DNA of 64,000 nucleotides from Methanococcoides methylutens MM1 (GTDB taxonomy: Archaea > Halobacteriota > Methanosarcinia > Methanosarcinales > Methanosarcinaceae), in NCBI RefSeq assembly GCF_000970325.1, contig NZ_CP009518.1, positions 868,001-932,000 of the forward strand, read 5' to 3'. Of the stretch, positions 1-64,000 are shown one piece after another. Within the stretch, counting starts at the first letter, position 1. Each line of letters opens with the position of its first letter. A model generated the notes under the pieces. That model had not been told where the DNA came from and made no database searches. It saw only the letters and a program-made list of their open reading frames with translations. The position numbers and the translations under genes are program-made.

Positions 1-1
1 A

Positions 2-739
2 AAAGTTCTGATCGGTGCCGATGGTCCGAATTCCATTGTTGGAAAAGCAAAAGGACTCGTCCGAGATCCCGATCCCATGGGTACAGGAACTGCATTTGAG
101 TATGAGATTAGCGGTGTGGACGTTGACAGGGATGCCGTTGAGATGTTTTTCGGAAAGGATTATGTTCCCGGTGGTTATGCCTGGGTCATCTCCCAGGGAG
201 GCGATACAGCCAATATCGGTGTCGGCATCAGGGAGATCCTTTTCAGGAATGGGATGTCTGCCAGGGACTACCTTGAGAAGTTTATGTACGAGCACCCGAT
301 AGCCAGTAAGAAGCTTGAAGGAGGTTCTATCGTTTCAGTGGTTTCCGGCCTTGTGCCTGTTGGCGGTGCTCCGAAAGTTACTGCTACAAAGGATACGCTT
401 GTTGCCGGTGATGCTGCAGGTCATATCATAGCTACCAATGGTGGGGGTATATCCACCGCAATGGTAGGTGGGAAGATTGCCGGTCAGACAGCTGTTGATT
501 TCCTCGAAGGAAAATGCAAATTGGAAGACTATGATGAGCGCTGGAGAAAGGAGATGGGTCTTGAGATCAAGACGGCGGTCTATGTGAGAAAGCTGATGGA
601 TAACCTCATGCGCTCCGATTCCATGATGTCGGCAGCCATCAAGATGATCGATCCTGAGCATATGAAAGCACTTCAGTGCGGACAGCTTCCAGATGCGGTG
701 AGGAAAGGCCTGCTTAAGATGAACTTCGGGATACGATGA
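2..739 (+). CDS. Geranylgeranyl reductase family flavoprotein, 5'-truncated by the window edge
   Basis: This is the C-terminal part of a digeranylgeranylglycerophospholipid reductase-like protein, the FAD enzyme that saturates the isoprenoid chains of archaeal membrane lipids. The reading frame is open from base 2, so the start lies upstream of the window. Visible motifs are the GADGPNS stretch typical of the flavin monooxygenase/GGR fold at the very start, and GDAAGHIIATNGGGIS in the middle, the second FAD contact of this family. About 245 residues are present of roughly 400 usual in the family. The stop overlaps the next gene by four bases (ATGA), so the two are probably co-translated. The family call is secure. 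The exact substrate is inferred, because methanogens carry several GGR paralogues. Confidence 0.85.
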   Translation, partial: KVLIGADGPNSIVGKAKGLVRDPDPMGTGTAFEYEISGVDVDRDAVEMFFGKDYVPGGYAWVISQGGDTANIGVGIREILFRNGMSARDYLEKFMYEHPIASKKLEGGSIVSVVSGLVPVGGAPKVTATKDTLVAGDAAGHIIATNGGGISTAMVGGKIAGQTAVDFLEGKCKLEDYDERWRKEMGLEIKTAVYVRKLMDNLMRSDSMMSAAIKMIDPEHMKALQCGQLPDAVRKGLLKMNFGIR

Positions 740-1107
740 GCCTTCTATTTGTTTATGGAACTTTGAAGAAAGGTTGTTCCAATCATCACCTGCTCGAAAA
801 TTCTGTTCTTGTTTCTGAGACTTTTACAGAGGATCGGTTCAGGATGCTGAACCTTGGGCCTTTTCCAGGTGTCGTAAAAGGTGAACCTGTATCAAGGATA
901 TCAGGCGAAGTTTATGATGTGGACAATGAAACACTGGATGTTCTGGACGAGTTTGAAGGGAAATGGTTCTACAGGGAAGATGTATTACTGGGCAATGGCT
1001 CTAAGGCTGCGATGTATTTCCTTTCTTCGGAAGTTCCCTGTGAAAGGTATTCTGTAATCGGATCGGGAAACTGGATGGATCATCCTGTAAGCGAAGATAA
1101 ATATTAA
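736..1107 (+). CDS. Gamma-glutamylcyclotransferase-like (GGCT/YtfP fold) protein
   Basis: A 123-residue protein beginning LLFVYGTLKKG, the YGTL signature of the GGCT/AIG2/YtfP fold. The family signature continues with a glycine/proline-rich segment (FPGVV), then GEVYDVD and LDEFEGKWFYRED. The conserved glutamate in the DEFEG segment corresponds to the proposed catalytic acid. Members act as gamma-glutamylamine cyclotransferases in eukaryotes, and most archaeal members have no tested substrate. The start codon overlaps the stop of the lipid reductase gene (ATGA), which suggests a two-gene operon, but no functional link is evident. Confidence 0.8.
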   Translation: MSLLFVYGTLKKGCSNHHLLENSVLVSETFTEDRFRMLNLGPFPGVVKGEPVSRISGEVYDVDNETLDVLDEFEGKWFYREDVLLGNGSKAAMYFLSSEVPCERYSVIGSGNWMDHPVSEDKY

Positions 1108-1159
1108 ATGAATATAATGTGTGGATGTTCATATTTTTCTAATAGAAAAGAGGCGACAA

Positions 1160-1780
1160 ATGACAGAAGACAAATTTGACGGTGAACTCGTGGATGTTGG
1201 CACTTTATGCTATGAAGGACACGATAACCTATACCTTAACATAACCAACAGGTGCAGTGCAAGTTGCGTTTTCTGCATACGTGATGTCTCAGACGGCGTT
1301 TACGGTTACGACCTGCGTCTCAAAAAGGAACCTTCTCTTGAAGATATGCTGGAAAAGCTAAGTACTCTGGATCTGGAAAAGTACAGGGAGGTAGTTTTCA
1401 CAGGTTTTGGGGAGGCAACACTTCGTTTTGATGTTCTTCTTAAGATCACTCACTGGCTCAAGGAAAGGGGTGTCAGGACAAGACTTGATACGAACGGACA
1501 TGCGCAGTTACTTTATCCTGAAAGGGATGTTGTGGCAGAACTGAAAGAAGCCGGTCTTGATGAAGTGTCCGTGAGCCTGAATGCTGAATCCGAAGAAAAG
1601 TATAATGAAATATGCAGGCCTGCTTTTGAGGGTTCATATGATGCAATGCTTGATTTCACAAGAAACGCTATTGAAGCAGGAATCCAGACGCGTATGACCG
1701 TTGTAGGCTTCAATGATATTGATATTAAAAAATGTGAAGAGATTGCAAGAAAGATTGGCGCTGATTTTCACGTAAGGTGA
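1160..1780 (+). CDS. TatD-associated radical SAM protein
   Basis: A radical SAM enzyme with the CxxxCxxC cluster motif written as CSASCVFC near residue 30. Further on are the glycine-rich TGFGEATL segment that contacts SAM and a TIM-barrel half typical of small members. The length (206 residues) and the N-terminal layout match the family usually found beside TatD nucleases. No tatD gene is in the window. An in-frame GTG at 1121 would add 13 residues, but the ATG at 1160 is preceded at a good distance by AGAGGCG, so it is preferred. The gene is followed by a hairpin and then the convergent engB. The reaction is unknown. Confidence 0.75.
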   Translation: MTEDKFDGELVDVGTLCYEGHDNLYLNITNRCSASCVFCIRDVSDGVYGYDLRLKKEPSLEDMLEKLSTLDLEKYREVVFTGFGEATLRFDVLLKITHWLKERGVRTRLDTNGHAQLLYPERDVVAELKEAGLDEVSVSLNAESEEKYNEICRPAFEGSYDAMLDFTRNAIEAGIQTRMTVVGFNDIDIKKCEEIARKIGADFHVR

Positions 1781-1782
1781 AA

Positions 1783-1822
1783 GAATGGATCGATGGATGA
1801 ACAATTATTCATCGTTCATTCC
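1783..1822. terminator. Hairpin between convergent genes
   Basis: Inverted repeat with arms GATGAA (1796-1801) and TTCATC (1808-1813), extended by GAATG (1783-1787) and CATTC (1817-1821). It follows directly on the stop of the radical SAM gene and lies between it and the convergent engB, with a TTTATTAATT stretch after it. The placement suggests a transcript end, but no termination function is proven. Confidence 0.45.
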
Positions 1823-1930
1823 ATAGATTTATTAATTGGCCAATTGATCTTCTTAATTCAATCTATGCTGACTTTTGCATCCAATCACTTTTTTGATCCC
1901 GAAGTTTTCCGGATTTAGCTTCCATTTCTT

Positions 1931-2554
1931 TCAAATATACTTAAAGAGATCATCCCTTTTAGCATCATGAAGACGCTTTCTTATTAACCCCTTGAGTGAT
2001 TTTATATCTCCCTTTTTTGCACTGGTGGGTGCGACTATGTAATTCCACTGGTTCCATGGGGGTGTCAATCCAAGTTTTTCAACGATAGCATCGAGCCTTT
2101 CTTCATGCTCGGAATCTTTTATCCTGTCCATTTTATTTATGGCAATGATGGTGTCAAATCCAAGCTCATTGAAAAAATCGAACATCTCTATGTCAATAGG
2201 GATCTCATTGCGGCTCTCCCAGCGTTCGACCACATCAACGAATGATACAGCATCAGTTACAAGGACCGCGATCTTGATCCGGTCTGAGTTATTCTCTATA
2301 TAGCGCACGATCTGGTCTTTAACAATATCCTGCTTGCGGTCCTTCACACCGCTCATGAAACCGAATCCTGGCAGATCGGTTACCAGCAGGTCTGATCGCA
2401 GGGTGTGTGCAGGCTTTAAGGTAACTCCGGGTCTTTTTCCTACCTTTACTTTCTTGCCGGTAAGTTCTCTTATGATGGATGATTTTCCAACATTTGATCG
2501 CCCTGAAAGAATTATCTCGAACTTGGCTTTTTCAAAGCTCTGGTCTTTTTTCAT
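1931..2554 (-). CDS. engB: GTP-binding protein EngB
   Basis: A 207-residue small GTPase of the EngB/YsxC family, which in bacteria assists assembly of the large ribosomal subunit. The G1 loop GRSNVGKSS is at about residues 17-25, the G3 motif DLPGFG at about 59-64 and the G4 motif NKMD near 140. Between G1 and G3 is the PGVTLKP segment that replaces the switch-I region. The length is normal. The gene is convergent with the radical SAM gene and reads away from the S-layer-like genes, with a short gap. Confidence 0.9.
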   Translation of the reverse strand: MKKDQSFEKAKFEIILSGRSNVGKSSIIRELTGKKVKVGKRPGVTLKPAHTLRSDLLVTDLPGFGFMSGVKDRKQDIVKDQIVRYIENNSDRIKIAVLVTDAVSFVDVVERWESRNEIPIDIEMFDFFNELGFDTIIAINKMDRIKDSEHEERLDAIVEKLGLTPPWNQWNYIVAPTSAKKGDIKSLKGLIRKRLHDAKRDDLFKYI

Positions 2555-2621
2555 ATTTCATTCCCGTAGTCCAAACCATTGAAATAGCTAAATAGATTTC
2601 GTTCTGATTGCTCAAAAAAGA

Positions 2622-3866
2622 TTATTTGTATTCAAGTGCTTCATTGATAACCTTCATGGTATTATCGATTATATCTTTGACTGACCTTATTGGTCCGAAT
2701 TTCGGATATTCAATCTCTTCTTCGGAAATGGACGGATCTTCGGTTTCCTGAACTTGTTCATTCATATTTACGTCAGATTCCGGGACCTCTTCTTCCATTT
2801 CTTCAAGTATATAGAACTTTTTCGTTGTGAATGTATCAGAATATCCTTTTGAATCTGAGAAGTAGATCTCTGCTGAAGGCACTATTGTATTTGCTCTGAG
2901 ATTTTCGCTAGCTACTGAGTATTCCAGCTTTTTTACCTTGTTCGGGAAAATGACCAATTCTGTTGATGTTTTTCCCTCTTTCAGGATCCAGTTCTCCAAC
3001 ATTTCATCCTTAACTTCCACATATGCAGCACGGTTTCCTTTATTTTCCAGCTTTATACTGATGTCAAGATTGTCTGGATTATTTTCATCAATTGTAGCCG
3101 TCTTTTCGGCAGTGATGTACGGGCCGTATACTACCAGTTTTGTTGAATTAGTTTGTTGTTGGTACTTTACTCCCCTATACACGAGTTCGATCTCTGTGGG
3201 TGGGATGGTATAATTTCCCGGTCTCAGGGCTTTGACGGAGTACTGGATTGTATTCTTTGAATATGGGCTGATATCTATGATCTGGTCTACTTCTATATCG
3301 GGATCAGTCAGAACGTTTTCAGGTAAATTTTCGTTTATTGTGACATTCGGGAACTCAAGGTTTCGGAGATTCTCGATCTGCACAGCGATGAACACCCTTT
3401 CATCGATGTATGTTTCTTTGTATATCGTCTTTGAAACGGAGATAGTGTTATTGATCCAGCTACCGGTTTCTTCTTCTGTAATGTTCAGGGTAGATACTCC
3501 TATCTTTGTATATGGTGCAGGAATATCGTTACCTGTCACGACCTCAAAAGCAGTTATGTTCAGCCTTTCGCCGAAGATACCACTATCAGGTATCTGGGAG
3601 TTATTTACCGCAAGAAGTGCACTCCATTCATCTGATTCATCTGAGATGATGGTAAGCATTACGTAGTCAGTCTCAACATCAAATGGTCTTGCCTTTGAGA
3701 AATCGTTTGCCTTGATCAGGAAGCCATCCACTTCTATATTATCTCCCCAGTAAAGGGTATAGTTGACCGATTTGTTCCAGTTCGGATCCTCCTCGGAGGT
3801 GGCAATAGCAGTATTTGCACATATTGCTATGGCAAATAATACAATCAGGCAAACGTGTATTCTCAT
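2622..3866 (-). CDS. Secreted S-layer-like protein, no membrane anchor
   Basis: A secreted protein of about 414 residues starting with a signal peptide (hydrophobic residues 4-22). The mature part opens with LYWGDNIEVDGFLIKANDF, matching the ATLHWGDTV...YVIKAEDF opening of the upstream protein, so the two are paralogues. Repeated beta-sandwich segments of the COG1361/DUF11 type follow (for example VKALRPGNYTIPPTEIEL). N-glycosylation sequons are frequent. Unlike its neighbour it has no C-terminal PGF motif or hydrophobic tail, so it is probably released or held by partners. The ATG at 3866 lies 7 bases behind AGGT and is preferred over the ATG at 3872. It is co-directional with and about 13 bases behind the upstream gene. 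Confidence 0.65.
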   Translation of the reverse strand: MRIHVCLIVLFAIAICANTAIATSEEDPNWNKSVNYTLYWGDNIEVDGFLIKANDFSKARPFDVETDYVMLTIISDESDEWSALLAVNNSQIPDSGIFGERLNITAFEVVTGNDIPAPYTKIGVSTLNITEEETGSWINNTISVSKTIYKETYIDERVFIAVQIENLRNLEFPNVTINENLPENVLTDPDIEVDQIIDISPYSKNTIQYSVKALRPGNYTIPPTEIELVYRGVKYQQQTNSTKLVVYGPYITAEKTATIDENNPDNLDISIKLENKGNRAAYVEVKDEMLENWILKEGKTSTELVIFPNKVKKLEYSVASENLRANTIVPSAEIYFSDSKGYSDTFTTKKFYILEEMEEEVPESDVNMNEQVQETEDPSISEEEIEYPKFGPIRSVKDIIDNTMKVINEALEYK

Positions 3867-3879
3867 TTGCATGACCTGT

Positions 3880-5499
3880 TTATCTTCTCCTTCTTATTGC
3901 TATGTAAACACCAGCAAGTGCTGCAATTGCAAAGATCGACTCAAAACCTGGTTCAACAACCTCTTCATTGGATTCTGTTCCTGGCTGAGCTGTGCTGTCA
4001 CTGGATGGGTTGCTTGTACTTGATGAAGATTCGCTTTGCTCAGGCTCCGGGATCTTGACAGTTATCTCTGGCATATTGGAGATCTTCTCACCTTTGTAGC
4101 TTTCCATATCAATGAATGTTGCAGTTGCTGCTGGGAGTTTGAACGTTCCTTCGTCGTTCATTTTCAATATGTATGTATAGCTAGCGGATTGATCTTTACC
4201 AAGTACCTTGTCAACAGATGTGTCTCCACTTACAAAGGTAGTACCCTCGGGGAAGTCTGTAGACGATACTCTTGTGCTTGCATCCCTGTTACCTTCGTTC
4301 TTTGCGGTCACTGTGATCTTTACTTCTGTTCCAGGTTGTACGTTTGTTTTGTCCACTTTCTGTTTCAGGACTATATATGGGCCATTGATTTCAATCTTTG
4401 TATCGTCGTCTGATTCGTATGTGTAGGTTTCACCTTCTGGAGCTTTGAAAGTTGCAACCGCTATAGGAGATGTATATTTTCCTGGTTTAATAGGTTTCAG
4501 TGCATAGGAAAATATTTCGATGGTCTCTTCGGGTGCGATTGATATTGTTTTTTCAAGTGTTACACTGTCTTTTAGTTCCATGCTGGAAATCACAGTATCC
4601 TTTATTGTAACTGAATTCATTGTGTAGAGGCCATGATTGCGAACGACTACTGAAACATATGCAGTTTCGTCCATGTAGAGTTCTTCTAAAATGGTCTTTG
4701 TAACTATAAGTTCTGATTTTGGAAATATGGTTAGTTCCTTTTCCTCAGTGTCTTCATGAATGTCGCCGTTAATGTCTTTGGACCGTACGGTTACTTTAAG
4801 ATCAAGATCTGTTTCTTCCCATAAATGGGGTACTTCAAAGCTCACTTCTATTGGCTCAGCAACCTCGTCTTTATCTAATGAGAGCATTGTGTTCTTAAGG
4901 TCCCCCTCAGCCAGTTCCATTCCGGAAGGTTCGATTATCACTTCAACATCTTCCGCTTCTGCATCCCCGTCATTCTTGACAGTTATTGTAGTAATAATTT
5001 CATTTGGATATGTTCCTGATCTTGGATCATATTCGTTGTCTTTTTCTGTATTTGGATCCTTTTCTGTTTTTATATCAATGTCAAATTCAGGCACTCCCCT
5101 TCTTCTTATATCGATCTTCGCTGTAGGGTCTTCCATGTTACCTGTCCATCCATCGATATTTAATTTGATATCTGTTGCGGATATTTTTATATCCTGGCCA
5201 CCTTCTTCGTCACGATATTCAAAACTTTGTCCATTTCTGATAAATCCTACCTCTTTTATTTCATCGTCTTTTGAAATGGATAGAGATACAAAACCGTCTT
5301 TTGTAAAGTCCTCAGCCTTGATTACATACGTATCGTAGGAATCATCATTTTTTTCTCCGCTTTTCACAGTGTCTCCCCAGTGGAGTGTTGCTGTTTTTTT
5401 AGATTCGCTCCATTCGATATCATCAAGTGTGTATGCAGATGCTGTAAATGAGAACACAAAAAATACCATCAGTAATATGATCAAAGTTTTCCTGAACAT
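3880..5499 (-). CDS. S-layer-like surface protein with PGF-CTERM anchor
   Basis: A 539-residue exported protein with an N-terminal signal peptide (residues 4-22). It has an N-terminal domain shared with the downstream paralogue, then several beta-sandwich repeats rich in acidic residues (segments such as TVKNDGDAEAEDVEV and VVRNHGLYTMNSVTI, of the NEW3/DUF11/COG1361 kind). A serine/proline/threonine-rich linker and the C-terminal tail EPGFESIFAIAALAGVYIA ending in RRRR complete it. That tail is the PGF-CTERM signal recognised by archaeosortase A and replaced by a lipid anchor. It heads a two-gene operon. The upstream 270 bases separate it from the divergent regulator gene. Confidence 0.75.
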   Translation of the reverse strand: MFRKTLIILLMVFFVFSFTASAYTLDDIEWSESKKTATLHWGDTVKSGEKNDDSYDTYVIKAEDFTKDGFVSLSISKDDEIKEVGFIRNGQSFEYRDEEGGQDIKISATDIKLNIDGWTGNMEDPTAKIDIRRRGVPEFDIDIKTEKDPNTEKDNEYDPRSGTYPNEIITTITVKNDGDAEAEDVEVIIEPSGMELAEGDLKNTMLSLDKDEVAEPIEVSFEVPHLWEETDLDLKVTVRSKDINGDIHEDTEEKELTIFPKSELIVTKTILEELYMDETAYVSVVVRNHGLYTMNSVTIKDTVISSMELKDSVTLEKTISIAPEETIEIFSYALKPIKPGKYTSPIAVATFKAPEGETYTYESDDDTKIEINGPYIVLKQKVDKTNVQPGTEVKITVTAKNEGNRDASTRVSSTDFPEGTTFVSGDTSVDKVLGKDQSASYTYILKMNDEGTFKLPAATATFIDMESYKGEKISNMPEITVKIPEPEQSESSSSTSNPSSDSTAQPGTESNEEVVEPGFESIFAIAALAGVYIAIRRRR

Positions 5500-5680
5500 G
5501 AGACCCCTCTTTAATATCTAACCATTATGATTATTGAATCCTAATTTTTATTTATCAATTGACAATATATAATATCATATTTTATTTAACTCTTATACCT
5601 GCGTTGTAGATACTAAGAATAGGTCTAACAACTACTAACTTCACATACATTTTTTATTTATATGAACTCTTCCTTAGAAT

Positions 5681-5694
5681 TTCACAATAGTGAA
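5681..5694. promoter_or_regulatory. Dyad operator TTCAC-N4-GTGAA upstream of the HTH regulator
   Basis: The sequence TTCACAATAGTGAA is an inverted repeat with 5-base arms. It lies just before and partly abutting an AT-rich TATA-like element (CTATATATG, 5698-5706) in front of the regulator gene at 5772. The identical 14 bases occur again at 6260-6273, in front of tRNA-Cys. This suggests autoregulation by the encoded HTH protein. The rest of the 5500-5771 gap is AT-rich and carries no gene I can support. Confidence 0.55.
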
Positions 5695-5771
5695 TACCTA
5701 TATATGTTACGAAGGCATATCCTATAAATGCCATACGAAATTGTATTGGCTACAATCCTGTTAGTGATATC

Positions 5772-6092
5772 ATGAATCTGGAAACTCCCTGTCAGGCAGT
5801 TGTGTGGGATATACTTCCTGCGATACGCGCGGCTCTTGCAATGGAACTTGTAAAGAACGGGATCTCGCAGAAAGAAGTTGCAAAGATGTTTGGCATGGCC
5901 CCATCTGCCGTATCCCAGTACCTGACGAAAAAACGAGGTTACCGCATAGAGTTCGATGACGATGTGAAGGAATCGATAGCAAATCTTGCTCTTGAGATAC
6001 AGGAAGGCAAGGTGGACAATGTGGCTGCAAAGATCTGTGAGATCTGCAGGTACTTAAGAAGAGGTGAGGGTGCCTGCCCTGCAGATGAGTGA
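5772..6092 (+). CDS. Small HTH transcriptional regulator with a cysteine cluster (COG2522-like)
   Basis: A 106-residue DNA-binding protein. Residues 25-55 form a helix-turn-helix of the Xre/COG2522 type (NGISQKEVAKMFGMAPSAVS, then QYLTKKRG). The C-terminus carries CEICRYLRRGEGAC, a CX2CX9C arrangement, and there is another cysteine at residue 7. These could bind a metal or an iron-sulfur cluster, which is inference. COG2522 domains also form the N-terminus of archaeal ThiR, but the ThiN effector domain is absent here. The gene stands alone, ahead of tRNA-Cys, thi4 and iscSU. A dyad found in its own promoter recurs in front of the tRNA, so it may control this neighbourhood. Confidence 0.75.
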   Translation: MNLETPCQAVVWDILPAIRAALAMELVKNGISQKEVAKMFGMAPSAVSQYLTKKRGYRIEFDDDVKESIANLALEIQEGKVDNVAAKICEICRYLRRGEGACPADE

Positions 6093-6228
6093 TCAACAAC
6101 AGTATCTTTGTTGTACTGACGAGTAATCTATTTATCTATTATTTCTTTTTCATGCTTGTCAACGTTTTTTGATAAGAACTACCTCGGTTTTTGTTGAACT
6201 TATTTTATTTTGCTCACAACATAATCTA

Positions 6229-6238
6229 TAAATAGTAT
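6229..6238 (+). promoter_or_regulatory. TATA box for tRNA-Cys
   Basis: The sequence TCTATAAATA lies about 50 bases before the tRNA. With initiation about 25 bases downstream, transcription would start near 6258-6262, inside the tandem dyad at 6247-6274. That is the classic placement for an archaeal repressor site. Confidence 0.5.
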
Positions 6239-6246
6239 TGCCACAA

Positions 6247-6274
6247 TTCACGATTGTGATTCACAATAGTGAAT
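6247..6274. promoter_or_regulatory. Tandem dyad operator upstream of tRNA-Cys
   Basis: Two adjacent inverted repeats. The first is TTCACGATTGTGAT (6247-6260), slightly imperfect. The second is TTCACAATAGTGAA (6260-6273), identical to the site before the HTH regulator. They sit between a TATA box and the tRNA, at the expected transcription start, so a bound protein would be expected to block initiation. Specific operators in front of tRNA genes are unusual. Confidence 0.55.
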
Positions 6275-6285
6275 CGACATCTATT

Positions 6286-6356
6286 GGCTGGACGGCAGAG
6301 TGGTTATGCGTCCGACTGCAGATCGGAGTATGTGAGTTTGATTCTCACTCCGGCCT
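6286..6356 (+). tRNA. tRNA-Cys (GCA), with C8 and U56
   Basis: The 71 bases fold as a full cloverleaf. Acceptor GGCTGGA pairs with TCCGGCC, the D arm is GCA/TGC, and the anticodon stem TCCGA/TCGGA holds the loop CTGCAGA with anticodon GCA. The T stem is GTGAG/CTCAC, and discriminator base U73 fits a cysteine tRNA. Two invariant positions differ. Base 8 is C instead of U, and the T loop reads TTTGATT, so base 56 is U instead of C. No CCA is encoded. It may be a specialised or edited tRNA-Cys isoacceptor, or a decaying copy. The intact stems and the operator in front argue for function. Confidence 0.85.
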
Positions 6357-6446
6357 TTGGAATCAGGTGTAGGGCTGAATTTCTTTCATTTTTCTGCGTT
6401 ACACCATACTATACTTTCCAATCATCTCTATAAAACAGGTGAAGAA

Positions 6447-7238
6447 ATGAATCAATTCGCACAAGCAACTGAAAAAGATATTACTCGTTCGATAGTTGAA
6501 GAATTCCTCGGGGATTTCCTTTCCCACATTGAAAGTGATGTTATCATCGTTGGCGGTGGTCCAAGCGGTCTTGTGGCAGCACGTGATCTCGCTTCCAGTG
6601 GTTTAAAGACCGTTGTACTTGAGAGCAACAATTACTTTGGTGGCGGTTTCTGGTTAGGTGGGTACTTAATGAACAAGGTCACAGTCAGGGCACCTGCCCA
6701 GAAAATATTCGACCAGCTAGGAGTTCCTTACAAGGAAGTTCCGGACATAAAGGAAGGTCTCTATGTTGCAGATGCTCCTTCTGCGTGTTCCAAGCTGATA
6801 TCCGCTGCCTGTGATGCAGGCGCTTTCATGCTTAACATGAACAAGTTCGATGATGTGGTTCTCAGGGACGGTCGTGTTTGCGGTGCTGTTACGAACTGGA
6901 CGCCAGTGTCAGCCCTTCCACGTGCTATTACCTGTGTTGATCCGGTGGCCATTGAGACAAAATGCGTAATCGATGCGACAGGCCATGATGCGGTTGTTGC
7001 TAATTCCCTGGCAGACCGTGGTCTGGTGGATCTCAAAGGCTTCCTGGGAATGGATGTTGATAATTCCGAAGATGCTGTGGTGAACAACACTTCAGAGCTC
7101 TTCCCGGGACTCGTAGTTACAGGAATGGCCGCAGCTACATGTTTTGGTCTTTCCAGAATGGGTCCTACATTTGGTGGAATGCTGGAATCCGGTGTAAAAG
7201 CTGCAAAGATAGCCGAAGAGATCGTAAGGTCTAGGTGA
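6447..7238 (+). CDS. thi4: Thi4-family thiazole synthase
   Basis: A 263-residue FAD/NAD-binding protein of the Thi4 family, which makes the adenylated thiazole precursor of thiamine from NAD and glycine. The dinucleotide loop VIIVGGGPSGL is at about residues 32-42. The family stretch GGGFWLGGYLMN follows, then DATGHDA and the C-terminal glycine-rich MGPTFGGMLESG. The sulfur-donor position, identified by the following DP (ITCVDP, Cys163), holds cysteine. The sulfide-using enzymes of class I methanogens have histidine there, while Haloferax and eukaryotes have cysteine. The ATG at 6447 is preceded by AGGTGA and is preferred over an in-frame codon right behind the tRNA. A hairpin follows the gene. 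Confidence 0.85.
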   Translation: MNQFAQATEKDITRSIVEEFLGDFLSHIESDVIIVGGGPSGLVAARDLASSGLKTVVLESNNYFGGGFWLGGYLMNKVTVRAPAQKIFDQLGVPYKEVPDIKEGLYVADAPSACSKLISAACDAGAFMLNMNKFDDVVLRDGRVCGAVTNWTPVSALPRAITCVDPVAIETKCVIDATGHDAVVANSLADRGLVDLKGFLGMDVDNSEDAVVNNTSELFPGLVVTGMAAATCFGLSRMGPTFGGMLESGVKAAKIAEEIVRSR

Positions 7239-7245
7239 TGTTCTT

Positions 7246-7273
7246 AGATGGACAGCATGTGCTGTTCCATCTT
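7246..7273 (+). terminator. Strong hairpin after thi4
   Basis: The arms AGATGGACAGCA and TGCTGTTCCATCT pair almost perfectly, with one bulged base and a two-base loop. The hairpin begins 7 bases after the thi4 stop and is followed by pyrimidine-rich sequence. It probably ends the thi4 transcript or stabilises its 3' end, and separates it from iscS. Confidence 0.55.
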
Positions 7274-7465
7274 CCTTCCTTTAATTTTTGACTGCATCTT
7301 TGTAGTCTCACTTAACAGTAAATGGTTAACGCTTTATACAGTTGCCAATATAATCTTTGTATATCATTTACTCTCTGCTATGGCTGTTTTATTTCAGCCA
7401 TCTTTTGTATTTCGGCAGAGTATGTCCGACATTAGAATTTATTTGATCAAAGAGGTGTTTGCCAG

Positions 7466-8635
7466 ATGTTCGATAAGACAGTATATCTTGACAATGCTGC
7501 CAGTACCCGCCTGGATGAAAGGGTGCTTGAGGCAATGAAACCGTATTTTTTTGATACTTATGCAGTTGCTACTTCCGAATTTGGTTATTCCATGGGAATT
7601 GAATCCAAGGAAGGTCTTGAAAGGTCAAGGAAGGTAATTGCATCGGCTCTTGGTGGGGATGCCAATGAGATCGTGTTCACTTCGGGAAGCACCGAATCGA
7701 GCAATATGGCAATAAAAGGAGTCCTTTCTGCATTAAAGGGCAAGAAGGATGATCACCTCATCGTATCACGTCTGGAAGACTTTGATGTGTTGAACACTGC
7801 AAAGATGCTTGAGAAACAGGGCTACAAGGTCGATTTCATAGATGTTGACAGTGAAGGTGTCCTCGACCTCGAAATGCTCAAGGCTGCCATCACTCCGCAG
7901 ACTGCACTGGTCTCTATCCAGTATGCAAACCAGGAGATCGGCACTGTACAGGACATCAAGGCAATTGCAGACATCTGTAAGGAAAAAGAGGTCCTGCTAC
8001 ATACTGATGCTACTCACAGTTTTACAAGACTTCCACTCGATGTGAGCCAGATCCCGGTTGACCTTGTGACGGTCTCAGCTCATACTATCCATGGCCCACG
8101 TGGTGTCGGTGCACTGTATATTAGGGAAGGCACCCCTATCAACAAGTGGATGGATGGTGGCTTCCAGGAGTTCGACCTGCGTGCGGGTATTGAGAATATC
8201 CCGGGTGCCGTGGGCTTTGCAACGGCCGTCGAGCTGGTTACTCCTGAGGAGAACGAACAGCTTAAAGCCATGAGGGATCGCATTATTGAAAGAGTACAGT
8301 CCGAGATCTCACATGTCACCCTTAATGGCAGTGCTACCAGCAGGTTGCCACAGAATGCAAATCTGACCTTCCATTATGTTGAAGGTGAATCCATCACATT
8401 ACATCTGGATATGATGGGATTTGCCGTGAGCACTGGATCTGCATGTTTCAGTCGCTCCCTTGAGGCAAGCCATGTGATACTTGGTATCGGTGGCGATCAC
8501 GAGCGGGCCCATGGTTCATTGCGTTTCAGTTTTGGAAGGTTCAACACCATGGAAGATGCAGATGCTATCATTGATGCATTGAAGGAAGTTGTTGAGAATC
8601 TCAGGGCTATCAGCCCGCTGTCAGCAGACGATTAA
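7466..8635 (+). CDS. iscS: IscS/NifS homologue lacking the PLP-binding lysine
   Basis: A 389-residue class V aminotransferase-fold protein that aligns end to end with cysteine desulfurases. The opening VYLDNAAST, the FTSGSTESSN turn, the YANQEIGTVQDI segment and the persulfide-site loop STGSACFSRS with its cysteine are all present. The Schiff-base lysine is missing: SAHTIHGPRG has threonine (residue 207) where desulfurases have SxHKxxGPKG. The PLP-stacking histidine is also replaced (LEDFDVL, Asp105). Archaeoglobus fulgidus IscS is a known case that lacks this lysine and has no desulfurase activity, acting instead as a scaffold partner of IscU. The start ATG is preceded by AGAGGTG. iscU follows 30 bases later, so the two form an operon. 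Confidence 0.85.
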   Translation: MFDKTVYLDNAASTRLDERVLEAMKPYFFDTYAVATSEFGYSMGIESKEGLERSRKVIASALGGDANEIVFTSGSTESSNMAIKGVLSALKGKKDDHLIVSRLEDFDVLNTAKMLEKQGYKVDFIDVDSEGVLDLEMLKAAITPQTALVSIQYANQEIGTVQDIKAIADICKEKEVLLHTDATHSFTRLPLDVSQIPVDLVTVSAHTIHGPRGVGALYIREGTPINKWMDGGFQEFDLRAGIENIPGAVGFATAVELVTPEENEQLKAMRDRIIERVQSEISHVTLNGSATSRLPQNANLTFHYVEGESITLHLDMMGFAVSTGSACFSRSLEASHVILGIGGDHERAHGSLRFSFGRFNTMEDADAIIDALKEVVENLRAISPLSADD

Positions 8636-8665
8636 ACCAATAAAGAGGAAGAGGTGAGTGGTTTT

Positions 8666-9301
8666 ATGACATTTCCATATAGTAAAGAGGTACTTGAGCA
8701 TTTCAGAAACCCGCATAATGTGGGCAAGATGGACGACCCTGACGGAAAAGGTCTCGAAGGCAGTGCGGCATGTGGGGACATGGTTGCGGTTTATCTGAAG
8801 GTGAACCCGGATACCCTTATTATTGAGGATATCTCTTTCGAATCCTATGGCTGTGCATCCAACATAGCCACAGCTTCTATTATTACTGAGCTAGCAAAGG
8901 GTAAGACCCTTGAAGATGCCAAGAAGATCACATGGAAGGAAGCGGCTGAAGCACTTGGAGGACTTCCTCCGGTCAAAGCACACTGTTCTGTACTGGCAGT
9001 GGAAGGACTTCGCTCTGCTATACGTGATTACGAGGAAAAGCACGGAATGGTTGTGGAGGACGAACCGACTGATGAGGAAGTTGTCAGAAGGCGCCTGAAA
9101 CATGTGATGAACCCGATCAAGGGGCTTGATATCATCAGGACCGAGCTTGTGATGAAAATTGAGATAAATGAAGGCAATGTACGAGTGGTTATTGACCTGC
9201 CATCACATCACCAGTTCGCAGCTGCAATAAAAGAGGACATCATCGAGAAGCTGGAAGCTCTCTGGGATGTTGAAAGTGTCACGGTGGATTTCATCTCCTG
9301 A
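8666..9301 (+). CDS. iscU: IscU scaffold protein with a C-terminal extension
   Basis: A 211-residue protein whose first 130 residues are a complete IscU iron-sulfur scaffold. It has EHFRNPHNVG, the three cluster ligands in SAACGD, YGCAS and KAHCS, and the LPPVK motif bound by Hsp70-type chaperones. After an acidic linker, about 70 more residues (MKIEINEGNVRVVIDL and onward) look like the C-terminal half of a MIP18/DUF59 domain, ending in VESVTVDF. The SPGCP-type cysteine of that family is absent (DLPSHHQ). The ATG at 8666 sits 9 bases behind AGAGGTG and is preferred over the GTG at 8654. The neighbouring IscS-like protein is the likely partner. Confidence 0.85.
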   Translation: MTFPYSKEVLEHFRNPHNVGKMDDPDGKGLEGSAACGDMVAVYLKVNPDTLIIEDISFESYGCASNIATASIITELAKGKTLEDAKKITWKEAAEALGGLPPVKAHCSVLAVEGLRSAIRDYEEKHGMVVEDEPTDEEVVRRRLKHVMNPIKGLDIIRTELVMKIEINEGNVRVVIDLPSHHQFAAAIKEDIIEKLEALWDVESVTVDFIS

Positions 9302-9372
9302 TACTTTCCTTTTGATCTTTTATTTTTAGTTCCATTCTTAAGATTAAAATTTAAAACGGTTTTTTGGTTACC

Positions 9373-9660
9373 ATGGAAATACGATCTATTACTCCCTGTA
9401 AGAGCGGGCCGGATATCCAGCATGTGATCGCACAGCTTGATAATGAGGTCGACATATCAAAAGCATGTGAATCTCTGAAAACAGAGTCAGAGGATGTAAT
9501 CAAGTTCCTGAGGTGTTCAGAGGAGCTAGGAGCTATCCGCTTCACTTCCGGTGCTATGATGGTGCTGGTTTATAAAAGTGGCAAGATTACTGTAAGGCAT
9601 GCTCCCAGTGAGGAAGCTGCGAAGGGGTTGCTGGGCAGGATCGCCGAGCTTGTGGAATAA
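9373..9660 (+). CDS. Small conserved protein downstream of iscU, function unknown
   Basis: A 95-residue soluble protein starting MEIRSITPCKSGPD. I do not recognise a named family. Its layout is an early cysteine followed by GPD, a helical middle with one more CSEELG, then a strand-rich end with KITVRHA and a final helix. This is loosely like the small C-terminal module of some archaeal iron-sulfur proteins, a visual impression only. The ATG at 9373 is preferred over an in-frame TTG at 9364. No strong Shine-Dalgarno is seen. It is 71 bases behind iscU with AT-rich sequence between, so it may have its own promoter or be the last gene of the iscSU unit. Confidence 0.6.
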   Translation: MEIRSITPCKSGPDIQHVIAQLDNEVDISKACESLKTESEDVIKFLRCSEELGAIRFTSGAMMVLVYKSGKITVRHAPSEEAAKGLLGRIAELVE

Positions 9661-9685
9661 GGCTGTGTTAAGATTGCTATTTTTG

Positions 9686-9732
9686 GAAGACCCGCACTAA
9701 ATAATTGTGCTCTTCTAAAAGATTGATTTTTT
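9686..9732 (+). terminator. Hairpin with T-run ahead of the fmd operon
   Basis: Arms GAAGA (9686-9690) and TCTTC (9711-9715) enclose a second helix GCAC/GTGC (9694-9697, 9707-9710). A run of six T residues follows at 9727-9732. It ends the upstream unit and isolates the fmd promoter. Confidence 0.45.
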
Positions 9733-9813
9733 CCTGGTTTCTTTATATATTCTTCATTAACTCTATTCATGAGTATTTAAGCACCCCTGCCACGTTTTTA
9801 CCGGCAACGATAA

Positions 9814-9927
9814 ACTATATATAATTTTCACCATTATGTTCCTTAGCATTAGAGACGGTGTTATAGAACTATCTCTTAAGGATCCGGCCGATCCTATGCT
9901 ATACTTTCATATTCAAGAGGTCTTCAA
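9814..9927 (+). promoter_or_regulatory. Promoter and structured leader of the fmd operon
   Basis: An AT-rich element ACTATATATAA (9814-9824) is a good archaeal TATA box. Transcription would start near 9848, giving a leader of about 80 bases. The leader can form two hairpins. One is AGAGA (9851-9855) with TCTCT (9872-9876). The other, AGGATC with GATCCT around CGGCC (9879-9895), contains nested palindromes. Such structure in front of a metal-enzyme operon could be regulatory, which is inference. Confidence 0.5.
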
Positions 9928-10521
9928 ATGGATGACGAAATGGATAATATTCTAAAACAGCTTAAAGAACAAGATCCAGAGCTATTTTTACAGGTGGAGA
10001 AGATCATTCCTTTCCACGGCTATTTGAGCACAGGGGCACTTATTGGCCTGCAGATGCTCAATATGTCAAAGAGACTCCTTGATGTTAAGGAAGGTGAACG
10101 TATCTACGCTACAGCAGAGACGTACAACTGTGTTCCTGATCCTTTCCAGATCCTTGAAGGTGCTACCACCGGTAACAAGGGACTGAAGGTGAATGACTAC
10201 GGGAAGATGGCTGTGACTGTCAACAAGCGTGGTGCACCGGGTGAGAAAACAATGCCTGCTGTCAGGATCTATCTTGATCCTGAAAAGACAAAGGCATACC
10301 CGAAACTTTATGCATGGTACATGAACACTGAAAAAGTGCCGCATGAGGTAGTTGTTCCGATCGTCCTTGAGGCGGGAGAGAGCATTTATTCTTATTCTTT
10401 TACAGAGATCGAAGTACCGATCAAGAAACGCAAGCAAGTAAAGCTTTGTGACAAGTGTGGAGAGAGCTTTGTCTGGTACGAGGGCGAAGCACTTTGTGAA
10501 GCATGCAGACATGAGCAATAA
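9928..10521 (+). CDS. fmdE: Formylmethanofuran dehydrogenase subunit E
   Basis: A 197-residue FmdE/FwdE protein, the first gene of the operon for the enzyme that reduces CO2 with methanofuran, or runs in reverse during methyl-group oxidation. The N-terminal helical region contains FHGYLSTGALIG, the HG motif of the FmdE fold, followed by CVPDPFQ in the ligand-binding core. The C-terminus is a four-cysteine zinc ribbon (C174-x2-C177 and C190-x2-C193). Subunit E is not part of the minimal catalytic core and is known from fmdEFACDB operons such as that of Methanosarcina barkeri. It is 16 bases ahead of fmdF. Confidence 0.9.
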   Translation: MDDEMDNILKQLKEQDPELFLQVEKIIPFHGYLSTGALIGLQMLNMSKRLLDVKEGERIYATAETYNCVPDPFQILEGATTGNKGLKVNDYGKMAVTVNKRGAPGEKTMPAVRIYLDPEKTKAYPKLYAWYMNTEKVPHEVVVPIVLEAGESIYSYSFTEIEVPIKKRKQVKLCDKCGESFVWYEGEALCEACRHEQ

Positions 10522-10537
10522 TTACGGAGTAGATTAG

Positions 10538-11560
10538 ATGAACGAAATAGTGGTTTCGACAAAAGATAACAAGCAAGTGGTCTACATGCCACACAAGTGC
10601 ATTGGTTGTGGAACCTGTACAATGGTCTGTCCTAAGGACACACTGATCATTGGTTCCGTAGGACCTGTTGCCAGAGGACTCATCAACAAGGAGTTCCTGG
10701 ATATTACAGACACCTGCATCACATGTGGAATGTGTACCAAGATTTGCCCAACAGGCGCTCTTGAGATGAGAGAGGATGGAAAGCCTGTATGCAACGACAA
10801 TTTCCTTTGCAGCACCATCGCACCAACAACAGTGAACGATGACTGTGTGCACTGTGGTCTCTGTGAACAGATCTGTCCACAGGGAGCTATCGAGGTCCAG
10901 CAGTGGTTGTCAAATGATGGTAGTGCACGTGTAGATGGTGAGACCATCATCGACAACGACAACTGTGTGCACTGTGGATGGTGTGCTGAGGTATGTCCAA
11001 AGGACGCTATCACAGTCCAGAAGCCTTTCGCAGGTACATGGACACGCGACGAGGATACATGTCAGGCATGCCGCACATGTGTTGATGTCTGCCCATGCAA
11101 TGCACTCTTCAACCCTGAATGGGATATTGGTGAGAGGGTCGACAAGGTTGCACAGCGCCCTGACGCATGTCTCTACTGTGGTGCATGCGCAGTTGCATGT
11201 CCTGTACAGGCTATTGACGTGCAGAAGACCGAGATCCTTACAGCTATGGAAAAGAAGACAGTCTTCGAGAAGAAGCTGCTCAACAAGCCATCAGCAAAAC
11301 CTGTTCTGACATCCGTGCTTAAGACCGATGAAGATGCCTGCCTTGGCTGTGGTAACTGTGTCATCATGTGCCCTGTTAATGCTAACTCTTCAAAGTTCCT
11401 GGCCGCTGGTGCACTCAACGATCTTGATGACAAGCCTCTGCTTGAGGTAAGGAACGGTAGTGTTAAGGTCCTTGACCAGGAAGCATGTGGCTCATGCGGT
11501 GCATGCGCACTGATCTGCCCAACATCCGCAATTTGGCTTGAGAAGAGAGAGGTGGAATAA
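10538..11560 (+). CDS. fmdF: Formylmethanofuran dehydrogenase subunit F, polyferredoxin
   Basis: A 340-residue polyferredoxin with eight CxxCxxCxxxCP motifs, the first at CIGCGTCTMVCP and the last at CGSCGACALICP, so it can hold eight [4Fe-4S] clusters. In the formylmethanofuran dehydrogenase complex it forms the electron wire between the catalytic subunits and the external electron donor. The length and cluster count fit FmdF/FwdF. Its stop overlaps the fmdA start (TAATGG). It lies in the order E-F-A-C-D-B, which is that of the molybdenum operon of Methanosarcina barkeri. Confidence 0.93.
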   Translation: MNEIVVSTKDNKQVVYMPHKCIGCGTCTMVCPKDTLIIGSVGPVARGLINKEFLDITDTCITCGMCTKICPTGALEMREDGKPVCNDNFLCSTIAPTTVNDDCVHCGLCEQICPQGAIEVQQWLSNDGSARVDGETIIDNDNCVHCGWCAEVCPKDAITVQKPFAGTWTRDEDTCQACRTCVDVCPCNALFNPEWDIGERVDKVAQRPDACLYCGACAVACPVQAIDVQKTEILTAMEKKTVFEKKLLNKPSAKPVLTSVLKTDEDACLGCGNCVIMCPVNANSSKFLAAGALNDLDDKPLLEVRNGSVKVLDQEACGSCGACALICPTSAIWLEKREVE

Positions 11561-13314
11561 TGGTTGGAACTATTGTAATTAAGAATGGATCTGTTTACGA
11601 CCCGCTCAACGAAGTGAACGGTGAGAAACAGGACATTTTCATCAAAAATGGTAAGGTAGTATCTGAGCTTTCAGATGCTGACATGAAAGACGCTAAGATC
11701 ATCGATGCAACAGGCAAGACCGTAATGCCTGGTGGTGTTGACTCTCACTCACACATTGCTGGTGCAAAGGTCAACGCAGGTAGGATGATGCGTCCTGAGG
11801 ACGGTTACAAGGCAACTATGGCAAAGACCGATATTGCACACTCCGGATCAGGAGAGACCGTACCATCAGTCTACATGGAAGGATACGAGTACTCACAGAT
11901 GGGATACACAACCGTCTTCGAGGCAGCTGTTCCTCCAATGGAAGCACGCCACACACACGAAGAGATGCGCTCTATCCCAATGCTCGACATGGGTGGATAT
12001 CTTGTTCTCGGTAACAACTGGTTCATGATGCGCTACCTCAAGGAAGGCGACATCGAAAAGGCAGCAGCATACGTTTCCTGGATGATGAAGACCCACAAGA
12101 CATACGGTATCAAGTGTGTCAACCCAGCTGGTGTAGAGAACTGGGGATGGGGTAAGAACGTATCTTCCCTTGACGAAGCGAACATCCACTTCGAGGTAAC
12201 TCCAAGAGAGATGATCGAAGGCCTTACCGAAGTCAATGAAATGCTCGGTATGCCAATGTCAATGCACCTTCACGCAAACAACCTTGGTCACCCTGGAAAC
12301 TTCGAGACCACAAAGGAGTCTATGAAGATGTCCAGCAATGTGAAACCAAACCAGGACATGGGTGTAGAGTGGGCAGAAACAAAGATCGATGCAAGCAGGG
12401 ACCAGTCCGTGTATCTTACACACATGATGTTCAACGCATTTGGCGGTACATCCTGGCGTGACTTCGAGTCCGGTGTCAAACCTCTTACAGATTATATCAA
12501 CAGCACCGACCACGTTGTAATTGACAGTGGTTGTGTCCCATTCGGTGAAGCAACATGTATGACCGGTGATGGTCCGTCCATCCACGATCTGTCTGTGCTT
12601 ACCGGTGGCAAATGGTCAAACACCGATGTTGAACTCGAATGTGGTTCTGGTGTCTGTCCGTTCACATACCTTAAGAGCAACCCGGTCCACAGTACCCAGT
12701 GGGCAATGGGTCTTGAATGTCTTCTTCTGGTCGATGATCCATGGAAGACCATCATGACAACTGACAGTCCTAACGGTGGTCCTTTCACCAAGTATCCACT
12801 CGTTATGACCTGGCTTATGTCCGAGAAGTTCAGGGACCAGACATTCAGCGAATGCCACCCATGGGCAAACGACAGAAGCACACTCGGTGGAGTGGACAGG
12901 GAAATGTCCCTTTACGACATCGCGATCCTTACCCGTGCCAACACAGCTAAGACAATTGGTATGGCACACAGGAAGGGAAGCTTCGGTATCGGTGCAGATG
13001 GTGATGTGACAATCTACGACATTGACCCAAGCAAGATCGACACAAGGGAATACTCCGACCTGATCAACAAGTTCGGCACTGCTGAATACACCATCAAGGA
13101 TGGAGATGTTGTCTGCCATAATGGTGAGATCACAAAGATCGCAGACAGGAGAACCTACTACACTGACGTAAGTGTTCCTGACGCAAACGAGAAGGAAATG
13201 CTCAAGGATGTCCAGGAATGGTTCAGGTACTATTCACACGGATTCAACCACTATCCAACACCTGAGTCTTACCTCAAGAACCCAACAGCGATCAAGCTCA
13301 ACACGGAGCAGTGA
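11560..13314 (+). CDS. fmdA: Formylmethanofuran dehydrogenase subunit A
   Basis: A 584-residue amidohydrolase-fold subunit, which condenses formate with methanofuran at a binuclear zinc site. The metal-binding motif DSHSH (His63, His65) follows the MPGGVDSH strand typical of the superfamily. Downstream histidines lie in SMHLHANNLGHPG and YLTHMMFNAFGG, and a late aspartate in TTDSPNGG. The length is normal for FwdA/FmdA. It begins on the last base of the fmdF stop and ends just before fmdC, so translation is coupled throughout. Confidence 0.93.
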   Translation: MVGTIVIKNGSVYDPLNEVNGEKQDIFIKNGKVVSELSDADMKDAKIIDATGKTVMPGGVDSHSHIAGAKVNAGRMMRPEDGYKATMAKTDIAHSGSGETVPSVYMEGYEYSQMGYTTVFEAAVPPMEARHTHEEMRSIPMLDMGGYLVLGNNWFMMRYLKEGDIEKAAAYVSWMMKTHKTYGIKCVNPAGVENWGWGKNVSSLDEANIHFEVTPREMIEGLTEVNEMLGMPMSMHLHANNLGHPGNFETTKESMKMSSNVKPNQDMGVEWAETKIDASRDQSVYLTHMMFNAFGGTSWRDFESGVKPLTDYINSTDHVVIDSGCVPFGEATCMTGDGPSIHDLSVLTGGKWSNTDVELECGSGVCPFTYLKSNPVHSTQWAMGLECLLLVDDPWKTIMTTDSPNGGPFTKYPLVMTWLMSEKFRDQTFSECHPWANDRSTLGGVDREMSLYDIAILTRANTAKTIGMAHRKGSFGIGADGDVTIYDIDPSKIDTREYSDLINKFGTAEYTIKDGDVVCHNGEITKIADRRTYYTDVSVPDANEKEMLKDVQEWFRYYSHGFNHYPTPESYLKNPTAIKLNTEQ

Positions 13315-13318
13315 TATC

Positions 13319-14128
13319 ATGGCAGAAGTTATTCTTACAGTAAATACCGAGATCGGTATCAAAGTAGAGGCAGATGTCATCACTCCTGATGCATTCGCCG
13401 GCAAGAGCAAGAGCGATATTGAGTCCCTTCAGGTATGGCAGGGACCAAAACAGCTTCCTCTCTCTGCATTTTTCGATGTAGAGGGTGATGCAGGAAGTTC
13501 CGCAGAGGACACTTCCATTGTTATCAAAGGTGAAACTTCCAGAGTAAAGCGCATCGGTGAAAAGATGACCGCAGGCAAGATCACCGTAGAGGGATCTGTT
13601 AGCATGCACGTAGGTTCCCAGATGGAAGGCGGCGAGATCCTTGTAAAGGGAGACGCAGATTCCTGGGCAGGAATGGAGATGAAAGGCGGACTCCTCCACA
13701 TCGAAGGTAATGCAAGGGACCACGTTGGTTGTGCATACCGCGGAAAGTGGGTAGGAATGTCCGGTGGACGTATCGTCCTCGGCGGAAACGCCAACAACAA
13801 CCTTGGTGGCGGAATCAGCGGCGGAGAGATCATTGTCGGCGGAAACGTCGGTCACTACTGTGGTATTCGCCAGAACGGCGGACTTATCGCTGTAAAAGGC
13901 AATGCTATCCGCGCAGTTGCTGCAGAGATGACAGCCGGTACAATGGTCGTTAACGGAACCATTGAAAGGTTCTCTCCAGGATTCGAATACGTGGCAAATG
14001 AAAGCGACCTTAAGTTCGATGACATAGAATGTCCGGGTGAGTTCATGAAGTTCCTCGGTGACAATGCGATCACAAAGAGGCCAAAAGGTTCACTCTATGT
14101 CAACCAGGCTGCAAACATGGATCTGTGA
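13319..14128 (+). CDS. fmdC: Formylmethanofuran dehydrogenase subunit C
   Basis: A 269-residue right-handed beta-helix protein homologous to the C-terminal domain of glutamate synthase. From about residue 65 on it is built of short glycine-rich turns (GGEILVKGDA, GGRIVLGGNA, GGEIIVGGNV, GGLIAVKGNA), one rung each. FmdC is a structural subunit that bridges the A and BD parts of the enzyme. The ATG at 13319 is 4 bases after the fmdA stop. Longer in-frame extensions into fmdA are not credible because the family starts with the MAEVILTV-type strand. Confidence 0.93.
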   Translation: MAEVILTVNTEIGIKVEADVITPDAFAGKSKSDIESLQVWQGPKQLPLSAFFDVEGDAGSSAEDTSIVIKGETSRVKRIGEKMTAGKITVEGSVSMHVGSQMEGGEILVKGDADSWAGMEMKGGLLHIEGNARDHVGCAYRGKWVGMSGGRIVLGGNANNNLGGGISGGEIIVGGNVGHYCGIRQNGGLIAVKGNAIRAVAAEMTAGTMVVNGTIERFSPGFEYVANESDLKFDDIECPGEFMKFLGDNAITKRPKGSLYVNQAANMDL

Positions 14129-14137
14129 GGTGTGATG

Positions 14138-14527
14138 ATGAGAGTATTACTTAACACAGGAAGTACCATTGACGAGGGCAGGCTTGCAAAAGGCGGTGAC
14201 AAATATACAGAAGATTACAGACAGGAATGTGCTGTATGCTGGATCTCACCATGCGATTTTGAAGCACTTGGAAGCCCGGAAAAAGTAAAAGTAACAAGTA
14301 AGGACGAAAAACATTCCATCATTGTGTTCACAAAATGCACAGATGTTGTAATGGAAGGAGATGTATTCATGCCAAGGGCTATCTGGTCCAACGTGGTTAT
14401 TGACCCTGACACATTCTCAACAGGTTCCCCTCTCTATAAGGGTAATCCTGTAACCATCGAGGCTGCTGAAGGCGAGGTGCTAAGCGCAGAGGATGTTGTC
14501 CTTCAACTGTACATGGGAGGTAACTGA
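14138..14527 (+). CDS. fmdD: Formylmethanofuran dehydrogenase subunit D
   Basis: A 129-residue protein equal to the molybdopterin-dinucleotide-binding C-terminal domain of larger molybdoenzymes, here a separate subunit. LLNTGSTIDEGRLAKGG at the start and CAVCWISPCDFEALG are characteristic of FmdD/FwdD. Three successive start codons (GTG 14132, ATG 14135, ATG 14138) are possible. The last lies 5 bases behind GAGGTG and is preferred. It ends two bases before fmdB starts. Confidence 0.92.
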   Translation: MRVLLNTGSTIDEGRLAKGGDKYTEDYRQECAVCWISPCDFEALGSPEKVKVTSKDEKHSIIVFTKCTDVVMEGDVFMPRAIWSNVVIDPDTFSTGSPLYKGNPVTIEAAEGEVLSAEDVVLQLYMGGN

Positions 14528-14528
14528 T

Positions 14529-15836
14529 ATGGTTTTTAAGAACATCATGTGTCCGGTTTGCGGTGCATCATGTGATGACATTCAGGTAGAGCTTGGCGAC
14601 GGCGAGATCACTGTCAAGAACGCATGTAAGATGGGTAATGGAAAGTTCCAGGAGATCGTAAGTACACACCGTCTCAAGGACCCACAGGTCAGGAAAGAAG
14701 GAAAGCTTCAGAAAGCTGCATGGGATGAGGCACTTACAAAGGCAGCTGAAATGCTCGTAAATGCTGAGAGACCTCTCTTCTTCCTTGGAAGTGAGACCTC
14801 CTGTGAAGCACAGGAAGTAGGCCTTCACATCGCAGAATACCTCGGTGGTGTAGCTGATTCCAACGCTACCATCTGCCACGGTCCTACTGTAATGGGTATT
14901 CAGGAAAGCGGATGTCCTGCAGCAACAGCAGGTCAGACCAAGAACAGAAGTGACGTCAACATCTACTGGGGAAGTAACCCTCTGGCATCCATGCCAAGAC
15001 ACATGTCAAAGTATGCTGTCTTCCCAAGAGGATACTGGTCCAAGAGAGGAAGGTTCGATCGTAAGGTCATCACAGTCGACCCAAGGAGAACCGACACTGC
15101 TGTAGCATCAGACCTTCACGTCCAGCTCAACCCTAACACCGACTATGAACTGTTCAGCGCACTGCTGACCATCATCAACGGTAAGAGGCCACACCCATCT
15201 GTCGAGCAGATCACCGGTGTACCTATCTCCGTAATGGACGAGATGGTCGAGACAATGATCAATGCAAACTTCGGTAGCATTTCAGTAGGTCTTGGTCTTG
15301 GTTCATCTATCGGTAAGCACAGGAACGTTGAACTCGGACTTAACCTTGTCAAGGAGCTCAACAACAACCACGGAACAAAGTTCGTACTCGGTGCACTGAG
15401 AGGTCACTGTAACGTAGCAGGTTTCAACCAGATCGCATCATACCTCTACGGATACCCATTCGGTATCGACTTCTCAAGAGGCTATCCAAGGTACAACCCT
15501 GGAGAGACCACCTGTGTGGACGTTCTGAGGGAGAAGGACGTAGATGCTGCATTCGTAATGTGTGCTGACCTTGTCAACCACATCCCTGCAGACGCTGCAT
15601 CATACCTGGCAGAGATCCCAATGACCTGCCTGGATATTGCACCATGTCCAACAGTCACTGCTTCAGATGTTGTTCTTCCTGGTGTCATTGACGCAATGGA
15701 GAATGATGGTACATTCTACAGGCTCGACAACGTGCCAATGTACTTCAAGCCATTCACAAGCTCTCCATTCGAGTTCACCCAGAGCAACGAAGACACACTC
15801 AAGCAGCTCTTCGCAAAGATCAAGGAAATTGCATAA
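14529..15836 (+). CDS. fmdB: Formylmethanofuran dehydrogenase subunit B, catalytic
   Basis: A 435-residue molybdopterin oxidoreductase subunit. The N-terminal [4Fe-4S] site is CPVCGASC plus NACKMG (cysteines 8, 11, 15, 33). The metal-ligating residue is Cys116 in ATICHGPT, so this is the cysteine form and not a selenocysteine form. Together with FmdD it carries the bis-pyranopterin cofactor and reduces CO2 to formate. The E-F-A-C-D-B order argues for the molybdenum isoenzyme, but sequence alone does not prove the metal. The next gene, fdhD, starts three bases after the stop. Confidence 0.93.
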   Translation: MVFKNIMCPVCGASCDDIQVELGDGEITVKNACKMGNGKFQEIVSTHRLKDPQVRKEGKLQKAAWDEALTKAAEMLVNAERPLFFLGSETSCEAQEVGLHIAEYLGGVADSNATICHGPTVMGIQESGCPAATAGQTKNRSDVNIYWGSNPLASMPRHMSKYAVFPRGYWSKRGRFDRKVITVDPRRTDTAVASDLHVQLNPNTDYELFSALLTIINGKRPHPSVEQITGVPISVMDEMVETMINANFGSISVGLGLGSSIGKHRNVELGLNLVKELNNNHGTKFVLGALRGHCNVAGFNQIASYLYGYPFGIDFSRGYPRYNPGETTCVDVLREKDVDAAFVMCADLVNHIPADAASYLAEIPMTCLDIAPCPTVTASDVVLPGVIDAMENDGTFYRLDNVPMYFKPFTSSPFEFTQSNEDTLKQLFAKIKEIA

Positions 15837-15838
15837 TC

Positions 15839-16687
15839 ATGCCGTTGGATTGGCACGTCGAGAGGAAAACTGCCCAGAACAACTTCTGGCGGGATGAGGA
15901 GAGGGATTTTTCCGCTCCTTATCTTCCTTACAGATGTGTCGAGCTTACGGAAGATGGCAGTAACGAAATAGACGTGGACGTCATCGTGGAGAAAGAATTC
16001 CATCTTTCTCTCAATGATGTCCCAATTGCTTCTTTTTTTGCTACCCCGAGAGAGTACAGGGAACTCGCAACGGGATTCTTATTATGTGAAGGTTTTATCG
16101 ACCACGCTATTGATCTCCTCTCAGTTGAGGTCGAAGATGACAAACTGATATGCCATGCGGATATCTGCCCGGACCGCATCAAAAAGACCAGACGGGACAT
16201 TGATCCGGATTCAAGGTTCGACTTTTGCAGTTGTGCGATCGGCTCCAGGCCATGCGGGAAAAAGATCGGAAGCGAAACAGATCTCAAATTTAACAGGAAG
16301 ATTTTCTTCAAGGCAGTCGAACACCTCAAAAAGGATGCAAAGACATGGAGACGTACCGGAGGTACACATTCGGTGATCGTCTGTGACAGCCAGGGCGAGA
16401 TACTTGCATTCTGTGAAGACGTGAGCAGGGCCTCCGCAGTGGATAAAGCAGTCGGCAAAGCAGCCCTTTCAGGTGTTGATATGTCAAACTGTGCACTGGT
16501 CGCTACCGGAAGGCTGTCCGTTACAATGGTCTCAAAGGCCATCAATGCAGGAGTTTCCGTACTTGCTAGCAAGGCAGGTCCTATTAATGAGGGAATTGAT
16601 CTTGCAAGGGCAACAGGCCTGACTCTGGTGGGTTTTGTCCGTCCTCCGAACATGTATGTCTATAACGGCATCGAGAGGATCATCTGA
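15839..16687 (+). CDS. fdhD: FdhD-family sulfurtransferase
   Basis: A 282-residue FdhD protein. In E. coli, FdhD transfers sulfur from IscS to the molybdenum cofactor of formate dehydrogenase. Family features seen are the ELATGFLLCEGF segment, FCSCAIGSRPCG with closely spaced cysteines in place of the usual CxxC, RTGGTHS, and the DVSRASAVDKAVG segment. Fusion of this gene to the fmd operon (two bases of spacing) indicates that it matures FmdB. Because the local IscS homologue lacks its PLP lysine, the sulfur source for this FdhD is an open question. Confidence 0.88.
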   Translation: MPLDWHVERKTAQNNFWRDEERDFSAPYLPYRCVELTEDGSNEIDVDVIVEKEFHLSLNDVPIASFFATPREYRELATGFLLCEGFIDHAIDLLSVEVEDDKLICHADICPDRIKKTRRDIDPDSRFDFCSCAIGSRPCGKKIGSETDLKFNRKIFFKAVEHLKKDAKTWRRTGGTHSVIVCDSQGEILAFCEDVSRASAVDKAVGKAALSGVDMSNCALVATGRLSVTMVSKAINAGVSVLASKAGPINEGIDLARATGLTLVGFVRPPNMYVYNGIERII

Positions 16688-16772
16688 GTATTGTTTGAAG
16701 TTTCTTTTCTTTATGAGTTTATTTTCTAATTTTCACTCAAACTTTGTTTATTTTTAAGTATAAAGTTAAAAA

Positions 16773-16951
16773 TTTATATAGTTGAACTACTTATTTTCAT
16801 ATGCAAACTAGGAGATGATTTACACTCCCCGCAAGCGATTCGCTTAAATTTAAGCACCGCCGCTTTGGCAATAATCTGGATAATCGTCCGGTTGAAGATC
16901 CAGAGTCTTAATAGAGAAAAGCCGATCCTGAATGAAAATAAAGGTGACAGT
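16773..16951 (+). promoter_or_regulatory. TATA box and long palindromic leader before the 17 kb envelope genes
   Basis: TTTATATAG (16773-16781) is a plausible TATA box, but the first credible start codon is 170 bases away. The leader contains the hairpin AAGCG-ATT-CGCTT (16833-16845) overlapping the perfect 14-base palindrome GCTTAAATTTAAGC (16842-16855). No gene can be supported in 16688-16951. Confidence 0.4.
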
Positions 16952-17395
16952 ATGAAACTAATTGAAAGATATTGGATGCCCATGCTGTTCATTGCAATGC
17001 TACTGATAGGTATGGTGATTGTAGTATCAATGGATGCACAGGATGTTGTTGAAGATAACAAAAATGAGTGTGCAGAGGCTCCCTGTATCGAAGGAGTCGA
17101 TGACTTGAATCGGCTTAGTGCGGATGAACTTCTTGCTCTTGCCGAACAAAACGAGACCGTACGGAAACTGGTCGAAGAAAGTAGAAAGATTCATCCGGTG
17201 CAGATCGAAAGTCTTGAGGATTTAGAAAACTTACCGGATAACTATCCAGAAGATATAAAAAAAATAATGATAGATGATTTCTATACTAGACTCGGTGGCG
17301 ATAATAATGGAACTATTGAAGGGGAGAACATGTCTGACTATAATAATTTGTCTTGTAATGACTCTGGTTTTTATGATAGTGCCATTGACCGTTAA
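16952..17395 (+). CDS. Membrane-anchored extracytoplasmic protein, unknown function
   Basis: A 147-residue protein with one N-terminal transmembrane or signal segment (residues 8-26). An acidic hydrophilic domain follows, with two close cysteines (NECAEAPCIEG). A helix-rich centre (LNRLSADELLALAEQNETVRKLVEE) leads to an asparagine-rich tail. I do not recognise a family. The ATG at 16952 is preceded by AAGGTGACAG. The gene overlaps the next one by about 90 bases in a different frame, which is more than usual for this genome, so the next gene's start is uncertain. Confidence 0.55.
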   Translation: MKLIERYWMPMLFIAMLLIGMVIVVSMDAQDVVEDNKNECAEAPCIEGVDDLNRLSADELLALAEQNETVRKLVEESRKIHPVQIESLEDLENLPDNYPEDIKKIMIDDFYTRLGGDNNGTIEGENMSDYNNLSCNDSGFYDSAIDR

Positions 17396-18218
17396 TGCAG
17401 CCACGATCACTGTGGATGATAACGGACCTGCAGATTTTGTTTCAATACAGGATGCTGTTAACTCTTCAAAAAATGGAGATACGATCGTGGTCTATCCCGG
17501 TTCGTATGTCGGGAACTTGTATATTGATAAAGAAATTAAATTGATATCGAAAGCAAGCGACTATGATGATGCTTATGTGTATGCAACCGATCCCGAGGAC
17601 CCTGTTATCCATATAATCGCAAATAATGTTACTTTCCGTGGGTTTGCACTATTGGGTGTTGAAGAATTTGATCAGACGGGAATATTTCTCGATGAGGTTT
17701 CTGGAAATTTAATTGGAAATAATGATGTTGTGATCTTGAAGTATGGTATTTGTCTGTTAAATTCCAGTAACAATACAATTGCTGGCAACACTATTAATCC
17801 GGATAACTATGAGGTGTTTAGCTCCTCCGGCCATAATCCGGCTGATATCGGCATCAAGCTCTATCTCTCGGATAACAATATTCTGTCCAACAATGTTGTA
17901 AATTCAAATAATGATATGGGCATTTCTCTCCAGATATCCGGTAATAATACCCTGGACAATAATCGTATATCACAGAATGGGGTCGGTATTGATCTGATTT
18001 CGTTTAGTCAGGGCAATATAATAACAAATAACTCTCTTTCTGATAATTTGAAAGGCATTGGGTCAGATGGTACTGCTGTGAATAACATCTCCAATAATGA
18101 GATCACATTTCGAGAGGAAAAGGAAGAACGATCTTTTAATATCTCAATTACTCTGATCCTGCTTTCAGCAGTGTTTGTTCTATTTATAATACGCAAAATG
18201 CGGGGTATGGCATTCTAA
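17307..18218 (+). CDS. NosD-like right-handed beta-helix surface protein
   Basis: A protein of about 303 residues. After a signal-type segment (ending LTVNAATITVDDNG) it shows the classic start of periplasmic copper-binding NosD/parallel beta-helix proteins (ADFVSIQDAVNSSKNGDTIVVYPG), then successive NNxIxxN rungs (NNTIAGNTI, NNILSNNVV, NNTLDNNRI). A C-terminal transmembrane helix (about residues 275-295) ends with a basic tail. It is probably displayed on the cell surface. GGTGG lies 8 bases ahead of the ATG at 17307, and an upstream ATG at 17274 is also possible. It overlaps the preceding gene. Confidence 0.7.
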   Translation: MELLKGRTCLTIIICLVMTLVFMIVPLTVNAATITVDDNGPADFVSIQDAVNSSKNGDTIVVYPGSYVGNLYIDKEIKLISKASDYDDAYVYATDPEDPVIHIIANNVTFRGFALLGVEEFDQTGIFLDEVSGNLIGNNDVVILKYGICLLNSSNNTIAGNTINPDNYEVFSSSGHNPADIGIKLYLSDNNILSNNVVNSNNDMGISLQISGNNTLDNNRISQNGVGIDLISFSQGNIITNNSLSDNLKGIGSDGTAVNNISNNEITFREEKEERSFNISITLILLSAVFVLFIIRKMRGMAF

Positions 18219-18267
18219 TGCTATCTATTGGAGAATTTGATGTAATGTGTAAACAGGAGTTGATCTC

Positions 18268-18960
18268 ATGAAAGTAAATGTTAAAATTATAATCTGTTTT
18301 CTAATTCTATCCGCACTTACAACAAATGCCTGTGCAGATGTATTATTTCCCGGTACACGAGGGATGGAAAGATGCGTTAAAATAGTGAATCTTGATGAAT
18401 TCCCGGAAATTGTCCTTGTAGGACACATCACTGGTCCGGTCATACAGTGTGAGAATCCTTACATAATCAGTTCTGATGAGTGCCTGACTAAATTTTATAA
18501 GGGCAATGACCTGACGATCTATGCGATAGACAAAGATTATCTGGATGCCAAAGGGCTTGAGAATATCGATCTTGAAACAGATCCGAACCTGTACTCCTAT
18601 GAAGTTGAAATAAATCCTGAATTGGATATTGTGAATGAGGAAGATCCGCTTATCAGGGAAGACATCGAATATTCGATTGCCGGGTTTTCAGAGGACAAGC
18701 TAATCATCTATACTTCGAGAAAAGTTTCAAAATATAATGATGTCACTCCGGATCGGATCGAAACGTTTGAATATCCGGATATTCCGGGTATCAAGCTGAC
18801 GATAAAAGAAAATGCATCTTGTGCAGAAGATAATACATCTGCTCTGGAAGATGATTTGTCTACAGATGAAGGGACGGTTCAGGAAGTGGAAAAAGTAAAA
18901 GATGAAGGTATTCTGGATTCCATAATTCGTTTTCTTAAGGGTTTGTTCAACGCAAAGTGA
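18268..18960 (+). CDS. Secreted protein, unknown function
   Basis: A 230-residue protein with a signal peptide (residues 5-23, ending NACAD). The mature part is mostly beta-rich and acidic, with three cysteines in the N-terminal third. It ends with an amphipathic helix (LDSIIRFLKGLFNAK). No known family is recognised. A good start context (AGGAGTTGATCTC before ATG) supports translation. It is followed 4 bases later by a small membrane protein, so the two are probably co-expressed. Confidence 0.6.
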   Translation: MKVNVKIIICFLILSALTTNACADVLFPGTRGMERCVKIVNLDEFPEIVLVGHITGPVIQCENPYIISSDECLTKFYKGNDLTIYAIDKDYLDAKGLENIDLETDPNLYSYEVEINPELDIVNEEDPLIREDIEYSIAGFSEDKLIIYTSRKVSKYNDVTPDRIETFEYPDIPGIKLTIKENASCAEDNTSALEDDLSTDEGTVQEVEKVKDEGILDSIIRFLKGLFNAK

Positions 18961-18964
18961 TAAA

Positions 18965-19327
18965 ATGATCTATGAATATCACTTTCTAATTGCATTGCTT
19001 GTTACGGTGATGATAGAGATAATGATACTCTTTGCCACTGTACGTTATTTTTTCAAAATAAACCGAACATCGATTCCTGATTCATTGTTGCTATTCACAG
19101 GAATTTTTTGTTCATTTTCAACGCTTCCGTACCTCTGGTTCGTACTACCAATGTTCATCAGAACATATTCTCATCTGGTTACCATCGGAGAGATTTCAGT
19201 GGTTCTTGTGGAAGCTGTGATCTACTATTTTGTGTTGAAGGTCAGAATGGACAAAGCGCTTTTCTTATCCTTAATCTGTAATCTTGCTTCATTTTTGGCA
19301 GGAATATATTTGTTTCCTCTTTTTTGA
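18965..19327 (+). CDS. Small four-helix membrane protein, unknown function
   Basis: A 120-residue protein made almost wholly of four hydrophobic helices (about residues 5-27, 37-58, 70-88, 93-118). The loops are short and basic at RYFFKINRTS and KVRMDK. It follows the secreted protein gene by 4 bases. No family or catalytic motif is recognised. Confidence 0.55.
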   Translation: MIYEYHFLIALLVTVMIEIMILFATVRYFFKINRTSIPDSLLLFTGIFCSFSTLPYLWFVLPMFIRTYSHLVTIGEISVVLVEAVIYYFVLKVRMDKALFLSLICNLASFLAGIYLFPLF

Positions 19328-19428
19328 GTTATTCCTGACCTCCTTTTCTTAAGATATACAATTGCTTCCATAGAAAGAATGAAAAAATATATTTGAGATC
19401 GTTACTCTCTTGATTCAATGGGGTTTTC

Positions 19429-20178
19429 TCATATTTCAGCATGAACAACCGTGTCAAGCTCCGATTCCATCCGTGGGTCCAGAGAATATCTTCTGTATCT
19501 TCCGTCCTTTTCCGATAGCAGCAGTTCATTCGTGGTCATCTTTTTCAGGTGGTATGAGACGGTGCTGTTGGTGATGCTCAGGGCTTGTGATATTTCGTTG
19601 TTTGTCATACCCGGCTTATCCCTGATCATCAGAAGTATTCGTTTTTGATTTATATCCTGCAAAAAGGGAGCTATGATCCGGGCTTGCTCGCTGTAGGTCG
19701 AATTATTCTGAAAGAACCTTGGAGAGCTTCCATGATCTGATACAATGATCTTGTGTTCGATGTGCAGCTTTTTCAGATGGTACTTCACAGTACCTCGGTT
19801 TAGCTCAAGATCATGGGATATATCAGCTACACTGCATCCCGGATTACTTACGATATGATCAAAAACATCCTTCCTGTTCTTATTTGCAAATATCAGGTTG
19901 AACTGTGCCAGTATCAGGGGTGACAGTTTGGCAAGGCCTATCGCTGCCAGGAATACGGTAAAGATATGTATCATCTGTAATTTTAAAGGAAGTTCCCAGA
20001 AAGTTAAGGTTCCGTCTGCTCCTTCATAATTGTAACCTGGTTCATACATATCCTCACTGGCTGGCACTATGATGTATTCACTTTTGGCTGTATTGTATTC
20101 GGATTCCACATATACGATTCCGCATGCCAGAAGTGGTACTAAAAATAAGATCAGGATTGCTAGTATCCATTTATTCAT
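19429..20178 (-). CDS. Membrane-anchored regulator with two winged-helix domains (COG3398-like)
   Basis: A 249-residue protein. Residues 4-22 form a signal or membrane anchor and about 70-92 a second transmembrane helix, so the short N-terminal part is outside and the rest is cytoplasmic. Two winged helix-turn-helix domains follow: SVADISHDLELNRGTVKYHLKKL (about 115-137) and NNEISQALSITNSTVSYHLKKM (about 197-218). This is the architecture of archaeal COG3398/COG4742-type regulators. The gene is divergent from the envelope genes at 20.3 kb, with a repeated dyad (20272-20286) in the shared promoter region, so it could act there. That is inference. Confidence 0.75.
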   Translation of the reverse strand: MNKWILAILILFLVPLLACGIVYVESEYNTAKSEYIIVPASEDMYEPGYNYEGADGTLTFWELPLKLQMIHIFTVFLAAIGLAKLSPLILAQFNLIFANKNRKDVFDHIVSNPGCSVADISHDLELNRGTVKYHLKKLHIEHKIIVSDHGSSPRFFQNNSTYSEQARIIAPFLQDINQKRILLMIRDKPGMTNNEISQALSITNSTVSYHLKKMTTNELLLSEKDGRYRRYSLDPRMESELDTVVHAEI

Positions 20179-20271
20179 TTATCTCGTATAAGATTTTATA
20201 ATGTATAAACATTTCTTAAATTTAAAATTAAAATCAAAAAAATAATCTCGATGAATTCCATGTACATTTTT

Positions 20272-20286
20272 CAGTTCGATGAAATG
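20272..20286. promoter_or_regulatory. Copy 1 of the CAGTTCGATGAAATG promoter dyad
   Basis: CAGTTCGATGAAATG is an imperfect dyad (arms CAGTTC and GAAATG around GAT) inside the longer TTTCA-N6-TGAAA repeat. It is followed by GGACATAAACAATTTATAAAA, whose end is a TATA box. This whole block and about 65 more bases recur at 22799-22900 in front of a lipoprotein gene. Confidence 0.5.
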
Positions 20287-20367
20287 GACATAAACAATTT
20301 ATAAAAGAATGTTACATTGGTGACATTATAAAAATTCCGTAGACTATCAGATGGTAATAATTTGAGG

Positions 20368-20478
20368 ATGCGTGAATATTTTGTGCTGGAAATGGTCGTG
20401 ATCTTCACTGTATGTTTTTACTATCGGATGCGCGGGACATTGAAACAATACCTTGATGAATTGCCGGAAACTGACTGA
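20368..20478 (+). CDS. Possible 36-residue membrane peptide
   Basis: A short open frame with ATG 6 bases behind TTGAGG, at the same distance from the repeated promoter block as the lipoprotein gene start at 22.9 kb. It encodes MREYFVLEMVVIFTVCFYYR followed by a charged tail ending LDELPETD: one hydrophobic helix and an amphipathic end. No homologue is recognised. It may also be a relic of a gene once driven by the duplicated promoter. Confidence 0.35.
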   Translation: MREYFVLEMVVIFTVCFYYRMRGTLKQYLDELPETD

Positions 20479-20530
20479 AACCGGCTGCATGCTAATAACA
20501 TATGAACAACAACAATGGGGAGGTGGAAAA

Positions 20531-20821
20531 GTGAATAAAATTAGATCTGAATGGAACATTGCCGGACTGATGGTATTCTTTACAATACTTGTTTTTACAC
20601 ACCACATAGGTCAATTATTGTGGGGAGTAGTGACAATAGCCACTCTTTTCTGGATCTTTATGTTATGTGACTGCCTCCAGAGGAACACAGATGATTTTCC
20701 CCACACAGGAGACCATGAAAAATTGATCTGGTCGGTTGTTCTGGTATTACTGAATTTCATAGGTGCGGTCATGTATTACTTCATGGTCAGGATGCAGGAC
20801 AACAGTGAGAATATATCATGA
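20531..20821 (+). CDS. Small PLDc_N-like membrane protein
   Basis: A 96-residue protein with three hydrophobic helices. The last part, EKLIWSVVLVLLNFIGAVMY followed by YFMVR, is the pattern of the phospholipase D N-terminal membrane domain found in short proteins of many prokaryotes, including antibiotic-immunity proteins. The GTG at 20531 lies 6 bases behind GGAGGTGG, a strong Shine-Dalgarno. Upstream in-frame ATG codons have no such signal. No catalytic domain is attached, so it is a stand-alone membrane module of unknown role. Confidence 0.65.
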   Translation: MNKIRSEWNIAGLMVFFTILVFTHHIGQLLWGVVTIATLFWIFMLCDCLQRNTDDFPHTGDHEKLIWSVVLVLLNFIGAVMYYFMVRMQDNSENIS

Positions 20822-20916
20822 ACATAAGAACTGAATCGATATTGCTCATAGCCGGAGGAATTCTGGCAATTCGATCAAGTGAATGAATCAAGTATTATTA
20901 ATGAGGTGAGTTTAAA

Positions 20917-22737
20917 ATGGATCAAAATCAAAAAGGTTCTGATAGTGAAACTGCCGACATCGAACCGGAGAATTTAAAAAGATCCATTCAGCCTTATGAA
21001 AAGTTGATTCAGGATAACTTTCTCTACCTAAACAAAAAGATTGAGAAGCTAGAGAAGCGAGTTGCTTTTCTGGAAGGTAAGGGGTACACGCAGGAGCCTG
21101 AAGTAACAGTAGTAACAGTAGCAACAGCAGCTGAAAAGGTGGTGACTGGGAATGTGGTGGCTGAAAAAGTGGCAGCGGAAGCTTCCAGAGAAACGTACAA
21201 ACCAACCGAGAACCTTGGATTCAAGGTCTTCGGAGCAGTGGGTTTCGTGCTAATTATGCTTGGTATGTTCTACCTTTATAGTTACGCTGTTGACCAGGGA
21301 TGGATAGGGATCCTTGAGCGTGTTGCTTTGGGAGTTGCCTTCTCACTTGTGGTCTTAGTAATTGGGGAGATATTCAGAAGGAAAGAGTATGAGCGTTTTT
21401 CACAGCTCATTACCGGTGGTGGGATTTCACTGCTCTACTTCACAATGTATGCCACGTACCATTTTCAGGCATATAGAGAAGCGCTCAGCATGAGTCTTGG
21501 TATGAACACCGCATTACTTTTTCTTGTAATGCTCTTTGCAGTCTTCCTGGCGCTTAGACAAAATTCAGTTATTCTTACAAGCTTTGCGTTTTTCCTTGGA
21601 TACCTGGCAGCGTTTCTTACAGGGGGATCGCATCAGATGATGATCTCAACCATCATACTCTCAGCGGGTCTGGTGATGATCCTCTGGAAGAAGAAATGGG
21701 GAATTGGTCTTTATCCTGTGGTAGCCTCGTACTTACTGTATAGCATATTTTTCTTCGACTCGAATATCCTTCGCGAAGCAGTGGTATCTCCTATTGTCTA
21801 TTATGCGATTGTGTATCTCATCTGTTTCTTCGCACTCTTTAATATTCTGAGTATCATTCTCGAAGACAAGGAGAACTATTCTCAGAACATTATCAGTATG
21901 GTTATTAATGCATTTGCAACATTCGGTTTCGTGCTTGCTGTAGTCTGGGATTATTGGTATTCTTTCAGAGGCATATTTGTAATTCTGCTGGCAGCAGTGT
22001 ATTTTGGGTTAGCCTATTTTACAAAAAAGAGAGAACTCAAGAACCTGTCCCGGGCATTCTTCATCCTGTGTATCACATTCCTCTCGATAGCGGTATATGT
22101 CCAGCTTGAGGATTTCTGGATAGCACTCACATGGGCAATTGAAGGATTCCTCCTCGTTTACATGGGTGTCAAGCTTCATAATCTTGATCTTCGATACATG
22201 GGATACATCGTCCTTGCTGCAGCTGCGACCCGATCATTGTTATGGGATAGCACTGGTTTATTGTTCGGTGAAAGAACGATTAGTATGCTGTCAATAACCC
22301 TTGCTCTGTATGGGGCAGCATACCTTGTTTCACATGTAAAACTTGACGATGAGGAACAACTGGTCCGGGAACTATTGGGCATTGCAGCTACGGTTATTCT
22401 AACTCTTGCTCTCGCGACAGAGATCACTGACAGCACAGGCTTATTTGCTGCATTTTCCGAGAATGCCAGGCAAGTCCTCCTTTCTGTGGTCTGGGCTACG
22501 GAATCTGTAATCCTTATCGTTGTTGGATTCCTGGGGAGATCAAGTTCTCTCAGGAGTACTGGTGTGGTGCTCTTTGGTATTACTGTGGTGAAGATCCTGA
22601 TTATTGATCTTAGTAATCTTGAAATGCTCTACCGTATCTTCGTCACGATCATCGTAGGTCTCATAGCGTTGAGTGCTTCGTTTGCGTATGTGAAGAACAA
22701 AGAACGTATTCAGGGGTTCTTACAGGAAAATGACTGA
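20917..22737 (+). CDS. DUF2339 polytopic membrane protein
   Basis: A 606-residue membrane protein. The N-terminal 60 residues contain a predicted coiled coil (YLNKKIEKLEKRVAFLEGK), followed by a low-complexity valine/alanine/threonine linker. From residue 100 there are many transmembrane helices in the arrangement of DUF2339/COG5373 proteins (opening LGFKVFGAVGFVLIMLGMFY, with EGFLLVYMGVK and TESVILIVVGF segments later). The function of this family is unknown. AGGTGAG precedes the ATG at 20917. The downstream promoter block at 22.8 kb starts a new unit. Confidence 0.8.
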   Translation: MDQNQKGSDSETADIEPENLKRSIQPYEKLIQDNFLYLNKKIEKLEKRVAFLEGKGYTQEPEVTVVTVATAAEKVVTGNVVAEKVAAEASRETYKPTENLGFKVFGAVGFVLIMLGMFYLYSYAVDQGWIGILERVALGVAFSLVVLVIGEIFRRKEYERFSQLITGGGISLLYFTMYATYHFQAYREALSMSLGMNTALLFLVMLFAVFLALRQNSVILTSFAFFLGYLAAFLTGGSHQMMISTIILSAGLVMILWKKKWGIGLYPVVASYLLYSIFFFDSNILREAVVSPIVYYAIVYLICFFALFNILSIILEDKENYSQNIISMVINAFATFGFVLAVVWDYWYSFRGIFVILLAAVYFGLAYFTKKRELKNLSRAFFILCITFLSIAVYVQLEDFWIALTWAIEGFLLVYMGVKLHNLDLRYMGYIVLAAAATRSLLWDSTGLLFGERTISMLSITLALYGAAYLVSHVKLDDEEQLVRELLGIAATVILTLALATEITDSTGLFAAFSENARQVLLSVVWATESVILIVVGFLGRSSSLRSTGVVLFGITVVKILIIDLSNLEMLYRIFVTIIVGLIALSASFAYVKNKERIQGFLQEND

Positions 22738-22798
22738 TCGATTCGGGGATGGTATGGAAATCAATGAGGGTTTATCTCCTCAGGGACGTACCTCCCTT

Positions 22799-22813
22799 CA
22801 GTTCGATGAACTG
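22799..22813. promoter_or_regulatory. Copy 2 of the promoter dyad, perfect palindrome
   Basis: Here the dyad reads CAGTTC-GAT-GAACTG, with perfectly complementary arms. Compared with copies 1, 3 and 4, a single base change restores the symmetry. ACAATTTATAAAAG (TATA box) follows 9 bases later, ahead of the lipoprotein gene. Confidence 0.55.
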
Positions 22814-22901
22814 GACATAAACAATTTATAAAAGATGTTGCATTGGTTACATTATAAAATTTAGTAGACTATCCCATGTTGATAATTGGAGGATGAGGTA
22901 T

Positions 22902-23996
22902 TTGAAAAGGACTAAGATTTTACTTATGTTGCTTTTGATGTGTTCTGCATTTTTCTCAGTGGGCTGTGTGGATGAGCAGGTCACGGCAGAAGGGATAGCA
23001 GAGCAAATGCAACAGAAAGAAGATAGCATTGAGGACTACTCGTGTACTATGTACATCACATCTTCGTTAGGCGAAGAGGATACTGTGGTGGTATATGAAA
23101 TGCTCTTTAAAAACCCACGTAAGATGAGGTCAGTTGTAATACAACCTGCCGAGAAGGCAGGAAGTCTTGTAGTTTCAGACGGAGAGACCCTCTGGACGTA
23201 TCTTTCACATGAGAACAAGGTTGTGCAAATGGGGATGCCTGATATTTCGGAGGTTGGTCATATGGATTATGTCGGAATGATCGGAGATGTCCTGAATGAG
23301 AGTGATGTTTCATTTTTGGGTTTTGAAGAGTTTGATAACAGGGATGTTTATGTGATCGGTCTGATTCCAAAAGAAGAGGATGAAACCCCTCTCTTTGGAA
23401 GTAACGGAAAAGCCTGGATTGATAAAGAAACCTGGGTGCCGCTAAAATATGAAAGGTACGATGAGGATGAAAATCCGATGCTCTCATATGAGATTCGGAA
23501 CCTGAAAGTGAACACCGGCATTTCAGATGATGAATTCGAGTTTAAAATACCAGAAGGTGCAGAGGTAGAGGTCATTGATCCTATTGATATAAATGAAATT
23601 GCAGCTCCGGAAGAGGTAACATTGGAGGAAGCTAAGGATACTGCAGGGTTTGACTTACTTTTACCTTCATATATTCCGGAAGGCTATGAGTTTGACCGAG
23701 CACTGATCTTCAACAATAGTGCTACCTTTGAAGAAGATGTTTTTGAAAAGGTCATATTGGTATACAATAAGGGAGATGACTGGATCCGTATATCAGAAGT
23801 GGTCTATGAAACCGGTTCTTCGGATATATCTGACTTAGATGATGCGGAAACAGTTGATATCAATGGTTCCGAGGGGGAATTTGTGGCTTTTGTTCAAACC
23901 AATCTCTTAAGATGGACAACAGGGGATATTGAACTGAGCATACTGGGGATGGAGAATAAAGATGAGATCGTGAAAGTGGCGGAATCCATGGTCTGA
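22902..23996 (+). CDS. LolA-like lipoprotein with C-terminal DUF4367 domain
   Basis: A 364-residue lipoprotein. The signal peptide ends in a lipobox-like AFFSVGC, and the cysteine would carry the lipid. Residues 30-220 resemble the outer-membrane lipoprotein carrier LolA/COG2834 fold (YSCTMYITSSLG, FKNPRKMRSVV, SDGETLWTYL, AWIDKETWVPLKYERYD). Residues 245-364 match the DUF4367 pattern (LLLPSYIPEGYEFDRALIF). GGAGG lies 9 bases before TTG 22902. The ATG at 22893 touches the GGAGG and is less likely. The truncated paralogue at 26.6 kb has the same GGAGG-N9-TTG start. The role is unknown, perhaps handling of surface lipids or proteins. Confidence 0.75.
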   Translation: MKRTKILLMLLLMCSAFFSVGCVDEQVTAEGIAEQMQQKEDSIEDYSCTMYITSSLGEEDTVVVYEMLFKNPRKMRSVVIQPAEKAGSLVVSDGETLWTYLSHENKVVQMGMPDISEVGHMDYVGMIGDVLNESDVSFLGFEEFDNRDVYVIGLIPKEEDETPLFGSNGKAWIDKETWVPLKYERYDEDENPMLSYEIRNLKVNTGISDDEFEFKIPEGAEVEVIDPIDINEIAAPEEVTLEEAKDTAGFDLLLPSYIPEGYEFDRALIFNNSATFEEDVFEKVILVYNKGDDWIRISEVVYETGSSDISDLDDAETVDINGSEGEFVAFVQTNLLRWTTGDIELSILGMENKDEIVKVAESMV

Positions 23997-24045
23997 TCTG
24001 ATTAAGTTGTTTTTTATGTCTTTTTCATCGGATTTTTTTACCTTT

Positions 24046-24060
24046 CAGTTCGATGAAATG
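24046..24060. promoter_or_regulatory. Copy 3 of the promoter dyad
   Basis: CAGTTCGATGAAATG with GGACATAAACAATTAATA behind it, ahead of the small membrane protein gene at 24121. An upstream TTTCATCG (24024-24031) is complementary to CGATGAAA in the dyad, so a longer hairpin after the lipoprotein gene is also possible. Confidence 0.5.
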
Positions 24061-24120
24061 GACATAAACAATTAATACTAAATTTGTTATAATTATTAAA
24101 AAAAGTAGAATGATGAGCTT

Positions 24121-24324
24121 ATGAATAATCCTGGTAAAATACAGCTGAATTACATACTATATGCATTTGTATGTGCAGTCATTGGTGCAAATATATTTCT
24201 GGCTTCCATTGGCCAAATACTGACATCAAATATCTTTTACCAGGAATATCTTTTTGGACCGCTTCTTAGCTGGACAGCTTTCGGTACCGGTTTTGTACTT
24301 CTGCTAGCATCAATATTTTTGTAA
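24121..24324 (+). CDS. Small two-helix membrane protein, unknown function
   Basis: A 67-residue protein with two hydrophobic helices (about residues 10-32 and 45-66) and a polar linker. It sits between the LolA-like lipoprotein and another small membrane protein, behind copy 3 of the promoter dyad. No family is recognised. The start is supported only by position behind the promoter, as the upstream TGATGAG is a weak ribosome site. Confidence 0.5.
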   Translation: MNNPGKIQLNYILYAFVCAVIGANIFLASIGQILTSNIFYQEYLFGPLLSWTAFGTGFVLLLASIFL

Positions 24325-24348
24325 GGGAATCTTTTGGGGAATTGTAAG

Positions 24349-24858
24349 ATGATGGACAATTTAACTGATATACAAAAGAAATACATATTTTTCTTCTGCA
24401 TTGGAATTTTCACATTCTATCTCAGTGGTTATGTTCTCAGAGGCTTCCATCCACCTCAGAACATCTATTTGATGCTTCTTATCTACGGGATACTATTTGG
24501 AATCGGGATACTCTTCAGCAAGGAAAGATCCAGTGTTTTTGTTGTAAATGCTTTTGTAATATCTTTTGTGGCTTTACTTCTGATCTCTGCCGGTTTCTTT
24601 GCATGGAGTGCATATGGGCATATGAATTCTAAATCGATAAGTGCTGACCTGTTAGACTATACTCCGGAGGATTTTGTCGTTGTAACGGAAGAGGAGTTGA
24701 ACGATTACCCTGCCCTGAAAGAAACCATCGAAACCCAGAGATATGTGAAAGCAAGTCCCGGTGAATGGAGGCGGACAATTGAGTTCCTTGAAGAAAAAGG
24801 GTCGTATGTGATCAAGGTAGGGGATGAATATTATGGGATCAGTTTTTCGACTGCGTGA
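24349..24858 (+). CDS. Membrane protein, unknown function (intact copy of the 27.3 kb pseudogene)
   Basis: About 169 residues, with three to four transmembrane helices in the first 105 and then a soluble alpha/beta tail of about 65 residues (EDFVVVTEEELNDYPALKE and onward). The tail ends in DEYYGISFSTA, reminiscent of small archaeal lipoprotein-like tails of unknown role. ATG 24349 is 9 bases behind GGGG, and a second ATG follows at 24352. A decayed duplicate lies at 27336-27808, also downstream of a LolA/DUF4367 relative, so the gene pair was copied as a unit. Confidence 0.6.
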   Translation: MMDNLTDIQKKYIFFFCIGIFTFYLSGYVLRGFHPPQNIYLMLLIYGILFGIGILFSKERSSVFVVNAFVISFVALLLISAGFFAWSAYGHMNSKSISADLLDYTPEDFVVVTEEELNDYPALKETIETQRYVKASPGEWRRTIEFLEEKGSYVIKVGDEYYGISFSTA

Positions 24859-24948
24859 GTACAGCAAATTTGTTGAACATAATGAAAAAATAAACTTTAG
24901 ACAAATTGTTATGTAACATGATATGATGAACTCTAAGGGACAACTATT

Positions 24949-25860
24949 ATGAATCGTCTGAATCTCGTTACTGGAGCTATTATACTTTGCACCATACTTA
25001 CTGCCGGATGCTTTGATACAGGAGTAGTGAATTATGATTCATCAGTTATTGATGTCAAATTCGAAGCAAATAACCTGACCATTGCAGATGTGAAAACACA
25101 GGCTTCACAACACTATTCTGTTGAAGAGGTTTTTCCGGGAGGCGGTGTAACTTCTGCAGATATTGAGTTGTTGAACTCGCAGTTCAACACGAATTATGTT
25201 ATTTACAGCGTGAAAGTACTTGTCCCGGCTGATAAAAAAATGACCTATGATGACAATCCTGAGTTTTTTGTACTCTTTGCTGAGCAGGAATATACTAACA
25301 TAGGCTGGAATTCACGTCCCCGAAGCAACAGTACCTATTCACAGGATTATGTTGCTGACATGATAAAACTGTCTTTCAACATATCGGATGAGGAGGCTGG
25401 TAAATATGCCGAAAAGTTCGGTGAAAATATCATGGATACCAACAAGAGAAATGCCGGTTTGGAGGATGACATAATAGCATATGAACCAATGTTCATCCCA
25501 CATCAACCTGATATTGGGGCGATCGTTGGTCACCTGAACGAAAGAGGGGATCTGAATTCCAATCCTCTTGGAAGCGGCTATTATGTAGTCGATTTTTACA
25601 ATTTATCTCTGCCTTATGGATCCAGGTCAGCCGGAAGTCTCTATGTTCATACAGGGTACGCAAAAATAACTCACAATGCGGGAAATACTGAATATGTGAT
25701 CATGATCGATGACATGGGCAGATTGAATGTGGAAATTACCCCCGGGCACGATAGCTTCTCACTTGAAGATGGGAGAGTTGCTCTTAAAGTTATGTTCGAA
25801 AACATTGGACTTGATGCAGGGCTTGTGGATGAACTTGAATTTGGGATGGATGTTGTATGA
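24949..25860 (+). CDS. Lipoprotein, unknown function
   Basis: A 303-residue exported protein with a lipobox (ILTAGC, cysteine at about residue 21). The mature domain is long and mixed alpha/beta, with several asparagine sequons. It has a conserved-looking region around SGYYVVDFYNLSLPYGSRSA and the YAKITHNAGNTEYVIMIDD strand pair. No family is recognised. It is flanked by other lipoprotein and membrane protein genes. The start is preceded by GGGACAACTATT, a weak ribosome site. Confidence 0.6.
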   Translation: MNRLNLVTGAIILCTILTAGCFDTGVVNYDSSVIDVKFEANNLTIADVKTQASQHYSVEEVFPGGGVTSADIELLNSQFNTNYVIYSVKVLVPADKKMTYDDNPEFFVLFAEQEYTNIGWNSRPRSNSTYSQDYVADMIKLSFNISDEEAGKYAEKFGENIMDTNKRNAGLEDDIIAYEPMFIPHQPDIGAIVGHLNERGDLNSNPLGSGYYVVDFYNLSLPYGSRSAGSLYVHTGYAKITHNAGNTEYVIMIDDMGRLNVEITPGHDSFSLEDGRVALKVMFENIGLDAGLVDELEFGMDVV

Positions 25861-26078
25861 AATATGCAAACATCTGCTATTCCTTTATTATTTCTGAAGT
25901 TACACGAACTTTTCCTCTAATCTTTGAGATGCTTGAGCAAATAGATAGAATACCTTTATTCCTCTTAATACGGCGATTTGTGCTATAATAATTTGAGAAT
26001 CTTTTGATATTGTTTCTTCAAATTCTTTATATTTGATGTATAATGGGCTTTTTCGGGACTTATTAATTGCTGAAACAC
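25861..26078. other. Intergenic region without a supported gene
   Basis: AT-rich sequence following the lipoprotein gene. An open frame of 61 codons lies on the minus strand (25900-26085) with a charged, helix-prone product, but there is no ribosome site and its start falls in the dyad at 26079. I do not count it as a gene. With the following repeat, this gap runs to 26640. Confidence 0.3.
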
Positions 26079-26600
26079 GTTTCATTATTGTGAAACTTTT
26101 GCCTTTAATATGCCGGAGCGTTTTGTTTTTTAAATTTATCCCTTTGTCTTGTCAGTTGCCCTGCTAAGTTAACTTGAAAGATCTGGTTCCTACATTTTTG
26201 TTCTTTTCCAATACTTATCTATGGCTTGTTTCGTACAAAAATAAAGATATTTTACACACTTGTTAGCTTCTGTTTTTAGTATCTGAATATTAGATCCGCT
26301 TCTTGAGATCCATCAAAATGTAATGTTGTTTGAAACAATGAATAAATTGTCGGATTATTCTGCTGTCTTCGATGCTGTTTTTGGTAAAAAATTCTTTTTT
26401 ATATACTGTATCGCTTTCCAACAATCAAATTTCGCATTGCTACAACATGTTTCAGGCTAATTCAAAATACCGTTTCAACTTATTGTGTTTTGATCATAAA
26501 TGTCAATGATGGCATAAAATTGATCAAAATCACAAGTTATTGGAAAAATGATCTTACTTGTTCTTCCTGGCAATTTTCCGGGGGTTCGGTGTAGAAATTC
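26079..26600. repeat. Intergenic repeat, copy A (pair with 27905-28402)
   Basis: A stretch of about 520 bases that aligns by eye with 27905-28402. It opens with the dyad GTTTCA-TTATTG-TGAAAC (26079-26096). Similarity is patchy in the first 300 bases and close to 90 percent in the last 140 (from GTTTCAGGCTAATTC at about 26449). The end corresponds to the ribosome site and start of the gene at 28405, but here the next codon after the matching start position is TAG and no matching gene follows. It is a displaced promoter/leader. Confidence 0.65.
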
Positions 26601-26640
26601 CATAGGCTTGATTATATCAATAAATTGGAGGATGAAATAA

Positions 26641-27237
26641 TTGACAAGGATTAAAAATATACTTGTGTTGCTCTTGCTATGTTCTGCATTTTTCTCAATG
26701 GGATGTGTTGATGAGCAGTTCCCGGAAGAAGAGATTGCAGAGCAAGTGCAACAGAAACTTGATGATTTCGAGAAGCAGAAGAATGATGAATTTGAAAGTT
26801 CGGATGGGTTAATACAAGTCACTGATCAAGATGATGACATTCCAATTCCAGAAGAGCTAACATTAGATGAAGCAAAAGATATTGTCGGTTTTGAAATACT
26901 TTTGCCTTCATACATTCCGGAAGGATATGAGTTCGATCATGCACTGGTTTATAGTAATGGTGCTACGTCTGAAGACAACATTTATGAAACTGTTACTTTA
27001 GTCTACAAAAATGGTGCCGACTGGCTTCATATATCACAAGTATTCTCTGGAACCGAATTTTCAGGAATGCTTCCGGAGGGTGATGTAGAAACAGTTAGCA
27101 TTAATGGTTCTGAAGGACAATTTTTAGCTCTTCTTGAAACCAATATTCTACAATGGACAACAAATGATCTGGAACTGAGCATAACGGGGAAGATCGATAA
27201 AGATGAGCTTGTGAATATGGCTGAATCAATGGCCTGA
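26641..27237 (+). CDS. Shortened paralogue of the LolA/DUF4367 lipoprotein
   Basis: A 198-residue lipoprotein. The leader and lipobox (LCSAFFSMGCVDEQ) and the C-terminal DUF4367 domain (LLPSYIPEGYEFDHALVY onward, ending VNMAESMA) match the protein at 22902-23996. The central LolA-like domain of about 170 residues is missing, replaced by a short charged linker. The GGAGG-N9-TTG start is shared with the full-length paralogue. The reading frame is intact, so the gene is probably expressed. It either derives from the longer gene by internal deletion or represents a simpler ancestor. Confidence 0.65.
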   Translation: MTRIKNILVLLLLCSAFFSMGCVDEQFPEEEIAEQVQQKLDDFEKQKNDEFESSDGLIQVTDQDDDIPIPEELTLDEAKDIVGFEILLPSYIPEGYEFDHALVYSNGATSEDNIYETVTLVYKNGADWLHISQVFSGTEFSGMLPEGDVETVSINGSEGQFLALLETNILQWTTNDLELSITGKIDKDELVNMAESMA

Positions 27238-27283
27238 ACTGACAAAGTTTTCCATGTCCTTTTCATCGAATTGTATCACTTTT

Positions 27284-27298
27284 CAGTTCGATGAAATG
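27284..27298. promoter_or_regulatory. Copy 4 of the promoter dyad, ahead of a pseudogene
   Basis: CAGTTCGATGAAATG again, but the block behind it has drifted (GGGCACAAATAGTAATC) and the TATA box is lost. Upstream, TTCATCGAATTG (27263-27274) is complementary at 11 of 12 positions to CAGTTCGATGAA, so a hairpin can form after the lipoprotein gene. Its position matches copy 3 ahead of the intact gene pair. Confidence 0.45.
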
Positions 27299-27335
27299 GG
27301 CACAAATAGTAATCAAAATAATATTTACAATTGAC

Positions 27336-27808
27336 TATGAAAATGCTCATTGCCATTATGGTTTCTTCCTGAACTGCTATGTTCAAAAAGGCTTCCATCC
27401 ACAACAGAACATCTATTTGATGCGGCTTATTTTCTGGTACTTTTTGTTACTGGTGTGATAGTCAGCAGAGAAAGATCCCGTATTTTGACCTTAAATGCAT
27501 TTGTAATATCGTTTGTGGCTTTCTTCTGATATATATATCGTTTTTTTTTTGCTCGGGTGCATATGATCACATGCATTCTAAATCGATAGATTCGTATCGA
27601 TTAAATTATATTCCTGAGATCTTTGTTGTTGTAACAGAAGGGGGAGTTTAATGCTTACCCTACCTTGAAGGAAACCATCGAGACCCGGAGCTATGTGAAA
27701 GCGAGTACCGATGAATGAAGGCGAACAATTGCGTTCCTTGAAGAAAATGGGTCGTGCGTGATTAAGGTGGGGGATGAATATTACGGGATTAGCTTTGATA
27801 CTGCATGA
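27336..27808 (+). pseudogene. Decayed copy of the 24349-24858 membrane protein gene
   Basis: Nucleotide similarity to the intact gene is obvious in several blocks, for example GGCTTCCATCCACAACAGAA, then CTTGAAGGAAACCATCGAGA, and the end GATGAATATTACGGGATTAG. The frame is broken by small insertions and deletions and by stops: TGA in the first helix region, a frameshift with TAATGC after GGAGTT, and TGA in the GATGAATGAAGG stretch. No start region is recognisable. It follows the shortened lipoprotein gene just as the intact copy follows the full lipoprotein. Confidence 0.8.
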
Positions 27809-27904
27809 TTAGTCGTAATCTGTTGGACTATTGTTCTTACCATTAGTTATAATGGCGATTTATAGGGCACATTTTCATTTCGGAGGCACATCAGTGATTA
27901 AATC

Positions 27905-28402
27905 GGTTTCAATATAGTGAAACCTTCTTTATTTAATGGTCGCAGAATATTGTTTTTTGTGAGATGTGAATTTTGCCCTATCTGATTACTTGCCAACTTG
28001 TCGTGAAGTCTTACTATTTGTATATTCAATCGATCTTCTGAATTTCTCTGGATTGATGTTCTGAGTAAGTAAGTCTTTTCAATTGTAAGCCTCTGTTTTT
28101 GAGCATATTCTCATCAAATCGGGTGCTTATGGAAATATAAAATGTGGTGTGTATTGGAACAGCGGGGAAATATCTGAGTTTTTTCTATTTTTCCGATTAT
28201 AAATATCCCATTTAAATACTGTATCGTTCATCAATTACAATTTTTCGTATTAATGCAACGTGTTTCAGGCTAATTCAAAATACCGTTTCAGCCTATTGTG
28301 GTTTGATCATAACTGACAAGGATGGATAAAATGGATCAAAATCACACGTTATTGGAAAAACGATCTTACCCGTTCTTCCTGGCAATTTCCCGGGAGGTTC
28401 GG
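27905..28402. repeat. Intergenic repeat, copy B, leader of the 28405 gene
   Basis: This copy of the repeat opens with GGTTTCAATATAGTGAAACC, a dyad with perfect 7-base arms. It ends immediately at the start codon of the NEW3-type protein gene. The last 140 bases are the best conserved part compared with copy A. Since it directly precedes a gene, it probably holds the promoter and a long 5' leader. No coding frame is seen in 27809-28404. Confidence 0.65.
28375..28397 (+). promoter_or_regulatory. Hairpin covering the ribosome binding site of the 28405 gene
   Basis: CTTCCTGG (28375-28382) can pair with CCGGGAGG (28390-28397) over 8 base pairs including two G-U pairs, with a 7-base loop. The right arm contains GGGAGG, the Shine-Dalgarno sequence that lies 7 bases before TTG 28405. 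The hairpin would hide the site. In repeat copy A the same helix is kept with one U-A pair changed to U-G, losing only the outermost pair. Confidence 0.5.
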
Positions 28403-28404
28403 GC

Positions 28405-29586
28405 TTGACAAGCAGAAAGATAATAGTATTGTCATTTATTATGGCAATTTTTGTACTTGCTATTCCTTCACTGGCTGCGACTAATTCCGTAGAAGTATCT
28501 GATCTGGATGATATTAACTATGAAGGCTGGTTCAAAGAAGAGATCGAGCTATCAGCCAATGAGGAGATAGAACTTGGTAACTACACTTTGAATTACATTT
28601 ATCCTCAGAATGGTGGTCCCTTTGTGGAAGATCTCACTGTTCAGGAAAAAAGAACAGATACTACCGGAAATGAGAGGTTCTATCAGATAGCAGATTTCAG
28701 CGGTCATGAAGATATCTATGACCTCAAAGGAAAGGTCGTCTTTATTGAACGCTCATTGCTGGCATTCCGGATCAATGAAGTCGAGAATGGTGAAATTAAG
28801 CTGACAGTCTGGTCAAAAGATGATATCTTTTCGGATGTTGAGATCTCAACAGATGTTCCTGAATTTGTCCAGTTCTATAAGGATGAATATGTGGACATAC
28901 CTTTAGAAATAAACAATTCAGGTTCTCTTGATGAAATATTTGATCTTGGCATAAACGGTGACGGTTTTTATTCTTATGAATTTTTTTCTAATGGATATAA
29001 GGTATCCAGAATTAATGTGGATTCCGGAGATGTGGAAACCCTGAATCTCCGGCTTCACATCGATAAGAATTCTCCGGTTGGGAATTACAATTTAAGTGTA
29101 AGTGCTTCAGGAAGGAGTTCGGATACTTTATACTTGCCTTTTAGTGTTACAGAGAATCTGAATAATACAAGTGATCCTGAACTTACGATGCAGCTATCAA
29201 GCCTTTATGTTTCCGGAGAGGCAGGTTCAGAGATAACTGTACCTGTAAGGGTTCTTAATTCTGGTAACGTTGACCTTGAAAACATCGAGCTTGATTCGAT
29301 TTCTCCTGGTAGTAACTGGGATCTGGAGTTTTCAGAAGATGATATTGAAAGGATCAATTCCGAAGAATACAGGAATGTCGATCTCAGGATAAGGATCCCC
29401 TCGGAAGCCGAGAATGGTGATTATTTTGTGGACATCAATGCTGAATCCGGTGACGTTGAAGCTGATGAGCTGAAGTTGCGTGTTAATGTCAAGAGCAGCT
29501 CGAACTCAGCATGGATCGGATTGTTGATAATTATACTTCTGGTTGTAGGTCTCGTCCTTGCAGCTAAAAAATATGGGAGGAGATGA
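28405..29586 (+). CDS. Secreted/anchored NEW3-type protein associated with an ABC exporter
   Basis: A 393-residue protein with a signal peptide (residues 4-24), a unique N-terminal domain and two NEW3/CARDB-like beta-sandwich domains (about 150-250 and 258-365, for example VRVLNSGNVDLENIELDSI). A C-terminal transmembrane helix (about 370-388) ends in KKYGRR. The start is TTG with GGGAGG 7 bases ahead, and no ATG nearby gives a full signal peptide. The stop lies 2 bases ahead of the ABC ATPase start, so the protein belongs to the exporter operon and is probably its extracytoplasmic partner, as COG1470 proteins beside ABC-2 systems often are. Confidence 0.7.
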   Translation: MTSRKIIVLSFIMAIFVLAIPSLAATNSVEVSDLDDINYEGWFKEEIELSANEEIELGNYTLNYIYPQNGGPFVEDLTVQEKRTDTTGNERFYQIADFSGHEDIYDLKGKVVFIERSLLAFRINEVENGEIKLTVWSKDDIFSDVEISTDVPEFVQFYKDEYVDIPLEINNSGSLDEIFDLGINGDGFYSYEFFSNGYKVSRINVDSGDVETLNLRLHIDKNSPVGNYNLSVSASGRSSDTLYLPFSVTENLNNTSDPELTMQLSSLYVSGEAGSEITVPVRVLNSGNVDLENIELDSISPGSNWDLEFSEDDIERINSEEYRNVDLRIRIPSEAENGDYFVDINAESGDVEADELKLRVNVKSSSNSAWIGLLIIILLVVGLVLAAKKYGRR

Positions 29587-29588
29587 AA

Positions 29589-30491
29589 ATGGAAAAAGTA
29601 CTTGAAATACAGGATCTGACAAAAAGATATGATGACTTTACAGCCGTTGATAATGTGTCCCTTGATATTAACGAAGGGGACCTTATAGGCCTCCTGGGCC
29701 ACAACGGTGCAGGAAAGACAACCCTTTTTGTAATGCTCACGGGGCTTACAATACAAACATCAGGGAGCATAAAGGTACTCGGTGAGGATATCGGGAAGAA
29801 CATAATGATGCTAAAGGAGAACATCAGCTTCCTCCCCGACAACACACTTTACTACGAGAACCTGACAGCAAAAGAGAATCTGGAGTATTTCTGCGATCTG
29901 GCAGATGCAGACCGTTCAAAGGTCCCGGAGCTTCTTGAGATCGTTGGGATGAGCAAGTGGGCAGATAAGAAAGTCGGTGAGTTTTCCAAGGGGATGGTTC
30001 AAAGGATAGGTTTTGCACAGGCTCTTGTAAAGGACCCTAAGGTAATATTCCTTGATGAACCAACATCAGGTCTCGATCCTGAAGCAAGGGTCGAGATGAA
30101 CCAGCTTTTAAAGAAACTTAATGACAGGGGAATCGCGATAGTAATTTCTTCCCATGTGTTATCGGAGATCAAGGACATCTGCTCAAAGATAGCCATCATG
30201 AGACAGGGGAAGCTTGTTGCTTTTGATACGATTGAAAATCTCCGGAGAAAAGAAAAGAAAAACGTCATCCTGCTGGAAACAAAAGATCCCGATATCACAA
30301 TGGAAGTTCTCAGTTCGATCGATTCTATCAAATTTGTCCGGGAGGGTAATATCTTCAGGATAACTTCTGAGGAGGATGTCAGGGAACGGATCAGCTCGGA
30401 ACTGAACAGTAGAGGTGTTATAATTCTAAGCCTCAGGTATGAAACAGAGGATCTTTTCGATATCTTTGAAAAATATTATCAGGTGGATTAA
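29589..30491 (+). CDS. ABC transporter ATP-binding protein
   Basis: A 300-residue ABC ATPase. Walker A is GHNGAGKTT (about residues 36-44), the Q-loop region is SFLPDN, and the signature is FSKGMVQR in place of LSGGQ. Walker B is VIFLDEPTSGLDP and the H-loop VISSHVL. The 70-residue C-terminal extension is typical of drug- and lipid-type exporters of the CcmA/NatA group. ATG 29589 is 6 bases behind GGGAGGAG and is preferred over ATG 29583, which overlaps the preceding stop. The permease gene starts directly after the stop. Confidence 0.92.
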   Translation: MEKVLEIQDLTKRYDDFTAVDNVSLDINEGDLIGLLGHNGAGKTTLFVMLTGLTIQTSGSIKVLGEDIGKNIMMLKENISFLPDNTLYYENLTAKENLEYFCDLADADRSKVPELLEIVGMSKWADKKVGEFSKGMVQRIGFAQALVKDPKVIFLDEPTSGLDPEARVEMNQLLKKLNDRGIAIVISSHVLSEIKDICSKIAIMRQGKLVAFDTIENLRRKEKKNVILLETKDPDITMEVLSSIDSIKFVREGNIFRITSEEDVRERISSELNSRGVIILSLRYETEDLFDIFEKYYQVD

Positions 30492-31520
30492 ATGAACTTC
30501 AACAAAATAGCAACCATAGCAAAAAAAGAATTCTTTGACAGCGTGAAGAGCAGGTCTTTTGCCATAGTTTTTGGTATATTCATGGTAATGATGTTAACAT
30601 CTTCAATTTCGGGTGTAAATGACTATAATGGTCGAATGGATGATTATCAGAATATGATTGCAAATATTGAAGGCAGTACTATATTTTTGTCTTTCCCGGA
30701 ACCTGAGTTGATCTCGGTTCTGTTCGAAAACATCATCCCAAATATTGCAATAATGGGTGCGATACTCTCAATTATGCTTGGTTATAATGCAATTTCCGGT
30801 GAAAAAGAAAGGGGAAATCTGAAGTTGCTATTATCTTATCCACTGTACAGGGATGATGTCATAAACGGGAAGTTCCTTGGGAAAATATCAGTTCTGATAA
30901 TGACCTTGGTGATCACCACTATTATATCGTTATCTGTTGCGCTGATCATGGGTCTGGTTCCTAAAACTGATGATATTATCAAATTGATGTTGTTCATGTT
31001 TGTCTCAATTGCTTATCTTGTAACATTCCTGGGAATAAGTATATTCTTCTCGACTGTTTCCAAAAGCGAGACCGGGTCCATGTTAAATTCATTCATGTTC
31101 TGGATAATCAGTGCAATGCTGGTAACTTCAGCTTCAGGATTGATTGCAGATGCTATTGTTCCGGGTTCACAGAGTAACAGTGTTAGCTTTGTTATAGCTG
31201 ATGGTATTGATATGTCAGATTTTGATGATGCTTCTGCAGGTTCCGGCATGGATAATTTTGTCAGATATGAACAAAAATGGAGGGTCCAGAATATGATAGA
31301 AGCTGTGATATCACCCAGTCAGAACTATAAACAGGTGGCAAATGCTATTCTGGGCAATTCGGAGGATAAATTCTTACTCATGGGCAACAATCCGACACAA
31401 GACCTTTCGATCTTTGAGATTCTCATGGGCAAAATGACAAATCTGGTCAGCATGTTCCTCTGGGCAATTGGTTCTCTCATAGCGACTTACTATGTCTTTA
31501 TGAGACAGGACATCAGGTGA
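30492..31520 (+). CDS. ABC-2 type permease
   Basis: A 342-residue membrane protein with six hydrophobic helices. It opens NKIATIAKKEFFDSVKSRSF, the usual amphipathic start of NatB/ABC-2 permeases. SGEKERGNLKLLLSYPLYRDDVINGK is the conserved cytoplasmic loop between the second and third helices. It has a large outside loop near residues 225-300. It pairs with the ATPase immediately upstream. The substrate cannot be read from sequence. A strong hairpin ends the operon 29 bases after the stop. Confidence 0.9.
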   Translation: MNFNKIATIAKKEFFDSVKSRSFAIVFGIFMVMMLTSSISGVNDYNGRMDDYQNMIANIEGSTIFLSFPEPELISVLFENIIPNIAIMGAILSIMLGYNAISGEKERGNLKLLLSYPLYRDDVINGKFLGKISVLIMTLVITTIISLSVALIMGLVPKTDDIIKLMLFMFVSIAYLVTFLGISIFFSTVSKSETGSMLNSFMFWIISAMLVTSASGLIADAIVPGSQSNSVSFVIADGIDMSDFDDASAGSGMDNFVRYEQKWRVQNMIEAVISPSQNYKQVANAILGNSEDKFLLMGNNPTQDLSIFEILMGKMTNLVSMFLWAIGSLIATYYVFMRQDIR

Positions 31521-31548
31521 TTTGATATAAGGATGGATATTCAGGGCT

Positions 31549-31576
31549 AATAAAGGGAGCTCTTCTCCCCTTTATT
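31549..31576 (+). terminator. Terminator hairpin of the ABC exporter operon
   Basis: AATAAAGGGAG (31549-31559) pairs with CTCCCCTTTATT (31565-31576) with one bulge and a short loop, followed by GGTTTTC. It is the most stable hairpin in this stretch and sits directly behind the permease gene. Confidence 0.6.
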
Positions 31577-31753
31577 GGTTTTCGGATTCTGCAATAGCTG
31601 TAAGGTTTCTGTTTTATTCCGGTGCAAAAAAGTAATGCTAAGGTGTTTCAAATGTTTTTCTTTCACCTGTTCCAGATGTAGCTTTTTGAAATCATGATTC
31701 AGTTGCTCAAACACATTGTCTTATATATTATAAAATAAAAGGGGGTTATGCCT

Positions 31754-32641
31754 ATGATGGATCTCAATAACGGAAAAACGGCTGTTCTATTGATCACTAT
31801 GTGCATACTAGCTGCGATCGCAGGAGCCGCAGCCAGCCAGTTCCTTCTGGATGACGACAATTCCGATAATCCTGTTAAAGAAGAACTACGAATTCCCGTT
31901 TCTCTTGTGAATGATGATGTCGGGATAATTATTAAGGATCTGGAGAGTTCAGATCCGGACAATGTTGTGGTAGTAGAGGAAGGATTTATACTTAAGGGTT
32001 CAGCTGTATCTGAATTCGATGAATTCTATTTTACCGATAGAGTTAGGTTTAATGAAATTCAGGTTGCAGCTCCTGTTGGAATTGAATATATTGTAAGTGA
32101 TGGCAATATCAAATACTCTCAGGACCTGACCAAATATTACCTTTCTGACGATACTATCACTGAAAAGTTGTTTATTCCGGAAAGCTTCCTGAATGAGAAC
32201 ATTAGTTCCATACTAGTTGAACTAAATTCAACTTATGGTGATGCTATCGATACATCCGGTGATCCGATCATGATCTCTGGAAGAATGACAATAAATGATT
32301 TCAACAAGGTCTATTTCTCGACCGGATCAAATTTCGAGTGGGATCAGGACGACGATGGGGCTGAAGAGACTATAACACTAAATGTCTATGAAGATGAGAC
32401 TCTGTTGTATTCGGAAGATTATACTTATTTCTATAACAGGAATTCATTGATCGAAGTTGATGTTTTTGAAGGTGGAAAGTTTGTTGTGCTTTCTTATGAT
32501 GAGCTTGAAAAACTGATCGAAGGCGATGAAGAAACGATCGAGCACTACAGTTCGGTACTCGAGAACATGAACAATTTTTCAGTGACCACAACAGGTAGTA
32601 TTATAGAAATTGGTACCACTGCCGATCTAGGATGGGTCTGA
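31754..32641 (+). CDS. Secreted/anchored protein, unknown function
   Basis: About 295 residues with an N-terminal hydrophobic segment (residues 9-29) and then an acidic extracytoplasmic domain with two similar halves. EELRIPVSLVNDDVGIIIKDL and EKLFIPESFLNENISSILVEL show an internal duplication, each followed by an FDEFYFTD/FNKVYFST segment. No known family is recognised. GGGGG lies 8 bases ahead of ATG 31754, while ATG 31748 is too close. The next gene, a membrane-linked regulator, starts 23 bases later, which suggests a sensor-regulator pair. Confidence 0.6.
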   Translation: MMDLNNGKTAVLLITMCILAAIAGAAASQFLLDDDNSDNPVKEELRIPVSLVNDDVGIIIKDLESSDPDNVVVVEEGFILKGSAVSEFDEFYFTDRVRFNEIQVAAPVGIEYIVSDGNIKYSQDLTKYYLSDDTITEKLFIPESFLNENISSILVELNSTYGDAIDTSGDPIMISGRMTINDFNKVYFSTGSNFEWDQDDDGAEETITLNVYEDETLLYSEDYTYFYNRNSLIEVDVFEGGKFVVLSYDELEKLIEGDEETIEHYSSVLENMNNFSVTTTGSIIEIGTTADLGWV

Positions 32642-32663
32642 ACTTACATTGAGGGGATCTGGC

Positions 32664-33278
32664 ATGGAAAAGAAAGATGTATTTTTTGCGATAATCCTTG
32701 CAGTATCCCTGTTCTCATTATCATTGCTTCTTTTTTCACAGGGTATGTCAGATCTTTCTGTTTCCCTGAAGGACGGAAGTACTGTTGGAGTAGAGGTTCC
32801 TCTTATGTTCCCAATAAATTCGGTCTTCCTAATGCTTATTATGGCATCGGTTGCAACCTATTGTGCTACAATGTTCACCTCGGACATATTCAGTTCAGGT
32901 AAGCAGAATCTGCCTGAAGCGGGTGAGTATCTTTCTGATTCGATTGTCAGCTCCGAATCGTTTAATGATACTGCCCCAATGCCGGAATTGCATAATTCAG
33001 CCACTGACATATCATTATCTGTCGATCCGGTCAGTAATGTTGAGAACCCAGATGACACTGAACACAAAAAGGACCTTGTTGCAAGGGTTCTTGATGGTGA
33101 TTCTCGAAAGCTGTACAGGATCATAGCTGAAAAAGAAGAGATCCTCCAGAGTGAACTGGTTCTGGAATCCGGATTTTCTAAAGTAAAGGTAAGTCGGATT
33201 CTTAAAAAGCTTGAAGATAAGTCACTGATCGAAAGAAAGCCTTATGGAAACACAAATAAGATCAAGGTTTCATTGTAA
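32664..33278 (+). CDS. Membrane-anchored winged-helix regulator
   Basis: A 204-residue protein with two transmembrane helices (about residues 7-26 and 51-73), a serine-rich linker and a C-terminal winged helix. The winged helix carries KLYRIIAEKEEILQSELV, then SGFSKVKVSRILKKLEDKSL and IERKPYGNTN, in the style of archaeal COG2512 regulators. It probably senses a membrane or outside signal and binds DNA on the inside. ATG 32664 follows GAGGGGATCTGGC. It is co-directional with the secreted protein upstream, a natural sensor candidate. Confidence 0.75.
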   Translation: MEKKDVFFAIILAVSLFSLSLLLFSQGMSDLSVSLKDGSTVGVEVPLMFPINSVFLMLIMASVATYCATMFTSDIFSSGKQNLPEAGEYLSDSIVSSESFNDTAPMPELHNSATDISLSVDPVSNVENPDDTEHKKDLVARVLDGDSRKLYRIIAEKEEILQSELVLESGFSKVKVSRILKKLEDKSLIERKPYGNTNKIKVSL

Positions 33279-33340
33279 GATTAACAACAAATTGATGTAA
33301 CCATCGGTTATGAAAAATCTGCTTCTTCGACCAATTTCTC

Positions 33341-34081
33341 TCATTCCATCTTCTTCAGACAAAGACAATAAACCTCGATCCCAGCACCACGACATGCCGT
33401 CATCCTGCTGCTGTCAATGCTCGCACAGACGATTCCCAGTCGTATATCCTCCGGATCAACTCCGTACTTTTCAGCATAAGGCAGATTGAACCTCTGCACC
33501 TGGCCGATGGCATTGTCCCTTGCGTTGATCTCTATCTCTATCAAGAAGTGCTTTCCCTGCTCATCGATAAAGACTGCATCAATTCTGCCGCCATCAACCT
33601 CCACTTCGATCTCTTTGAAAATCAGTCCGGGCTCGATGAGTTCCGGAAGGCTGGTGATCATCCTTGAGATGTCATCTTCGGAAATGTAGTTTGAGTCCAG
33701 AGCATCTTCCACGCTGGAGGAATTGAGAATAAGGTTCAGGTACTGGACAGCGGTCGTTAATTTGTTGTTCTTCACATTTGGGTGGACTGAAATATCCTTT
33801 CCATCGCGTGAATGAATGAGGATACCTACATTGCTCAGGTTCTTCTTGCGGGAGATGGGAAGTGATCCCCTGCCTTTGCTGACAACACCGATTGCGTTCT
33901 TCCTGCTGATAACCCGGATGGCTTCGATAAGTTCGTCCTTTTCGTCATCCCTGAGATCCTCTATGGCCAGTATCTCAAAGTTGCACTGGTGACTGTCCCT
34001 GATGTTCTCCAGTGAGTCAACGATCTGCCGAATCGTTTCTGCTGGTGTATCTTCCCTTGTGTAGAACCTGAAAGTATCCAT
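33341..34081 (-). CDS. NucS/DUF91-like nuclease-fold protein with altered active site
   Basis: A 246-residue protein. The C-terminal 100 residues fit the EndoMS/NucS-type PD-(D/E)XK fold: GGRIDAVFIDEQGKHFLIEI is followed by ARDNAIGQVQRFNLPYAEKYG and a closing GAGIEVYCL strand. The catalytic core of this family normally reads D...ExK. Here the motif is IEIEIN, with glutamate in the lysine place, so activity is uncertain. The N-terminal 110 residues (opening DTFRFYTREDTPAETIRQIV) are not recognised. The gene is convergent with the regulator at 32.7 kb and lies 43 bases behind the DUF364 gene. Confidence 0.6.
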   Translation of the reverse strand: MDTFRFYTREDTPAETIRQIVDSLENIRDSHQCNFEILAIEDLRDDEKDELIEAIRVISRKNAIGVVSKGRGSLPISRKKNLSNVGILIHSRDGKDISVHPNVKNNKLTTAVQYLNLILNSSSVEDALDSNYISEDDISRMITSLPELIEPGLIFKEIEVEVDGGRIDAVFIDEQGKHFLIEIEINARDNAIGQVQRFNLPYAEKYGVDPEDIRLGIVCASIDSSRMTACRGAGIEVYCLCLKKME

Positions 34082-34123
34082 TCTGTAATTCCTTTTCCGG
34101 CGGAGATTCTCTCAAATATTGTC

Positions 34124-34921
34124 TTACTTCACAAACGAGAACTTCTCACCGCATTTTTTTAGCAAATGCTTCGTGCCGCCTGCTTCGCTGACGACCTTTA
34201 GCATAGTGTCCGTATCGTTTATCCGTGTTCCCATCACCGCAGTGAATCCCTTATCATAGAATGGCTGTGGCATCATCACTGCAGAAGGACCGAGAAGAAC
34301 GGCCTCACGTGCGTTTCCCTTCATGGATATCAGTTCTTCCGTTGTTCCGTTCACCAGTGTGCTGGCAGTGATTATGACAACATCTGATCCAGAGAGTACT
34401 TCGGCAGCCTCGTGCTCCCGAACAACATTTATTCGGTCATCAAATATGTCCTTCTTTTCGATAACCGTAAGCTGGTCTGTGATCTTAAGTATCCTTGGTA
34501 TCATAGGGCTGAAATGGCCTACCATTCCAACTCTGTCGCCTGGTTTTATAAGGTCAAGTACATCGGCATCGGAGAATGTATACTTCTCAGGATTGCGGTC
34601 GCATATCATGGTCGCCAATGCATTCAATGTTGCCACTCCGACAACAGCTTTGAGAGTGTTATCCGAGAGTACCATTTCCATGATTTCTGATGCAGGCTTT
34701 CCTGTCATATCTCCTGCTTTTGGCAGTGTAGAACAGTGAGCTGAATTTGATTGCGGTGATTGGGGCTGTGTGGCTGCAATTCCTCCGTAACCACCTGTGA
34801 TCTTCACGCCACTGTAGACGACACCAACCCTGACATCTTCCACGTAGATATCATCAAGTGCTCCGTCGAGTTCCTGCCTGATCTGATCAAGTAGCATTTT
34901 CATTAATGAATTATTTTCCAT
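34124..34921 (-). CDS. DUF364/DUF4213 protein
   Basis: A 265-residue protein of the COG2014 family, whose members have an N-terminal enolase-like part (DUF4213) and a C-terminal Rossmann-like part (DUF364) and are suspected to bind metal chelates. Family features are VRVGVVYSGVKI early, VGVATLNAL in the centre, DRVGMVGHFSPMIPRI and DVVIITASTLVNGTTEEL. It lies 88 bases downstream of the amber-interrupted ModD-like gene on the same strand, with an 11-base tandem repeat in the gap. DUF364 genes are often near molybdenum or iron uptake genes, so a metal-related role is possible. Confidence 0.75.
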   Translation of the reverse strand: MENNSLMKMLLDQIRQELDGALDDIYVEDVRVGVVYSGVKITGGYGGIAATQPQSPQSNSAHCSTLPKAGDMTGKPASEIMEMVLSDNTLKAVVGVATLNALATMICDRNPEKYTFSDADVLDLIKPGDRVGMVGHFSPMIPRILKITDQLTVIEKKDIFDDRINVVREHEAAEVLSGSDVVIITASTLVNGTTEELISMKGNAREAVLLGPSAVMMPQPFYDKGFTAVMGTRINDTDTMLKVVSEAGGTKHLLKKCGEKFSFVK

Positions 34922-34948
34922 CTTAGTTCCGCCCGGGAGAGTTTTCCT

Positions 34949-35000
34949 CTTCTTCTTCTCTTCTTCTTCTCTTCTTCTTCTCTTCTTCTTCTCTTCTTCT
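34949..35000. repeat. 11-bp tandem repeat, polypurine/polypyrimidine
   Basis: The unit CTTCTTCTTCT is repeated about 4.7 times without interruption (34949-35000). In the transcription direction of the flanking genes it is a pure GAAG-type purine tract, between the stop of the ModD-like gene and the DUF364 start. Such tracts change length easily and can form triplex DNA. Confidence 0.9.
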
Positions 35001-35009
35001 ATCTCTTTC

Positions 35010-35801
35010 TCAGACCCTGTCTATCTTTGTTGTAAGGTCAAAAGGCTTTGCATAATACGGTGCAGTGGTCACGACGATATCAACAGCTTCTGCGTATGCT
35101 GGTATATCCTTGAACTCGATGCCACCAACTGCGATCTCGAGTTTGGGGTTGATCTTGCGAAGCTCGGGAGCAACTTCCTTTAGCTCTTCCGGTGTGTAGT
35201 GATCAAGAAGCAGTACATCCGCGATCGGGGCATATTCGAAGACCTCATCCCTTGTCCTTGGCTCGATCTCGATCTTCCTCATTGAGTTGAGTTTTCCAAA
35301 AGTTCCGACAACGTTAAAGTGATTTTGTGTTATAAGGACCGAATCGCTCAGTGAGTTGCGGTGGTGATCTCCATCTCCTGCTCTTACGGCCTTAAGCTCG
35401 TACTTTCGGAACCCTGGATGTGTCTTCCTGCTGGTTGCAATTATAACATCAGGGTTCACTGCCTTTGCAGCATCAGAGATCATTTTTGTCTTTGTTGCAA
35501 TGGCACAGGTCATGGAAAGGAAAGTCTGTGATATTCTCCAGAGTTTGAAGATAGTCCTGAGGTCGCCTTCTGCTTCGAAGAGTATGGAATTTTCCTCAAA
35601 TCTTTTTCCGTTATCCAGAAATGAGGTCACCTACAGTCCTTTTTTTTCATGGAATTGTGCAAGGTCGTCTGCACAGGCTGCAATGCCTGCATCCCTTGAG
35701 ATGATCTTTATTGTTCCTTCTCCCTCGATCTCCAGGAGTTCGGTTGTCTCATCCCCATAGGGACAATCTTCAAGTAAATAATGTTCGAATGCTTCTATCA
35801 T
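35010..35801 (-). CDS. ModD/NadC-like phosphoribosyltransferase with in-frame amber codon
   Basis: The open frame runs from ATG at 35801 to TGA at 35010, 263 codons, interrupted once by TAG at 35633-35631 (codon 57). Both sides belong to one quinolinate phosphoribosyltransferase/ModD-type protein. Before TAG are LLEDCPYGDETTELL and ISRDAGIAACADDLAQF, the N-terminal domain. After it are SRKTHPGFRKYELKAVRAGD, GDHHRNSLSDSVLI, LLLDHYTPEEL and AVGGIEF. Total length is normal for the family. In this group of methanogens TAG can be read as pyrrolysine, so this may be one full-length protein. Alternatives are a nonsense mutation, or separate translation from GTG 35630 right after TAG. AGGTGAAAGG precedes the ATG. 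Confidence 0.75.
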
Positions 35802-36394
35802 CCTTTCACCTGTTGTTATAGATTGATGTAGCCAGTAGCCTGTTTTACGGAGTCTTCTATATGCGTGGCAATATCAGGGAGTCTATAAAAATGTTGTTAA
35901 CTTTCTCTGAAATTAACGGTGTTACCTAATTATTCGACACAGTCTGGCGATCAGGATAATAAAAGAATTACAATTCAAAACAGTAGTTGGAATTTTAATT
36001 CAGTCTGACAGACTATCGCGGTCCGAAAAGCTGGCAGATATGAAGATAGCCGGATATCCGGCAGCAAGCACGCCAGATATTCCGGTATTTCTTCATAACT
36101 GATGTTTATTTTTTGTACCGGTCCTGTCAACGTGTCGATTAGTATGCTTCCCGAGTTCCGGAGTAGATGGTGTACGAGTGCAGACGGGTGGCATATGAAA
36201 GACAGAAGAAATTCCGGCCCTGTCATCTTAATGTCAGATGGGACATTCGGATCATTATTTAATTTTGATCATGTCCTGTTCAAAGCGTTATGTCTTCGAT
36301 ATGTATGAACGAACATATCGGTTATAAATTTATCGATTGAACGACGGTCCATTTTTCCGACAAATTGATATTTGCAAAAAATTATTGCTATAGC
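35802..36394. other. Gap of about 590 bases with only doubtful small frames
   Basis: Two overlapping short open frames exist on opposite strands: 35975-36226 minus, 83 codons, and 36102-36308 plus, 68 codons. Neither has a ribosome site or a recognisable product. The minus frame (starting MTGPEFLLSF) looks somewhat more protein-like, with a balanced composition. A TATA-like TTATAAATTT at about 36323-36332 may serve the NIF3 gene. The 35880-35960 part is AT-rich. Confidence 0.3.
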
Positions 36395-37135
36395 ATGGAA
36401 CTATCAGAAATAGTAGGAATACTGGAAGAGATCGCACCTCCCGAGCTTGCAGAGGAGTTCGATATTGGAAGGATCGGCCTGACCCTTGATCTGGACAATG
36501 ATATCAAAAGGATCGCAGTTGCCCTTGATCCTACGGAATATGTATTGGAACGTGCAGCCCAGATCGATGCAGACCTGCTAATAACCCATCACACATTGAT
36601 ATTCCATTCTGTTAACCTAATCTCAAAAGAGCTTGCAGGTCTTCTGAAGATGGCTCTTGATAATGGAATTTCACTTTATTCCATGCACACAAACTATGAC
36701 CGTGCCGAAGGTGGTGTCAATGATGTGCTGGCCCGTCGCCTTGGTCTTGTTGATGTGAAGGATGTTGGTATGGGCAGGGTCGGCAGGATCGATGAATGCT
36801 CTGCAGACGTTTTCGTGAACCATGTTTCAAAAAGCCTCAACACCCATCTGCAGTATGTGGGCGAGAAAGATTCCATAAAGAACGTGATGGTCTTTGGTGG
36901 AAGCGGATTCAAGGATGATTTCCTTGACATAGCAAGAGAGAACAATGTGGATGCCTATGTTTCTGCCGAGCTAAAGCATGATGTATTGCGCAATTACGAT
37001 GACATGCTGCTTGTGGATGCAACGCATTATGCCACAGAGAACCCTGCAATGGAGGAGCTTTGTGAACGTCTCAAGAACATGCTTAACATCGATGTGGAAT
37101 TCATTGACAACGATCCGTTTATCGGAGTGATATGA
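36395..37135 (+). CDS. NIF3/DUF34 family metal-binding protein
   Basis: A 246-residue protein of the NIF3 (DUF34) family, annotated in some genomes as GTP cyclohydrolase type 2, though its true role is unresolved. The dinuclear metal site is recognisable: LLITHHTLIF with two histidines, the HTNYDRAEGGVND segment with histidine and aspartate, and a C-terminal DATHYATENPAMEEL with histidine and glutamate. The length is that of the short archaeal form without the inserted domain. No clear Shine-Dalgarno is present at ATG 36395, and upstream in-frame codons add nothing conserved. The next gene starts on the base after the stop. Confidence 0.88.
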   Translation: MELSEIVGILEEIAPPELAEEFDIGRIGLTLDLDNDIKRIAVALDPTEYVLERAAQIDADLLITHHTLIFHSVNLISKELAGLLKMALDNGISLYSMHTNYDRAEGGVNDVLARRLGLVDVKDVGMGRVGRIDECSADVFVNHVSKSLNTHLQYVGEKDSIKNVMVFGGSGFKDDFLDIARENNVDAYVSAELKHDVLRNYDDMLLVDATHYATENPAMEELCERLKNMLNIDVEFIDNDPFIGVI

Positions 37136-37372
37136 ATGAGCTCAAAAGAAGAATTGGATGAAGTCGAAGTAGTGGCAGAAGAAAAAAAAGAAGATGAAGC
37201 AGATGAAATGACCGAAGATGAGCTGGATGAGTTGATGATGCAGCAGTCTAAAACCCCTGGTTGCAAAAAGCACAGGGGATATGGAAAATTTGATAAGCCT
37301 GCAGTTAATCGCGGGGTTGCTGTGAGTTCTGAATCCGGTAAAGAAAAAGCTGAAAAAGAAAAGCAGAACTAA
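37136..37372 (+). CDS. Small highly charged protein, unknown function
   Basis: A 78-residue protein whose first 45 residues are mostly glutamate and aspartate (for example VVAEEKKEDEADEMTEDEL). A short conserved-looking KTPGCKKHRGYGKFDKPAVN region and a lysine-rich tail follow. It probably has a disordered acidic arm and a small basic end that could bind nucleic acid, which is inference. It starts directly on the stop of the NIF3 gene, so the two are coupled. Confidence 0.65.
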   Translation: MSSKEELDEVEVVAEEKKEDEADEMTEDELDELMMQQSKTPGCKKHRGYGKFDKPAVNRGVAVSSESGKEKAEKEKQN

Positions 37373-37380
37373 AATTCACA

Positions 37381-37426
37381 AAAGAGGAAATGAAGTGATT
37401 CATTTATTAATCAATTTTCCTCTTTC
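37381..37426. terminator. Inverted repeat between convergent genes
   Basis: AAAGAGGAAA (37381-37390) and TTTTCCTCTTT (37416-37426) are complementary and flank an AT-rich loop. The element lies between the convergent genes ending at 37372 and 37448 and can serve both directions. Confidence 0.5.
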
Positions 37427-37447
37427 ACATGTTTTGAACTTTTAGAA

Positions 37448-37984
37448 TTATTCTCTTTTCTTATTATCAATAACTCTTTTTCCGCATTCCATCGGTACGA
37501 TGGTCAGTTCCGCATCACCGAACTCCTTCTTGAGGGGTTCTTCCTGTGCGATCCTGTCCATTGTAAGGGCAACTGCAGCTACTTCTGAGTGAGGTTGGTT
37601 TCCAACAGCAACGTTCCAGTCGGCCAGATCATATATTTCAGAAGGCACTTTCTCAGCACCAACTACGATCATTAATTTCTCGCAGCCTTTGATCTCCTCA
37701 GTTGCATCTGGAAGATTTATGCCATACATGGAAAGGTGGCAGACCTTGCCTCCCTGTTCTTTCCATTTTTTGATCTCCCCCTTCCAGCTGACATCGTTCT
37801 CGACATAAAACTTTCCTCCCCAGCGCTCAGCTACATCTTCGATAGCATTCTTGATGCCTTTATCGTTGGATGCAAGGAGCATTCCCTCTGCACCAAGTGC
37901 CCGGGCGGTCAGTCCTACGTGAGTTGTTATTCTCTTGTCTCTCTCAGGACGGTGTCCCAGGCGGAGTATTACCACTCTTGGCAT
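37448..37984 (-). CDS. trm56: tRNA (cytidine(56)-2'-O)-methyltransferase
   Basis: A 178-residue SPOUT methyltransferase of the archaeal aTrm56 family, which 2'-O-methylates C56 in the T loop of tRNAs. The family start PRVVILRLGHRPERDKRITTHV is present, as are the SAM-knot segments LMIVVGAEKVPSEIYDLADWNVAVGNQPHSEVAA. ATG 37984 gives the usual N-terminus, and ATG 37993 overlaps the AMP phosphorylase stop. It is the second gene of a two-gene unit with AMP phosphorylase. Its target base C56 is replaced by U in the tRNA-Cys of this window. Confidence 0.9.
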   Translation of the reverse strand: MPRVVILRLGHRPERDKRITTHVGLTARALGAEGMLLASNDKGIKNAIEDVAERWGGKFYVENDVSWKGEIKKWKEQGGKVCHLSMYGINLPDATEEIKGCEKLMIVVGAEKVPSEIYDLADWNVAVGNQPHSEVAAVALTMDRIAQEEPLKKEFGDAELTIVPMECGKRVIDNKKRE

Positions 37985-37989
37985 TTGTC

Positions 37990-39510
37990 TCATATCTCCT
38001 TGAAGCTCTGGATGCGTTCCAGGAGCATTCCTTCTGCTATGAATGGTGGTCTTGTATTTGCGCTCTGGAAAGCAGTATCCATCTTTGCCTCTTTCTCAGC
38101 GTAGATCGTCAGTATCTTTTCTCCTTCCTTGATCGGTTCGCCCTGCTTTTTGTGCAGTACAAGTCCCGCTCCTTTGTCATTTGGAGCCCCGGCAAGCCTT
38201 GCGATCTGAACGAGCCTTTTGTTGTCAAGCTCCAGGATATATCCGTTGGTTGGTGCAATGATGTCTTTGTTAAATTCGCCCACAGAGATGTCCTTGTGAG
38301 TAACGTTCGGGTTTCCGCCCTGTACCTCGATGATCTGCTTGAACTTTTCAAGTGCTTTTCCGTTCTTCAGGGTCTCGATGGCAAGATCGTATCCCTGGTT
38401 CTTCATGGCCACTCCGCCCATCTCGAGGAGCATTCCTGCAAGGGATGCACTCTTTTCGATAAGACTGTTAGGACCATCAAAGTTCTCAAGGACCTTCAGA
38501 GCCTCGATAACCTCAAGGGCAGGACCAATTGTCCGCCCGACCGGTGATGCGCCGTAGGTCAGGGCACAGTCCACATCCATTCCGAGCCTGTCTCCAAGAT
38601 TGATCAGGTCCCTTGCAAGCTTTCTTCCTTCCTGGACGTTCTTTATCTTTGTGCCGGGGCCGGTGGGTATGTCCATGACAACGTGGGTCGCACCAATGGC
38701 GCCTTTTTTAGCCATAATTGAAGCCAGCATCTGGCAGTGTGGGTCAATGGAAAGCGGGTACTCGACCTTAATGAGCTTGTCATCAGCAGGTGCAATGTTC
38801 GTTGCTCCTCCCCAAACAAGTACTCCTCCTACTTCTTCCGTCATCTTCTTGATCTCATCCGCATCGAACTCTACCGGTGCAAGTATCTCCATCAGGTCGG
38901 CAGTTCCACCGGCACCTGTTATGGCTCTTGAGCTGGTCTTTGGTATTATCAGTCCGTTAGCTGCAACGATCGGTACGATCAGCAGTGAGATCTTGTTTCC
39001 GGGTACTCCGCCTATGGAATGCTTGTCCATGATGATCTGTGAGTCGAACTCAAGCTTATCTCCTGTGTCAATCATGGATCTCGTAAGCCATTCGGTCTCG
39101 TCATCGGTCATGTCGTTGATGTATGTTGAAGTAAGGAAAGCTGCAAGCTCGATCTCACTGAGGTTTTCCTCTACAATGTCCTTCACAAGTATCTCGACCT
39201 CTTCCTGAGTAAGCTTGTTGCCGTCCATGACCTTTTTGATTATATATGTTGATCTTGGCCTTTCTGCAGGGAATACCTCAATGGTCTCGGTCCATTCCCT
39301 TTGCATTGCCTCTTTTACCTCATGGTAAAGGCCGATCATTCCCGGTGAAATCATATCTTCGGTAAAATCCACGATAGCAGTAAGTGTTTCATGATTCTTT
39401 ATTCGGACACGGTCTCCTTCATTTACGCCGAGTTCCTTTGCATCGATGGTATTCAGGATAACTTTGTATTTACCGACCTTGATATCAATAGGTTGTACTT
39501 TTAGTTGCAT
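37990..39510 (-). CDS. deoA: AMP phosphorylase
   Basis: A 506-residue nucleoside phosphorylase of the archaeal AMP phosphorylase family, the first enzyme of the AMP-to-RuBisCO (type III) salvage route. It releases adenine from AMP and yields ribose 1,5-bisphosphate. An N-terminal double-psi beta-barrel-like domain of about 85 residues distinguishes it from thymidine phosphorylase. The catalytic core shows KHSIGGVPGNK, the SSRAITGAGGTADLME segment and PTGPGTKIKN. The ATG at 39510 lies behind AGGTGAAAGC, and an in-frame GTG at 39519 is less likely. The stop overlaps trm56. RuBisCO itself is not in the window. Confidence 0.9.
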   Translation of the reverse strand: MQLKVQPIDIKVGKYKVILNTIDAKELGVNEGDRVRIKNHETLTAIVDFTEDMISPGMIGLYHEVKEAMQREWTETIEVFPAERPRSTYIIKKVMDGNKLTQEEVEILVKDIVEENLSEIELAAFLTSTYINDMTDDETEWLTRSMIDTGDKLEFDSQIIMDKHSIGGVPGNKISLLIVPIVAANGLIIPKTSSRAITGAGGTADLMEILAPVEFDADEIKKMTEEVGGVLVWGGATNIAPADDKLIKVEYPLSIDPHCQMLASIMAKKGAIGATHVVMDIPTGPGTKIKNVQEGRKLARDLINLGDRLGMDVDCALTYGASPVGRTIGPALEVIEALKVLENFDGPNSLIEKSASLAGMLLEMGGVAMKNQGYDLAIETLKNGKALEKFKQIIEVQGGNPNVTHKDISVGEFNKDIIAPTNGYILELDNKRLVQIARLAGAPNDKGAGLVLHKKQGEPIKEGEKILTIYAEKEAKMDTAFQSANTRPPFIAEGMLLERIQSFKEI

Positions 39511-39635
39511 TGCTTTCACCTTTAACTCTGTGCTACTTTTGTTTTTGTGGATAAATAGATTTACATTGGTAATGCCGTATATTGTTCAATTATTTTGTCT
39601 GGTATGACCAATATACTTTTATAAGCAAAATTATA

Positions 39636-39651
39636 ATTATCATAATGATGA
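39636..39651. promoter_or_regulatory. Palindromic element upstream of secretion operon 1
   Basis: ATTATCATAATGATGA, a near-palindrome matching the perfect ATTATCATTATGATAAT found before the second secretion operon. Both are followed, at different distances, by AATAGAGGACA (here 39711-39721). A TATA-like CTATATAAG lies at about 39675-39683, just downstream. The rest of the 39511-39790 gap shows no gene. Confidence 0.55.
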
Positions 39652-39790
39652 GAATGGAGTATTATCTGCGGTAACTATATAAGCCGTAGGAGCATACTCT
39701 TTTTGACAACAATAGAGGACAGGCATGGGGGCCTAATATGTTCTTATTGTTGTTATCAGTAAGGAATGGCATTACCAAAGGCGTGGTATA

Positions 39791-41755
39791 ATGGTTGAAA
39801 ATTTGAATCCTCAAAGTGCCGAGAAGGAAGACGAACTAGAGTCTGTGGAAGAAGGCATAATTGATATAGTAGATATAGTTGAAGATGATCCGCTTTCGGA
39901 AGAGCTTCTCGCAGACGATCCTGATGTTCTGGATGATGTTCTGGAAGTCACATCCACCGATGAAAATGATGGTGGAATTGACAATGATGGGGATCTTGAG
40001 ACCTCTTCCGCAGAGGGAGATGATGAAAGTGAGGAAGAGGGTCAATTGCCAGAGGAGATCGAATCCCTGTGGGAAAAGACATTAAAAGAGATCTCAGAAG
40101 AAGTGGTGGAAGAGGATGAGGATGTCGATGAGTATGAAGAGACTCCGATGTTCATCTTCAAGAAAGAACCTTTCCACAAAAGGGTGATCAGTGCTTTTAA
40201 GCCAAATGAATATGAGGTGGAAGAATACGACCTGTCGATTCATGGTCCTCTCGTAGATACTACACTTGACGAGGAGTCTGGCTACAATGAGATCGAGTTC
40301 TTTGAGACCAATCCTCCTTATTGCTATGTCCGTGTTTCCTACAACCCTGATCTCCATGAATATCAATACCAGGTAATTGAGCCTGAGTTCGAAGAAGAAG
40401 AGCTCAAACTTTACAGGATGATTAAGGAGCGAATAGCTGAAGTTCTTCATGCACACCTGAAAAGTATGACACGAGATGTGGCAGAAGAATACTTGCGTGA
40501 GAACGTCAACAAATTCCTCGTTGATTACAGGATAAGGCTCACTACGCTTACTCGTGAAAAGATCATGTATTTCATCGTTCGTGATTATCTCGGATATGGT
40601 CCGATCGATGCCATGATGCGTGATCCTCTGATCGAGGATATCTCATGTGATGGTCCTGATACGCCGGTTTACATATACCACAAGACATTCGAATCCATTC
40701 CTTCGAATGTGATATTCCCAACGGATGATGATCTGGACCCACTGTCCATCAGACTCGCCCAGATATGCGGAAAACATATCTCCATAGCGAACCCATTGCT
40801 TGATGCGACATTGCCGGATGGTTCCCGTATCCAGCTGACGCTTGGAAGGGAGATCACTACAAGGGGTAGTACCTTTACCATACGAAGGTTCAACGAGGAT
40901 CCGATAACACCTACGGACCTTATCAATTATCATACGTTCTCTACTGCAATGCTGGCATACATGTGGCTTGCAGTTGATTCCAGCAAAAGTGTTATTTTCT
41001 CAGGAGGTACTGCTTCAGGAAAGACCTCGGCTATGAACGCAATTTCCATATTCATCCAGCCGGAAATGAAGATCGTTTCCATTGAAGATACAAGGGAATT
41101 GAACCTTGATCACCCCAACTGGATCCCTGGTGTTACCCGTGAATCATTTAGTGGCGAGTCCAAGGGTTCCATTGAGATGTACGAACTTCTCAGGGCATCA
41201 CTCAGGCAGCGTCCTGAATATATCCTTGTGGGTGAAGTAAGAGGTGCGGAAGCCTATGTACTTTTCCAGGCAATGTCAACAGGACACACAACGTTCTCCA
41301 CATTGCATGCAGATTCTGTCCAGTCTCTTGTACACAGGCTTGAGAACCCACCTATCAATATACCAAGGATCATGATACAGGCACTTGACATTGTGTCCCT
41401 GCAGACCCAGGTAAAGATCGGGGAAGATAGGGTAAGGCGGTGCAAAGCGCTTACTGAGATCGTCGGTGTTGATCCAAGGACAGGTGAGCTGCTGACCAAC
41501 GAGGTATTCTCATGGAATGCTTCAAAGGACCTGTTCCAGTACTCTGGTCGTTCCTATGTTATTGAGGGCGTAATGGAAGCGAGAGGCTGGAGTGAAGCTC
41601 AGGTAAGAGAGGAGTTACAACAGCGTCAGGATGTCATTGAGTGGGCACGCTCAAAGAACATCACGAACTTCAAGGACTTCTCTAAGATCGTGGTTGCGTA
41701 CAAGCGTGAACCGGAAACATTACTGAAAGTTATAAGGCAGGATCTGAATGGATAA
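39791..41755 (+). CDS. Type II/IV secretion system ATPase (GspE/TadA-like), operon 1
   Basis: A 654-residue secretion ATPase. The first 120 residues are very acidic and probably disordered, then a conserved domain starts near EVEEYDLSIHGPLVD. The ATPase core has YGPIDAMMRDPLIEDISCDG, Walker A GGTASGKTS near residue 405, the EDTRELNL aspartate box, and the Walker B/histidine-box region LVGEVRGAEAYVLFQAMSTGHT. Such ATPases power assembly of archaeal type IV pili or related export machines. The next gene overlaps by 8 bases and encodes the GspF-like membrane partner. No pilin gene is recognised here. Confidence 0.92.
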   Translation: MVENLNPQSAEKEDELESVEEGIIDIVDIVEDDPLSEELLADDPDVLDDVLEVTSTDENDGGIDNDGDLETSSAEGDDESEEEGQLPEEIESLWEKTLKEISEEVVEEDEDVDEYEETPMFIFKKEPFHKRVISAFKPNEYEVEEYDLSIHGPLVDTTLDEESGYNEIEFFETNPPYCYVRVSYNPDLHEYQYQVIEPEFEEEELKLYRMIKERIAEVLHAHLKSMTRDVAEEYLRENVNKFLVDYRIRLTTLTREKIMYFIVRDYLGYGPIDAMMRDPLIEDISCDGPDTPVYIYHKTFESIPSNVIFPTDDDLDPLSIRLAQICGKHISIANPLLDATLPDGSRIQLTLGREITTRGSTFTIRRFNEDPITPTDLINYHTFSTAMLAYMWLAVDSSKSVIFSGGTASGKTSAMNAISIFIQPEMKIVSIEDTRELNLDHPNWIPGVTRESFSGESKGSIEMYELLRASLRQRPEYILVGEVRGAEAYVLFQAMSTGHTTFSTLHADSVQSLVHRLENPPINIPRIMIQALDIVSLQTQVKIGEDRVRRCKALTEIVGVDPRTGELLTNEVFSWNASKDLFQYSGRSYVIEGVMEARGWSEAQVREELQQRQDVIEWARSKNITNFKDFSKIVVAYKREPETLLKVIRQDLNG

Positions 41756-42671
41756 TTCATACTTTAGCATCGCATTTGCCATTTTTGGCAAATACTATGT
41801 GAACAAAAGGTCTAAGTATTTTTCACTCAGGCAGAACCTGATGAAGGCCAGGATCAACATCGGATACGACATGTATCTCTCAGGTGTCCTCTTAACGGCT
41901 ATCCTGACAACAATATTGTTGTCTATTATGGTCAATACCCTTCTGGCAATTATTCCGATTCCTGATATTTCCGGAATTGCACTCGGTTTTCCTGTGTGGA
42001 CCGCAAAATATGCTGCTTACAAACTTCTTGCTATCCGCCTGATCGGTGGTATTGGATTTGCAGTTCTCTGTTTCAGCAGTGTATATTATTTTGGGATGTT
42101 ATATCCCAATATTGTGGCAGGTGACAGGAAACGTAAGATCGAGCAGATCCTTCCATATGGTATCAACTACATGTCTGCCCTTTCAGGAGCAGGTGTCCTT
42201 CCAGTAGATCTGTTCCGTTCTCTTGCAGCCAATGAGATCTATGGTGAGGTTGCCGTGGAGGCAAGGTATCTCGTCCGTGATCTTGAGGTATTGGGTGATA
42301 ATCTCGTGACTGCAATGAAAAATCTTGCAACACATACACCTTCCCCAATGATGCAGGAATTCCTGCAGGGTGCGATCACTGTTGTAACATCCGGTGGTGA
42401 TCTGGAACCTTATTTCAAGATCAAGGCTGATCAGTATCTTATCGATAACAGGCAGAAGCAAAAGGAATTCCTTGAAACACTTGGCCTGATGGGTGAGACC
42501 TATGTTACTGCATTTGTCGCAGGTCCTCTTTTCCTGATTGTTGTAATATCCATCGTAGCACTGATGGGTGGAGCAGATATGATGTTCCTTTATCTGATGG
42601 TATATGGTCTGATCCCGATTGGAACTCTTATGTTCCTGGTTCTTATCAGTTCAATGACGCCGGAGGAGTGA
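41748..42671 (+). CDS. Type II secretion F-domain membrane protein, first subunit
   Basis: A 307-residue GspF/TadC-like membrane protein with transmembrane helices near residues 40-62, 85-110, 250-270 and 280-303. Between them is the cytoplasmic T2SF domain (YPNIVAGDRKRKIEQILPYG, GVLPVDLFRSLA, VTAMKNLATHTP). Its start overlaps the ATPase gene, which indicates coupled translation. It forms the inner-membrane platform with the next protein. It corresponds to the N-terminal half of the fused protein at 57973-60267. Confidence 0.9.
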   Translation: MDNSYFSIAFAIFGKYYVNKRSKYFSLRQNLMKARINIGYDMYLSGVLLTAILTTILLSIMVNTLLAIIPIPDISGIALGFPVWTAKYAAYKLLAIRLIGGIGFAVLCFSSVYYFGMLYPNIVAGDRKRKIEQILPYGINYMSALSGAGVLPVDLFRSLAANEIYGEVAVEARYLVRDLEVLGDNLVTAMKNLATHTPSPMMQEFLQGAITVVTSGGDLEPYFKIKADQYLIDNRQKQKEFLETLGLMGETYVTAFVAGPLFLIVVISIVALMGGADMMFLYLMVYGLIPIGTLMFLVLISSMTPEE

Positions 42672-42674
42672 GAT

Positions 42675-44066
42675 ATGAAGGATAGAGAGAATACTGGAAC
42701 TGATGAGGTTGATGAGAATATTGAGATGACCACATCAGATGAAGTTATTGAATCCGTTGATGCTGCTGATTCTGGTGACATTGTTGAATCCGTTGATGCT
42801 GCTGATTCTGGTGACATTGTTGAATCTGTTGATGCTGCTGATTCCGATGACATTGTTGAATCTGTTGATACTGCTGATTCCGATGACATTGTTGAATCTG
42901 TTGATGCTGCTGATTCTGGTGACATTGTTGAATCTGTTGATACTACTGATTCTGATGAATTTACTGAATCTAATGATATTGCTGATCCTGATAACCTTGA
43001 AGGCAGCATTGAAGTTTCTGAATCCAACGAGTTTGCTGAAGTTGGTGAAAGTCAAATAGCTGAGACCATTGCATTGGATGCGAACGGCGATCCGATTTTG
43101 ATCCATGAGGCTGAGATCCCTCGAATGAGTGAGGAGGAACTTGAGAAGATCGAGCAGTATGTCATCAATATTAGGCTTGGGGAATCGAGGAAGAATGTTC
43201 GTGTGAAGGAATTCCTGAGTGATCCCAAGGGTGCACTTTACAGGTATCCTTATTATGCTATGTTCTTCAGCGGCCCACTTGCCCTGTTGTTCATGGCATT
43301 TGGTTTGTCGATGACATGGGGAACGCCTGCTATTGATCATGTTATCCTATTTTCCGTCTGGCTGTTTATCATACCGCCGGCAATAACCTATCATAGGAAG
43401 CACAAATTCATTGGCAAGGTCGAAGAGTACATGCCAAACTTCCTGCGTGATATTGCAGAGATGAGCAGGGCAGGTCTTACTCTCCCGGCAGCACTGGGCA
43501 CTGTGGCAAAAGGTGAATATGGTGCAATGACGGGTGAGATCAAGAAAATGGATGGTTCGGTTTCCTGGGGTATCTCCTTTGAAGAGACCATCGAGTACTT
43601 CGCAAAGAGAATGAACACTCCACTCATATCACGTTCAGTAGCTCTTATTACACAGGCAAGCCGCGCAGGAGGACGTGTGTCTTTCGTACTTGAAGCCGCT
43701 GCAAGGGATGCAAGTGAACTAAAGGTACTTGAGAAGGAACGTCGTGGTAACATGGCAGTTTATGTAGTTATCAGCTACATTGCCTTCTTTGTGTTCATCT
43801 TTGTGATATTGATGCTATCCACACGGTTTGTTCCGGTAATGTTCGAGGCAAGTCAGGCAGTAGCAGGATCAGGATCTGCAGGTGGTAGTTTCATTGGTTC
43901 TTTCGATCCTGATAACTTTATTCGTGTACTTTACCATGCATCTGTAATACAGGGATTCATGAGTGGTCTTGTTGCAGGGCAATTGGGAGAGAGTCGAATA
44001 TCTGCAGGTCTGAAACACTCGTTCATACTGACATTCATCGCCTGGGTAAGTTTCCTTATACTTTGA
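42675..44066 (+). CDS. Type II secretion F-domain membrane protein with repeat arm
   Basis: A 463-residue second T2SF-domain protein. Residues 26-110 are acidic 12-residue repeats of the form ESVDAADSGDIV, encoded by a 36-base tandem repeat. The globular part begins near IRLGESRKNVRVKEFLSDP and has hydrophobic helices at about 195-240, 365-390 and 415-460. The cytoplasmic domain is VEEYMPNFLRDIAEMSRAGL, WGISFEETIEYF, SRSVALITQASRAGG. It matches the C-terminal half of the fused protein of operon 2. The arm resembles the acidic regions of the ATPases and may be a docking or spacing element. Confidence 0.88.
   Translation: MKDRENTGTDEVDENIEMTTSDEVIESVDAADSGDIVESVDAADSGDIVESVDAADSDDIVESVDTADSDDIVESVDAADSGDIVESVDTTDSDEFTESNDIADPDNLEGSIEVSESNEFAEVGESQIAETIALDANGDPILIHEAEIPRMSEEELEKIEQYVINIRLGESRKNVRVKEFLSDPKGALYRYPYYAMFFSGPLALLFMAFGLSMTWGTPAIDHVILFSVWLFIIPPAITYHRKHKFIGKVEEYMPNFLRDIAEMSRAGLTLPAALGTVAKGEYGAMTGEIKKMDGSVSWGISFEETIEYFAKRMNTPLISRSVALITQASRAGGRVSFVLEAAARDASELKVLEKERRGNMAVYVVISYIAFFVFIFVILMLSTRFVPVMFEASQAVAGSGSAGGSFIGSFDPDNFIRVLYHASVIQGFMSGLVAGQLGESRISAGLKHSFILTFIAWVSFLIL
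42750..42965 (+). repeat. 36-bp in-frame tandem repeat
   Basis: Six copies of a 36-base unit (GAATCCGTTGATGCTGCTGA and onward), with a diverged seventh after 42966. The first two copies are identical and later ones differ by a few bases. Since 36 is a multiple of three, copy number can change without breaking the frame. It encodes the acidic arm of the F-domain protein. There are no spacers, so it is not a CRISPR array. Confidence 0.95.
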
Positions 44067-44143
44067 TGGGAAGATGCCTCTGGCTGAGCATCAATAATGA
44101 ACGAAATGAAAACAGATCAATTTTAAAATAGTATGAAGAGATG

Positions 44144-44731
44144 TCACTTCTTTGAGAAGGACTCTCTTGCTTTTTCTTTTATAGAAGTGAACAGGTCATT
44201 AGACTTAGTATCGATGCCAACAATGAGCGGACCAAATTCATCGACCTCAAGTTCCCATACAGCTTCCGGCATTCCAAGGTCAAACCAGTGAACTTTCGGA
44301 ACCTTCTTTATGGAACCTGCTGCAAGAGCCGCACATCCGCCCGTGTATGCAAGGTAGACACATTTCCCTTTCAGGCTTTCAGCCACATTGTTCATTCCAC
44401 CTTTTCCGATGAGGGTACGGACATTGTAGTGCTTGAGCAGCTCGGGCGTCATCTTTGACATCCTGTCACTTGTAGTGGGTCCGGCTGCAACGACGGTCCA
44501 TTCTTCGGCCCCTTGATCTGCTTCTTTCTTCTGCATCAGGGGTCCGCAGTGGTAGATGGCTGCTCCTTCAAGATCGAATGGCAGCTCATGACCTTCCTCG
44601 TGCATTTCAAGTATGCGTGCATGTGCTTCATCACGTGCTGTCAGGACAATACCACTTATGTAAACGATATCTCCTGCATTGAGCTGTTCGACGTCTTCTT
44701 CCTTAAGGGGAGTTTTCAGATGATATTCCAT
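44144..44731 (-). CDS. Class I fumarase, beta subunit
   Basis: A 195-residue C-terminal subunit of the two-subunit class I fumarate hydratase/tartrate dehydratase family. Family segments are [46 protein letters not shown] and [15 protein letters not shown]. It starts one base inside the stop of the alpha subunit gene, so both are translated together. In methanogens fumarase works in the partial citric acid cycle that supplies 2-oxoglutarate or aspartate. Tartrate dehydratase is the other possible annotation, less likely in this host. Confidence 0.9.
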
Positions 44732-45570
44732 TATTCATCGCCTCCAAGGGTCACTGAAGAATGCCGGTTTGCCCAGCATTGGATATTGATAGCCACAGGC
44801 AGGGATGCTGTGTGGCAGTAGGATCTGCCAACGTGGACTGCAAGGGCAGTGGTATCGCCTCCCAATCCCATTGGTCCGATGCCAAGCGAATTGATCCTGG
44901 CAAGGACATTCCTCTCGTCATCGTCCATGTCATCCACATCTCGTAAAAGTGAGGATTTTGCAAGCCTTGCTGCTTTGTCAAAAGAACCTCCTATTCCAAC
45001 ACCTACAATAACAGGTGGGCACGGTCTTCCTCCGGCGTTGAGCACGGTCTCGACGATGAGATCTTCAATGCTGCCAAGTTCAGTCGGGTTCATCATTTTT
45101 AGGGTGCTCATGTTCTCTGAACCTGCACCTTTTGGAGCCACAGTTATCTTCAGTTGGTTGCCTTCCACGAAGTCGTATTTGATATCAGGAAGTCCTTCTC
45201 CTGTATTATCGCTGCTGTTGCTTCGAGTGATCGGGTCAACGGCATTTGGCCGCAAAGGTACCTGTTGAGTTGCTGTCCTTGTAGCTTCCAGTATAGCTCC
45301 CTTAAGATCAAAGTCAAGGTTAAGTTCCTTGCCGATCTCCACGTAGAATATGAGGATGCCTGTATCCTGGCAAAGGGGTATGCTATTGTTCCCTGCGATC
45401 TCAATGTTCTTAAGGATCGCTTCTATCTGCGATCTTGCAACATCGCTCGATTCGTTCTCTTTTGCTGTTTCAAGAGCCTTTACTACATCTTCAGGAAGGA
45501 TGGTCTCAGCTTCCTTTATTATGTTAAAAGTGGCTTCAACTACAGCATCATAAGTTATATTGCCGGTCAA
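44731..45570 (-). CDS. Class I fumarase, alpha subunit
   Basis: A 279-residue [4Fe-4S] subunit of class I fumarase. Cluster cysteines are seen in [25 protein letters not shown] and SYCHTASLP. The [11 protein letters not shown] segment, here [12 protein letters not shown], is typical. The start codon is TTG with AAGGTGATC 5-8 bases ahead. That ribosome site begins 2 bases from the CCA end of the tRNA-Leu gene lying upstream, so no separate promoter fits between them. Cotranscription with the tRNA is the simplest reading. The beta subunit gene follows with overlap. Confidence 0.92.
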
Positions 45571-45586
45571 AAAAGATCACCTTAAA

Positions 45587-45672
45587 TGGTGCGGGAGAAG
45601 GGATTCGAACCCCCGAACGTCTACACGAGCAGATCTTGAGTCTGCCACCGTTGGCCACTTGGTTACTCCCGC
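45587..45672 (-). tRNA. tRNA-Leu (CAA), CCA encoded
   Basis: Read on the minus strand, acceptor GCGGGAG pairs with CTCCCGC, the anticodon stem GCAGA/TCTGC holds the loop CTCAAGA (anticodon CAA), and a long variable arm of type II follows. The T arm is GGGG/CCCC-like with TTCGAAT, and ACCA ends the gene. There is no intron. The fumarase mRNA starts right behind it. Confidence 0.93.
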
Positions 45673-45830
45673 ATTCGAGAAATATGTTACCAAAAATAGC
45701 CGTATTTGTTATAAACTTATCTGTCGCTCGGTTATATTTTATCTTCTGATCGCTCCTCAATAGTACATTTTACGCAAAATAATGCTTTTCTTTGAAATAT
45801 ATTTATTAAAGAGTAGGTAATTCTGTTTTA

Positions 45831-46289
45831 ATGATGACGACAGCTATACCTGAGAACGATCCATCCTTTGATCCTCGCAGTATCGAAGAAAGGAACAAAG
45901 AACTGGTCCTGGGAATTTCAGATCAGGGTTGGCATCCAAAGCAACTGACTGGCAAGTGTAGCCCTGATTACCAGATACATTTTGGTGGTGAGGATCTGGA
46001 CCTTGATTCTCTTATGGAATTTATGGAATCAATTCATAAAGCGCTTCCTGATCTGCAGTTTACAATCAATGACGTAATTGCTGAAGGTGATAGGGTTGTG
46101 ACCAGATGGACTGCCAGTGGTACGCATCTTGCTGATTTCCAGGGAGTGCCACCCACACGCAAGCCGGTGCGGTTTACCGGAATAACTATTACACGTATAG
46201 AGGATGGCGTTATCGCTGAGGATTGGGAAGAGGTGGACCAGTTGAACTTTGCCCAACAGTTCGGTGCTTTCTCATCTGATATGTTCTGA
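45831..46289 (+). CDS. SnoaL-like protein
   Basis: A 152-residue protein of the SnoaL/polyketide cyclase-like family (NTF2 fold). It shows FGGEDLDLDSLMEFMESIHKALPDLQF, the VAEGDRVVTRWTASGTHLADF-type core strand (here VIAEGDRVVTRWTASGTH), TRKPVRFTGITITRIEDGVIAEDWEEVD and a final helix. Members include cyclases and many uncharacterised small-molecule enzymes. A TATA-like AATATATTTA lies about 29 bases upstream of the ATG, which suggests a leaderless transcript. ATG 45834 is an alternative start. No neighbour hints at the substrate. Confidence 0.8.
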   Translation: MMTTAIPENDPSFDPRSIEERNKELVLGISDQGWHPKQLTGKCSPDYQIHFGGEDLDLDSLMEFMESIHKALPDLQFTINDVIAEGDRVVTRWTASGTHLADFQGVPPTRKPVRFTGITITRIEDGVIAEDWEEVDQLNFAQQFGAFSSDMF

Positions 46290-46399
46290 CAATAACGGTT
46301 GAATTTCTGGCTGTTAATGGCATATCTTTTATACGAACAGAGACCAGATTAGTTGAAAATGCATTGTCTTATACTTACATATAATTCCGGAGAATTCTT

Positions 46400-48142
46400 T
46401 TGATCGAAACCAGAATTTTATTGGCATTCTTCCTTTTGTACTGGGTCATTGTATCGATCCTCGACAAAAAGGGCATACTTGAGCGATATAACATCTCTAC
46501 TTATGGCCCTGTTCTTATGATAAGGACCCTCAGGGGGCAGAAACTCCTGGACTTCCTTGCAAGGCCTAAAAGTGCATGGAAATTATTCGCAAACGTCGGG
46601 ATAGTGTTGATGTTCATTGGAATGTTTGCCATGTTCCTCGTCATAGTGGTATCGGATGTTGCCATGCTTTCATCCATTGGGGACAATACGCTACCTGAGC
46701 CTAGTAAGTTCAATGAAGCAAGGAACATTTTCCTGATTCCCGGTGTCAACGAGTTCATACCTCTTTCCTGGGGTGTGATCGCTCTTCTGGTCACACTTGT
46801 GGTGCACGAGTTCTCACACGCGATATTGTGTAAAGTGGAAGGCATCAGGGTAAAATCCATGGGTATCCTGCTTGCAATTGTTCCGATCGGTGGTTTCGCT
46901 GAACCGGATGAAGAAGAACTTTTCGGAGTGAAGGCGGACAATAAAGATAAGGATGCAAGCTCCACTGAAGGACCTATTGAAAGGAAGATCCTTGGCCTGG
47001 AAAAGGAACCCGATAAAAGTAAGATGGCTACAAGAGAGCAGAGGGCAAGGATCTTGGCCGCAGGTGTCATGTCTAATTTCGTGGTTGCAACGATCGCTTT
47101 CATTCTATTGTTCGGTCCTGTGCTTGGTGCAATAGCACCTCTTAGTGATGCTATGATCGTCAATGTTACTTCTGACTCTCCAGCGGATATCGCAGGAATT
47201 CAGGATAATATGGTCATCACTCAAATAGATGATACTCCAATTGAAAAAGCAAATGATATTCTGTTATACGTTAGTAGTGTTGAACCGGGTACTGTTGTAG
47301 AGGTGTACGCGGCCAAAGACAGTGTGGTATCGGTCTATGATGTTCAGGTTGGGGAAGATACCGCTGAAGACGTTAAAGGTATTTATGTGAATGATATTGT
47401 TCCGGATTCACCTGCAGAAGCAGCTGGAATTGAACCGGGAATGATGATCATCAAAATTGATGATACCCAAATAAACTCATCAGATGACTTTGTACTTTTC
47501 ATGAACTCGACCGAAGTGGGTCAGATCATACTTGTAGAAACAGTAATGGCCAATGGTCCGGAAGGAAATGCGTCGTCTGCCTTCTATGAGGTAGAACTGG
47601 TTTCCCATCCTGACGGAGGCACAGAAAAAGGTTTCCTTGGTGTTTATTATGGTTCCAACGGGCTTAAGATCACACCTCTTGGTATTACCGTAGGTGAGTT
47701 CCCTGCAAAGGCATACCTCGAAGCCCTGCGCTCAATACCTTCAATGATGACCGGTTTTGTCGGCTGGATCATTCTTCTGGGACTTCCTATCGTTGGATTT
47801 GCAGGTGAAGGTTTCCCTGGTTTTAGTGGTACACTTGCACAGTTCTACCATCCTGTAGGATGGGGTGAGCCACTTGGTATAGGTGTTTTCTGGATCGCAA
47901 ATGCTCTGTTATGGATAGGTTGGCTCAACTTCTATGTAGGCCTGTTCAATTGTCTCCCGGCAGTACCACTTGACGGAGGGCATGTATTCAAGGACTATCT
48001 GCGTTCGTTTGTTGGCAGGATCGTGCCGGATGAGGAAAGGGCAGCAAATATCTCAGCAGCTATTGCAGCAACATTCACATTTGTGATCCTTATATCCTTC
48101 CTGTTCATGATATTCGGGCCGTATATTGTGCATGGTTTCTAA
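46400..48142 (+). CDS. Site-2 protease family (M50) membrane metallopeptidase with PDZ domains
   Basis: A 580-residue intramembrane protease. The zinc motif VVHEFSH (residues 136-140 for HEFSH) is in a hydrophobic helix, and the third zinc ligand lies in NCLPAVPLDGGH near residue 525. Two PDZ domains lie between (about 245-325 and 330-410, SDSPADIAGIQDNMVITQID and DSPAEAAGIEPGMMIIKID). The archaeal insertion after GGFAEPDEEE is present. The start is TTG 46400 with GGAG 7 bases ahead, as no ATG allows the first helix. It probably cleaves membrane-bound regulators, of which this window has at least two, but a link is not shown. Confidence 0.9.
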   Translation: MIETRILLAFFLLYWVIVSILDKKGILERYNISTYGPVLMIRTLRGQKLLDFLARPKSAWKLFANVGIVLMFIGMFAMFLVIVVSDVAMLSSIGDNTLPEPSKFNEARNIFLIPGVNEFIPLSWGVIALLVTLVVHEFSHAILCKVEGIRVKSMGILLAIVPIGGFAEPDEEELFGVKADNKDKDASSTEGPIERKILGLEKEPDKSKMATREQRARILAAGVMSNFVVATIAFILLFGPVLGAIAPLSDAMIVNVTSDSPADIAGIQDNMVITQIDDTPIEKANDILLYVSSVEPGTVVEVYAAKDSVVSVYDVQVGEDTAEDVKGIYVNDIVPDSPAEAAGIEPGMMIIKIDDTQINSSDDFVLFMNSTEVGQIILVETVMANGPEGNASSAFYEVELVSHPDGGTEKGFLGVYYGSNGLKITPLGITVGEFPAKAYLEALRSIPSMMTGFVGWIILLGLPIVGFAGEGFPGFSGTLAQFYHPVGWGEPLGIGVFWIANALLWIGWLNFYVGLFNCLPAVPLDGGHVFKDYLRSFVGRIVPDEERAANISAAIAATFTFVILISFLFMIFGPYIVHGF

Positions 48143-48213
48143 TAGTCTTCAGGCATGGAACGAGCTTGTGGTATGATTGAGAATGGCATAGAAATGATCT
48201 GAGGGGAAATGAG

Positions 48214-49218
48214 ATGAGATATCCAAAATTCCTGACTTCATCAATTGCAGCTTATATTGGCATGTCCGTTGGTGTTGTCGTGGTCTATATGCTTATCTTC
48301 ATGCATCTTATGGTGTACGAGGGGCAGTATGAGTATGCCACTCTTATAAACGCGCTTTATTGGGTCATAGCTTCCGTAACTACGGTTGGTTATGGGGATA
48401 TAGTCTTCATGTCAGAGATCGGTAAGATCTTTTCCATAATTGTTCAGGTATCAGGAATTCCATTGTTCTTTGGAATTCTTATCACGCTGGTCATTACCCC
48501 ATGGTTCGAGAAGACCATGAAGCTCCCTCTGGCTGTCAAGGTGCCAAAGAAGTTCTCGGATCACATCATTGTATGCGGTTATAATCCTCTTGTGGAAACT
48601 CTTGTGGAGGAGTTCAGGGAACAGAACACAAGCTTTGTCATTGTATCGGAAGATGAAGAAGCTCTTCGAAAACTGATCAAAGAGAATATTTCCTGTATCT
48701 ATGGCGATCCTGCTGACGAGATCACACTGGAAAATGCTAACATAAATTCCGCACGTTTTCTCATTGCGAATCAGTCGGACAATGAGAATGCGAACATAGT
48801 CCTTACTGCAAGAAAAGTAAGTAAGGTCAGGATAATTGCCGTAGCAGAGGATGCTTCCAAGATAAAGTACCTGAAGTATGCGGGTGCTGATCGTGTAATT
48901 TCCCCTAAACTGGTCCTGGGTCGCTTTTTTGCAAAGAAGGCAGTTGATCCTTATCTTGGTGTGCTCTTCGGAACCACCGAGTTCTTTGACGGCTGCAGGA
49001 TCATAGAGTTCCCTATATACTCAAAAAGCGAATTGATCGGAAAGACGCTTGCACAGGCAAATGTGCATGAAAAGACCGGAGCTACTATCGTAGGATTAAG
49101 AAAAGGCGGACAGCTCACTTTTAACATCAACCCCGCTGATATCATTAAAGAGAATACTGTAATCATTGCAGTAGGTACCATGGAACAGCTTCAGGTACTG
49201 GGAAAACTGACCGATTAA
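48214..49218 (+). CDS. Two-helix potassium channel with RCK domain (MthK-like)
   Basis: A 334-residue protein. There are two transmembrane helices (about 12-34 and 72-95) with the pore helix and selectivity filter SVTTVGYGD between them. A regulator of K+ conductance (RCK) domain follows: HIIVCGYNPLVETLVEEF with the Rossmann nucleotide loop, YGDPADEITLENANINSARF, and a C-terminal TrkA-C subdomain. This is the MthK architecture, gated by a cytoplasmic ligand. A soluble RCK protein is encoded 12 bases downstream and may assemble with it. Confidence 0.92.
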   Translation: MRYPKFLTSSIAAYIGMSVGVVVVYMLIFMHLMVYEGQYEYATLINALYWVIASVTTVGYGDIVFMSEIGKIFSIIVQVSGIPLFFGILITLVITPWFEKTMKLPLAVKVPKKFSDHIIVCGYNPLVETLVEEFREQNTSFVIVSEDEEALRKLIKENISCIYGDPADEITLENANINSARFLIANQSDNENANIVLTARKVSKVRIIAVAEDASKIKYLKYAGADRVISPKLVLGRFFAKKAVDPYLGVLFGTTEFFDGCRIIEFPIYSKSELIGKTLAQANVHEKTGATIVGLRKGGQLTFNINPADIIKENTVIIAVGTMEQLQVLGKLTD

Positions 49219-49230
49219 AGGAGTAATATC

Positions 49231-49917
49231 ATGATAACCAATGAACATTTGATCGTACTTGGCTATGGGGACGTTGGTAAACGCATAGTTGAAGTATTTA
49301 TTGAGAACGGTGTTCATTTCACAGTGGTCGACAAGAATAAGGCGGGATTTTCAAACGTCGATTTTGAATATGTTATTGGTGACGGTACAGATGAATCTGT
49401 TCTCAAAGAGGCAGGAATTGAAAAAGCATCAACAGTGATCATCACATTGAATACCGATACCGAAGCCATCTTTGCAACTCTTATGGCACGTGGTCTAAAG
49501 CCTGATTGTATAATATTCTCCCGTGCGAATTCGGTAAATTCCATTGATAAGCTTTACAAGGCCGGTGCGGATTATGTCGGATCGCTTTCTATCGTAGCCG
49601 GTCAATTGCTTGCGAAGATCACATCCACCTGTACAAAACCGGAATGCTATCAGTTTTATGAGGATATTGTGCTCTACGAAGGTATTGAGATCCAGAAGTT
49701 CCATCTTAAAGAAGGCTCTTCCATGGTTGATAACAGCATAGGCTATCTTGATATTGTAGGTAAGTTCGATTGTCGTATTATAGGTGTGGAAAGGAGTGGT
49801 TCTGTGACCACGTCCCTTCCTTCTTCCTTTGTTCTGGAGGTGGGAGATACCATCGCAGTTGTTGGAAACAGGGAGCAGATCGACAAGTTCAGGAATGTCT
49901 TCATTAAACAGGATTAA
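49231..49917 (+). CDS. Soluble TrkA/RCK domain protein
   Basis: A 228-residue protein with an RCK-N Rossmann domain (HLIVLGYGDVGKRIVEVFIE, VIGDGTDESVLKEAGIEKAS) and an RCK-C domain (FHLKEGSSMVDNSIGYLD onward). It has no transmembrane segment. It is encoded 12 bases behind the channel gene with a good ribosome site (AAAGGAG). It probably joins the gating ring of the adjacent channel or regulates another K+ transporter. No second transporter gene is nearby. Confidence 0.9.
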   Translation: MITNEHLIVLGYGDVGKRIVEVFIENGVHFTVVDKNKAGFSNVDFEYVIGDGTDESVLKEAGIEKASTVIITLNTDTEAIFATLMARGLKPDCIIFSRANSVNSIDKLYKAGADYVGSLSIVAGQLLAKITSTCTKPECYQFYEDIVLYEGIEIQKFHLKEGSSMVDNSIGYLDIVGKFDCRIIGVERSGSVTTSLPSSFVLEVGDTIAVVGNREQIDKFRNVFIKQD

Positions 49918-50019
49918 CTATGATTGTAGGACTGTTCAGAACTAACCAAGACTAACCAGAAATAATCAGAAAAAAAATCAGAATTTAAATAATTGATATC
50001 TTTCGGTGGAAATATATTC

Positions 50020-50796
50020 ATGGATCCAATTTTCTACATTGCCATCGTTTTCTTGCTTTCTGTCCTTTTCTCATTCCTGGGAATGGGTGGTGCCATAATC
50101 TATGTACCGCTTCTATACTGGCTTGGGATGGACCTTTTGACTGCGATCACGATCGCTTTGCTGTTGAATGTGGTTACAACATTTTCAGCATCCATAACCT
50201 ATATCAAAAAAAAGATGGTGGATTTTCACACTGCAGCCCCCTTCATCGCAGCTTCAGCAATCGCTGCACCATTTGGGGCTTTCATATCACAGTCCGTTCC
50301 TGAAAATACAACGCTGAACGTGTTCAGCCTTATAGTGGCACTTGCAGGTTTTACCATAATATTCTCGAAGAGGATCGGAAAATCTGAAAAAGGCTTAAAA
50401 GCCAGTCAGAAAAAACGTTTGATCCTTGGCATATCCCTTGGTCTTTTCATCGGTATCCTTGCAGGTATGCTGGGGATTGGTGGGGGTACATTCCTGGTTC
50501 CTGCACTTCTGCTTCTGGGATTTGGGATAAAGGAAGCACCAGCCACATCCGCTCTTGTGGTTCTTTTCTCATCTCTCTTTGGTTTTCTCTCCCACATTGG
50601 TAATTTGCAGATCGATCTTTTCCTGCTTGTCGGAATGGGCCTGACCGCACTGGTGGGTGGTCAGATAGGTTCGCGCCTGATGTATCTTCGCCATGACAGG
50701 CTTCGTATATTCTTTGAGAGCTATTTCAGCAGGATATTGGGTGTTGTGTTAATTCTTATTTCGATAACTATACAGTATTCCCTTATAGGCAGCTAA
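50020..50796 (+). CDS. TauE/SafE family sulfite/anion exporter-like permease
   Basis: A 258-residue membrane protein with seven to eight helices. The two inverted halves carry the family signatures SFLGMGGAIIYVPLLYWLG near the N-terminus and GILAGMLGIGGGTFLVPALL in the middle. TauE/SafE proteins export sulfite, sulfoacetate or related organic anions. The exact substrate cannot be read. ATG 50020 gives the usual N-terminus. An in-frame TTG at 49993 would add nine residues without conservation. It stands alone. Confidence 0.85.
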   Translation: MDPIFYIAIVFLLSVLFSFLGMGGAIIYVPLLYWLGMDLLTAITIALLLNVVTTFSASITYIKKKMVDFHTAAPFIAASAIAAPFGAFISQSVPENTTLNVFSLIVALAGFTIIFSKRIGKSEKGLKASQKKRLILGISLGLFIGILAGMLGIGGGTFLVPALLLLGFGIKEAPATSALVVLFSSLFGFLSHIGNLQIDLFLLVGMGLTALVGGQIGSRLMYLRHDRLRIFFESYFSRILGVVLILISITIQYSLIGS

Positions 50797-50879
50797 GAAG
50801 ATAATTTGGTAAGTTTGGTCACAGAAAGGTTGTATGGCAAATAAAAGATATTCTCTATAGCTTGTGGGTAGAAAGTAAG

Positions 50880-51035
50880 ATGCAAAATAATGTATCTATT
50901 GGAGATATCAAATCTTTTGCGGAAATGAACAAAGCAAAATTTAAACTGAGGAGTGGAGAATCTGTTTGTTTTTCAGGGTTAAACTATACAATCCTCAAAT
51001 TTATCATAGAGTATTCTAATCTTAATCAATACTAG
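50880..51035 (+). CDS. Doubtful 51-residue open frame ending in TAG
   Basis: A short frame encoding a protein that starts MQNNVSIGDIKSFAEMNKAK and ends YSNLNQY. It has no clear ribosome site and no recognised family. It ends in TAG, which is otherwise not used as a stop by the recognised genes here. Reading through TAG would add nine residues to a TAA. It lies in the 385-base AT-rich gap 50797-51181, in which I see nothing else. Confidence 0.25.
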   Translation: MQNNVSIGDIKSFAEMNKAKFKLRSGESVCFSGLNYTILKFIIEYSNLNQY

Positions 51036-51181
51036 GTATTTTTTGCTCATTGGAGATTATTATAATAAAAGCAAAATTGATGTATCAATATTTTTAATTC
51101 TTTACCGCAATTAAAAAGAAATTAATATATAGGCAGAGATTCTATTTCAGATTGCATGTTGATATTGAGGAGGTTCTACTT

Positions 51182-52711
51182 ATGGAGTTTATATTTACGG
51201 ATTTAATACCAATTACTATATTATTATATCTTGTAGGCTACTTTGTCTATTTAAAAGTTGAATCCGGTAAAGTTGAACCTGATAGAATGGAATCAACAGA
51301 TTCTACTACAGAAATTGTTTCCATAAAAGAAACAGAACCAATTATTTATACTGATAATACAGCTTCTTATGGTGATGAAAATAATGATACTATCAAAATA
51401 CTGAGCGGTTTTTCCTACAAAGGAGCTGCCATACAATACAAGGTCAAGGTTGAAAACCCAACATCTAACCCGATAGCCGATATCAAAGTCAACCTCTATG
51501 TTCCTGATGTGTTTATTTTATCTGATTCTACAAAGCACATTGCAATCCTCAAACCCTCTGAAAGCCAAACCGTGACTTTTGATATCAGACCAACGGGTGA
51601 ATGTGGTGACTGTGAAGTTTCTGGCAAGATTGTTTATTATGATTATAAATCAAATAAAACGACTGAAAACGCTATTCCATCAAAAAATATTAGCATCATA
51701 TGTCCAATGCTGAAATCAAAAGAGATAAGTGAAAGTGAGTGGCGTAATGCTCTTTCCGGTCTGACCAATGCAGAGGAAAATACAAAAGAAATTGATATGC
51801 CTGCATCCACATTGTTCGATGTTACATCTGATGTATTGCAGGATATGAATCTCTTTATGCTTCCTCCAAAGGTCAATGATTCAGATAACTTCTACCGAGC
51901 TACATCCAAATTCTACGGTGAAGGTATCAAGGAACTTCGCTATGCTGCTCAAATAGAAGTGGTCGGTGGTTCATCAAAATCCAAACTTATCCTTAAAGCG
52001 TGGGCTGAAAGTGAAGATGCCCTTACGGGTTTCTATCATGGCATACTCGATGAGATTGAAAAGCGAGTTCATGTAAAAGGTCTTATTGATAATATTATTG
52101 TGTATAATCATTATGGTGACAAAATTGAAAACCAAATAAATGATTCAATGATTCAACGTTCTTTTAATACCCAAACAAAAGCTGAAACTACATCCTCAAG
52201 TTTGAAACATGGGGATATCAAAGATAAAACTACGGTAGCTAATTCCGTGATTCAACATTCATTTAATGGAAAATCAAAAAATAGACCTTCAACTCCAAAT
52301 GTTAATAATTCTTATAACAAATTAAATTACAAGGAAGTATACGACTATCTTGTAGAAACTGCACGGAAAGCTTACGATAGTAGAATTGAACTGGTTGATG
52401 GTCTTGAAGACAAGCTCTATAGAAAGCAGCTTAGAGAACAGAAATTTATTGTTACGTATGGAGATGTCCTTAAAAGATTTGGGAAAATACCTGAGAACCG
52501 TGCGCATCAGAATGAATTATTTTCCATACTTGATGAAATAAATAATAATACCAAGCCTGTATTATTATCAGCTCTTGTAGTAAATGGAAATGAATATTTG
52601 CCCAGTAAACCTTTTTTCAAAAAATGGACAGATAATTCTTGGGGAACAGAATTAAAGAAGATTTGGGATTATTATTGTTATGAAGATGTGCCTGATGATG
52701 ATACTATTTGA
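51182..52711 (+). CDS. Orphan membrane-anchored protein with CARDB-like and C-terminal accessory domain
   Basis: A 509-residue protein of lower GC than its neighbours. An N-terminal transmembrane helix (residues 5-24) is followed by a beta-sandwich of the CARDB kind (YKVKVENPTSNPIADIKVNL, then a segment with CGDC). A central domain of about 120 residues comes next, then a linker with repeated NSVIQHSF/DSMIQRSF motifs. A helical C-terminal domain ends it: FIVTYGDVLKRFGKIPENRA, LLSALVVNGNEYLPSKPFFK. The last domain resembles a module seen in various mobile or defence-related proteins, a memory-based impression. ATG 51182 lies 7 bases behind GAGGAGGTT. No partner gene is visible. Confidence 0.6.
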   Translation: MEFIFTDLIPITILLYLVGYFVYLKVESGKVEPDRMESTDSTTEIVSIKETEPIIYTDNTASYGDENNDTIKILSGFSYKGAAIQYKVKVENPTSNPIADIKVNLYVPDVFILSDSTKHIAILKPSESQTVTFDIRPTGECGDCEVSGKIVYYDYKSNKTTENAIPSKNISIICPMLKSKEISESEWRNALSGLTNAEENTKEIDMPASTLFDVTSDVLQDMNLFMLPPKVNDSDNFYRATSKFYGEGIKELRYAAQIEVVGGSSKSKLILKAWAESEDALTGFYHGILDEIEKRVHVKGLIDNIIVYNHYGDKIENQINDSMIQRSFNTQTKAETTSSSLKHGDIKDKTTVANSVIQHSFNGKSKNRPSTPNVNNSYNKLNYKEVYDYLVETARKAYDSRIELVDGLEDKLYRKQLREQKFIVTYGDVLKRFGKIPENRAHQNELFSILDEINNNTKPVLLSALVVNGNEYLPSKPFFKKWTDNSWGTELKKIWDYYCYEDVPDDDTI

Positions 52712-52838
52712 TGATATGCTGTTGGCAAAATATAAATAGAAACAGCCAGTTTAGAAGATAAATTGATGGTTGTAATTGGATTTAACCTGCTGTTTAATAC
52801 AAAACATCACAATGGTACAACGCAATTCTAAGCTTAAA

Positions 52839-52935
52839 GGGCTCGTAGGGTAGCCAGGATATCCTCATGGGCTTCGAAGTGGAAAATATTCCTCGAAGAG
52901 ACCCATTGACCCGTGTTCGAATCGCGGCGGGCCCG
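52839..52935 (+). tRNA. tRNA-Arg (TCG) with a 23-base intron
   Basis: Acceptor GGGCTCG pairs with CGGGCCC and the discriminator is G. The anticodon stem ATGGG/CCCAT encloses CTTCGA, an intron of about 23 bases, and A38. The intron sits at the canonical 37/38 site. CTTCGA pairs with TCGAAG, and inside GGAA pairs with TTCC, with three-base bulges AGT and AGA on opposite strands, the bulge-helix-bulge needed by the archaeal splicing endonuclease. The T arm CCGTG-TTCGAAT-CGCGG has one T-G pair. No CCA is encoded. The mature length is about 74. Confidence 0.85.
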
Positions 52936-53032
52936 TATCTTTTAATTTTTTTATATTTGATCTTGTCTTTGACTTATTAGAATTATCAGATCATATCAAA
53001 AACTTATAATGTTTTGCAGACAATTATCATCT

Positions 53033-53890
53033 ATGAATAAGGGGCTCAAAGAAGAGATCAGCAAATTCCATTTCCTTAATGTAGGGTGGAAGGATACTGA
53101 TATCTTTCTCCTGTTCCTTTTTATCCCATCTCTTCTTCTGATCCTGTTCATTCTGCCGGATTACCTGAAGTTTGACCACTTTATTCTTTTCCCATTGGAT
53201 CCAAAGATAGAGACCCTATTTTTATCCAACTATGTCCATTCCTCGTATTCCCACCTCATGGGAAACATGACATTTTATCTGGTCATTATGTTCCTTATTA
53301 TCAATTTCGAGACCAACAGGAGATTTTTCATTACATCGTTCCTGTTATTTTCTTTTGTATTGCCATTCATTGTTTCATTTTCAATGGTGCATTTCATTGG
53401 GCTTCCATTCCCCGTTCAGGGGTATTCAGGGATCGTGAGTGCTCTGGTAGCTTACCTGATGTTCGCTTTCTACAGGTATTGCAAGAAATATTATTATCCT
53501 AAGATCGGACATGAGTTCATTTATTTCTTAATTTTTCTGAACCTGTTCCTGGTGCTTTTCCATTTGAATGTTCCCATTTATGCATATCTGGCAATTTCCA
53601 TGCTCCTGCTCGTAACTGCTTACATCAACAGGCCTTTCTTTGATTATGTTTCTATGAAGCTTCATTCGTTTTTCAGACCCGGCATGATACATAATTCATC
53701 AAATATTATTATTGTCTATGCCCTGCTGGTTTACATGCTCCTTGTATACTTCCTGATAGGTCTTCCTTTGCTGATACCTGAAAATGTTGTAAATGAGGCT
53801 GGTATAACCAATAGTCTGGGTCATTACACCGGCTATGTATTCGGGTTGGTGTCCACTCTTATGCTTGAGCGTTTCAATAAAGTATTCTAA
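53033..53890 (+). CDS. Rhomboid family intramembrane serine protease
   Basis: A 285-residue membrane protein with six to eight helices. Rhomboid marks are HSSYSHLMGNMTFYLVI (the HxxxN-type second helix), the catalytic serine in QGYSGIVSA (GxSG, about residue 132), and the catalytic histidine in NSLGHYTGYVFG in the last helix. A TATA-like CTTATAATG lies about 28 bases ahead of ATG 53033 and no Shine-Dalgarno is present, so the mRNA is probably leaderless. An in-frame ATG at 53009 falls on the TATA box. Its substrates are unknown. Confidence 0.85.
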   Translation: MNKGLKEEISKFHFLNVGWKDTDIFLLFLFIPSLLLILFILPDYLKFDHFILFPLDPKIETLFLSNYVHSSYSHLMGNMTFYLVIMFLIINFETNRRFFITSFLLFSFVLPFIVSFSMVHFIGLPFPVQGYSGIVSALVAYLMFAFYRYCKKYYYPKIGHEFIYFLIFLNLFLVLFHLNVPIYAYLAISMLLLVTAYINRPFFDYVSMKLHSFFRPGMIHNSSNIIIVYALLVYMLLVYFLIGLPLLIPENVVNEAGITNSLGHYTGYVFGLVSTLMLERFNKVF

Positions 53891-53899
53891 AAAAGAGAT

Positions 53900-53919
53900 T
53901 TCCCGGAGATCTCCGGGAA
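53900..53919. terminator. Perfect 20-base palindrome between convergent genes
   Basis: TTCCCGGAGATCTCCGGGAA is fully self-complementary and lies between the rhomboid gene stop (53890) and the pheT stop (53949). It is flanked by AAAAAAGAGA upstream. It can act as a two-way terminator or 3' end stabiliser. Confidence 0.65.
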
Positions 53920-53948
53920 CAGTTATGATCGGATATCAATATCTGATC

Positions 53949-55571
53949 TTATTCTGAAAGGTCGATCTCAAAAGCAACGACTGGCTGGCCAAGACCAAAG
54001 TTGACGATAACTCCGGGATAGAGCTCCCCCATTGCTCCGACCTTCCTTCCATCTACAATGATATCAGCACACCTGCCTTCAATAAATGCAGGGTCAGTTG
54101 ATTCGGTAACCTCGTATGAGATGTCCCTTTCCCTCATCACAGCGTCCAGGACCTCCCTGATCTCTGTGAAGTTTGCCTGTGCATGGATAGATGCAGCTGA
54201 AAGGTGAAGTCTGTTCTTTGCGTTCACAACGACCTCTCCTACCTCAAAGATACGCTGTGGCAGCTCATGGTGCTGGTTCAGGGAGAAGATCTCCATGAGG
54301 TTTGGTAGGATTGTGGTTCTGACCATTGTCTGGTCCTCGCTTATGGGGTGGAGTACGAAAGTAACATCATCTGTTTCTTCACGGCACATCCACTCAAAGT
54401 GCACCTTCTGGCTGGTGAGTGTGAAAGGCATTACTTCTGAGTATCCCAGGCTTACCATTATTTCGCGCATTGCGCTGCTTGTAAGGGAGATCGGGTGTGC
54501 ACTACCGACTGTAGCGTTCTTCGGGAACTCGCTCTGGATCTTGTCAAAGCCGTATCCGATGGCAATATCCTCGATCACATCGAAGTTGTGCAGTATGTCA
54601 GCCCTGTATGATGGGACCTGTATGTCGAAGTTCTCTCCATCGTCAGCAAGGCTTGCACCGAATCCCATTCTTTCCAGCTCGTTGATGATCTCCTCGTTGG
54701 TAAGTTCCACGCCGATCAGTTCATCGATCTCGGCCCTTGGGAGCTTAAGGTCGCGAGGTGTCATGTCGGGAGTTACTTTTTCGGTCCCGTCAGGATAGCC
54801 AATCTTCACTGATTCGACCTTGCCACCTCTCTCTGCAAGAGCGGTTACCACGATGTTGAGTGCGGTGTAGACAGCGTCTCCCAGACCGGTCACATCAATG
54901 AACAGGTCTGTTGTGCTCTCTTCCACTCTGGTGAGTGTTCCGTTAATGATCGGTGGGAATGAGAGGACATCTCCCTTTGAATCGGTGATAAGCGGGTACT
55001 TATTCATTCCTTCAAGGATATCGGCAAAGCGGACGCCCTTTGGATGCTCGGCAAGGATCTGGTCCATTGTCATTGGCTCTGTGAAGTCAAGAGGGACAAA
55101 TTTGAAATCCGGGTCGACTGCCTGGTATTTGAATGGCGGAGTGATGTTTGCCATATCATGGACGCCAATGGATACCTTCTTCCTGTTCCTTCCAAGACCC
55201 CAGTGGAGGGATTCCTGCAGGTCCATCAGTGATTTGATGGAACTGGATGTGAACTTAATTCCTCTTACAACTGCACAGCCAAGGACCGGGCGTACGTTCT
55301 CGATCTGCTCATCAAGCTCGATCTTAATGTCCGATGGTGCTATATCATACTGACAAAGGCCGGTTTCGATGTTCATGAACCCGCGCATGGCCCTTGCTAC
55401 TCCTTCCACACTGTAGAGGTCAGGGCGGTCGGGGAAGAACTCAATGTCTATGGATTCTTTTTCAATACGCTCGATGTCCGCACCTATCATTGGTACGCGG
55501 TCAATGATCGTATCCTTGTCTGAACGTGTGAGTGATTCCAGATCCTCATATTGTAAGGTAATTATTGGCAT
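53949..55571 (-). CDS. pheT: Phenylalanine-tRNA ligase beta subunit
   Basis: A 540-residue PheT of the archaeal/eukaryotic type, which lacks the N-terminal tRNA-binding domain of bacterial PheT. It starts [14 protein letters not shown]. Then come the B3/4 region ([35 protein letters not shown]), the B5 region ([20 protein letters not shown]) and the catalytic-like core ([35 protein letters not shown] at the end). ATG 55571 has GGAG 9-10 bases ahead, and ATG 55592 would add seven residues. pheS is not adjacent within the window. Confidence 0.93.
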
Positions 55572-55722
55572 GTGGGATATCTCCGCGGTCATATTATATG
55601 ACCATTAGCAATTTGAACCGATAATAGAACGAACATGTGTAGCTTTTGATTTAATATTTTTCATCAATTTTCTTTTCAATGTGCTCATTTAAATGCAATA
55701 ACTTTAATAACGTGTAATAATA

Positions 55723-55739
55723 ATTATCATTATGATAAT
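55723..55739. promoter_or_regulatory. Perfect palindrome upstream of secretion operon 2
   Basis: ATTATCATTATGATAAT is a perfect 17-base dyad about 50 bases before the ATPase gene. It is followed at once by AGAGGACA. Two hairpins lie behind it: GACACA/TGTGTC (55744-55758) and GTCTGT/ACAGAC (55755-55773). The first secretion operon has the same palindrome with two changes at 39636-39651. Confidence 0.6.
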
Positions 55740-55790
55740 AGAGGACACATTTTGTGTCTGTTATGATCACAGACTCCTTGCGGTGTAACA

Positions 55791-57953
55791 ATGGTGAATG
55801 AGGCAGAAAAAAACCTGAATGACAGCAGGACTGATGGCATTGAAGATGCAGATCAGGAGAATGCCGTTGAAAATAAACCTGATGTGGCCATATCAGGTGA
55901 TAGTGTTCAAGATATTGATGAAGAAGATATTGAAGCGGTAATATTGTCACCAAGGAGCAGGTCTAGAACACATTCTGATCGTCCTCCTACAATGAATGAT
56001 CCTGATAGTGATTCAGATGAGGAGTTCGGCATCCTTTTACCCCGCTCGGAGAACTTTGGTCGTCCTGAAAAAGAATTCAGGTCAAATGAAGGTGACTGGA
56101 AACCTAAGGGCGGTTATCCTCAGGGGTTTGAACCTGTTACTGTTGATCCTGAAGAATTTGAATTATCTGCAAACAGGCAGCAAAGTGTGACAGAAACTGT
56201 CCCGAAAATGCACATTGAGCTTACAGAAGAGGATATTGGAGCTGACGAGCCGGCTCCGGAACTTCCAGATGCGTTCGGAGAAAGTGATTCCAAAGGCATT
56301 GATGCCGAAAAAGGGGCTTCTGAAGGGGATCTTCAGGAAGAACTCCTACCTGCAGCCGATGAGGAATCAACTCCTGCAGAAAAGATTGGTATCAAGGACA
56401 AGATCAAGAACCTCTTCAGAAGGGAAAATGAAGAGGTAGAACCTTATGATCCGGAAGTGCATGGCCCACTCTCTGAGTTTACAGGTGTTGAAGGTTATGA
56501 GGAAATTGAACGGTACTGGATCTGGGAGCCTTATGTCTTTATTGTTATTCTTTATAATGAGGATCTAAATGATCATATCTACTATATTGTCGAGCCTGAC
56601 CTCTCTGATTTTGAAAATGTATTCCTGACCGAAATAGAGGACCGCCTTCACAATGAGCTTCTTGTAGAGGACATTGATGAGACCGAGGACCGGGAAGTAG
56701 TTCTTGAGAAAGAGATCCGTGACATCATCAAGGATTATGCTATCGAGGTAACTCCTGCGATGCTCGAAAAGGTCTTCTACTATATTAAGCGTGATTTCAT
56801 CAGGTTCGGCAAGATCGATGCTTTGATGAATGATAATTCAATAGAGGATGTCTCAGGCAATGGCCACAGCAAGCCGATATTCCTTTATCACCGGACCTAC
56901 CAGAACATTGCTACCAACATCATCTTTGATGAAAAGGAGCTTAACTCTTTCATAATCCAGCTTGCCCAGAAGAGTGGAAAGCACATCTCAGTGGCAGATC
57001 CTATGGTCGATGCGACCATGCCGGACGGTTCAAGGATCCAGATGACACTGGGTACCAGTGTTACGACGCATGGAAGTACATTTACTATAAGGAAGTTCAG
57101 TGACGTCCCTATCACTCCGGTAGACCTGCTGAAGTGGGGAACATTTTCTTCGGAATGCATGGCATATCTATGGCTATGCATTGAGAACAACAAGAGCCTG
57201 ATCTATGCCGGTGGTACTGCATCCGGTAAGACCTCTTCGTTGAACGCGGTTTCATTGTTCATACCGGAAAAGGCCAAGATAATCTCCCTTGAAGATACAA
57301 GGGAACTGAAATTACCTCATCCAAACTGGATCCCTGGTGTTACAAGGGATTCCTTCACCGCGGATGACCGTGGTTCTGTGGATATGTATGACCTTCTTAA
57401 AGCCGCACTTCGTCAGCGTCCGGAATACCTCCTTGTGGGAGAAGTTCGTGGTAAAGAAGCACTTACTCTGTTCCAGGCAATGTCCACAGGACACACCACC
57501 TTCTCTACAATGCACGCTGATTCCGTACCTTCAGCTATCCACAGGCTTGAGAACCCGCCTATCAGTGTTCCACGTAATATGATACAGGCACTGGATATCA
57601 TGTGCATCCAGGCACAGACCTATTCCATGGGCAAGCGTGTGAGAAGGAATCTGAAGGTCGTGGAGATCATTGATATCGATCCGAATACACGTAATGTCAG
57701 GACAAATGATGTTTTCGTATGGGATTCTTCCACTGATACTTTCCACAGGACAGGAGATTCAAAGGCCCTGATGGATATACGTATGAGAAGAGGCTGGGGT
57801 GCAGCGGACGTTAACCGGGAACTGAGGAACAGGCAGCGCATACTGGAATATTTGGTTGATAATAATATTGATGACTTCACAGAGATATCAGGTATTATCA
57901 ATGCCTACCAGTCCACACCGGAAAAGGTGCTGAAGGAACTGAATATGTTATGA
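55791..57953 (+). CDS. Type II/IV secretion system ATPase (GspE/TadA-like), operon 2
   Basis: A 720-residue paralogue of the ATPase at 39.8 kb. The first 200 residues are acidic, proline/serine-containing and probably disordered. The conserved domain begins near EVEPYDPEVHGPLSEFTG. The core shows RFGKIDALMNDNSIEDVSGNG, Walker A GGTASGKTS near residue 474, EDTRELKLPHPNWIPGVTRD and LVGEVRGKEALTLFQAMSTGHT. The order ATPase then F-domain protein repeats that of operon 1. No pilin or prepilin peptidase gene is adjacent. The target substrate is therefore unknown. Confidence 0.92.
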   Translation: MVNEAEKNLNDSRTDGIEDADQENAVENKPDVAISGDSVQDIDEEDIEAVILSPRSRSRTHSDRPPTMNDPDSDSDEEFGILLPRSENFGRPEKEFRSNEGDWKPKGGYPQGFEPVTVDPEEFELSANRQQSVTETVPKMHIELTEEDIGADEPAPELPDAFGESDSKGIDAEKGASEGDLQEELLPAADEESTPAEKIGIKDKIKNLFRRENEEVEPYDPEVHGPLSEFTGVEGYEEIERYWIWEPYVFIVILYNEDLNDHIYYIVEPDLSDFENVFLTEIEDRLHNELLVEDIDETEDREVVLEKEIRDIIKDYAIEVTPAMLEKVFYYIKRDFIRFGKIDALMNDNSIEDVSGNGHSKPIFLYHRTYQNIATNIIFDEKELNSFIIQLAQKSGKHISVADPMVDATMPDGSRIQMTLGTSVTTHGSTFTIRKFSDVPITPVDLLKWGTFSSECMAYLWLCIENNKSLIYAGGTASGKTSSLNAVSLFIPEKAKIISLEDTRELKLPHPNWIPGVTRDSFTADDRGSVDMYDLLKAALRQRPEYLLVGEVRGKEALTLFQAMSTGHTTFSTMHADSVPSAIHRLENPPISVPRNMIQALDIMCIQAQTYSMGKRVRRNLKVVEIIDIDPNTRNVRTNDVFVWDSSTDTFHRTGDSKALMDIRMRRGWGAADVNRELRNRQRILEYLVDNNIDDFTEISGIINAYQSTPEKVLKELNML

Positions 57954-57972
57954 GACCCTCTGGAGTGGTTAG

Positions 57973-60267
57973 GTGACAGAAGACATATCCCGGGAAAAGG
58001 GCCGTGAAGACGAGATTCAGGAAGATATTCCTGATATGATTGACGATACTGAAGATCAGGAGATCTTTCAGGATTCTTCATCAGAATACGATCAAAATTC
58101 AGATCCTTCTTCATACTCCGATCCTGAATTCTCAGATGAGGCTAAAAATCCCGATGTTACCAATGTTTCTTCAGTTAAGCGAAAGGTTTCGTTCCTGGAC
58201 AATATAAAAAGCAAGATCTCCGGAGGACCAAAAAAGGATTCGGGTACGTTTGATAAGTTCTTCGATCACCTTACTATCTTTAAAAAGATACCTTTTGCAT
58301 TACTCGGTGACAGGATACAGGCAAGGAAAGAGAAATATGAAAATTTGCAGGTGCAGCTTTTCCAGGCACGTGTGCCACTTTCATATGAGATGTATGTCTC
58401 GAATGCGATCTTCTATTCAGTGCTTTGCTGTATATTTGGAGTTATTCTTGGTCTGATCCTTTCATATATTGTTGTCAGTGTGGTCGGGCTTCCTGCTACC
58501 CTCACAAATCTGGAGTTCAGCCAGTCCACTTCATGGATCCTGCAGTTCAAGTCATTATTCGTCAGCTTTTTTATAACGGTTCTGTTTGCTGCAATGATCG
58601 GAGGTGCCACCTATGGCCTGTTCATGCTTTACCCCGGATTTAAGGCAGGTGAACGTAAAGGCGATATAGACAGGCATTTGCCCTATGCTGTGACTTTCAT
58701 GTATGCCCTTTCTAAGGGTGGAATGAACATCATAGAGGTATTCAGGCTCCTTGCCCGCTCTGAGGATACTTATGGAGAAGTATCGAAAGAGATCGATGCC
58801 ATCCTTCGTGAGATGGACTACTTCGGACACGACCTGAGAACAGCTATCTCTAACATCAGTGATATCACACCTTCGGAAAGGTTCCAGGACCTTATGCAGA
58901 ACCTGCTGACCATCATAGACAGTGGTGGAAGTATTCCGCGTTATTTCCAGGACAAATCTGATCAGTATCTCCAAAAATCCATTGTGGACCAGAAAGGTTT
59001 CCTTGAGACCCTGGCATTGCTGGCAGAGTCCTATGTAACTGCATTCGTTGCAGGTCCTCTCTTTATTATCATACTTGGTGTCATGATGGCTGTAATGGGT
59101 TCCGGCTCAGAGACAATGGTATATGCCATCATCTATGCAGTGTTGCCTATCGGTTCGCTCATGTTCGTCGTGATGATAAGCATAATCACTCCAAGTGAGA
59201 GTGGTGAGCCTGATGAACTGCCTACTTCCCTTATCCTTGACCATGGTATCCCTCAGATGCCTGAATATCTTGAACCGGTCTATGACGAGGTAGGTGAGCT
59301 TATCGATGAGACCGAGGAAAAGGTACATGAAAGGGGATTGTATGAGGACCTTGCAAGTTCCAAGAAATCACTGGCAATTAGGAATTTCCTGATGAATCCT
59401 CTCGTTCCATTGGTTGACAAACCACTTTACACACTCGCTATCACTTTGCCAATTGCATTCCTTTCAATTCTTATCCCGTTCTGGTTGAACAAAGGGAACC
59501 TTTATACAACAACTGACATCGTTGCTTTTATTGATGATTATATCGTGCTTGGACTCTTCATGGTGATAGTTCCTCTTGCTATTTTCCACGAGGTAAAATC
59601 TCACAGGAAGAAGAGCCTTGAGAAACAGTTTCCTGATTTCCTGAAAAAACTTGCAAGTACCAATGAGACCGGAATGACCTTGCGTGATTCCATAAAGCTC
59701 ATGGCAAATTCAGGAAAAGGCAGCTTTGGAAGAGAAGTTCACAGGATATGGAGGGACATCTTCTGGGGAATGAACGTAAATGATTCCCTTATCAGGTTTG
59801 CCAACAGGCTGAGGACGCATGTGATCGCCCGTTCAATGACCCTTATCACAAAGGCCAACGAATCAAGCGGTGATGTGGGTGAAGTACTTCTGGTAGCCGC
59901 ACGTGATGCTGCATCAGAACAGGCCATGAAGCGTGAGCGTTCAATGAACATGATGATCTATATTGTCATCATTTACATTGCGTTCTTCGTGTTCGTTGGT
60001 GTCATATATGTTATCTCCACAACCTTCCTGGCAGAGATGGCAAATGCCGGCGAAAAGATGGCTGAAGCAGGTACTCAGGCCGGAGGCTTCCTCGGGAATT
60101 TTGACCTTGATGCATACACCCGCCTTTTCATGCACGCTTCCCTTCTGCAGGGATTAAGCTCAGGTCTTATGGCAGGTGCAATGGGTGAAGGTAATGTACT
60201 TTCAGGACTTAAACACTCAATTGTCATGATCACAATCGGCTATCTTATATTCACCCTGTTCGTATGA
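57973..60267 (+). CDS. Fused double T2SF-domain membrane protein
   Basis: A 764-residue protein that joins two GspF/TadC-like halves. The first half (about residues 85-410) matches the separate protein at 41748-42671 (YPGFKAGERKGDIDRHLPYA, VTAFVAGPLFIIILG). The second half (about 450-764) matches the globular part of 42675-44066 (FPDFLKKLASTNETGMTLRD, ARSMTLITKANESSGDVGEV, IYIVIIYIAFFVFV). The acidic N-terminal 80 residues precede a conserved KDSGTFDKFFDHL start. GTG 57973 is 7 bases behind TGGAG. The linker at about 415-450 is hydrophilic. The fusion makes the pair stoichiometry fixed at one to one. Confidence 0.9.
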   Translation: MTEDISREKGREDEIQEDIPDMIDDTEDQEIFQDSSSEYDQNSDPSSYSDPEFSDEAKNPDVTNVSSVKRKVSFLDNIKSKISGGPKKDSGTFDKFFDHLTIFKKIPFALLGDRIQARKEKYENLQVQLFQARVPLSYEMYVSNAIFYSVLCCIFGVILGLILSYIVVSVVGLPATLTNLEFSQSTSWILQFKSLFVSFFITVLFAAMIGGATYGLFMLYPGFKAGERKGDIDRHLPYAVTFMYALSKGGMNIIEVFRLLARSEDTYGEVSKEIDAILREMDYFGHDLRTAISNISDITPSERFQDLMQNLLTIIDSGGSIPRYFQDKSDQYLQKSIVDQKGFLETLALLAESYVTAFVAGPLFIIILGVMMAVMGSGSETMVYAIIYAVLPIGSLMFVVMISIITPSESGEPDELPTSLILDHGIPQMPEYLEPVYDEVGELIDETEEKVHERGLYEDLASSKKSLAIRNFLMNPLVPLVDKPLYTLAITLPIAFLSILIPFWLNKGNLYTTTDIVAFIDDYIVLGLFMVIVPLAIFHEVKSHRKKSLEKQFPDFLKKLASTNETGMTLRDSIKLMANSGKGSFGREVHRIWRDIFWGMNVNDSLIRFANRLRTHVIARSMTLITKANESSGDVGEVLLVAARDAASEQAMKRERSMNMMIYIVIIYIAFFVFVGVIYVISTTFLAEMANAGEKMAEAGTQAGGFLGNFDLDAYTRLFMHASLLQGLSSGLMAGAMGEGNVLSGLKHSIVMITIGYLIFTLFV

Positions 60268-60312
60268 GTAGTTGTTCTGTTGACGCAGTCAATTGCAATA
60301 TGAGGGATTTTA

Positions 60313-60957
60313 ATGAAGATCGTGGGAATCGATGAAGCCGGAAAAGGGCCTGTAATAGGTCCTATGTGCATTGGTGGCGTGAGGATTGATAAAAGCAAGA
60401 GCAATGCCTTTAAGAATCTCGGGGTTGCCGATTCAAAGAAACTTTCACCTAAAAAAAGAGAACATCTTGCAGCCCAGATAAAGAAGTATGCAGATGACTA
60501 TTTTGTATTCGAGGTCTCACCCGGTCAGATCGACGAGCTCCGAAAACTGATGAGCATGAACGATATCATGGTCCTTGGCTTTGGGAATGTTATCGAGAAA
60601 CTCCGGGGTGACGAGATATATGTGGATGCTGCGGATGTAAAGGAGGAACGTTTTGGAAAGCGCCTTCTTGATAATTATATGAAAGAACATCCTGATGCAG
60701 CCGCTCCAAAGATCGTCTCAAAGCACGGTGCAGATGACCTTTTCCCGGTTGTGTCCGCAGCTTCAATAGTTGCGAAGGTCAGGCGTGATGAGCTTATAGA
60801 AGATCTCAAAAAGGAGATCGGTGTTGATTTTGGAAGTGGATATCCCTCTGATCCCAAGACCAAGAAGTTCCTTCAAAACTGGTATGATGAGCATGGTTCC
60901 CTGCCGGATATCGTCAGGCATTCCTGGAAGACCGCACAGAACATTGTCGGGAAGTAA
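60313..60957 (+). CDS. rnhB: Ribonuclease HII
   Basis: A 214-residue RNase HII, which removes ribonucleotides from DNA and degrades RNA in hybrids. The catalytic DEAGKGPVIGPM motif (Asp6, Glu7 region), ADSKKLSPKKRE, the third acidic residue in DEIYVDAADV, and VSAASIVAKVRRD are seen. The C-terminal archaeal type segment GSGYPSDPKTKKFL is also present. The length is normal. It starts 45 bases behind the secretion operon and could be read through from it. Confidence 0.93.
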   Translation: MKIVGIDEAGKGPVIGPMCIGGVRIDKSKSNAFKNLGVADSKKLSPKKREHLAAQIKKYADDYFVFEVSPGQIDELRKLMSMNDIMVLGFGNVIEKLRGDEIYVDAADVKEERFGKRLLDNYMKEHPDAAAPKIVSKHGADDLFPVVSAASIVAKVRRDELIEDLKKEIGVDFGSGYPSDPKTKKFLQNWYDEHGSLPDIVRHSWKTAQNIVGK

Positions 60958-61079
60958 GACTGTTCGGTTCAAGAAATTACAAAATTCTTTGTTCAATGAT
61001 AGAAGGTTGAATCGAATTACAAGAAAAGAAAAGGAAATAAAAGAATAGAAATTAAAAAGTTGAGTATATTCAGGTGATC

Positions 61080-61775
61080 TCACCTGCTAGAAATATACTC
61101 TACCATAGACTTGAACATCCTGACACCGTCATCGGAACCCAGAACGGATTCTGATGCTCTCTCCGGGTGTGGCATGAGTCCCATTACGTTTCTCTTATGG
61201 TTCAGTATTCCTGCAATGTTCTCCTGTGAGCCGTTAGGGTTTGCCTCGTCGGTCACGCGACCTTCGCTGTTCACATACCTGAAGGCTACAAGCTCTTCAT
61301 CTTCCATTGCTGAAAGGGTTGGTTCATCAGCATAGAAATTACCATCCATGTGAGCGATGGGTATGCGGATGATCTCTCCTTCCTTGAAAGCGGAAGTAAA
61401 TGGTGAATCTGTGGTCTCAACCCTCAGGCTGGTCCACTCGCATCTGAACTTTGGATATTCGTTGGTTGTCAGGGCACCATCGAGGAGTCCGGATTCGGTA
61501 AGTATCTGGAATCCATTGCAGATACCCATGACAGGCTTTCCTTCATCTGCCATCTTTTTTACGGAATTCATGATGGGTGTACGGGATGCGATAGCACCTG
61601 AGCGCAGGTAGTCACCGTAGGAGAATCCGCCGGGGATCACTGCACCTTCGAACCTGTCAAGATCTGTTTCCTTGTACCATACACGTTCTGCATCTGCACC
61701 GACAACATCTTCCAGTACGTGGAGAACATCAAGATTACAATTACTTCCACCAAACTCTATGATGGCGATTGTCAT
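61080..61775 (-). CDS. purQ: Phosphoribosylformylglycinamidine synthase subunit PurQ
   Basis: A 231-residue class I glutamine amidotransferase that supplies ammonia to PurL in purine synthesis. The nucleophile cysteine is in VMGICNGFQILTESGLL, the oxyanion region in IPGGFSYGDYLRSGA, and the catalytic histidine/glutamate in LMPHPERASE. It is encoded directly after purS without spacing. purL is not in the window, so the archaeal three-subunit enzyme is completed elsewhere. Confidence 0.94.
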   Translation of the reverse strand: MTIAIIEFGGSNCNLDVLHVLEDVVGADAERVWYKETDLDRFEGAVIPGGFSYGDYLRSGAIASRTPIMNSVKKMADEGKPVMGICNGFQILTESGLLDGALTTNEYPKFRCEWTSLRVETTDSPFTSAFKEGEIIRIPIAHMDGNFYADEPTLSAMEDEELVAFRYVNSEGRVTDEANPNGSQENIAGILNHKRNVMGLMPHPERASESVLGSDDGVRMFKSMVEYISSR

Positions 61776-62024
61776 TTAAGCTTCCCTCATTTCGATAGTA
61801 TAATTGTGGATGATCGGGTTTGCGATAAGCTTCTGGCACATCTCATCGACCTTTTGCTCTGCCATTTCAGCGGACTCTTCCTCAAGGTCAATGATATATC
61901 TCTTTGATGTCCTCAGTTCGTTTGTGTGGTATCCAAGGTGCTCCAATGCCCTTCTGATGGTAGTACCTTCCGGGTCCAGCATTCCCGGTTTAAGCTCGAT
62001 TGTTACTTCTGCACGATATTGCAT
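61776..62024 (-). CDS. purS: Phosphoribosylformylglycinamidine synthase subunit PurS
   Basis: An 82-residue PurS, the small structural subunit of the FGAM synthase complex. The family pattern is clear: YRAEVTIELKPGMLDPEG, then TIRRALEHLGY, and the YIIDLEEESAEMAEQKVDEMCQ helix. The start is supported by position and family length. It is immediately followed by purQ on the same strand. Confidence 0.92.
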   Translation of the reverse strand: MQYRAEVTIELKPGMLDPEGTTIRRALEHLGYHTNELRTSKRYIIDLEEESAEMAEQKVDEMCQKLIANPIIHNYTIEMREA

Positions 62025-62112
62025 TTTGATCCTCTGTTCTTGCTAATAATGTGATTAGGGGTATAATGGATATCAAGCAATTAAAAATATCGCTTTAAAA
62101 TCCTGTATTGTG

Positions 62113-62700
62113 TCATAATGTTTGTTTTGCATTTAATATTCTTTGTATAAGGGTGACATGTGCGAGAACAGCTATCACGGCTACTGCTATTAGTATGTAT
62201 CCAGTTAATGCTCCCAGTACAAGTATAATAAGTCTTTCAGACCTCTCAGCGACCCCTACGTTCATCGAGGTCGACCCTGCGGCCTCTGCCCTGGCGCGAG
62301 TATAGCTGACCATGTATGAACCGATCAGTGCGAGAACACACCAAAGCCACAGCGGTGCCTGTAGAAGTGCAGGCTGGTAGATACTCCCGTTGATGGATCC
62401 ATAGATGATCCCTGCAAAGATGACAGCATCTGCATACCTGTCACAGACAGAGTCCAATACGCCTCCAAAAGGTGTTATGTTTCCTGAGGCCCTTGCAACC
62501 GCACCGTCAAGGACATCGAAAATACCGCTTAGCATTATGAATATTGCTCCCATGATAAGATCGCCGATGGCAAACTCAAAGGCTGCGATAACACTGATAA
62601 GCAGTCCGATGATCGTCAGTATATTTGGTGAAATCGGAATGTTCTTTGCAAGCGGCAAAACGGAGATTCTGATCGTATCTTTTAGTTCGTTGAAAATAAT
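62113..62700 (-). CDS. CDP-alcohol phosphatidyltransferase, archaetidylinositol phosphate synthase-like, with an unclear start
   Basis: A membrane enzyme of the CDP-alcohol phosphatidyltransferase family, with the catalytic motif DVLDGAVAR...FGGVLDSVCD and five to six helices. Archaeal members make archaetidylinositol phosphate and related lipids. The first usual start codon is TTG 62658 (LPLAKNIP), but the family needs the preceding amphipathic helix, which is present in frame (FNELKDTIRISV). Upstream to the in-frame stop at 62718-62716 there is no ATG, GTG or TTG. Two ATT codons (62700 and 62697) lie right behind AGAGGGATCA, a good ribosome site. Start at ATT, or an undetected sequence variation, is the likely explanation. 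Confidence 0.8.
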   Translation of the reverse strand: MIFNELKDTIRISVLPLAKNIPISPNILTIIGLLISVIAAFEFAIGDLIMGAIFIMLSGIFDVLDGAVARASGNITPFGGVLDSVCDRYADAVIFAGIIYGSINGSIYQPALLQAPLWLWCVLALIGSYMVSYTRARAEAAGSTSMNVGVAERSERLIILVLGALTGYILIAVAVIAVLAHVTLIQRILNAKQTL

Positions 62701-62773
62701 TGATCCCTCTTGCTCTCAAATTATATTATGGGGCTTCTTTATTATGGAATTTATGGGGATATATTCATTAAAC

Positions 62774-63433
62774 TTATTTATCGCTTATTGCTCCCTGCTC
62801 CCCGATATCCTTTAGTTTGGCCATTGCATTTGAAAGGTTGTTCTTTGCATCTTCATATTCCGGATCTGCGTTAAGGACCTTTGCAAAACACGTAATAGCT
62901 TCATCATACTTTCCAAGGTGGTAGTATGCAACTCCTTTCTTGTTCCATGCCATAGTATACTTTGGATCAATATCCATTGCCACATGTATATTCTCGTAAC
63001 ATCTGATGGCTTCCTCATACTCTCCCAGTATGTCATGTATCATCCCTTTATTGATCCATGCATTATCGTATCTTTCATCGATAGCCAGGGTCTTTGTATA
63101 TGATTCGATAGCCTCTCTGTAGTTACCAAGATATGAATGTGCAATACCTTTGTTGTACCATATATCGGAATTACGGGGATCAAGATCCAACGCCTGTTCA
63201 AAACAGTATACGGCTTTTTTGTATTCACTCAGGTCACAGTAAGCTATCCCGGTATTCGTCCACACAAGTGCTACAGCTTCTTCATTCCATAAACGGGGAT
63301 CTCTGAGATCAGATTCAAGCACTGCACTATAGTATTCTATTTTTTCTTCCGGATATTCTGCGTGGAAACCAAGATGGAACAGTTCTTCTATTGTTTTCCC
63401 TTTCTCTTCCATCAAAAGCGACTCCATTCTCAT
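62774..63433 (-). CDS. Tetratricopeptide repeat protein
   Basis: A 219-residue protein made of about five TPR units, recognisable by repeats such as AIESYTKTLAIDERYDNAWI, AIRCYENIHVAMDIDPKYTM and AITCFAKVLNADPEYEDA. TPR proteins are protein-interaction scaffolds, and no specific partner can be inferred. A second in-frame ATG at 63412 has GGAG 9 bases ahead and may be the true start. The gene lies between the lipid synthase and the RND exporter without overlap. Confidence 0.8.
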   Translation of the reverse strand: MRMESLLMEEKGKTIEELFHLGFHAEYPEEKIEYYSAVLESDLRDPRLWNEEAVALVWTNTGIAYCDLSEYKKAVYCFEQALDLDPRNSDIWYNKGIAHSYLGNYREAIESYTKTLAIDERYDNAWINKGMIHDILGEYEEAIRCYENIHVAMDIDPKYTMAWNKKGVAYYHLGKYDEAITCFAKVLNADPEYEDAKNNLSNAMAKLKDIGEQGAISDK

Positions 63434-63565
63434 TTATGAGTAGAAAATTAAATTGCTACCTTTTTTAGGAATGCCAAACATCAATAGGCATGTTTTGAGT
63501 ATCAGGTATCTTTCACAATTATAGAGTATTCTTTGAATATATATTCAATGGTCAATATACTTCAA

Positions 63566-64000
63566 TTAAGGAACTTCAATTCCCATTCTGCGGTCCCTCC
63601 AGCTATCAAGATAGACAAGCACCGGCGGGAATACAATGAAAGTTGCAAGTAGTGCCAGTGCAACATCGATCACTGTGACCATACCGAAGTTGCTGTTCAT
63701 TGAGAACGGTGATGCTATCAATGCTGAGAAACCAAAGAGTGTTGTAAGTCCTGACGTTATGATCGCCTTTCCTATCTTCTTGCTTGCCTCACGCATGGCT
63801 TCCACAGGGCTACGCCCTTTCTCCTTCTCTTCGAAATAACGTTCCATCATCAGGACGGCATATTCGGAACCCACACCAAGTATCAACGCCCCGAGCGTTG
63901 CTGTCATAGGTGTATACTCGATGCCCATGATATACATAACACCGCCTGCCCATCCGATGACCATTAGCATTGTGATAACCGGTGTGAAGGCTTTGAGCCA
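63566..64000 (-). CDS. RND/MMPL-type membrane exporter, N-terminal part beyond the window
   Basis: The C-terminal 144 residues of a large RND superfamily protein, open through the window end. The part seen shows four to five hydrophobic helices with the typical YTPMTATLGALILGVGSEYAVLMMERYFEE element (seen in pieces: TLGALILGVGSEYAVLMMER) and GKAIITSGLTTLFGFSALI. Relatives export lipids or hopanoid-like molecules. The complete archaeal form has about 700-800 residues in two halves, and this is the end of the second half. The substrate is unknown. Confidence 0.85.
   Translation of the reverse strand, partial: WLKAFTPVITMLMVIGWAGGVMYIMGIEYTPMTATLGALILGVGSEYAVLMMERYFEEKEKGRSPVEAMREASKKIGKAIITSGLTTLFGFSALIASPFSMNSNFGMVTVIDVALALLATFIVFPPVLVYLDSWRDRRMGIEVP

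Follow-up and report, generated by a model that had tools for sequence, protein, structure and literature searches.

The locus and its gene

The window, a stretch of 64,000 nucleotides of the Methanococcoides methylutens MM1 genome (NZ_CP009518.1, positions 868,001 to 932,000), carries on its reverse strand a QRPTase-family gene that extends from an ATG at 35801 to a TGA ending at 35010 and whose sole in-frame stop is a TAG at codon 57 (35633-35631, here TAG57). A DUF4213/DUF364 gene lies downstream (Table 1), and comparison of gene neighbourhoods indicated that this gene adjoins the QRPTase-family gene in part of the genus only. The two genes are separated by a tandem CTCTTCTTCTT repeat (5.5 copies, window 34944-35007), which is absent from the matching stretch of a congeneric genome, G008.

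Both domains of the family were detected with Pfam above their gathering scores (QRPTase_N, 45.4 bits with a cut-off of 27; QRPTase_C, 93.6 bits with a cut-off of 23.1). The QRPTase_N match covers residues 17-98 and therefore includes TAG57, and the orthologues of congeners can be aligned over the entire length of the gene. The initial annotation, which had described the TAG as the only interruption of a 263-codon gene with conserved parts on both sides and a good ribosome site before the ATG, was borne out on these points. Its label of a ModD/NadC-like protein held for the QRPTase superfamily and no further. The protein has the two-domain QRPTase family and motifs in common with NadC and ModD, whereas the curated cut-offs of both exceed its score (133.8 bits for the NadC equivalog TIGR00078, below the cut-off of 198.4, and 139.7 bits for ModD TIGR01334, below 178.85), and on these scores it is a QRPTase-family paralogue. 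A second QRPTase homologue in the same genome, which is 28% identical to the TAG57 protein, is more likely to be NadC because counterparts are present in nearly all genomes searched.

Table 1. Coordinates of the TAG57 locus and of other genes considered in the text (G000, this genome).
Feature	Location	Strand	Remarks
QRPTase-family gene	window 35010..35801	-	263 codons plus TGA, TAG57 read through; Pfam and full-length orthologues
In-frame TAG, codon 57, proposed pyrrolysine codon	window 35631..35633	-	sense codon in ten congeners
Ribosome-binding site AGGTGA	window 35806..35811	-	5' of ATG; kept in congeners aligned
GTG, codon 58	window 35628..35630	-	directly 3' of TAG; family-invariant Val; possible, unlikely restart site
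DUF4213/DUF364 gene	window 34124..34921	-	downstream of QRPTase-family gene; putative heavy-metal chelation; Pfam
Second QRPTase homologue	C1:2342543-2343289		
SepCysS, TAG102	L076:16276-17430; G000:C1:2076276-2077430	+	
fpoH, TAG61	L097:1730-2773; G000:C1:1881730-1882773	-	F420H2 dehydrogenase subunit, single copy
PAS-GAF histidine kinase, TAG189	L096:7724-9367	-	TAG within GAF domain
Unknown-family protein, TAG at codon 80	L096:11863-12576	+	
pylB	L062:5489-6550	-	
Third MtmB-family gene	G000:C1:660852-662201 (L042)		
Second QRPTase-family gene copy in bin G009	L048:8001-8789	+	TAG at codon 189
Pyruvate carboxylase A-like gene, G008	L144:16933-18426	-	
ThiI, G006	L150:4523-5698	-	
HerA-like ATPase, G006	L151:7748-9034	+	
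GNAT acetyltransferase, G006	L148:8035-8583	+	

Codon 57 in congeners and selection on the gene

The QRPTase-family gene is present in ten other Methanococcoides genomes, and codon 57 is a sense codon in all of them, encoding Lys in nine and Glu in one (G004). The nearest orthologue, that of G008, is 96% identical and uninterrupted and has AAG at this codon. TAG57 was seen in one species only, with no second species among the ten congeners, and since every congener has a sense codon it would have arisen on the branch of M. methylutens MM1 by a change of AAG or AAA to TAG. Where TAG serves as a sense codon throughout the genome, its retention at one site across species need not be expected.

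Relative to G008, the gene has 38 synonymous and 11 nonsynonymous differences (Ks 0.255, Ka 0.018, Ka/Ks 0.071). After codon 100 the differences are 25 synonymous and 2 nonsynonymous, and both of the latter were assigned to the G008 side by outgroup comparison. Neither a frameshift nor a second stop was found in the TAG57 gene, no excess of nonsynonymous change was detected on its branch in the comparison with G008 and the outgroup, and relatives, in which clear frame decay would have counted against the initial annotation, have none. Judged from these substitutions, purifying selection on the gene is strong. The pattern fits a working gene and is compatible also with a very recent nonsense mutation, and the case was therefore settled on genome-wide evidence.

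Such a mutation is what a recent pseudogene would entail: TAG57 would terminate translation, a useless 56-residue peptide would be made, and decay would not yet have begun. This explanation draws on the occurrence of a TAG at codon 57 in this species alone, as well as on a second copy of the gene in the bin G009 (MAG SMBSF09), in which an independent TAG occupies codon 189, as compared with AAG in the M. alaskense-like genome G002. The contig that carries this copy is syntenic with M. alaskense, and the bin may be a mixture of two species. With TAG57 here and a TAG at codon 189 there, TAG has been gained twice in this gene, which could alternatively mean that the gene is easily lost. Against a pseudogene stands, at this locus, a branch free of nonsynonymous excess, frameshifts and further stops.

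The region just 3' of the TAG was considered as a site of reinitiation, by which translation would stop at TAG57 and restart at GTG58 to yield a 206-residue protein without much of the N-terminal domain. GTG directly adjoins the TAG, AAGGA is located six bases 5' of it, and the conservation downstream is as expected if that part alone were produced. However, Val58 is invariant in the alignment (A1) and GTG is its ancestral codon; G008 and G009, both with a sense codon 57, have GTG as well. AAGGA derives from Lys-Gly codons found in relatives. The restarted product would also be deprived of residues 1-57, which are rich in invariant positions and include the beginning of QRPTase_N at residue 17, and no start codon immediately follows the TAG in the other TAG genes of the genome. 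Reinitiation at GTG58 is accordingly regarded as very unlikely.

An AlphaFold model, which was mediocre (pLDDT 65) and was used solely for local secondary structure near residue 57, places this residue in the N-terminal domain, where a predicted strand begins behind a helix. Given this predicted position and the presence of Lys or Glu at codon 57 within the genus, pyrrolysine at residue 57 would probably be a tolerated substitution and not a catalytic residue.

Pyrrolysine machinery and use of TAG in the genome

The genome is complete in a single contig of 2,394,636 bases (2.39 Mb). The gene pylS scores far above its cut-off and adjoins a gene for tRNA-Pyl with anticodon CTA (CUA), and PylB, PylC, and PylD, all above cut-off, are encoded in the same cluster, so that the pylT and pylS genes for which the initial annotation had suggested a check are accompanied by the three biosynthetic genes. 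No other tRNA with a CTA anticodon was found in approximately 794 kb of scanned stretches. The customary in-frame TAG is present in two mtmB genes and in mtbB; a third MtmB-family gene has no in-frame TAG. One gene passes the family cut-off for aRF1, and termination at TAG can therefore compete. A downstream RNA element was rejected as a read-through signal, since the search for a PYLIS-like element downstream of TAG57 gave a fold z-score of -1.2, which is not notable.

Stop codons were counted in 858 kb (36% of the genome), comprising the window and 40 spaced stretches, using a simple gene caller in which ORFs were scored by codon use. ORFs ended in TGA in 370 cases, in TAA in 313, and in TAG in 10. 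Seven of the ten TAG ends lie inside one protein, the frame continuing into coding sequence, and in each of the seven genes concerned (two mtmB, mtbB, the SepCysS, FpoH, and PAS-GAF histidine kinase genes, and the QRPTase-family gene) a Pfam or NCBIfam family spans the TAG. The apparent TAG terminators were confined to pylB, one TAG-Leu-TAA end, and one weak ORF. About 3 of approximately 686 genes thus end in TAG, where the trinucleotide expectation, a rough null, is 17%; against this rough null the probability of three or fewer TAG ends among 686 is about 6e-52. Avoidance of amber stops in Methanosarcinaceae was already known (PMC3941956). The TAG end of pylB, located shortly 5' of pylC, is found also in M. 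burtonii, M. mazei, and M. acetivorans (PMC2933860), and its read-through would append 42 residues that are non-coding in character.

Because random nonsense mutations or errors would produce interruptions by TAA and TGA as well, 50 same-frame ORF pairs split by TAA or TGA were listed as a control. Pfam was applied to 20 of these, among them the pairs whose start was remote or ambiguous, and in none of the 20 did a family span the stop. In the other 30, the stop is followed within 0-16 codons by a start codon, in most cases together with a stretch resembling a ribosome site, which is the arrangement that adjacent genes of an operon would show. With no TAA or TGA break inside a protein family among the 50 pairs (20 by Pfam, 30 by a nearby start), random nonsense mutation was rejected as a general cause. 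The same result argues against a pseudogene at the QRPTase-family locus, as do the encoded tRNA-Pyl and PylRS and the presence of TAG within other conserved genes, among them the single-copy FpoH gene; a recent pseudogene is therefore considered improbable, though less so than reinitiation.

Several internal TAG codons are shared between species. TAG102 of SepCysS is common to this genome, G008, and G004 and is replaced by CAG in other congeners; in the comparison of this genome with G004, the segments flanking the TAG have a Ks of 0.31-0.40 and a Ka of 0.02-0.04. TAG61 of FpoH is common to this genome and G008, with Ile, Met, or Leu in other congeners, and the two FpoH genes differ by only six synonymous changes and by no amino acid. 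A bias of TAG towards lysine sites was dropped as a general rule, as congeners have Gln in SepCysS and Ile, Met, or Leu in FpoH. SepCysS was also considered as the basis of a strong argument from essentiality, no CysRS gene in this genome passing the cut-off, but this was dropped because a second, intact SepCysS-like gene is located at C1:710519. A gene of unknown family was also observed to have a TAG at codon 80 with coding sequence on either side.

In small samples from two congeners, TAG was found in the biotin carboxylase C-terminal domain of a pyruvate carboxylase A-like gene of G008 and, in G006 (probably M. burtonii; 2,575,032 bases), inside ThiI, in the C-terminal part of a HerA-like ATPase, and inside a GNAT acetyltransferase. 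The initial annotation had proposed a possible pyrrolysine protein. That proposal gained support from the encoded machinery, the sense codon in relatives without frame decay, and the genome-wide use of TAG; what it had missed was the scale, TAG being found inside other conserved genes and hardly ever as a stop.

The remaining alternative is a sequencing or assembly error of one base. A single difference (A to T) distinguishes the TAG from the AAG of the relative, and the codon is known here from the assembled sequence of one strain. Against this, the genome is a complete single contig, the gene is otherwise free of defects, and in-frame interruptions are of the TAG type alone and are found again, at the same codons, in species that were sequenced separately; an error is given the lowest probability of the three alternatives, marginally below that of reinitiation.

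TAG as a proposed pyrrolysine codon in Methanococcoides

Since TAG is nearly absent as a stop and occurs inside conserved genes, the best reading of the sequences compared is that it generally encodes pyrrolysine in Methanococcoides; the QRPTase-family gene would be one of perhaps about 20 such cases per genome. TAG57 itself is taken, with a probability of roughly 0.8, to be a sense codon read as pyrrolysine, giving a full-length 263-residue QRPTase-family protein. In the proposed mechanism, PylBCD would make pyrrolysine, PylRS would attach it to tRNA-Pyl (CUA), and this tRNA would decode TAG57, so that the product would have pyrrolysine where most relatives have Lys; the codon would be tolerated because TAG would have become a general pyrrolysine codon of the genus and has nearly been lost as a stop. 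Both the insertion of pyrrolysine in this protein and the functionality of the product are inferred from sequence. Some ribosomes may still stop at TAG57 and release a 56-residue fragment; by analogy with M. acetivorans, in which an inserted amber codon gave 20-30% pyrrolysine read-through (PMC2933860), some truncated product is plausible. With less assurance, though still on the favourable side, TAG may be almost completely reassigned, with pyrrolysine in housekeeping proteins remote from methylamine metabolism (FpoH, SepCysS, ThiI, pyruvate carboxylase, and the QRPTase-like protein), and with their full-length synthesis pyrrolysine-dependent.

The methylamine methyltransferases MtmB, MtbB, and MttB offer the closest comparison in mechanism, as the same tRNA-Pyl and PylRS would read the in-frame TAG of the two mtmB genes and mtbB in this genome; in those enzymes, however, pyrrolysine is catalytic and the TAG is present in all orthologues, whereas TAG57 occurs in one species and is replaced by Lys or Glu elsewhere. 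In a 2021 review, the known pyrrolysine proteins were limited to methyltransferases, some transposases, and Thg1 (PMC8211752). The Thg1 and transposases of Methanosarcina resemble the TAG57 gene in that the pyrrolysine codon lies outside methylamine metabolism and is present in a subset of species (PMC8211752, PMC2933860); they belong to other protein families and were described as rare exceptions, in contrast to the widespread TAG of Methanococcoides. No mention of the QRPTase family as a pyrrolysine protein was found in the literature searched. Kivenson et al. (Science, 2025) reportedly described archaea, said to include M. burtonii, in which TAG encodes pyrrolysine across the proteome and is nearly absent as a stop. 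This archaeal code resembles what is seen here, and the TAG57 gene is probably a further instance of that wider pyrrolysine code, in a family for which naming as a pyrrolysine protein was not encountered.

Automatic annotation would label TAG-containing genes as broken or would split them, and if the reading proposed here is true, it would be wrong to count such genes of Methanococcoides as pseudogenes. Were TAG to serve generally for pyrrolysine, FpoH, which is single-copy and energy-conserving, SepCysS, and others would be complete only when pyrrolysine is available. The supply of pyrrolysine would then link core metabolism to pyrrolysine biosynthesis, and the use of the 22nd amino acid across the proteome would become open to direct testing in culturable methanogens.
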